IMG/VR virus record: IMGVR_UViG_3300031599_000033
Coordinates: 1-24,928 of that record
Length of the DNA stretch: 24,928 nt
Direction: 5' to 3' (one strand)
Origin: a virus
The translations under genes were made by a program, and so were the position numbers. Shown in pieces: positions 1-24,928 of the stretch. Below the pieces are notes generated by a model, which searched no databases, was not told the DNA's origin, and saw only the letters and a program-made list of their open reading frames with translations. Within the stretch, counting starts at the first letter, position 1, and each line of letters begins with the position of its first letter.

Positions 1-566
1 TTAAAGAGCTAGCCGCACTTGACAAAGAAACTAGACTTAAATTAGAACAAAGTGGAACTACAATAGAAGCTATGAACGATATGGCAAAGATATTTCTATC
101 AGCACAAAACGCAATTACATTACCAATAAATAGATTATCAACTAGTTTAGAGGCTACATCAGAATGGTTTGCAAAGAACTCTGAAAAAGTAAAAAATGGT
201 GCATTAAAATTGTTCGGAACCGCTACTATAGACGACGGTGGTCCATCAACAACTACAGAACCAGGTGAAATTGACTTTATACCAGCAGACGCAAAGATAG
301 CAAGTGGAACCGGTAGTAGTAATGTTGAAGCTATATTAGACAATCCAGCTACATTGTCAAATGTTCAGGAGAAGGTAAGTCTAACTAACAGGTTGACACA
401 GCGTAAGAAAGATGTTACAATACAAAGTGGAAGTCGAAATAAAGACTTCATTACGAAACAAATTAGGTTATTGGAAGAGCAAATTGCATATTTGAGCCAG
501 GAAATTAAAGCAGATGAAGATAAAGCAATGGCTGAACTTGCAGAGAAGAAAAGAGGTCATCATTAA
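1..566 (+). CDS. 3' part of an unidentified phage protein upstream of the portal gene
   Basis: The reading frame is open from the first bases of the window (codons start at position 3), so this is the C-terminal part of a longer gene; the first in-frame ATG at 72 is probably internal. About 187 residues are visible. The middle is rich in Thr, Gly, Ser and Asp (around TTTEPGEIDF), which looks like a linker. The last 70 residues are charged and heptad-like (KQIRLLEEQIAYLSQEIKAD), predicting a coiled coil, and the protein ends in KKRGHH. There is no signal peptide or membrane segment in the visible part. Its position just before the portal gene in a late block suggests a virion or assembly protein. 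The T4 neighbour at this place is the tail tube gene 19, but the visible part does not look like gp19. I do not recognise the family. Confidence 0.75.
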   Translation, partial: KELAALDKETRLKLEQSGTTIEAMNDMAKIFLSAQNAITLPINRLSTSLEATSEWFAKNSEKVKNGALKLFGTATIDDGGPSTTTEPGEIDFIPADAKIASGTGSSNVEAILDNPATLSNVQEKVSLTNRLTQRKKDVTIQSGSRNKDFITKQIRLLEEQIAYLSQEIKADEDKAMAELAEKKRGHH

Positions 567-592
567 AGATGATAAACAGTATTAAGTTAAGT

Positions 593-600
593 CATAAATA
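593..600 (+). promoter_or_regulatory. T4-type late promoter for the portal gene
   Basis: CATAAATA, one base from the T4 late consensus TATAAATA, lies 25 nt before the portal ATG in the only gap ahead of that gene. No -35 box is expected for this promoter class. No strong hairpin follows it. Confidence 0.6.
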
Positions 601-625
601 TAACTATATAAAGGCAAGGTAAACT

Positions 626-2287
626 ATGAGTTGGAAAAAACACTTTACAAGATATAATGTCAATGACGGCACTAGCGGATCGGCTAATACAAGTCGCTGG
701 CAAAGTTGGCTTCCAGAAGTATATTCAGGACAGCCTAACAGAGTTGAACGCTATACACAATATGATCAAATGGATCAAGACAGTGAAATTAATGCGGCAC
801 TAGATACTATTGCTGAATTTAGTACACAGCTACATCCAGAATCAGCTATTCCTTTTGAAATTAAATATAAAACAGAACCTACAGATTCAGAAGTTGGTGC
901 AATTGAAACTGCATTAAGACAGTGGGTTAGTATTAACGACTTTGAACGTAGAATATTTACTATGTTCAGATCATGTATTAAGTATGGAGATCAGTTTTTT
1001 ATTAGAGATCCAGAAACATATAAACTTATATGGGTACAGCCAGGTGACGTTGCAAAAGCTATTGTAAACGAATCAGAAGGCAGAGAAATTGATCAGTACG
1101 TTATTAAGAACATTGCACTTAACTTAGAAATGCTAGTAGCAACAGATACAAAGAAACATGCAGACTCTACAGCCGTTAATCCAACTACCGGTTATACAGT
1201 GGGCAAAGGTAACAGTGGAGTTGTTAATGCTAATAACTCAAGTGGTGTTAATAACGAGTATGCAGTAGATGCTAAGAACGTTGTTCACGTTAGTTTATCA
1301 GATGGAATGAACAGTAACTGGCCTTTTGGTAACAGCATATTAGAATCAGTATTTAAAGTATACAAACAAAAAGAATTATTAGAAGATAGTATTATTATCT
1401 ATCGTGTACAAAGAGCACCAGAAAGACGTGTGTTCTATATTGACGTAGGTAACATGCCAGCACACAAAGCAATGGGCTTTGTTGAAAGAGTTAAAAACGA
1501 AGTACACCAAACACGTATTCCAAATATGAGTGGTGGTGGTACTAAAGTTGTTGATGCGGCTTATAACCCGTTATCAATAATGGAAGATTACTTTTTTGCT
1601 CAAACAGCTGAAGGACGTGGATCCAAAGTTGAAGTATTACCGGGTGGTGAAAACCTAGGTGAGATTGATGATTTAAAGTACTTTAACAACAAACTTATGC
1701 GTGGACTACGTGTACCAACATCGTACCTTCCTACAGGAAGTGAAGACGGTATTGCGGCATTTAACGATGGACGTATAGGTACAGCAATGATACAAGAATT
1801 TAGATTTGCAAAGTATTGTGAACGATTACAACTTACAGTACAGCCTACACTAGACAAAGAATTTAAAATGTTTTGTAAGCACAGAGGCATTGAAGTAAGT
1901 GCCAGCTTATTTGATTTACAATTTACAGAACCACAAAGTTTCTCACAATACAGAACGATTGAGATTGACGCACAGAGAGCTACACTATTTGGTCAGCTTG
2001 AAGGTGTTCCATATCTATCTAGAAGATTCATACTTGATAGGTACTTAGGTCTTAATGAAGAAGAAATGGTTGAGAACGATAGACTGTGGAAAGAAGAAAA
2101 CGAAGTAGGCAATATGCCGAACAGTACAGCAACAGGCGACTTAGGCTCATTGGGTATAAGAGGATCCGATGTAGAGAGTTTCCAACCAACTGACGTTGAT
2201 GCAGAAAATGCACCAGACGACTTGGGCGGTGGAGAAGCAGGACCTGAGTTAAATGATGATATGGGAGCAACTAGCGATGAGGTTTAA
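626..2287 (+). CDS. gp20: portal vertex protein, gp20-like
   Basis: This is the T4-family portal. It forms the dodecameric ring at one capsid vertex, nucleates prohead assembly, docks the terminase and later joins the tail neck. The 553 residues are close to the usual 520-560. Family blocks visible are LPEVYSGQPNRVERY followed by QMDQDSEINAALDTIAEF near residues 30-65, RAPERRVFYIDVGNMPAHKA near 265-285, and KLMRGLRVPTSYLP near 355-370. The C-terminus is acidic and low-complexity (GGGEAGPELNDD), as is common in gp20. The ATG is preceded by AAGG at 616-619 with good spacing. The 3' end overlaps the next small gene by 11 nt, so the two are probably translationally coupled. Identification is firm from motifs and from the downstream core-protease-scaffold-capsid order. 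Confidence 0.95.
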   Translation: MSWKKHFTRYNVNDGTSGSANTSRWQSWLPEVYSGQPNRVERYTQYDQMDQDSEINAALDTIAEFSTQLHPESAIPFEIKYKTEPTDSEVGAIETALRQWVSINDFERRIFTMFRSCIKYGDQFFIRDPETYKLIWVQPGDVAKAIVNESEGREIDQYVIKNIALNLEMLVATDTKKHADSTAVNPTTGYTVGKGNSGVVNANNSSGVNNEYAVDAKNVVHVSLSDGMNSNWPFGNSILESVFKVYKQKELLEDSIIIYRVQRAPERRVFYIDVGNMPAHKAMGFVERVKNEVHQTRIPNMSGGGTKVVDAAYNPLSIMEDYFFAQTAEGRGSKVEVLPGGENLGEIDDLKYFNNKLMRGLRVPTSYLPTGSEDGIAAFNDGRIGTAMIQEFRFAKYCERLQLTVQPTLDKEFKMFCKHRGIEVSASLFDLQFTEPQSFSQYRTIEIDAQRATLFGQLEGVPYLSRRFILDRYLGLNEEEMVENDRLWKEENEVGNMPNSTATGDLGSLGIRGSDVESFQPTDVDAENAPDDLGGGEAGPELNDDMGATSDEV

Positions 2288-2474
2288 TGAACTGGCACAA
2301 AGTGCCGAAGAAGATAACTTTAACAAATGGGACATTGACGACACCCGCAGACCACGGTTAACGTTGAAGCATCTCAATAAAATGAGAAACAGACGTGAAC
2401 TAGCTAGAGCAGAGCACACTTCTAAAGTAGAAGACGTACAATTACAGTATGGTGCAAGTCAAGACGCAGAATAG
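2277..2474 (+). CDS. small putative prohead core protein (gp68-like position)
   Basis: A 65-residue charged protein (MRFNELAQSAEED…) with a central DIDDTRRPRLTLKHLNKMRN segment that should form a basic helix. The ATG at 2277 is preferred over an in-frame ATG at 2253 because GGAG lies nine bases upstream of it and the shorter form begins in the typical MRFNE manner. It overlaps the portal stop by 11 nt. Small proteins with a TRRPRLTLKHLNK-like stretch at this place are, to my recollection, common in marine T4-like phages. In T4 the equivalent slot holds the prohead core genes 67 and 68, and this is the basis for the tentative name. There is no enzymatic motif. That it is a real gene is likely; the scaffold role is inferred. 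Confidence 0.75.
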   Translation: MRFNELAQSAEEDNFNKWDIDDTRRPRLTLKHLNKMRNRRELARAEHTSKVEDVQLQYGASQDAE

Positions 2475-2481
2475 ATAAATA
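2474..2481 (+). promoter_or_regulatory. T4-type late promoter upstream of a terminator
   Basis: GATAAATA begins at the last base of the preceding stop codon. It is followed after two bases by an inverted repeat and then, about 45 nt downstream, by an intrinsic terminator, so it may make a short RNA rather than feed the next gene. Confidence 0.5.
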
Positions 2482-2483
2482 AC

Positions 2484-2501
2484 ATTATAATAAGTTATAA
2501 T
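2484..2501 (+). repeat. inverted repeat abutting a late promoter
   Basis: ATTATAA and TTATAAT form a perfect 7-bp stem around a TAAG loop. It is AT-only and therefore weak, but placed like the other promoter-proximal hairpins in this window. Confidence 0.55.
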
Positions 2502-2524
2502 ACAGCGAATATTGCTCAATAACT

Positions 2525-2553
2525 ACCGTGGCGAACCAAAACCGCGGTTTTTT
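2525..2553 (+). terminator. intrinsic terminator between portal unit and core genes
   Basis: ACCGTGG (2525-2531) pairs with CCGCGGT (2542-2548) in a 7-bp GC-rich stem with one G-U pair and a 10-nt loop, directly followed by a run of T to 2553. It lies upstream of the next late promoter, separating portal transcription from the core/protease/scaffold/capsid unit. Confidence 0.8.
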
Positions 2554-2584
2554 CTGTATTAAGTATTGGTTAAGGGTAAGAACT

Positions 2585-2592
2585 CTTAAATA
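2585..2592 (+). promoter_or_regulatory. late promoter variant for the core-protease-scaffold-capsid operon
   Basis: CTTAAATA followed by CATGTG resembles the window's extended late motif (…AAATACATG), seen also near 6472 and 9427. It lies about 35 nt ahead of the next ATG and just after a terminator. Confidence 0.5.
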
Positions 2593-2627
2593 CATGTGTT
2601 ATAACCTCGATAAAGGAGAAATGTCAA

Positions 2628-3497
2628 ATGAGTACTCGCGAACGTTATATTAAAGTGATTGAAAGCCTTGTTAATGGCGAAGAAGCAAAAGCTTCGGATT
2701 TATTACATGAAGCTTTTGTAGAAAAAGCACGTGAAATTTGGAACGACCTAGTTGAAGCAGACGAAGTTGTAGAAGATGAAGTAGCGGAAGAAGAACTAGA
2801 TGAAGCGATCGGCTCAGAAAAAGCTGACGACTTTATCGACGACATCGAAGAAGATGATGACGAAATTGAAGCTGAAGAAATGTATGGCGAAGCAGAGAGC
2901 GACGAAGCTCCAGCTGAAGACATGGCAGAACCAGAAGCTGAAATGGAATTATCAGATGAAGATGGCGAAATGGATTTCGACGGTGATGGCGAAGAGTCAG
3001 AGCACGAAGAAGAACATTCAGAAATTGAAGATAAGCTAGTTAACGTCGAAGACGCACTAGAAGATCTTAAAGCAGAATTTGCCAAAATAATGGGCGACGA
3101 TGAAGCACCAGCAGAAGAGATGCCAGCTATGGACATGGAACCAGAAATGGATGACATGGAACCAGAGATGGAAGAAGCATTTTATGAAGATAAAGATGCA
3201 GACGCAGATGATTCAGAAGAGCTTGAAGAAGCAGCAGATTTAACTAAAGTCGGCAAAGACGGCAAAATACATCCAGTTGATATGCCAGCAGGCGATGATG
3301 GTAAATCATCACCAACAGCAGGCAAAAACGACATGGGCGGAAAAGCAGTTGATATGTCTAAAAAATCTGAAGGCGGCTCTAACAAAGGTCTAACAGGCGA
3401 TGCTAAAGCAATGAACGTAACTCACCCAGGTGATGGTGCGGCATTAAAAGCAAACCCAGCTGGACACGGCGCTGAGAAAAAAGGCAAGGCTGAATAA
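2628..3497 (+). CDS. acidic prohead core (scaffold) protein, gp67-like
   Basis: A 289-residue, extremely acidic protein. Residues 1-45 look helical and ordered (MSTRERYIKVIESLVNG, then LLHEAFVEKAREIWNDLV). About 150 residues dominated by Asp, Glu, Ala and Met follow, and the tail (about 200-289) is Gly/Lys/Asp-rich and probably disordered. T4 gp67 is also a very acidic core component, but much shorter (about 80 residues). Candidate gp21 cleavage sites of the (L/I)xE type are visible (LDE in EELDEAIG, LEE in EELEEAADL), fitting a core protein that is degraded during maturation. A strong Shine-Dalgarno, AAGGAGAA, precedes the ATG. It begins an operon with gp21, gp22 and gp23. The name rests on composition and position, not on alignment. 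Confidence 0.75.
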   Translation: MSTRERYIKVIESLVNGEEAKASDLLHEAFVEKAREIWNDLVEADEVVEDEVAEEELDEAIGSEKADDFIDDIEEDDDEIEAEEMYGEAESDEAPAEDMAEPEAEMELSDEDGEMDFDGDGEESEHEEEHSEIEDKLVNVEDALEDLKAEFAKIMGDDEAPAEEMPAMDMEPEMDDMEPEMEEAFYEDKDADADDSEELEEAADLTKVGKDGKIHPVDMPAGDDGKSSPTAGKNDMGGKAVDMSKKSEGGSNKGLTGDAKAMNVTHPGDGAALKANPAGHGAEKKGKAE

Positions 3498-3499
3498 TT

Positions 3500-4132
3500 A
3501 TGTTGACTCTTAAAGAGAACCTAACTTATGGACAAGCGAAGATCATTACTGAGAGTTCTCAGGATGGTAAAGACCTGTTTATGCAAGGTATCTTTGTACA
3601 AGGAGATAAGCGTAATCAGAATCAGCGGGTATATCCGATAAATGAAATTTCAAAGGCTGTCAAGAACATCCAAGAAAGATTAGATTCGGGTTTATCAGTA
3701 TTAGGTGAAGCAGATCATCCAGATGATTTGCAAGTAAATTTAGATCGTGTGTCCCATATGATAGAGAAAATGTGGATGGACGGTCAAGACGGTTATGGTC
3801 GTTTAAAACTGTTACCTACACCGATGGGAAATATTTGTAAAACCCTATTAGAGAATGGTGTAAAACTTGGCGTTTCGTCAAGAGGTAGTGGAAACGTAAC
3901 AGAGGGCGGTAATGTTAGTGACTTTGAAATACAAACAGTAGATATAGTTGCTAATCCAAGTGCTCCAGATGCTTACCCGAATACATTATATGAACAAATA
4001 ATGAATAACGGTAAACGTGGGAACATTTTACTCGATGTTGCAACCGCAGTAAATGACGACAAAATAGCTGAGGTGTACCTCCAGAAGGAAGTACTACAGT
4101 TCATTGAAAAACTAGATATTAGGAGAAACTAA
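3500..4132 (+). CDS. gp21: prohead core protease, gp21-like
   Basis: The T4-family maturation serine protease, which sits in the prohead core and cuts scaffold and capsid proteins after (L/I)xE before DNA packaging. At 210 residues it matches T4 gp21 (212). The first block is GEADHPDDLQVNLDRVSHMI (residues 69-88) with His73 as the likely catalytic histidine. The second is VKLGVSSRGSGNV (121-133) with Ser126/127 as the likely nucleophile, followed by FEIQTVDIVANPSAPDA (142-158). This His then SSRG arrangement is typical of phage and herpesvirus-type prohead proteases. The ATG lies 2 nt after the upstream stop, with a weak AAGG-type ribosome site inside the previous gene. It ends directly at the start of gp22. 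Confidence 0.95.
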   Translation: MLTLKENLTYGQAKIITESSQDGKDLFMQGIFVQGDKRNQNQRVYPINEISKAVKNIQERLDSGLSVLGEADHPDDLQVNLDRVSHMIEKMWMDGQDGYGRLKLLPTPMGNICKTLLENGVKLGVSSRGSGNVTEGGNVSDFEIQTVDIVANPSAPDAYPNTLYEQIMNNGKRGNILLDVATAVNDDKIAEVYLQKEVLQFIEKLDIRRN

Positions 4133-5230
4133 ATGGCTAATGCAATAGAACAACTCCTAAGTTCAGAAGTCCTATCAGAAGAAGTGCGTTCGACACTTTC
4201 AGAGGCATGGGAAGTAAAATTAAGTGAAGCTCGTGAAGAGATCACTGCCGAATTACGTGAAGAATTCGCTAACAGATACGAAACTGATAAAACGTCGATG
4301 GTGGAAGCACTTGACGCGATGGTATCAGATACGATCAAATCAGAGTTAGTAGAATTTGCAGCGGACAAAAAAGCGGCAGTATCATCTCAAGTTGAGTATA
4401 AGCGTAAAATTGCTGAGCATGCGAATCTGCTTGATAAGTTTGTTATGGAAACACTTAACAAGGAAATTACAGAACTACGCAAAGACAGAAAGCTACAAGA
4501 AGGAAACTTCGAGCAGCTGGAAGATTTTGTGATGGAACAACTTACTTCAGAACTTAATGAATTCCATAATGACAAGAAAGACCTTATTGAACAAAAGGTA
4601 AAACTTGTTGCAGAAGGCAAAGAAATGATTAAATCAGCTAAAGCTGAATTCATAAACAAAGCTTCTACAAAATTAGCAAGTATTGTTGAGAACACTATCT
4701 CAACTGAACTTACTGAGATTAAAGAAGATATTAAAACTGCTAAAGAAAATATGTTTGGACGTAAGTTGTTCGAAACTTTCGCAGCAGAATTTATGGGTTC
4801 TCACCTAGCAGAGGGAACACACATTTCAAAACTTTCTAAAGAACTTTCTAATGTGAAGAGTCAATTAGATGAATCACATAAAGAAATTAAAGATAGAGAA
4901 TCAAAAATCGTTCTTGCTGAATCAAAGGTAACAAAGATTAATGAGAGTCGTGAGCGTGAGACAGTAATGTCAGACCTTATGTCACCACTATCAAAAGACA
5001 AACGCGAATTAATGGTAAATTTACTTGAGAGCGTAAGCACTAGTAAATTAAAAGTACAATTCAACAAATACCTACCAACGGTACTTAGTGAATCTACTAC
5101 ATCTGTTAAATCACAGAAACTAAATGAATCTCAGAAGACTGAGATTACAGGTAACAAGGCCGCAACTATTCAGGCAACTGAAAGTGAAGCCGAAATTATT
5201 AACCTTAAAAAGTTAGCAGGAATCAACTAA
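4133..5230 (+). CDS. gp22: major prohead scaffold protein, gp22-like
   Basis: A 365-residue, highly charged, mostly helical protein with long coiled-coil stretches (ELREEFANRYE, HDKKDLIEQKVKLVAEG-type segments), as expected of the T4 core scaffold that gp23 assembles around and gp21 then destroys. The most family-like part is C-terminal, near residues 275-330: SDLMSPLSKDKRELMVNLLE, then LKVQFNKYLPTVL. The length exceeds T4 gp22 (269) but fits marine relatives. Its ATG follows the gp21 stop with no gap, and AGGAGAA lies just upstream. The C-terminal EIINLKKLAGIN is a conserved-looking tail. Several (L/I)xE sites could serve for gp21 cleavage. Called from order, composition and C-terminal block together. 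Confidence 0.92.
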   Translation: MANAIEQLLSSEVLSEEVRSTLSEAWEVKLSEAREEITAELREEFANRYETDKTSMVEALDAMVSDTIKSELVEFAADKKAAVSSQVEYKRKIAEHANLLDKFVMETLNKEITELRKDRKLQEGNFEQLEDFVMEQLTSELNEFHNDKKDLIEQKVKLVAEGKEMIKSAKAEFINKASTKLASIVENTISTELTEIKEDIKTAKENMFGRKLFETFAAEFMGSHLAEGTHISKLSKELSNVKSQLDESHKEIKDRESKIVLAESKVTKINESRERETVMSDLMSPLSKDKRELMVNLLESVSTSKLKVQFNKYLPTVLSESTTSVKSQKLNESQKTEITGNKAATIQATESEAEIINLKKLAGIN

Positions 5231-5243
5231 GGAGAATTCCCCA

Positions 5244-6407
5244 ATGACACAGAATCTATTTGAAAACTGGGCAGTAACAAAAGACGCCCTAACAGACGGT
5301 TTAGACGGTAACAAAAAGGTTGTAATGGAATCAGTTCTAGAAAACACTAAGAACTATCTTTCAGAATCAGCCGCAGCAGGAACAACAATGGCAGGCAACG
5401 TAGCTTCACTTAACAAAGTGATTTTACCAGTAATCCGCCGTGTTATGCCTACTGTTATTGCAAACGAACTAGTTGGCGTACAGCCAATGACTGGTCCAGT
5501 AGGACAGATCCATACACTAAGAGTACGTTATGGTGAAGCAGGCGCAGGCGTTGCAGCCGGCGACGAAGCACTATCACCATTTGCTATTGCAAAAGGTTAC
5601 TCAGGTGACGCATCAACTGGCGGACCAAGCTCAACTTCAAGTCTTGAAGCACAAGCTGGACGTAAGCTATCAATCCAAGTATTGAAGCAAACAGTAGAAG
5701 CGAAAACACGTAAACTATCAGCACGTTGGACTTTTGAAGCAGCACAAGATGCTAATTCAATGCACGGTTTGGACGTTGAAGCAGAAATTATGCAAGCACT
5801 TGCACAAGAAATTACTGCTGAAATCGACCAAGAAGTTCTTACTTCACTACGTACATTAGCTGGCGCAGCTGTTGACACATATGACCAAGGCGCAGTATCA
5901 GGTACTGCAACTTTCGTAGGTGACCAACACGCGGCATTAGCGGTTCTAATTAACCGTTCAGCTAACATCATTGCTACACGTACAAGACGTGGCGCAGGTA
6001 ACTACGTTGTTATTTCACCAACTATGTTAACAGTACTTCAATCAGCGACTACATCAGCGTTCGCAAGAACAACTGAAGGTCCTTTTGAAGCACCTACTAA
6101 CACTAAGTTTGTTGGAACACTAAACAACACTATGCGTGTCTTTGTTGACCAGTATGCTGCAGATAATGCACCAGTACTAGTTGGCTATAAAGGCGACGGT
6201 GAAATTGATGCGGCAGCATTCTATTGCCCATACATCCCACTTATGTCTTCAGGCACAGTACTTGACCCATCAACTTTCGAACCAACAGTGTCATTCATGA
6301 CACGTTATGGTTATGTTGAGCTAAACAACCAGGCTTCATCACTTGGTAACGCAGCTGACTACCTATCGAAAATTGGTGTTAACGCAGGTAACCTTTCTTT
6401 CCAGTAA
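5244..6407 (+). CDS. gp23: major capsid protein, gp23-like (compact)
   Basis: HK97-fold major capsid protein of the T4 family. Family blocks are LVGVQPMTGPVGQIHTLRVR (near residue 76), the KTRKLSARWTFEAAQDANSM/HGLDVEAEI segment (near 155-180), TRTRRGAGNYVVISP (near 245), VLVGYKGDGEIDAAAFYCPY (near 312) and FMTRYGYVELN (near 352). A gp21-type processing site LSE/S is visible at residues 39-42, which would remove a 41-residue N-terminal delta region. At 387 residues it is well below T4 gp23 (521). The missing part falls where the T4 insertion domain lies; here only a short Gly/Ser/Thr linker (about residues 100-135) occupies that place. GGAG overlaps the gp22 stop region, nine bases before the ATG. 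No gp24-like vertex gene is seen downstream. Confidence 0.96.
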   Translation: MTQNLFENWAVTKDALTDGLDGNKKVVMESVLENTKNYLSESAAAGTTMAGNVASLNKVILPVIRRVMPTVIANELVGVQPMTGPVGQIHTLRVRYGEAGAGVAAGDEALSPFAIAKGYSGDASTGGPSSTSSLEAQAGRKLSIQVLKQTVEAKTRKLSARWTFEAAQDANSMHGLDVEAEIMQALAQEITAEIDQEVLTSLRTLAGAAVDTYDQGAVSGTATFVGDQHAALAVLINRSANIIATRTRRGAGNYVVISPTMLTVLQSATTSAFARTTEGPFEAPTNTKFVGTLNNTMRVFVDQYAADNAPVLVGYKGDGEIDAAAFYCPYIPLMSSGTVLDPSTFEPTVSFMTRYGYVELNNQASSLGNAADYLSKIGVNAGNLSFQ

Positions 6408-6432
6408 GAAATTACTAGAAGAATTAAAATTG

Positions 6433-6457
6433 AAACAGGTCCTTCGGGGCCTGTTTT
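6433..6457 (+). terminator. intrinsic terminator after the capsid gene
   Basis: AAACAGGTCC pairs with GGGCCTGTTT (10 bp, one G-U) closed by a C(UUCG)G tetraloop and followed by TTTTATT. It ends the core/protease/scaffold/capsid operon. Confidence 0.9.
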
Positions 6458-6471
6458 ATTGACTGCGGTGT

Positions 6472-6479
6472 CATAAATA
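6472..6479 (+). promoter_or_regulatory. T4-type late promoter for the riboswitch-peptide unit
   Basis: CATAAATA followed by CATGTG. The riboswitch P1 strand starts only 3-7 bases downstream, so the aptamer sits at the very 5' end of the RNA. Confidence 0.65.
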
Positions 6480-6482
6480 CAT

Positions 6483-6533
6483 GTGTCGTTCATCCAGACG
6501 CAGGACGGAAGTAGCAATAGCGAAGGAACGCAC
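6483..6533 (+). ncRNA. glutamine riboswitch, glnA / Downstream-peptide class
   Basis: The conserved core of this aptamer class is visible: CGTTCATCC at the 5' side, GGACGGAAGTAG in the middle and CGAAGGAACGCAC at the 3' side. P1 pairs CGTTC (6487-6491) with GAACG (6526-6530), extended by GTG (6483-6485) with CAC (6531-6533) across one bulged U. P2 pairs TCC (6493-6495) with GGA (6503-6505). A short P3-like GC/GC pairs around AATA. CGC in the P2 loop (6499-6501) could alternatively pair with GCG (6520-6522) as a pseudoknot. Members of this class bind L-glutamine and, in the Downstream-peptide form known from marine cyanobacteria and their phages, precede very short ORFs, exactly as here. Possible expression platform: CACT (6531-6534) can pair with AGTG (6551-6554) beside the Shine-Dalgarno, excluding the outer part of P1. 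Confidence 0.88.
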
Positions 6534-6557
6534 TTAACTTTAATTAGGAGAGTGTTT

Positions 6558-6674
6558 ATGGATAAGTTCACGTTAATGAGATACTTACAACTAATCGCAG
6601 AACGAAAATTAGATCAAAAAAGAAAAGTGTTATTCCGCAGATTTTATTTGAAAACGGTTGACACAGATAAATAA
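6558..6674 (+). CDS. 38-residue basic peptide controlled by the glutamine riboswitch
   Basis: The ATG is preceded by TTAGGAGAG with seven bases between AGGAG and the start, the best ribosome site in the region; in-frame codons further upstream lie inside the aptamer and are not coding. The peptide (MDKFTLMRYLQLIAERKLDQ, then KRKVLFRRFYLKTVDTDK) is strongly basic and probably one amphipathic helix. It has no signal peptide. Short ORFs of 17-100 codons behind Downstream-peptide RNAs are a known but poorly understood arrangement. The run MRYLQLIAER has the spacing M-R-x2-Q-x-I-x2-R that I recall from cyanobacterial glutamine-synthetase inactivating factors (GifA/IF7), which are also small, basic and nitrogen-regulated. 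That link is an inference from memory, not an alignment. The stop codon overlaps the next late promoter. Confidence 0.75.
   Translation: MDKFTLMRYLQLIAERKLDQKRKVLFRRFYLKTVDTDK
6666..6673 (+). promoter_or_regulatory. late promoter overlapping the peptide stop codon
   Basis: GATAAATA covers the last codons and first two stop-codon bases of the 38-residue peptide gene. It could drive the short leader-like ORF, the terminator and possibly the tRNA downstream. Confidence 0.45.
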
Positions 6675-6724
6675 TAATGTTATAGTTAATACATACTAGA
6701 AATAACAACAACAGGAATTACCCA

Positions 6725-6793
6725 ATGCACAAGAATACACAACAATCATTTTATTGGTGCTGGACAGCAATGTCTAGGTGTGTCTTGATGTAA
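6725..6793 (+). CDS. possible 22-residue Trp-containing leader peptide
   Basis: An ORF reading MHKNTQQSFYWCWTAMSRCV followed by LM, with AGGA about nine bases before its ATG. Two Trp codons sit at positions 11 and 13, it ends 25 nt before an intrinsic terminator, and a tRNA-Trp gene follows. This is the outline of a translation-coupled attenuator. A competing pairing exists: CTAGG at 6774-6778 with CCTAG at 6824-6828 in the left arm of the terminator, and a small hairpin (TGCT 6758-6761 with AGCA 6766-6769) covers the second Trp codon. The ORF is too short to be trusted by length, and it may be chance. Confidence 0.35.
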   Translation: MHKNTQQSFYWCWTAMSRCVLM

Positions 6794-6818
6794 CTTTAAT
6801 CAAAAGGTTATTTTTTAC

Positions 6819-6853
6819 AAGCCCCTAGCATTAACGTGTTGGGGGCTTTTTTT
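6819..6853 (+). terminator. intrinsic terminator immediately upstream of tRNA-Trp
   Basis: AAGCCCC (6819-6825) pairs with GGGGCTT (6842-6848); the stem extends inward through T-G, A-T, G-T, C-G and A-T pairs. A T run continues to 6853. The T run ends two bases before the tRNA 5' end. Confidence 0.85.
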
Positions 6854-6855
6854 AT

Positions 6856-6930
6856 AGGGGTGTAGTGTTAATGGTAACACGTTGGATTCCAAATCCAAAA
6901 TTAGCGGTTCGAATCCGTTCACCTTTGCCA
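6856..6930 (+). tRNA. tRNA-Trp (anticodon CCA)
   Basis: A full cloverleaf can be folded. The acceptor stem AGGGGTG pairs with CACCTTT (two G-U pairs), then discriminator G and an encoded CCA at 6928-6930. The D stem is GTGT/ACAC with an 8-base loop containing GG. The anticodon stem is TTGGA/TCCAA with loop TTCCAAA, giving anticodon CCA at 6889-6891. The variable loop has four bases, and the T stem AGCGG/CCGTT encloses TTCGAAT. G73 is usual for bacterial tRNA-Trp. It is the only tRNA gene I find, and it begins two bases after a terminator T run, so its own transcription must come from read-through or regulated antitermination unless a promoter is hidden. Confidence 0.93.
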
Positions 6931-6931
6931 T

Positions 6932-6939
6932 CATAAATA
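6932..6939 (+). promoter_or_regulatory. T4-type late promoter for the 492-residue protein
   Basis: CATAAATA starts two bases after the tRNA CCA end, about 70 nt upstream of the next ATG. Confidence 0.6.
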
Positions 6940-6943
6940 CAAT

Positions 6944-6960
6944 TGTTATAATTAATAACA
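6944..6960 (+). repeat. inverted repeat abutting a late promoter
   Basis: TGTTAT and ATAACA form a 6-bp stem around the 5-nt loop AATTA, starting five positions after the end of the promoter motif. A second AT-rich repeat, ATATAA…TTATAT, follows before the ribosome site. Confidence 0.5.
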
Positions 6961-7007
6961 CAGTATATAATAAACTTTATATGTCGCAATGAATAGGAGA
7001 AAATCAT

Positions 7008-8486
7008 ATGCCGTCAACAATCCCTTTCGATTCAGGTTTAGTATTAGGCAACATAGTTGACCCAAATCAAATTAAACTATTGAATACAATCGCACAACAA
7101 CAAGAACCAGTAAATGAAGCTGAAGAAAAATTAAATGCATTAATTACTTCAAAGCATAAGTTAGATATGACTATGCAAGAAATGATAAATTCAAATGTAC
7201 CCAAAGGAGCTTTGGGAAAGTTTGCTGAATCAATTACTAAAACAGAAGAAGGTTTAACCCAAGCCGCAACTGAGTATGGTGCTGCAGTATTAAAGCAACA
7301 GCCTTTAATTCAGAAAGCTAAATCAGATGCACACAAAGCAGGTGGACAAATTCAATCTCACCCAGAGAGTCCAATAGACTGGGAAAAATCCCAAATTAAA
7401 AAATTAGCACTCAGCTCAGATACAATGATTACTGATGCTCAATTTATTCGTAACGAAAACGAAGATGATTATTCAGGCGCACACGCCGAAGCAACAGCTA
7501 CAGCAGCATCTGGAAGTGTCAAATATATATTTGGCCCAAAGATTAGTGCTAGTGTAGCTAGATCAGTAAAAAGTTCAACACTTGCTCAAACTTCAAAGCA
7601 TAAGATTGCAGGAACACTAGTAATTACAGCTACGTGTACTCATAAGATATCAGAAGTATTTGCTCCGTTTGTAATGGACCCAATAAAAGCAGTAACAGCA
7701 TGGAATGCGTTGATGCCTGATAAAATGAATTCACCAGAAGAAATTACAGCCGCAGCAAGCGTACCAGCTAAAGCTGGTGAAGTACTGTCTCTTCTTTCAG
7801 GACAAACAGTAGGTAGTTCGTTTGTTGGAATGGTACACGTACTACAAGTTGAAGAAACAAAATCAGCACAGAGTTCAGCAGCAGTATCAGCACAAGCTAA
7901 AGCAGTACTGGAATTTGGAGCATTTTATGCACACGGAAAAGGTGAATTTGGATCCGATGCAGAATTTAGCAATAGTGTTAAGAGTATGTTAAGTAATTCA
8001 GAATTATCATCACACTGTTCGCTTGTAACAATGGGACTTATCCCTTCGTTAAAAAGTAATCAAGTCAAGACTAGTATCAGTCAGTTAAAACCATCAGCAA
8101 GTGAAGTAATGGAACAACTTGGAGCAATTCAAGGTTCTACTAGTTCAACAGTAAATAGTATATCTAGCGATGCAAACGCAGCCAAAGCAGGCGCTCAAGC
8201 TATATCGTTAAACAATAGTTATATTACTGGAGTTGTTTCTAACTTGTCAACAGTTGATAATGATAATAATAAGATTATTGATGTTAACTCGTTAATGACA
8301 GCATTTGATGATTACGTTGTTAAAGCCGCAGCAGGCGATTGCGGAATCCCTATTAACTTCTTTATTAAAGAAGTCACTAAGCCGGATATTGCAAAGTCAT
8401 GGTTGCACAAATTTAGCCCACAAGAAAATTGGCAAAATAATGCATCGGGCGGAGAAGGTGGTGAAGCCACAGTAAAAGACAAATAA
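7008..8486 (+). CDS. unrecognised 492-residue protein behind the capsid genes
   Basis: A soluble-looking protein with its own late promoter, a good ribosome site (TAGGAGAAAATCAT before ATG) and its own terminator. The N-terminal 110 residues are helical and charged (LNTIAQQQEPVNEAEEKL…). The middle (about 190-300) looks like a mixed alpha/beta domain with HKIAGTLVITATCTHK, FAPFVMDPIKAVTAWN and SSFVGMVHVLQVEE. The C-terminal third is rich in Ser, Asn and Ala. There are no catalytic signature, signal peptide or membrane helix I can name. Expression with late genes suggests a virion or assembly role. The CTHK…PFV.D..KA...WN block reminds me of uncharacterised fungal proteins; this is a memory, not a database match. 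I do not assign a function. Confidence 0.85.
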   Translation: MPSTIPFDSGLVLGNIVDPNQIKLLNTIAQQQEPVNEAEEKLNALITSKHKLDMTMQEMINSNVPKGALGKFAESITKTEEGLTQAATEYGAAVLKQQPLIQKAKSDAHKAGGQIQSHPESPIDWEKSQIKKLALSSDTMITDAQFIRNENEDDYSGAHAEATATAASGSVKYIFGPKISASVARSVKSSTLAQTSKHKIAGTLVITATCTHKISEVFAPFVMDPIKAVTAWNALMPDKMNSPEEITAAASVPAKAGEVLSLLSGQTVGSSFVGMVHVLQVEETKSAQSSAAVSAQAKAVLEFGAFYAHGKGEFGSDAEFSNSVKSMLSNSELSSHCSLVTMGLIPSLKSNQVKTSISQLKPSASEVMEQLGAIQGSTSSTVNSISSDANAAKAGAQAISLNNSYITGVVSNLSTVDNDNNKIIDVNSLMTAFDDYVVKAAAGDCGIPINFFIKEVTKPDIAKSWLHKFSPQENWQNNASGGEGGEATVKDK

Positions 8487-8506
8487 AATAAGCAATGCTT
8501 ATATTT

Positions 8507-8534
8507 AAAAAGACACTTAGGTGTCTTTTTTTTT
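8507..8534. terminator. bidirectional terminator between convergent genes
   Basis: AAAAAGACAC pairs with GTGTCTTTTT across a TTAG loop, with T runs on the right of the + strand and on the equivalent side of the - strand. It ends both the forward 492-residue gene and the reverse small-gene cassette, whose last stop codon is three bases away. Confidence 0.85.
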
Positions 8535-8536
8535 GG

Positions 8537-8701
8537 CTAACTTTCTGTTTCTTGTGTTTTAAGCCACTCGAGGTACGCTGGTATCTTAGGGCATACTTCT
8601 TCGTGTGCATACATAGCTTCTTCAGTATACATTTTGTTGCAAGCTATACATTCATAAATTTCATCTGCATGAATAATGTTTAGCTTACCAGCTTGTATCA
8701 T
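8537..8701 (-). CDS. 54-residue C2HC zinc-finger-like protein
   Basis: On the reverse strand, ATG (8701-8699) overlaps the preceding gene's TGA in a classical ATGA junction. The ORF encodes MIQAGKLNIIHADEIYECIA, then CNKMYTEEAMYAHEEVCPKI, and ends in PAYLEWLKTQETES. Cys18-x2-Cys21-x11-His33-x3-Cys37 forms a compact C2HC (or C2H2-like) zinc-binding motif. The fold type suggests nucleic-acid or protein binding; the target is unknown. The four-base overlap, the motif, and the terminator just after the stop argue that it is a real gene despite its size. There is only a weak ribosome site (AAAGG), so translation is probably coupled to the upstream gene. Confidence 0.75.
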   Translation of the reverse strand: MIQAGKLNIIHADEIYECIACNKMYTEEAMYAHEEVCPKIPAYLEWLKTQETES

Positions 8702-9135
8702 ATCAAACCTTTTACTTTCGCAACCCCAAAAAATACACCAGCTATAGCTAATATTAAGAAGATACCAGCACTCAATGCAATAGTCATTGTAGACTGGGTA
8801 GCTTTAGCGTTAGCTTTCTTTCGATTGGTAGCTTGTATTTTTAAACCTGCATTGTATTGCTTTCTAAATTTACAAAAGTCTACGTAGCCATGCAGTCTTT
8901 GCTTGTTGAGCATAAACTCTAAGTCTCTTTCGTTCTTCTTTAGTTGTTCCTGAGCTTGAAATGCTTCCATAACATTTCCAGTGCCAGCCTTAACTTGTTT
9001 GTTAATTGCTTTTTCAGCACCGAAGTACTTTGTTATTGCTGTGCCTGCATCAGCAATCTCCCTGCCATTGGCAATAGTAGTCTTGATGACCTTAAACGCC
9101 GCATTGGCTATCATTAATTCTGCTAACATATCCAT
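8698..9135 (-). CDS. 145-residue protein with C-terminal membrane segment
   Basis: It starts MDMLAELMIANAAFKVIKTT, with GREIADAGTAITKYFGAEKA near residues 24-43. A charged helical middle follows (EQLKKNERDLEFMLNKQRLH), then a basic stretch (NRKKANAKATQ), and one hydrophobic helix TIALSAGIFLILAIAGVFFG near residues 117-137. The predicted topology is a cytoplasmic N-terminal domain tail-anchored in the inner membrane. AAGGAGA lies just upstream of the ATG. Its start overlaps the upstream reverse gene by 13 nt and its stop overlaps the zinc-finger gene by 4 nt. I recall similar ANAAF..IK..…A...YFGA proteins in many marine phages without known function. A lysis or membrane-remodelling role is possible but unproven. 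Confidence 0.85.
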   Translation of the reverse strand: MDMLAELMIANAAFKVIKTTIANGREIADAGTAITKYFGAEKAINKQVKAGTGNVMEAFQAQEQLKKNERDLEFMLNKQRLHGYVDFCKFRKQYNAGLKIQATNRKKANAKATQSTMTIALSAGIFLILAIAGVFFGVAKVKGLI

Positions 9136-9305
9136 AGTCTCCTTGTGTATTCTTGTGGTATACCATACGGCTCCCTTGACGGCTGTACTACTAGATATTC
9201 CACATTTACCTTATGAGTAGATGGTTCAACTAGTGGCCTTTGGCCCTCTGGTGCTAAGTCGGGTGCTATATGTATTGGATACAGTTCAGCCGGGCTTGAC
9301 CACAT
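9123..9305 (-). CDS. 60-residue unknown protein, first gene of the reverse cassette
   Basis: The product is Pro-rich (MWSSPAELYPIHIAPDLAPE…, ending PYGIPQEYTRRLWIC) with no membrane segment or recognised motif. Its 3' end overlaps the start of the 145-residue gene by 13 nt, and that gene's strong AAGGAGA lies inside it, which is typical of phage operons. There is no clear Shine-Dalgarno. A 17-codon frame just upstream (MFSYTLCIK…) ends in TAATG overlapping this start and could couple translation. Codon use and tight packing support a real gene; function unknown. Confidence 0.55.
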   Translation of the reverse strand: MWSSPAELYPIHIAPDLAPEGQRPLVEPSTHKVNVEYLVVQPSREPYGIPQEYTRRLWIC

Positions 9306-9363
9306 TATTTGTGGTACAAATTCTTTCGTGCTTTAATACATAATGTATAGCTGAACATAGTAG

Positions 9364-9371
9364 TATTTATT
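9364..9371 (-). promoter_or_regulatory. candidate late promoter for the reverse cassette
   Basis: The reverse strand reads AATAAATACTACT, close to the T4 late consensus TATAAATACTATT, about 59 bases upstream of the first reverse-strand ATG. It faces away from the forward promoter at 9427. Confidence 0.45.
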
Positions 9372-9426
9372 TAAAAGCGACATTTTGACAGGTATTTTGA
9401 CTTTCTGTTTTACTTCTAGCAGAAAT

Positions 9427-9434
9427 GATAAATA
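9427..9434 (+). promoter_or_regulatory. T4-type late promoter for the 55-residue orphan gene
   Basis: GATAAATA followed by CATG, 35 bases before the ATG. Confidence 0.6.
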
Positions 9435-9468
9435 CATGTACAATAATAGGAAGTAGTAGGAATATAAT

Positions 9469-9636
9469 ATGATGTCATCACACATTACTCCAGAGTCTGG
9501 AAAACTGGTTACGAAAAGTCCTGTAAAGGCCAAATCATTAATAATGAGCGAGGCCAACGTGCTTCTGTTCTTAACGACCAATAAAAATGCTGATATAATA
9601 TATAAATCTACAAAGAGCCTTGCTAGCGTAGTTTAA
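9469..9636 (+). CDS. 55-residue unknown protein
   Basis: A short gene with a late promoter and an AGGAAT ribosome site; two consecutive ATG codons (9469, 9472) could both start it. The product begins MMSSHITPESGKLVTKSPVK and ends KNADIIYKSTKSLASVV. It is basic, Ser/Lys-rich, with a hydrophobic stretch SEANVLLFLTT in the middle. There is no recognised domain or signal peptide. It lies between the divergent reverse cassette and the giant PKD-protein gene, with another late promoter directly after it. It could be a small virion or host-directed protein; I cannot say which. A frame on the opposite strand over the same bases lacks promoter and ribosome signals. Confidence 0.6.
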   Translation: MMSSHITPESGKLVTKSPVKAKSLIMSEANVLLFLTTNKNADIIYKSTKSLASVV

Positions 9637-9656
9637 AAAACGCTGGTCTAAAAAAG

Positions 9657-9664
9657 AGTAAATA
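9657..9664 (+). promoter_or_regulatory. late promoter variant for the PKD-protein operon
   Basis: AGTAAATA followed by CAA, 40 bases before the TTG start. It matches the late motif except for its first bases. Confidence 0.4.
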
Positions 9665-9703
9665 CAATAGACGCAAGAGCGAAGAATTTGTGAGGTATAT
9701 AAG

Positions 9704-12700
9704 TTGGCAATTAACATTAACCATAGTGCAGGAAAACTTAAATCAGATAGTGATTTAATATTAGATGCTGGCGCATCTAACAACATTGACGTATCTGCTA
9801 AAATAGTTAAAAATGCTTCCGACCCAGTTGATCCTCAAGATCTTGTTACAAAAGTATATTTAGAAACTGCAATTTTAAACGTTGATGCTTCAGGTGATGC
9901 TGATACTGATTCCGTTTTAGAAATTATTGAAAACATTAGAACAGACTCTTATGTTAAGTCTGTTGATTTTGTCTCTGATATTATATCAGGTGGTGCAGGA
10001 TTAACAGCTACTCTAACTATTACTTCAGTAGGTAATCCAAACAAATATACAATTGCTTGGGGTGATGGCAATTCTACTACAGCTACATCAGATTCAACAC
10101 CTACACATACCTATGCTACAAATGCAGGCAGTCCATTTGATGTAAACGTAACAGCGTTTAATGACACTGGAACTGGTGCAGGTAGTTCAGCACAAAAATT
10201 AAGAGAAGATTATATTGCAATTTTCACAGGAGATCCAATTGTTTCATTTACTGCATACGACTCCCTTATAGGAGGAAATGCAATTGCATATTGGAATGAT
10301 GGAGATACTGTATATTTTGAGAATACAACATCAAGCACCACCGGTGCAATAATTCAATATACTTGGGCATGGGGAGACTCATCAGGTGATGACGTAATTA
10401 CTTCAGATAGTGTAGCAGGTGGAGTCGGCGGCGGACGTATAGCCCACACATTTGCCCTTGCATCAGAAACTGATGTTACAAGGACCGTTGCACTAACACT
10501 TGATAATCATAATACTGCAACACCAGCTCTGTTACCAATAGATGATAATTCATCTTATAAGATATATGATACACATACTCCAGACACTGTATCAAACTTA
10601 ACAACAGGTATAAACGAAGAGTCAAACAATGGCTTAACTATTCAGTTTACAAACAATACAGAAAGCACTATAGGAGATTACAGCACATACGGAATAACGT
10701 ATCTGTGGGAATTTGGTGATGGTGCAACTACAACAGTTAATGCAGGAAGTGGACAAGCTGGCGACACTGGTACTTCTATTTCGCACAAGTATACATTAGC
10801 ATCTAATAGTACAGCAGAAGATTTTACTGGAAGACTAAAAGTTATTAGTGATCATACAAGTAGTCCATTCATAAGTTCAGATTTTACAATACATGTTGAA
10901 CCAGATGTTAGAGCAAACATTACAGGTAGCGTTGATACAATTTCAGACCGTACGGGTGATAATCAATATGATGTATATGACGGCGTTGATTATAACAGCA
11001 TAAACAGAGCATTAGTAACAGTAAATAATTTAAGTGAAAATGGTGACAGTCATATATATGATTGGAATGATGCTAGTGCTAATGATATAGAAGCTGGACT
11101 AGCAAGTGTCCAACATGATTTTACAGGCATTGCACCTGGTAACTATGCATTAGATTTTACAGCAACAGGAACACCAGACATAACAGCACAAACAGATACA
11201 GCTAGCTTACCTTTCCAGGTTAATGCAGTTCCATCTGCACCTGCTGGTTTAAGTACAAAAACAATAACATTAGATAATCCAGCAGTAGGTATTAATCCAA
11301 AACTAGCTAGCGGGTTTACTGATAACAGTAGTTCAAGTCCACTAGTTGCTAGTGATTCGTTGAATACTACTGTAGCAAGAAGATATACAAGTGGAACCAT
11401 TGATACAACAATTGCACAAAATGCATATAACGGATTAGCAGGAACATTATCAGCAATGATAAATGGATCAGCAGATGGAACTACTACGTTTAGTAACACA
11501 CTAAACGAAAATGGGATACATGATAGCTTAGTGGTTAGCGGACAAGACGATGCTAATAATACAATAAGTGCTTCAACATATCCTACAGGTTTTTACCAAA
11601 CATTTGATGCAAAAATTAATAAACCTTTTGCAGAGTACCCAACAGGTGTGAATGATGAAAGAATAGAACACAGTAATACAGGTAATACAAACTACGTAAC
11701 CGTTGTGTGTGATGACTTAACTGCCGTACCTACACTTGATATTACTGGTTCGATTCTTTCTGAAAACAATGCAGGAACTTATAGATACATATCGGGCATA
11801 CCTTACTATAACACAGGTAGCCCGACATTGTCAATAAGCGGCATTGAAATTAGTAATTGGATAGGACAAGCGTATACAGATACAAACTTAGTTCTTGAGA
11901 TTACTAATGGTACTAATTCTGAAAACACTACAGGTGCAACAGTTAGTACACAGTTTAAAGGATATGCTGATTTAGAAGACGCAACTTATTTAACTAGTGG
12001 AATTCCACAAGCAAATACATTGACTTACAGCTTTGCAGACCAACTTATTAACATAACAACAAGTAATGTTAAGACCGTTGAGACGCTTAAATTCAAGGCT
12101 AATAACGTCAATGGTAGCTCAAACTACGTAGAGTTGGCAAACACCGCTGTACAGGTGCATACAGCTAATCCTACAGGCATTATAGAGGACAGCATTGATG
12201 TTAGTGCATCTTTAGGAAATGGAGTAATTACAGACAATGGTATTCGTATTGTTGATTTCATTGCTTATGGAACAGATACCCCAACTATTAATAGTGCTAC
12301 TGATTATGCGGCTTCACCATTCACTGGTGCAGTTAGTGTAAGTGGTACACAAGACGCCACAGTAAGATGGGGCGTAGTAGAACACAATACAACAGATTAT
12401 TCTACAGGATTTTTACCAGTAGGACCAGACAGAAGTTCAGACACAGGAACTCAATACTTTACATTTGCATTCCGTAGAAAAGTTGTTGCTAACTTTGATA
12501 TTGATATCACTTCAAGCGGAATTACTGGAATGTGGATAGCAGCACCAGGAACAACAATTGATTCGTCAAGTGGATTAAACGGTTGGATAGAATGTACGTC
12601 ACAATACCAAGGTGTTGGCGTACCAGGAAGTAACACAGCAAATGGCGGTAACGGCGGCAACGGTTGTGCGTTATCGGGTGCAGACGTTATACCAACTGAT

Positions 12701-12838
12701 ACGAATATCAATGCAAGTTATACAATGACACTAGGTAGTGAAAACATGTCTAATGCAACAAACAATGTTGTTTTAGTTAGAATTGGATTAGCAACTGGCA
12801 AAAGTATAACACAGTTACAAGTAGGGGAAGCTAGCTAA
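9704..12838 (+). CDS. 1044-residue virion protein with PKD-like repeats
   Basis: A large, likely tail or fibre-associated adhesin. The N-terminus (MAININHSAGKLKSDSDLIL, then ASDPVDPQDLVTKVYLE) carries the 'DP.DPQD..TK.Y' element common at the start of phage fibre proteins. PKD-like beta-sandwich repeats follow, marked by YTIAWGDGNS with HTYAT (about 86-155), YTWAWGDSSGDD with AHTFA (about 180-265), YLWEFGDGATT with SHKYT (about 300-390) and a degenerate fourth (about 400-495). The C-terminus (GITGMWIAAPGTTID through SITQLQVGEAS) looks like a conserved tip domain that I recall from cyanophage structural (VrlC-like) proteins. The start is TTG at 9704, supported by GTGAGG eight bases upstream and by MAIN-type homology; no ATG fits as well. 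It overlaps the next start in TAATG, so the two are cotranslated. Confidence 0.85.
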   Translation: MAININHSAGKLKSDSDLILDAGASNNIDVSAKIVKNASDPVDPQDLVTKVYLETAILNVDASGDADTDSVLEIIENIRTDSYVKSVDFVSDIISGGAGLTATLTITSVGNPNKYTIAWGDGNSTTATSDSTPTHTYATNAGSPFDVNVTAFNDTGTGAGSSAQKLREDYIAIFTGDPIVSFTAYDSLIGGNAIAYWNDGDTVYFENTTSSTTGAIIQYTWAWGDSSGDDVITSDSVAGGVGGGRIAHTFALASETDVTRTVALTLDNHNTATPALLPIDDNSSYKIYDTHTPDTVSNLTTGINEESNNGLTIQFTNNTESTIGDYSTYGITYLWEFGDGATTTVNAGSGQAGDTGTSISHKYTLASNSTAEDFTGRLKVISDHTSSPFISSDFTIHVEPDVRANITGSVDTISDRTGDNQYDVYDGVDYNSINRALVTVNNLSENGDSHIYDWNDASANDIEAGLASVQHDFTGIAPGNYALDFTATGTPDITAQTDTASLPFQVNAVPSAPAGLSTKTITLDNPAVGINPKLASGFTDNSSSSPLVASDSLNTTVARRYTSGTIDTTIAQNAYNGLAGTLSAMINGSADGTTTFSNTLNENGIHDSLVVSGQDDANNTISASTYPTGFYQTFDAKINKPFAEYPTGVNDERIEHSNTGNTNYVTVVCDDLTAVPTLDITGSILSENNAGTYRYISGIPYYNTGSPTLSISGIEISNWIGQAYTDTNLVLEITNGTNSENTTGATVSTQFKGYADLEDATYLTSGIPQANTLTYSFADQLINITTSNVKTVETLKFKANNVNGSSNYVELANTAVQVHTANPTGIIEDSIDVSASLGNGVITDNGIRIVDFIAYGTDTPTINSATDYAASPFTGAVSVSGTQDATVRWGVVEHNTTDYSTGFLPVGPDRSSDTGTQYFTFAFRRKVVANFDIDITSSGITGMWIAAPGTTIDSSSGLNGWIECTSQYQGVGVPGSNTANGGNGGNGCALSGADVIPTDTNINASYTMTLGSENMSNATNNVVLVRIGLATGKSITQLQVGEAS

Positions 12839-14043
12839 TGGCTATTTCTAATAATCAAAAAATTGACTATCTATTTAAGAAATTAGGTTATGGTAGTACA
12901 AAAACAGACACAAATGCAAATAAGTTAGCGGCTAACGAAAGTATAGCTAGTCCACTTTTACTACGTGGTGATAGAGTATGGGCAGAGTCTGGAAGCATAC
13001 CTGGTGTTAAACCAAATGCTACAACACCCACTGTTACTATTAAAACTGCAATTGAGTGTACTGAAGATATTACAGCAACAGGAAATAGAACCTGGAAAAC
13101 AAATACTATAGATTGGATTACTCCTGAGTTTGGTAGCACATACTTAGTAAGTGTTTATATACATGATGAGAATGATCCCGACAATGCAGAAAGTTTAGCT
13201 AACAAAGTATTTGTTACCGGTAGCGGTAATAGTGACGAATGGTTCTTTGATTACCAAAGTGGTGTACTTAACTTTATTGGTGATAGTCTTCCAAATGGAA
13301 AAACGTTTACAGATAAAAGTGTTTACATAAGTGGTGCAGTTTACGGCGGCCAACTAGGTGTAACAGATCCTGCTGAAACAGCAAATATTAATAATAGTAT
13401 TGCATCTTTACAAACACAAGTAAGTAGCATCTTAACTAATACTGATCCAGCAGTACTTGACTCACTTACAGAAATTGTTTCAGCATTTCAAAGTGCGGAT
13501 AGTGCATTTGCTACATCAACTGACTTAACTAGTTTAGAAGCACTACTAAGAAACGACTTAGCATTACCAGTATCAACAATAGCACCAGCAGAAACATTTA
13601 TTGCAACAGGTTCAAGCAGTACATTTACATTATCAGAAACTCCAGCTACAACAGAAGCAGTTGATGTATATGTTGATGATGTATTACAAAGACCAGACAT
13701 ATTTACTATTACTGGTGATCAGCTAGTATTTACAGACATGCCTATAGCAGGAACAGATGTTTATGTAAAGTATAGATATTCATTCTCACAAACTACTGCT
13801 TTTCCAGATAACTGCATAGAAAACAATCACTTAAAATTGATATATACTAGTAGTCAGTACACAGGTGACAACACTACAAAGGATTACACAATCCAAGCAG
13901 GACATTCTGTTCATAGTGTACTTGTTATTGTTAATGGAGCAGTATTAGCTCCAACAGAATACAGTATAGTTGGTACCACACTAACTATTACTATAGCACC
14001 AGCAACGAGTTCAGTCGTTGACTTTAGGTACATGCCAATTTAA
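12838..14043 (+). CDS. 401-residue tail-fibre-like virion protein
   Basis: Begins MAISNNQKIDYLFKKLGYGS, followed by SIASPLLLRGDRVWAES, an N-terminal module I associate with structural proteins of marine T4-like phages. The middle holds one copy of the fibre motif ILTNTDPAVLDSLTEIVSAF (near residue 197), which recurs in the 1588-residue fibre. The C-terminal part has two similar small beta modules: SSTFTLSETPATTEAVDVYV with RPDIFTITGDQLVF, and TTKDYTIQAGHSVHSVLVIV with PTEYSIVGTTLTI. This suggests internal duplication. It shares the promoter of the PKD protein and starts inside that gene's stop (TAATG). An 8-bp inverted repeat spans its own stop. The role is inferred as part of a fibre or baseplate-attached adhesin. 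Confidence 0.82.
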   Translation: MAISNNQKIDYLFKKLGYGSTKTDTNANKLAANESIASPLLLRGDRVWAESGSIPGVKPNATTPTVTIKTAIECTEDITATGNRTWKTNTIDWITPEFGSTYLVSVYIHDENDPDNAESLANKVFVTGSGNSDEWFFDYQSGVLNFIGDSLPNGKTFTDKSVYISGAVYGGQLGVTDPAETANINNSIASLQTQVSSILTNTDPAVLDSLTEIVSAFQSADSAFATSTDLTSLEALLRNDLALPVSTIAPAETFIATGSSSTFTLSETPATTEAVDVYVDDVLQRPDIFTITGDQLVFTDMPIAGTDVYVKYRYSFSQTTAFPDNCIENNHLKLIYTSSQYTGDNTTKDYTIQAGHSVHSVLVIVNGAVLAPTEYSIVGTTLTITIAPATSSVVDFRYMPI

Positions 14044-14053
14044 TCTAAATTGG
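14035..14053 (+). repeat. inverted repeat spanning a stop codon
   Basis: CCAATTTA and TAAATTGG form a perfect 8-bp stem with loop ATC, covering the TAA of the 401-residue gene. There is no T run, so it is more likely an mRNA 3' or pause structure than a terminator. Confidence 0.5.
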
Positions 14054-14098
14054 TTCCAAAATAAACATAATCATATAGGTTAATAGAGAGCAATTTCA

Positions 14099-14106
14099 TA
14101 TAAATA
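14099..14106 (+). promoter_or_regulatory. consensus T4 late promoter for the giant fibre gene
   Basis: TATAAATA is an exact match to the T4 late consensus, followed by CATTGC. It lies 120 bases upstream of the ATG, leaving a long structured leader. Confidence 0.75.
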
Positions 14107-14111
14107 CATTG

Positions 14112-14142
14112 CGTAGGTTTTATTCTTTTTATAAAATCAACG
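14112..14142 (+). repeat. leader hairpin next to late promoter
   Basis: A 12-position stem (14112-14123 with 14131-14142) with one A-A mismatch and one G-U pair around loop TCTTTTT. It starts six positions after the late promoter motif. Confidence 0.5.
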
Positions 14143-14172
14143 TAGTATGCCTTTTTAAGCAATTGGTATACT

Positions 14173-14197
14173 TATGCGTGTAAAGATTATACGCATA
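14173..14197 (+). repeat. strong leader hairpin upstream of the giant fibre start
   Basis: TATGCGTGTA pairs with TATACGCATA (10 bp, one G-U) around the 5-nt loop AAGAT. It lies between promoter and ribosome site (GGAGA at about 14214) and may protect or regulate the mRNA. Confidence 0.65.
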
Positions 14198-14225
14198 TCA
14201 AATATATTTGATTGGAGAAATCTCT

Positions 14226-17200
14226 ATGGCTTTTAGACAAATTAAGAGTCCAGCGTTAGCGGATCAGTCGATCCTTAACACTAAGTTAGATGTAAGTGCA
14301 GTTTCAGGCCAAACTAGTGCTTCATCTTTACAGAACCTAGATACTCTGTTAGTACACGTTAATGCAACATCAGCATTGGCAGCCGTTTCAGCAGGAGACT
14401 TAATTGCCTCTTTTGATACAGCTGACTTAGCTGAGAATGCGTCAGCAAAATACTTCACAGATGCACGTGCAGTTTCAGCAACAGCCAGCGCCATTTCAAC
14501 TGCGGTTGATGCGGAAGCGGTTATAGCTAGAGCAGCAGAAGTAGCAAACGCTAACGCGGTTGTTGCAGAAGCTACGGCAGCACGTTCAGCTGAAGGTACA
14601 CTAACTGCAGATCTAGCCACCGAAGTAGCTACAGCAAGAGCAGCAGAGTCTGCACTAGACATAGCTTACAAATCGGCGGACGCTGGTTTACAAACACAAA
14701 TAAGCAACATTATTAGTAATGTTGACCCGGCTGCACTTGACTCGTTAAGTGAAATTGTTGCTGAGTTCCAAACGCAAGATAGTGCTTTAACAGCGGCTAT
14801 TGTTGCAAACTCAACATTAATTACAAACGAAGTATCACGTGCAACTACAGCAGAAGGCTTAAATACTACAGCAATTGCAGCGGAAGCTGTTACTGCTAGA
14901 GCAAACGAAGGAACTAACGCAACAGCAATAGTTAATGAAGCGGCTACAGCAAGAGCAGCAGAACAAGCACTAGATGCTCGTACTACTTCTGCAGAAGCTG
15001 ACATCATTACTAACGCAAATGGACTAGCGGCAGAAATTGCAACTACAAATGGCGAAGTTTCAACACTAACAGCTGATCTTGCATCAGAAGCGGCTACAGC
15101 TAGAGCATCTGAACTTGCAAACGCAACAGATATTAATTCTGAATCCGTAGCAAGAGCAACTGCTGATACAGCAGTACGTAGTGAATTTGCAGCAGGAGAC
15201 GTAGCAGTTACAACAGCTATGGAAACTTATGCAGATACAGCAGAAGCAGATGCAATTAGTACTGCATCAGGCGATGCAACTACTAAAGCTAATGCGGCAC
15301 AAGCGGCAGCAATTAGTTCAGCAGAAGCAAAAGACGTAGCACAAAAAGTAATAAGCGATGCGGCAGACGCAGCATTAGACGTTCGTGTAACAGCATCAGA
15401 AGCAGATGTAACAGCACTCGAAACAACTATTGGTGATATTAGTAACACACCATTAGACACTACAGCTACTTCATTAGGTGGAGCGATTAACGAACTACAC
15501 ACTGAAGTAACAACTGCAACAGCAGGCATAGCTACTAACGTAACTGACATTGCTACTAACGCAACTGACATTGCAACTAACGCAACTAACATTGCTAACA
15601 TTGTAAGTAACACAGATGCAGCGGCATTGGATTCATTAACAGAAATTGTTACTGCATTCCAAGCAGGCGATAGCACATTAACAGCGGCGTTTAATACTGT
15701 TACAACAAGTCTCAATAGTGAGATTAGTGACAGAGCAAGCGGCGATGCAACATTACAAGCAAACGTTGATGCAGAAGCAGTTACAGCAAGAGCAGCAGAA
15801 TTAGTAAACGCAACTGCCATTGCTAACGAAGTAACTAACAGAGCAGCAGCAGACGTAGCAGTTAAAGCGGCAAGTGACGCATACGCAGATACAGCAGAAG
15901 CAGACGCAATTGCGTCAGCAGAAGCAAAAGACGTAGCACGTATGGTAACTTCAGACGCTTATGCTGATACAGCAGAAGCAGATGCGATCGCTACAGCGGC
16001 AGCAGATGCAACTACTAAAGCAGACGCGGCACAAGCAGCAGCAGAAGCAACAGCGGCAACAGATGCAAGCGCCAAAGTACTAGTTGAAAAAACTCGTGCC
16101 GAAGCAGCAGAAGAAGCTAATGCTATTAACATCACTGCAAACGATGGCGACATTGCAACTAACGCAACTGGCATCGCAACGAACGCAAGTGCAATTTCAA
16201 CTGAAGCAAGCGACAGAGCAGCAGCAGATGTAGTGTTAAACACTGCAATCACAGCTGAAGCAACTAGAGCGGCAGCGGCAGAACTTGTAAATACTAATGC
16301 AATCGCGGCAGAAGCAGTAACATCTAGAGCGGCAGAACTTGCTAACGCAACAGCGATTAGTGACGAAACATCACGTTCTACAACAATTGATGTTAACCAT
16401 GCGGCACTTATCGCAACTAACATCTCAGGTATTGCTACTAACTTAACTGGTCTAAACAACGAAATTGTTGCGGCTAGAGCAGCAGAAGCAACATTACAAG
16501 CCAACATTGATACTGAGACAAGTAGAATTGATTCAATTCTAACTAACACAGATCCAGCAGCCTTAGATTCATTAACAGAAATTGTTACTGCATTCCAAAC
16601 AGCTGACGGAACTATCAATGGTGCAATTACTTCATTAGCATCAGCTTCATCAGCAGATCGTACACTTGTACGTAGTGAATTTGCGGCAGCAGACACAGCA
16701 TTAGGCAACCGCCTAACTACTGAAGAAGCTAACGTAGACGCACTCGAAACAACTATGGGTTCAGCAACAATTACTACTACAGCACAAACTGTAACAGGTG
16801 CGATTAATGAACTTAACAGTGCGAGCTCAGGTGGTTTAGCAACTTTGCAAGCTGAAGTAGATGCAACACAAGTAGGTGCAGGACTTGCGGCAGACGGTGG
16901 ATACACAGCTCTTTCAGGTACACATGCAATAGATACAGCGGCATCTTTAAAAGGTGCGGACACATTATTGGATGCGGCTATATTAGCTGAGCAGACTGCT
17001 AGAACATCAGCAGACGCTACACACACAAGTAATATCGCAACAAACACAGCAGGCATTGCAACTAATGTAACTGCAATTGCAACTAACGCAACTAACATCG
17101 CAACTAACGTATCAGACATTTCTGCAAACAATGCTAGCATTGTAGCTGAAGCGACACGTGCAGCGGCGGCGGAAGCAGTTAATGCAAATGCAATATCAGC

Positions 17201-18992
17201 AGAAGCAACTACAGCAAGAGCAGCTGAATTAGCTAACTCAAATGCAATCGCAGCGGAAGCTGTTACTGCAAGAGCAGCAGAAGCAACTCTTACAACAAAC
17301 GTAGGATCAAACTTAACCGAAATTACAACAACACAAGCAGGCGCTGGTTTAACAGCAACTGGTTCATATGTTGCTAACGGTTCTGCAAACTTTATTGATA
17401 CAGCAAGTTCATTAAAAGATGCAGACGACAAACTTGATACTGCAATTAACTCTGAAGCAACTACAGCTAGAGCAGCGGAAACAGTGCTAACAAACAACTT
17501 AGCATCAGAAGCGTCTACAGCTAGAGCAGCAGAGAGTGCAAACGCAACAGCAGTCAGTAACGAAGTAACTAGAGCAACAGCGGCAGAGGGTGTTAACGCA
17601 GCTTCTATTGTAACAGTATCTGGTAACTTAACTTCTGAAGTAACACGTGCAACGGCAGCGGAAGCGGCAAACGCATTATCAGTTACTAACCTTACAGCAA
17701 CAGTAGCAAACATCATCAGCAACACAGATGCAGCGGCACTTGATTCATTAAGTGAAATCGTTACAGCATTCCAAGATGCAGATGGTACATTGACTGGTGC
17801 AGTAGCGGCAAATGGTACTGCAATCACTGACGAGGCTACAACAGCCAGAGCAGCGGAAGCAGCATTAAGCGTAGCACTAGCGGCAGAAGTATCAGCTAAC
17901 GATACAGACCACGCAACAGCAACTACAGATAGAGGTGCAATACGCACTGAATTTGCAGCAGCTGACTCAGCTCAAGACACTACAATCGCAACTAAACTAG
18001 CTAAAGCTGGTGGCGTAATGAGTGGTGATATTGATATGGGTACAAACATGCTAACTGGTTTAAGCACAGCATCCCTACCGGGTGATGCAGTTTCTAAAGC
18101 AGTACTAGACGCAGCAATTTCAAGCCAAGACATCACTGTATACACTACAGATGACTTAGCTGAAGGCAGCAACTTGTACTTCACAACTGCACGTGCAAGA
18201 ACATCAATTAGTGTTGTAGACACAGCAGGCGCAGGACTCGTAACATACGATAACAGCACTGGTGTAATCTCAATTGACACTAATGAATCAGTACTAGACT
18301 TAACTGATGTATCCGATACGGCATACACAGATAAAGCTAATTACGTTCTAGCAGTTAACGCAGGTGAAACAGGAATGGCTCTTAAAGATCCATTGGAACT
18401 GTTTACATCTAACCAACGTCAAACTATCCCAGGTGATGGTGTAGCGACTACTTACTCGATTAACTTCGTAACAGACCAAGCTAACAGCATGGTATTTGTT
18501 GGCGGTGTTATTCAGGATCCAGGTACTCACTATACTATTAATGGTTCAGCACAAACGATTACTTTCTCAAGTGCGTTACCAACAGGTACGCAGGCAGTAG
18601 TTGTTGCTCACATGTCAGGACTAACTCCAGTATTAACAGCTGGTCAAGTTACAACTGATAAATTAGCAGCTGATATCAAAGCATACGTCCAGAAAGCTGA
18701 AGTTTCAGCAACTGGTTCTACTACAGTAGATTCGTTTAATGGTACATTGTATCGTTCAGCTAAGTATGTGATCCAAGTAGGTGATGGCGCTGGTAACTTC
18801 GAAACACGTGAAGCATTAGTAGTACACGACGGTACAACTGCATATATCACAGAGTTTGCACTAGTTTATACTGGTACAGATTTAATTGGTGATGCAAGTG
18901 TAACAATGAGTGGTAATAATGTGTTGTTAACATACACACCGACATCAGGTTCAGCAACTGTTAAAGTTATTGGAACATACATCGATGTTTAA
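14226..18992 (+). CDS. 1588-residue Ala-rich repeat tail-fibre protein
   Basis: ATG 14226 is chosen over an upstream in-frame TTG because GGAGA lies eight bases before it and MAFRQIKSPALADQSILNTK is a typical fibre start. Residues about 75-1270 are mostly repeats: 18-residue units of the type EATTARAAELANSNAIAA, heptad runs such as TDIATNA, and four copies of a '(I)ISNTDAAALDSLTEIVTAF' motif (at about 14709, 15600, 16536 and 17712). These predict a long trimeric coiled-coil/beta shaft. The last 300 residues form a different domain, from GNLYFTTARARTSISVVDTA-type sequence (here SNLYFTT) through QRQTIPGDGVATTYSINF to TVKVIGTYIDV, probably the receptor-binding or attachment end. Long DNA segments are shared with the S74 fibre gene. 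A late promoter and leader hairpins precede it, and a strong terminator follows. Confidence 0.88.
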   Translation: MAFRQIKSPALADQSILNTKLDVSAVSGQTSASSLQNLDTLLVHVNATSALAAVSAGDLIASFDTADLAENASAKYFTDARAVSATASAISTAVDAEAVIARAAEVANANAVVAEATAARSAEGTLTADLATEVATARAAESALDIAYKSADAGLQTQISNIISNVDPAALDSLSEIVAEFQTQDSALTAAIVANSTLITNEVSRATTAEGLNTTAIAAEAVTARANEGTNATAIVNEAATARAAEQALDARTTSAEADIITNANGLAAEIATTNGEVSTLTADLASEAATARASELANATDINSESVARATADTAVRSEFAAGDVAVTTAMETYADTAEADAISTASGDATTKANAAQAAAISSAEAKDVAQKVISDAADAALDVRVTASEADVTALETTIGDISNTPLDTTATSLGGAINELHTEVTTATAGIATNVTDIATNATDIATNATNIANIVSNTDAAALDSLTEIVTAFQAGDSTLTAAFNTVTTSLNSEISDRASGDATLQANVDAEAVTARAAELVNATAIANEVTNRAAADVAVKAASDAYADTAEADAIASAEAKDVARMVTSDAYADTAEADAIATAAADATTKADAAQAAAEATAATDASAKVLVEKTRAEAAEEANAINITANDGDIATNATGIATNASAISTEASDRAAADVVLNTAITAEATRAAAAELVNTNAIAAEAVTSRAAELANATAISDETSRSTTIDVNHAALIATNISGIATNLTGLNNEIVAARAAEATLQANIDTETSRIDSILTNTDPAALDSLTEIVTAFQTADGTINGAITSLASASSADRTLVRSEFAAADTALGNRLTTEEANVDALETTMGSATITTTAQTVTGAINELNSASSGGLATLQAEVDATQVGAGLAADGGYTALSGTHAIDTAASLKGADTLLDAAILAEQTARTSADATHTSNIATNTAGIATNVTAIATNATNIATNVSDISANNASIVAEATRAAAAEAVNANAISAEATTARAAELANSNAIAAEAVTARAAEATLTTNVGSNLTEITTTQAGAGLTATGSYVANGSANFIDTASSLKDADDKLDTAINSEATTARAAETVLTNNLASEASTARAAESANATAVSNEVTRATAAEGVNAASIVTVSGNLTSEVTRATAAEAANALSVTNLTATVANIISNTDAAALDSLSEIVTAFQDADGTLTGAVAANGTAITDEATTARAAEAALSVALAAEVSANDTDHATATTDRGAIRTEFAAADSAQDTTIATKLAKAGGVMSGDIDMGTNMLTGLSTASLPGDAVSKAVLDAAISSQDITVYTTDDLAEGSNLYFTTARARTSISVVDTAGAGLVTYDNSTGVISIDTNESVLDLTDVSDTAYTDKANYVLAVNAGETGMALKDPLELFTSNQRQTIPGDGVATTYSINFVTDQANSMVFVGGVIQDPGTHYTINGSAQTITFSSALPTGTQAVVVAHMSGLTPVLTAGQVTTDKLAADIKAYVQKAEVSATGSTTVDSFNGTLYRSAKYVIQVGDGAGNFETREALVVHDGTTAYITEFALVYTGTDLIGDASVTMSGNNVLLTYTPTSGSATVKVIGTYIDV
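15528..15599 (+). repeat. 21-bp tandem repeat encoding a TDIATNA heptad
   Basis: Three adjoining 7-codon units (IATNVTD, IATNATD, IATNATN) with nearly identical DNA. A related run occurs at about 17040-17130 in the same gene. The heptad spacing fits a coiled-coil fibre shaft. Confidence 0.7.
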
Positions 18993-19025
18993 GAAACGTT
19001 TACGTCTCTTAAATAGTTAACATTT

Positions 19026-19061
19026 AAGGGGCGCCGCTGTTAAAGGTGACGCCCCTTTTTT
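19026..19061 (+). terminator. intrinsic terminator after the giant fibre gene
   Basis: AAGGGGCG (19026-19033) pairs perfectly with CGCCCCTT (19050-19057), followed by TTTTTT. Confidence 0.9.
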
Positions 19062-19104
19062 AGCTAATGATTGTTATAAAAGCAGTTAATAGCTATAAAA
19101 AAGC

Positions 19105-19112
19105 AATAAATA
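19105..19112 (+). promoter_or_regulatory. T4-type late promoter for the S74 fibre gene
   Basis: AATAAATA followed by CATTGC, the same downstream bases as at the promoter of the giant fibre gene. Confidence 0.6.
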
Positions 19113-19113
19113 C

Positions 19114-19134
19114 ATTGCTACTCAATGTAGCAAT
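19114..19134 (+). repeat. leader hairpin abutting late promoter
   Basis: ATTGCTAC pairs with GTAGCAAT (8 bp, perfect) around the 5-nt loop TCAAT. It starts two positions after the promoter motif. A further TTTTTGATCAAAAA palindrome lies just ahead of the AAGGAG ribosome site. Confidence 0.65.
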
Positions 19135-19163
19135 AACTTTTTTGATCAAAAAGGAGTCATAAA

Positions 19164-21416
19164 ATGGCACAAAGAAAATTTATAATTGATGGTGGTTTCA
19201 AAACTGATGACGCATCTGAATTATTAGCAAATCTATCAATGGGCGGGCACATTCTTCCTACTGTAGATTCAGATGGCACAACTGGTTTCGATCTAGGTTC
19301 TCCTACTGCAAAGTGGAAAGACTTATATCTATCTCAAGGTTCATTGTACATTAACAACCAAAAAGTACTAGAAGACGATTCGGGTACTATTGTTGTTCGT
19401 GCAGACATCGACCAGGGAATTACTGTTAAAGCGGAAGGCACCGGTGTTCTTACACTAGCGTCAAGCACTCCACTTGCAATGGCGGCAACGCTGCAAATGG
19501 CAGACGGAAAAAATATTACTGATGCAAACGGCATAGCTGTTCAATTTGGTGACAAGATAAACATGAACGGAAATACTATTATTAGTGTTGGCACACCCGT
19601 TGGCGCAACAGACGTATCAAACAAAGCGTATGTTGACCAAAAGGTTGCAGACATAATTAATGGTGCACCGGCAGCATTAGATACATTAAATGAACTAGCG
19701 AACGCTTTAGGCGACAATGCAAGTTTTGCTTCAGAGGTTACAAACACTCTTGCAACTCATACAGCATCACTTACAGCTAATACTTCTGCAATTGCAGTAA
19801 ACGTTAGTGGAGTTGCAACAAACGCAGCTGCAATTATTGTTAACAATGACCAAATTGTTACTGAAAAAGTATTGGCTCGTTCAAACGAAGCATTACTTAA
19901 CGTAGCAATAAATGATGAAACAGCACGTGCAGCGGCAGCTGAAGCAGTTCTAACAACAGCAGTAAATACAAAAGCAGCAGCAAGTCAAGTTACAACTGAC
20001 ATTGCTACAGCTAAAACTGGTGCAGAATCTGTAGCGGCAGCTTACACTGATACTAGAGAAGTAGCTATTACTACAGCATATCAAGCATATTCTGATAGTG
20101 GAACTTCATCAGGTGCAGTAACATCAGCAAACAACTACACAGATGCAGAAGTTGCAACAGCAACTACATCATTACAAAGTTATGCAGATACAGCAGAAGC
20201 AGATGCAATTGCATCAGCAGAGTCGAAAGACGTAGCACGTATGGTAACTTCGGATGCTTATGCAGATGCTTCGGAAGCAGCGGCAATTAGTTCAGCGGCA
20301 ATTGATGCAAGTACTAAAGCTAATGCGGCACAAGCGGCAGCAGAAGCGGCGGCAGTAAGTGCAAATACTGCACTATCTGGTACACTTTCAAGTGCAATAA
20401 CAACAGGTGACGCTAACGTAACAACAGCGGCGGCAACTGATGCAACTACTAAAGCAGATGCAGCTCTTGTTTCAGCAAAAGCATATGCAGACACAGCAGA
20501 AGCAGACGCAATTAGTACAGCATCAAGTGATGCAACTACTAAAGCAGATGCAGCTCTTGTTTCAGCTAAAGCGTATGCAGATACAGCAGAAGCAGACGCA
20601 ATTAGTACTGCTTCAAGTGATGCAACTACTAAAGCAGATGCGGCACAAGCAGCAGCAATAGCGGCAGTAACTGGCGGAGCAGGCGCGGCGTTTGATACCT
20701 TGAAAGAGATTCAAGACGCAATGGCAACTGATACCGAACTTGGAACTGCAATTACTAACGTTACATCTTCAGCAGCTTCTACAGCGGCAGCAGATGCAAC
20801 TACTAAAGCTAATGCGGCACAAGCGGCAGCAATTGCTTCAGCAGAAGCTAAAGATGTAGTACGTGCAACGCAGTCAAATGCATATGCTGATACTAAAAAA
20901 TCTGAAGCTGTTGCAATTTCATATAGCTACTCAGACACAGCAGAAGCAGACGCAATTAGTACAGCATCAGGTGATGCAACTACTAAAGCAGATGCGGCAC
21001 TTGCGGCAGCGAAAGTATATGCTGACAATGGTGATGCGAATACTACTTACACAGCTGGCAACGGTATGACGTTAAGTGGTACTCAGTTCTTAATGAGTGG
21101 CGCATATACTGGTAACTTTACAGCAACTGGTGATATCACAGCTTACTCGGACGATACTTTAAAAACTAACGTTCAAGTAATTGATGGTGCATTAGGTAGA
21201 GTTGAAGCAATACGTGGTGTTACGTTTGAGAGAATTGAAGACGGTTCAGTATCAACAGGTGTTATTGCCCAAGAACTTAAAGCAGTTCTTCCAGAAGCAG
21301 TACACACAGATGCTAACGGTGTTCACTCTGTAGCTTATGGTAACATTACAGGTCTACTAATTGAAGCAGTTAAGGAATTATCAGCACAAGTAGCAGAACT
21401 TAAAAAATCTAAGTAA
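19164..21416 (+). CDS. 750-residue tail fibre with C-terminal S74 self-cleaving chaperone
   Basis: N-terminal MAQRKFIIDGGFKTDDASEL and LGSPTAKWKDLYLSQGSLYI resemble phage fibre attachment modules, followed by TPVGATDVSNKAYVDQKVAD. The centre is an Ala-rich repeat shaft (about residues 230-610) with two 90-bp tandem units and two 'APAALDTLNELANAL'-type motifs. The C-terminus is a peptidase S74 (endosialidase-type) intramolecular chaperone: Ser662-Asp-Asp-Thr-Leu-Lys667 gives the known Ser/Lys dyad with five-residue spacing, followed by VTFERIEDGSVSTGVIAQEL, and a terminal coiled coil LLIEAVKELSAQVAELKK. In this family the chaperone drives trimerisation and then cuts itself off before the Ser, leaving about 661 residues in the virion. 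AAGGAG precedes the ATG. Confidence 0.92.
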   Translation: MAQRKFIIDGGFKTDDASELLANLSMGGHILPTVDSDGTTGFDLGSPTAKWKDLYLSQGSLYINNQKVLEDDSGTIVVRADIDQGITVKAEGTGVLTLASSTPLAMAATLQMADGKNITDANGIAVQFGDKINMNGNTIISVGTPVGATDVSNKAYVDQKVADIINGAPAALDTLNELANALGDNASFASEVTNTLATHTASLTANTSAIAVNVSGVATNAAAIIVNNDQIVTEKVLARSNEALLNVAINDETARAAAAEAVLTTAVNTKAAASQVTTDIATAKTGAESVAAAYTDTREVAITTAYQAYSDSGTSSGAVTSANNYTDAEVATATTSLQSYADTAEADAIASAESKDVARMVTSDAYADASEAAAISSAAIDASTKANAAQAAAEAAAVSANTALSGTLSSAITTGDANVTTAAATDATTKADAALVSAKAYADTAEADAISTASSDATTKADAALVSAKAYADTAEADAISTASSDATTKADAAQAAAIAAVTGGAGAAFDTLKEIQDAMATDTELGTAITNVTSSAASTAAADATTKANAAQAAAIASAEAKDVVRATQSNAYADTKKSEAVAISYSYSDTAEADAISTASGDATTKADAALAAAKVYADNGDANTTYTAGNGMTLSGTQFLMSGAYTGNFTATGDITAYSDDTLKTNVQVIDGALGRVEAIRGVTFERIEDGSVSTGVIAQELKAVLPEAVHTDANGVHSVAYGNITGLLIEAVKELSAQVAELKKSK
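20439..20644 (+). repeat. 90-bp tandem repeat in the S74 fibre gene
   Basis: Two full copies and a partial third copy, starting at 20439, 20529 and 20619, of a 30-codon unit (DATTKADAALVSAKAYADTA then EADAISTASS). The copies differ at only a few third positions. Related single copies lie near 20793 and 20974. Confidence 0.85.
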
Positions 21417-21435
21417 TTTTTATTACTTTAAAACT

Positions 21436-21465
21436 AAAAGGGTAGCGTAATTGCTACCCTTTTTT
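21436..21465 (+). terminator. intrinsic terminator after the S74 fibre gene
   Basis: AAAAGGGTAGC pairs with GCTACCCTTTT (11 bp, perfect) around GTAATT, with a T run to 21465. Confidence 0.92.
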
Positions 21466-21489
21466 ATGACTACAGTTAATATAGATAGT

Positions 21490-21497
21490 CATAAATA
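21490..21497 (+). promoter_or_regulatory. T4-type late promoter for the 235-residue fibre protein
   Basis: CATAAATA, 27 bases before the ATG. No promoter-proximal hairpin is apparent here. Confidence 0.6.
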
Positions 21498-21524
21498 TAA
21501 GTATACAAAAGGGAAGCTAGCTAT

Positions 21525-22232
21525 ATGTCGTTTAGAAAAATTCAAACATCCAATCAGGAAACTAGTAACATTTCTTTCACCGACTCTATTATTATCTTAG
21601 GTAAAAATAATGTTGGGAATACAGATGTTGGATTCTTAGGCAAGATAGGAGTTAATACCTATTCTGGCCTTATACGTGATGCTGATACTTCTACATTTTA
21701 TATAATAGATCAGTATACGCAAAGCGAAGATAATAATGTAATAAGTGCAAACGATATAACAAAAGGAAATTTAACACTAGCTACTCTTACAGCAGATAAT
21801 ATTGTATCATCGTCAATTCCAACACTAGTAAGTGAGTTAACAAATGATGCAGGTTACATTACTACAGCAGGCGAAGCACAGGTATTAACGTTAACAGGTT
21901 CTACGTTAGCTATAACAAATGGTAGTAGTGTAAGTTTGTCAGCATATGCTACAACTACAGCCACAATGGCACTTGATGTAACAGCAAAAACACAAGCAAT
22001 AGCATCAGCAAATTCTTATACTAATGGGCAAATAACTACAATTACAGGCACGTTACAATCGTATGCTCGTACACCACCAACGTGGGTAGCGCCTAAAGGT
22101 ACAGAAGCAAATAGACCAACAAGTCCAGTTGAAGGACAATTTTACTTTAATACGGACACAAAGATTTTTGAAGGATACAACGGAACAAGTTGGATACAAC
22201 TAGTACCGTCAACATTAGTAATAACACCTTAA
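21525..22232 (+). CDS. 235-residue tail-fibre-associated virion protein
   Basis: Begins MSFRKIQTSNQETSNISFTD, similar in style to the giant fibre start. The middle has the fibre element SSIPTLVSELTNDAGYITTA (near residue 98), frequent in phage fibre shafts, and a helical TAKTQAIASANSYTNGQITT piece. The C-terminus, PTWVAPKGTEANRPTSPVEG, then QFYFNTDTKIFEGYNGTSWI, is the common 'RP.SPVEGQ.YFNT.T..FEGYNG.SW' module found at fibre or structural-protein ends. AGGGA lies eleven bases before the ATG, a rather long spacing. It is a monocistronic late unit between a terminator and another late promoter. It could be a short fibre, a fibre connector or an adhesin tip; placement in the virion is inferred. 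Confidence 0.82.
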   Translation: MSFRKIQTSNQETSNISFTDSIIILGKNNVGNTDVGFLGKIGVNTYSGLIRDADTSTFYIIDQYTQSEDNNVISANDITKGNLTLATLTADNIVSSSIPTLVSELTNDAGYITTAGEAQVLTLTGSTLAITNGSSVSLSAYATTTATMALDVTAKTQAIASANSYTNGQITTITGTLQSYARTPPTWVAPKGTEANRPTSPVEGQFYFNTDTKIFEGYNGTSWIQLVPSTLVITP

Positions 22233-22247
22233 AAAGAAATATACTAG

Positions 22248-22268
22248 TATATGTCACGATGACATATA
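22248..22268 (+). repeat. inverted repeat directly upstream of a late promoter
   Basis: TATATGTCA and TGACATATA form a perfect 9-bp stem with loop CGA, ending at the base before GATAAATA. There is no T run, so it is not a standard terminator. Confidence 0.55.
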
Positions 22269-22276
22269 GATAAATA
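22269..22276 (+). promoter_or_regulatory. T4-type late promoter for the 60-residue protein
   Basis: GATAAATA, flanked on both sides by inverted repeats. Confidence 0.6.
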
Positions 22277-22279
22277 GTT

Positions 22280-22300
22280 ATGCAAGCAATATGCTTGTAT
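22280..22300 (+). repeat. leader hairpin abutting late promoter
   Basis: ATGCAAGC pairs with GCTTGTAT (8 bp, one G-U) around the 5-nt loop AATAT. The perfect palindrome ATTTAACGTTAAAT (22299-22312) follows immediately. Confidence 0.6.
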
Positions 22301-22331
22301 TTAACGTTAAATATACGCAAGGAGCTATAAT

Positions 22332-22514
22332 ATGGCATTACCAGCAACTGGTTCGTCAATCAGCATGGGAACAGTAAGAAACTATTTTGGGCTAAGTGGT
22401 ACAGTATCACTCTCAACATTAGGTGCTTTCATTTCACCATCAGTATCGACAAACATACAATTGTCGGCTACATTTGGCGGATGGCAGAATCCTAACAGTA
22501 CAGGCGCATCCTAA
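22332..22514 (+). CDS. 60-residue small tail-associated protein
   Basis: The product, MALPATGSSISMGTVRNYFG followed by LSGTVSLSTLGAFISPSVST, belongs by appearance to the small 'MALP.SG.ISM..I...LG.SG.ISLS.LG' proteins or domains seen in marine phages near fibre genes. The C-terminus, NIQLSATFGGWQNPNSTGAS, is Gly/Asn/Ser-rich. AAGGAG lies seven bases before the ATG. It has its own late promoter and a structured leader. The family module is usually found at the N-terminus of fibre or spike proteins, so a free 60-residue version may bind the fibre or baseplate. There is no signal peptide or membrane helix. Confidence 0.8.
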   Translation: MALPATGSSISMGTVRNYFGLSGTVSLSTLGAFISPSVSTNIQLSATFGGWQNPNSTGAS

Positions 22515-22528
22515 GTCAAAAATAGTTT

Positions 22529-22536
22529 AATAAATA
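22529..22536 (+). promoter_or_regulatory. T4-type late promoter for the glycosyltransferase operon
   Basis: AATAAATA, about 95 bases before the first ATG of the operon. Confidence 0.55.
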
Positions 22537-22537
22537 G

Positions 22538-22564
22538 CAGTGATGTTGATTGACAGCATCACTG
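22538..22564 (+). repeat. leader hairpin abutting late promoter
   Basis: CAGTGATG pairs perfectly with CATCACTG (8 bp) across an 11-nt loop. It starts two positions after the promoter motif. No T run follows, so a terminator role is unlikely. Confidence 0.65.
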
Positions 22565-22630
22565 TTATCATATATAATATAAGTTGATCATTCATTGATC
22601 TATTAAGTAAACTCAACACAGGAGAAAACA

Positions 22631-23053
22631 ATGAGCATTAGAACTCGATTCGAGATAGAAACCTTTGTACTTGGCGCCCACCCAACACCGGCGAGAAAAG
22701 CACAAATACTTACAACGGAGCTTATGCAAGCCCGTGAACAACAACATCCAGATCTTCCAGTATTAGAAGCAATCATGGCAGACTTTAGTGCTGAACATGA
22801 TGTTGATGCATTAATTGCAAATATTGAAGAAACTGAAGAAGAATATTGGATTGCACGTTTAGCAAAGCTAGCGGCAGTAGATATTCTAACAATAGGAAAA
22901 GTACAACCAGAACATATGAATTATATGGTAGCACTAGAAGACGAAGCTTTTTCAGCTTGTGTTAAATCTACAACTGCTATCGCTAAACAACTTAATTACG
23001 AAGTTCAGCAAGTTGAAGCAGAACTACAATCTGACTTAGCTCAAGAAAAGTAA
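22631..23053 (+). CDS. 140-residue unknown protein, first in glycosyltransferase operon
   Basis: A small acidic, helical protein (MSIRTRFEIETFVLGAHPTP…). Visible segments are LTTELMQAREQQHPDLPVLE, an acidic ANIEETEEEYWIARLAKLAA stretch, and a C-terminal coiled-coil-like EVQQVEAELQSDLAQEK. There are no membrane helix, signal peptide or catalytic motif. GGAG lies six bases ahead of the ATG. It is followed after three bases by the first glycosyltransferase, so the genes are coexpressed. I do not recognise the family. A possible role is as a partner or chaperone of the operon's enzymes, or as a virion protein; this is inferred only from position. Confidence 0.8.
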   Translation: MSIRTRFEIETFVLGAHPTPARKAQILTTELMQAREQQHPDLPVLEAIMADFSAEHDVDALIANIEETEEEYWIARLAKLAAVDILTIGKVQPEHMNYMVALEDEAFSACVKSTTAIAKQLNYEVQQVEAELQSDLAQEK

Positions 23054-23056
23054 TTA

Positions 23057-23707
23057 ATGGTTAGCATACCGACGTTTTACCACAAAATAGATAAAGCCGC
23101 GAAAGTAGCAATATGTGTACCTGTGCGAGATAATGTTACAGCGGTATTTGCTTATAGCCTCGCTAAACTTCAGAAAAAGTGCGGCGAGACTGATTTACCA
23201 ACTAGCTTACACTTCAACATGGGTAGTGAAGTTGCAATGCAACGCCAACAATTGGTTCACGAAGCATTGGAAACTGACTGCACACATATTATGTGGATTG
23301 ATGCTGATATGCAATTTCCAGTTGATACCCTAAATATATTACTAGCGGCAAACAAAGACATCATAGCTGGTAACTACTGTACAAGAGTTCCACCACACAG
23401 ACCCGTTGCATTTAAAAGCAAAAGCAATTTAGATAGCAGAGTGTTTGGAGGTACAGGCATTGAGCCTGTTTGGGCAGTTGGCAGTGGAATGATGTTAGTA
23501 AAAAGAGAAGTATACGAAAATATTCCTCTACCTCATTATATGATTCAGTATAACGAAACTTATACTAGCTTAGTAGGAGAAGATATATACTTTTGTAGCC
23601 TAGCTAATGAACACGGTTATGAAGTAAATATTAGTCACGAACTAAGTGATAGAATTGCACATATAGGAACACGTGCATTTACAGTTAAAGGCGATTGCAA
23701 TGATTAA
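23057..23707 (+). CDS. GT-A-type glycosyltransferase (GT2-like), short form
   Basis: A 216-residue single-domain enzyme predicted to transfer a sugar from a nucleotide-sugar donor. KVAICVPVRD (residues 16-25) is the opening beta strand of the GT-A fold. HIMWIDADMQFP holds the metal-binding DxD at Asp82/Asp84. GNYCTRVPPHRP and VGSGMMLVKREVY follow, and SLVGEDIYFCSLANEHGYEV carries the acidic ED (175-176) that usually supplies the catalytic base, with His202 in the closing IAHIGT. No membrane segment is present, so it should be cytoplasmic. It overlaps the next, also DxD-bearing, gene by 8 nt. The acceptor is unknown: capsid, fibre or host surface glycan are all possible. Confidence 0.88.
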   Translation: MVSIPTFYHKIDKAAKVAICVPVRDNVTAVFAYSLAKLQKKCGETDLPTSLHFNMGSEVAMQRQQLVHEALETDCTHIMWIDADMQFPVDTLNILLAANKDIIAGNYCTRVPPHRPVAFKSKSNLDSRVFGGTGIEPVWAVGSGMMLVKREVYENIPLPHYMIQYNETYTSLVGEDIYFCSLANEHGYEVNISHELSDRIAHIGTRAFTVKGDCND

Positions 23708-24788
23708 TTTGATTAACAATAGAAGAGAATTCCAAGGACAGAACGTTGTAACACCTTGGGACAGACTTAAAAGGTTTATGTTTGAAGCATACCCAATAAT
23801 TAGAACATCTGTTAAAATTACAACCCAAGAAGAGCTATTAGCGTTTGCCTCAAAACACAAAGGTACAGCAGATATGGCTTGGATTGTATTTGATGAGATG
23901 GAAGCTAATCCAACTTTTCCTTGGCATTACAGACCAACAGATATTGGTAAAACTGTAATACATACATTTCCAAGAGTAGTTAAAAGAACAAACAGAGCGG
24001 TTAGTTGGGGCGACATTCATTTAGTTCCCACTAATGGAGTAGCACATGGTATAGTAGAAAATAAACTTGTATCAAGTTACCATATAGCAGAGTTTGATAT
24101 CTTTATGATTAGTTATCATGAAGCAGAAGCAGATGAGAACTTTCAAAAATTAAGAAATAGATTTAAAGATGCACAACACGTTAAAAATGTTGAAGGCATA
24201 GGTAATGCACATAAAGCAGTAGGCGACTTAGCAAAATCAGAAATGGTTTATGTAGTAGATGCTGATGCTGATATGATGAATCACTTTAGCTTTGATTTTA
24301 TTCCACCAATGAGTAAACGTAAGAATACAACATATGTTTGGTCTGCTAGAAATCCAGTAAATGACTTACAATATGGATATGGCGGTGTTAAACTATTTCC
24401 AAGAAGTCAACTTAGAACACTAGGACATGTGTTACCTGACTTTACAACAGGAGCTAGTTTTTATCAACCAATTAGTGATGTATCAAACATAACAAGATTT
24501 AATAAAGACCCATATAGAACATGGCGTAGTGCATTCCGTGAATGTGTTAAACTTGCAAGTAGTGTTAATCCTAATCAACGACAAATAGAAACAGACGCAA
24601 GATTAGAAACATGGTGTACTGTTGACAATGGTGCTCGTTTTGGACGTTATTGTCTTAAAGGTGCATTAGAAGGAAAAGCATATGGTCTTGAACATAAAGA
24701 CAGCGTAGAAAATCTTAACAAAATTAATGACTACGAATGGTTACGTGAACAATTTGTAGCTAGTATGAAGAAGAAAGTTAAGGAATAA
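23700..24788 (+). CDS. second glycosyltransferase-like protein of the pair
   Basis: ATG 23700 is preferred to an in-frame ATG at 23673, which lies deep in the previous gene; the chosen start overlaps the previous stop by 8 nt and has AAAGG upstream. The 362-residue product has an N-terminal region with AWIVFDEMEANPTFPWHYRP (about 60-79). A GT-A-like core follows: FDIFMISYHEAEADENFQKL (about 132-151), KNVEGIGNAHKAVGDLAKSE, and EMVYVVDADADM with the DxD cluster at 187-191. Conserved blocks TYVWSARNPVNDLQYGYGGV and FTTGASFYQP follow. I recall this core from cyanophage proteins annotated as glycosyltransferases. It probably works with the preceding enzyme. There is no membrane segment. Confidence 0.85.
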   Translation: MINLINNRREFQGQNVVTPWDRLKRFMFEAYPIIRTSVKITTQEELLAFASKHKGTADMAWIVFDEMEANPTFPWHYRPTDIGKTVIHTFPRVVKRTNRAVSWGDIHLVPTNGVAHGIVENKLVSSYHIAEFDIFMISYHEAEADENFQKLRNRFKDAQHVKNVEGIGNAHKAVGDLAKSEMVYVVDADADMMNHFSFDFIPPMSKRKNTTYVWSARNPVNDLQYGYGGVKLFPRSQLRTLGHVLPDFTTGASFYQPISDVSNITRFNKDPYRTWRSAFRECVKLASSVNPNQRQIETDARLETWCTVDNGARFGRYCLKGALEGKAYGLEHKDSVENLNKINDYEWLREQFVASMKKKVKE

Positions 24789-24790
24789 AC

Positions 24791-24928
24791 ATGATAAGGT
24801 GGTTTAAAGAATCCAAGCATCATCTTAACGTTGAAACTGGATGGGGATACTTTTATCACTTATGGCACAGTATAAAAAATAGTTGGTCTCTTATCATAAT
24901 TGCTTTTAAAAGCGTAGTACATGGACTG
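24791..24928 (+). CDS. 5' part of a small DUF6356-like protein
   Basis: Starts two bases after the glycosyltransferase stop with AAGGA upstream and runs off the window end. The 46 visible residues, MIRWFKESKHHLNVETGWGY then FYHLWHSIKNSWSLIIIAFK and SVVHGL, match the pattern 'HL....ETG..YF.H……L...A..A.VHGL(LP)' that I associate with DUF6356. Members of that family are about 70-80 residues, have an amphipathic or membrane-leaning helix and no known function. Here it would be the last or a later member of the glycosyltransferase operon. The assignment is by eye and the gene is incomplete. Confidence 0.6.
   Translation, partial: MIRWFKESKHHLNVETGWGYFYHLWHSIKNSWSLIIIAFKSVVHGL

Follow-up and report, generated by a model that had tools for sequence, protein, structure and literature searches.

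Organization of the locus downstream of the capsid gene

The analysed stretch of viral DNA (IMG/VR record IMGVR_UViG_3300031599_000033, 24,928 nucleotides, hereafter the window) belongs to a T4-like phage; its portal, head protease and major head protein matched PHROG families. A short unit containing a riboswitch adjoins the capsid gene, as the original prediction had stated, and is bounded by one terminator before it and another after it. A stem-loop equivalent to the first of these was found 3' of the capsid gene in relatives too. The features of the locus are as follows.

6434–6460, plus strand: Rho-independent terminator of the capsid gene (AACAGGTCCTTCGGGGCCTGTTTTATT), which sets the riboswitch unit apart
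6472–6479, plus strand: T4-type late promoter CATAAATA, predicted start site at about 6485 (G)
6485–6534, plus strand: glutamine-I aptamer RF01739 (cmscan, 47.8 bits, cut-off 35)
6487–6491 with 6526–6530, plus strand: helix P1 of the aptamer
6487–6531, plus strand: aptamer core CGTTCATCC / GGACGGAAGTAG / CGAAGGAACGC
6507–6508 and 6531, plus strand: equivalents of G22/G23 and of C60, numbered from the crystallised aptamer sequence (PMC5393176)
6530–6555, plus strand: expression-platform hairpin, GCACUU (6530–6535) with GAGUGU (6550–6555), closing over the Shine-Dalgarno
6546–6550, plus strand: Shine-Dalgarno AGGAG, part of which lies in the 3' arm of the hairpin
6558–6674, plus strand: 38-codon ORF for a basic peptide MDKFTLMRYLQLIAERKLDQKRKVLFRRFYLKTVDTDK, frame kept in the relative L361
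6658–6686, plus strand: sigma-70-like (early) promoter, near-consensus TTGACA-17-TATAGT, overlapping the end of the ORF and beginning the next unit
6725–6793: second tiny ORF of 22 codons, MHKNTQQSFYWCWTAMSRCVLM, downstream of the early promoter
6819–6848, plus strand: terminator ending the unit ahead of tRNA-Trp
6856–6930: tRNA-Trp

The order of promoters, terminators and tRNA-Trp indicated that the late promoter drives a short unit consisting of the riboswitch, the peptide and possibly the 22-codon ORF. Control of the next large gene (7008) by the riboswitch was considered and dropped, because a terminator, a tRNA and a second late promoter lie in between. At the position matching 6725–6793, L361 also has an ORF (MSITDTNTFYWYPLKSKGRY), with FYW in common.

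The RNA belongs to the glutamine-I class

All sequence elements named in the original prediction (late promoter, aptamer core, Shine-Dalgarno and tiny basic ORF) were found in the window. The aptamer had been called a glnA/Downstream-peptide type, and the Rfam check proposed for it separated the two: RF01739 (glutamine-I/glnA aptamer) matched above its curated cut-off, with an E-value of 9e-8 for the window against all families and of 2e-11 for the family alone, whereas RF01704 (Downstream-peptide, glutamine-II) had no match in the window at E up to 1 (cmscan). The glnA assignment therefore stood and the Downstream-peptide assignment did not. The invariant RF01739 core is present (P1, CGGAAGUAG and CGAAGGAACGC), and an expression platform in the 5' UTR of a gene was recognized in the covarying Shine-Dalgarno hairpin and the conserved ORF. 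The leader as a whole has an unremarkable folding energy (z = -0.03), which is not diagnostic, so that the evidence rests on the family match and covariation, not on stability. Judged by its family membership, the RNA at 6485–6534 is a genuine glutamine-I riboswitch, and it would be expected to bind glutamine. A strict 31-base aptamer pattern was found in at least 120 stretches of IMG/VR, and a pattern search with the late promoter included also returned at least 120 stretches. Weak Rfam matches to isrG, atpB and Afu_191 in the window were below cut-off and were taken as chance.

The aptamer lies at the predicted start of a late transcript

In half of the distinct viral leaders (45 of 90, 0.17 expected), the hexamer TAAATA lies exactly 5–7 nt ahead of the aptamer (helix P1), which indicates that the aptamer opens the transcript. 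This spacing supports the earlier placement of the riboswitch at the 5' end of a late transcript. The gap of 3 bases given there between promoter and aptamer needed correction: counted from CATAAATA, the model begins 5 nt away (6485) and helix P1 begins 7 nt away (6487). As in T4-type late promoters, a TATAAATA-like element stands about 5 nt before the predicted +1 and recurs at this fixed distance. When +1 was placed with T4-like promoter-to-start spacing, the predicted start fell on P1 or within two nucleotides of it, and the predicted +1 base was A in 35 of the 45 leaders with the promoter hexamer. The hexamer is kept in the 92% relative L361 although its flanks have diverged. HATAAATA occurs 9 times in the window, which is not above chance (7.7 expected), and the evidence is thus carried by position. 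These observations suggest that the unit is probably expressed late.

A covarying hairpin covers the Shine-Dalgarno

Across 27 non-redundant leaders, the pentamer that follows P1 is complementary to a pentamer overlapping the end of the Shine-Dalgarno: 133 of 135 possible pairs form, and all five core pairs are intact in 25 leaders. When the arms were permuted, none of 20,000 trials reached 133 pairs (mean 125.6). Two pairs of the hairpin change on both sides in a compensatory manner (CACTT/AAGTG, CACCT/GGGTG, CATCT/AGATG, CGCCT/AGGTG). The hairpin also appeared in the unconstrained minimum-energy fold. It starts at C6531, the equivalent of C60, and can be extended to G6530, the equivalent of G59. 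In the crystallised aptamer, G22 and G23 lack order in the free form and become paired once ligand is present, and a long-range G23-C60 pair exists in the bound form (PMC5393176); moreover, G59:C1 contacts glutamine (PMC6698751). Since the hairpin uses the C60 and G59 equivalents, ligand and hairpin compete for the same nucleotides.

On this basis the following course may be proposed. The late polymerase would start at about 6485, making the aptamer the first RNA to emerge. At low glutamine, GCACUU would pair with GAGUGU and hide the Shine-Dalgarno as well as the spacer that leads up to the AUG. When glutamine is abundant, the ligand would be enclosed by P1 and by the newly formed long-range pair G6508-C6531 (G23-C60 in the solved structure); the bound aptamer would take away the base of the hairpin, the ribosome site would be freed and the peptide translated. 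When the fold was constrained to contain the aptamer and C6531 was made unavailable, the 3' arm of the hairpin was predicted to become more open, though only partly. Because the overlap between hairpin and bound aptamer comprises only one or two pairs, the switch may be weak, and in the folding model a partial, co-folded state is possible.

The glutamine-I riboswitch at +1 of the phage late promoter is most likely a translational ON switch for the 38-residue peptide. The reading is based on aptamer family membership, promoter geometry, hairpin covariation and the conserved ORF; the ON direction is our inference, and the sequences are best read as controlling translation in this direction. It is plausible that the phage would sense the nitrogen state of its host in this way.

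Relatives of the locus

One contig (L343) was 99.97% identical to the window over 14.4 kb and represents the same phage population. Its near-identical 90-kb contig (L390–L393) carries a tryptophan halogenase, a ribonucleotide reductase and five tRNAs. In the more distant L361 (92% identical over 4.4 kb), the promoter hexamer is preserved along with the core of the aptamer, the leader and the ORF. Eight contigs, the window included, have the riboswitch unit 64–81 nt past the capsid gene; in three more it lies farther downstream. About a tenth of the contigs with related capsid genes showed the unit in the sequence examined, and since close relatives without it at this site exist, the unit behaves like a cassette. 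The aptamers of L173 and L179 have different P2 arms with preserved pairing, that is, compensated changes. In relatives, manA RNA (RF01745) and freshwater-2 RNA (RF02980) were seen downstream of the capsid gene or the peptide (L127, L129, L201, L168, L173); the site collects regulatory RNAs.

The 38-residue peptide

The original prediction of a small basic peptide directly behind the riboswitch agreed with the conservation of the ORF in L361, where the frame is intact and the codons differ by 8 synonymous and 6 nonsynonymous changes. The 38-residue ORF is genuine. AlphaFold2 predicted one helix for residues 3–36 (mean pLDDT 84). No relative of the peptide was found in Pfam, PHROGs or PDB, and it is not a DUF4278 protein, as it had no Pfam match while the same scan found DUF4278 in true IF17-like proteins.

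Related peptides behind the same type of switch are present in many marine phages. A profile HMM was trained on 28 phage peptides that carry either W-C or Y-C as a motif, excluding the window peptide. The window peptide is without the W-C motif typical of its family and scored weakly on its own (10.0 bits, E 0.53 among 14,075 ORFs); taken as a single pre-chosen candidate, it was equalled by 2 of 5000 shuffles. Intermediates (L370, L349) connect it to the family, for which dN/dS is about 0.2. By these sequence comparisons, the window peptide belongs, as a divergent member, to a family of phage peptides that is under selection. A tblastn search of the family peptides against isolate phages gave nothing useful.

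Unrelated small proteins were also seen behind the same phage riboswitch (L003, L007, L014, L021, L047 and others), including a 64-aa GTSGY family with a weak PHROG 32989 match, a 50-aa NYRDFE family, a 78-aa RYRHLQ family and YRG proteins of DUF4278-like type. Tandem aptamers occurred in viral and SAR86 sequences (L006, L031, L046, L048, L076, L091, L123, L221), several of them preceding peptides that end in PFYP/FFPYYL or YRG peptides.

Bacterial glutamine riboswitches and the absence of GlnE

The strict aptamer pattern was found in 54 stretches of GTDB genomes, mostly of SAR86, SAR116, Burkholderiales and other marine Proteobacteria, complete SAR86 chromosomes included. The genes behind the bacterial riboswitch include those for large and small subunits of glutamate synthase, two types of glutamine synthetase and ammonium transporters, and some proteobacterial glutamine riboswitches precede small peptides. 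Examples ahead of GOGAT, GS (GlnA and GlnII type) and Amt genes in SAR86, SAR116 and other marine Proteobacteria are L252, L245, L215, L217, L223, L203, L228, L284, L293 and L295.

The phage-peptide profile also found chromosomal peptides of Burkholderiales (E 5e-8 to 7e-7 among 14,075 ORFs). In one family of this order, 8 of 17 genomes have a tandem glutamine riboswitch followed by a homologue of the phage peptides; two of these eight have an irregular leader or copy number. The adenylyltransferase GlnE, which switches off glutamine synthetase, was found in none of the eight genomes and in seven of the nine others (Fisher p 0.002, for genomes that are not independent, as all belong to one family). 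Two genomes are without both GlnE and the riboswitch-peptide, and PII is present in all 17. Among nine other riboswitch-bearing proteobacterial genomes, GlnE was clear in one. Since the genomes are related and possibly incomplete, the GlnE pattern is a lead, not proof. The glutamine synthetases of GlnE-less genomes show drift at the adenylylation site with the tyrosine kept (QDLYTMSPEE vs KNLYDLPPEE, in only three readable sequences), which was not counted as evidence. In lacking GlnE, the related Burkholderiales resemble cyanobacteria, which are not known to carry this enzyme.

By analogy, this suggests that the Burkholderiales peptides may be glutamine synthetase inactivators comparable to cyanobacterial IF7/IF17. 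The window peptide could likewise be a basic, single-helix protein that inhibits nitrogen assimilation in the host, with glutamine synthetase as the likeliest target, resembling the glutamine-induced IF17; we regard this as a tentative possibility. More speculative again is the wider idea of a single glutamine-induced micropeptide family, carried both by marine T4-like phages and by Burkholderiales without GlnE, that inactivates glutamine synthetase and would be the proteobacterial counterpart of IF7/IF17, captured by phages and rewired to late promoters.

Alternative explanations

For the peptide, there is about an even chance that the riboswitch is real and its product has a target other than nitrogen assimilation (a regulator, a membrane or a nucleic acid) or is mainly a translated leader. 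The missing Pfam, PHROG and PDB relatives and the several unrelated peptide families behind the same switch in phages speak for this; the purifying selection and the homologous chromosomal peptides under the same control in GlnE-less bacteria speak against it. It bears only on the target of the peptide and is compatible with the switch mechanism. A glutamine OFF switch, or control of transcription rather than translation, is favoured by folds that rival P1 in free energy modelling and by the different leaders of the SAR116 riboswitches on Amt genes, but the covarying hairpin holds the Shine-Dalgarno, no terminator lies between aptamer and ORF, and type 1 and type 2 glutamine riboswitches have both been reported as ON switches in cyanobacteria (PMC6316151). 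Such a reversed or transcriptional switch is unlikely.

Concerning the host, the original prediction had assumed a marine cyanophage, in which a Downstream-peptide riboswitch would read the nitrogen state of a cyanobacterium. Glutamine riboswitches have indeed been published in T4-like cyanophages (PMC9964418, PMC9602691), and DUF4278-like proteins, such as picocyanobacteria have, are encoded on some viral contigs. However, the aptamer of the window is of type 1, its peptide falls outside DUF4278, and the capsid, terminase and RNR proteins are nearest to those of large T4-like (jumbo) phages of Pseudomonas, Vibrio, Sinorhizobium, Stenotrophomonas and enterobacteria, not of cyanophages. These affinities point to Proteobacteria as the probable host group, in which the riboswitch sits on nitrogen-assimilation genes; the cyanophage frame was abandoned as very unlikely. 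Least probable of all is a non-functional relic carried by recombination. The patchy occurrence of the unit among related phages would fit, but the aptamers of the window and L361 are distinguished solely by the P2 loop region, their leaders match almost completely and the ORF has remained open.

Comparison with known glutamine riboswitches

The Synechocystis gifB leader (glutamine-I, type 1, RF01739) resembles the window in aptamer sequence and fold, proximity to the start codon, control of a small protein and proposed ON action. It differs in that the window aptamer lies at +1 of a phage late promoter and has a compact covarying Shine-Dalgarno hairpin starting from C60; no relation of the window peptide to the gifB product IF17 was detected. 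In cyanobacteria, IF17 is under a glutamine riboswitch and inactivates glutamine synthetase (PMC7760959, PMC6316151). IF7 and IF17 are small and basic like the window peptide, without detected sequence homology to it, and for the latter inhibition of glutamine synthetase is a proposal. The glutamine-II (Downstream-peptide, RF01704) RNAs of marine picocyanobacteria also control short ORFs and have a similar binding site, but differ in their pseudoknot architecture and DUF4278 products.

In the literature searched, descriptions of phage riboswitches are scarce, and essentially a single paper treats one at length. Melnitz, Mosig and a Prochlorococcus phage are already published carriers of glutamine riboswitches, and glutamine-I doublets in tandem have been described as well (PMC9481103). 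New with respect to that literature are the late-promoter +1 arrangement, the covarying Shine-Dalgarno hairpin in phage leaders, the peptide family common to phages and Burkholderiales, and a correction to Melnitz. Placing a metabolite sensor on the very first nucleotide of late mRNAs constitutes a recurrent, testable design, and it is associated with a micropeptide family common to bacteria and phages.

Among isolate phages, a nucleotide search recovered the riboswitch from Melnitz strains alone; the remaining matches examined were tRNA or unrelated. The Methylophilales phage Melnitz has the same aptamer and Shine-Dalgarno hairpin, 86.7% identical to a typical phage leader of our set, and its riboswitch was published as controlling the adjacent tmRNA (PMC9004378). 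Directly behind the riboswitch (L002:4987-5154, MZ577097.1) we found a missed 32-aa ORF of the same peptide family, MTLYQQWCYLKAQKEYRRRQKILMYFRIRLKG (L002:5056-5154). The Melnitz switch precedes this ORF rather than obviously controlling the tmRNA. Where the 32-aa ORF lies, MZ577097.1 annotates a minus-strand ORF.
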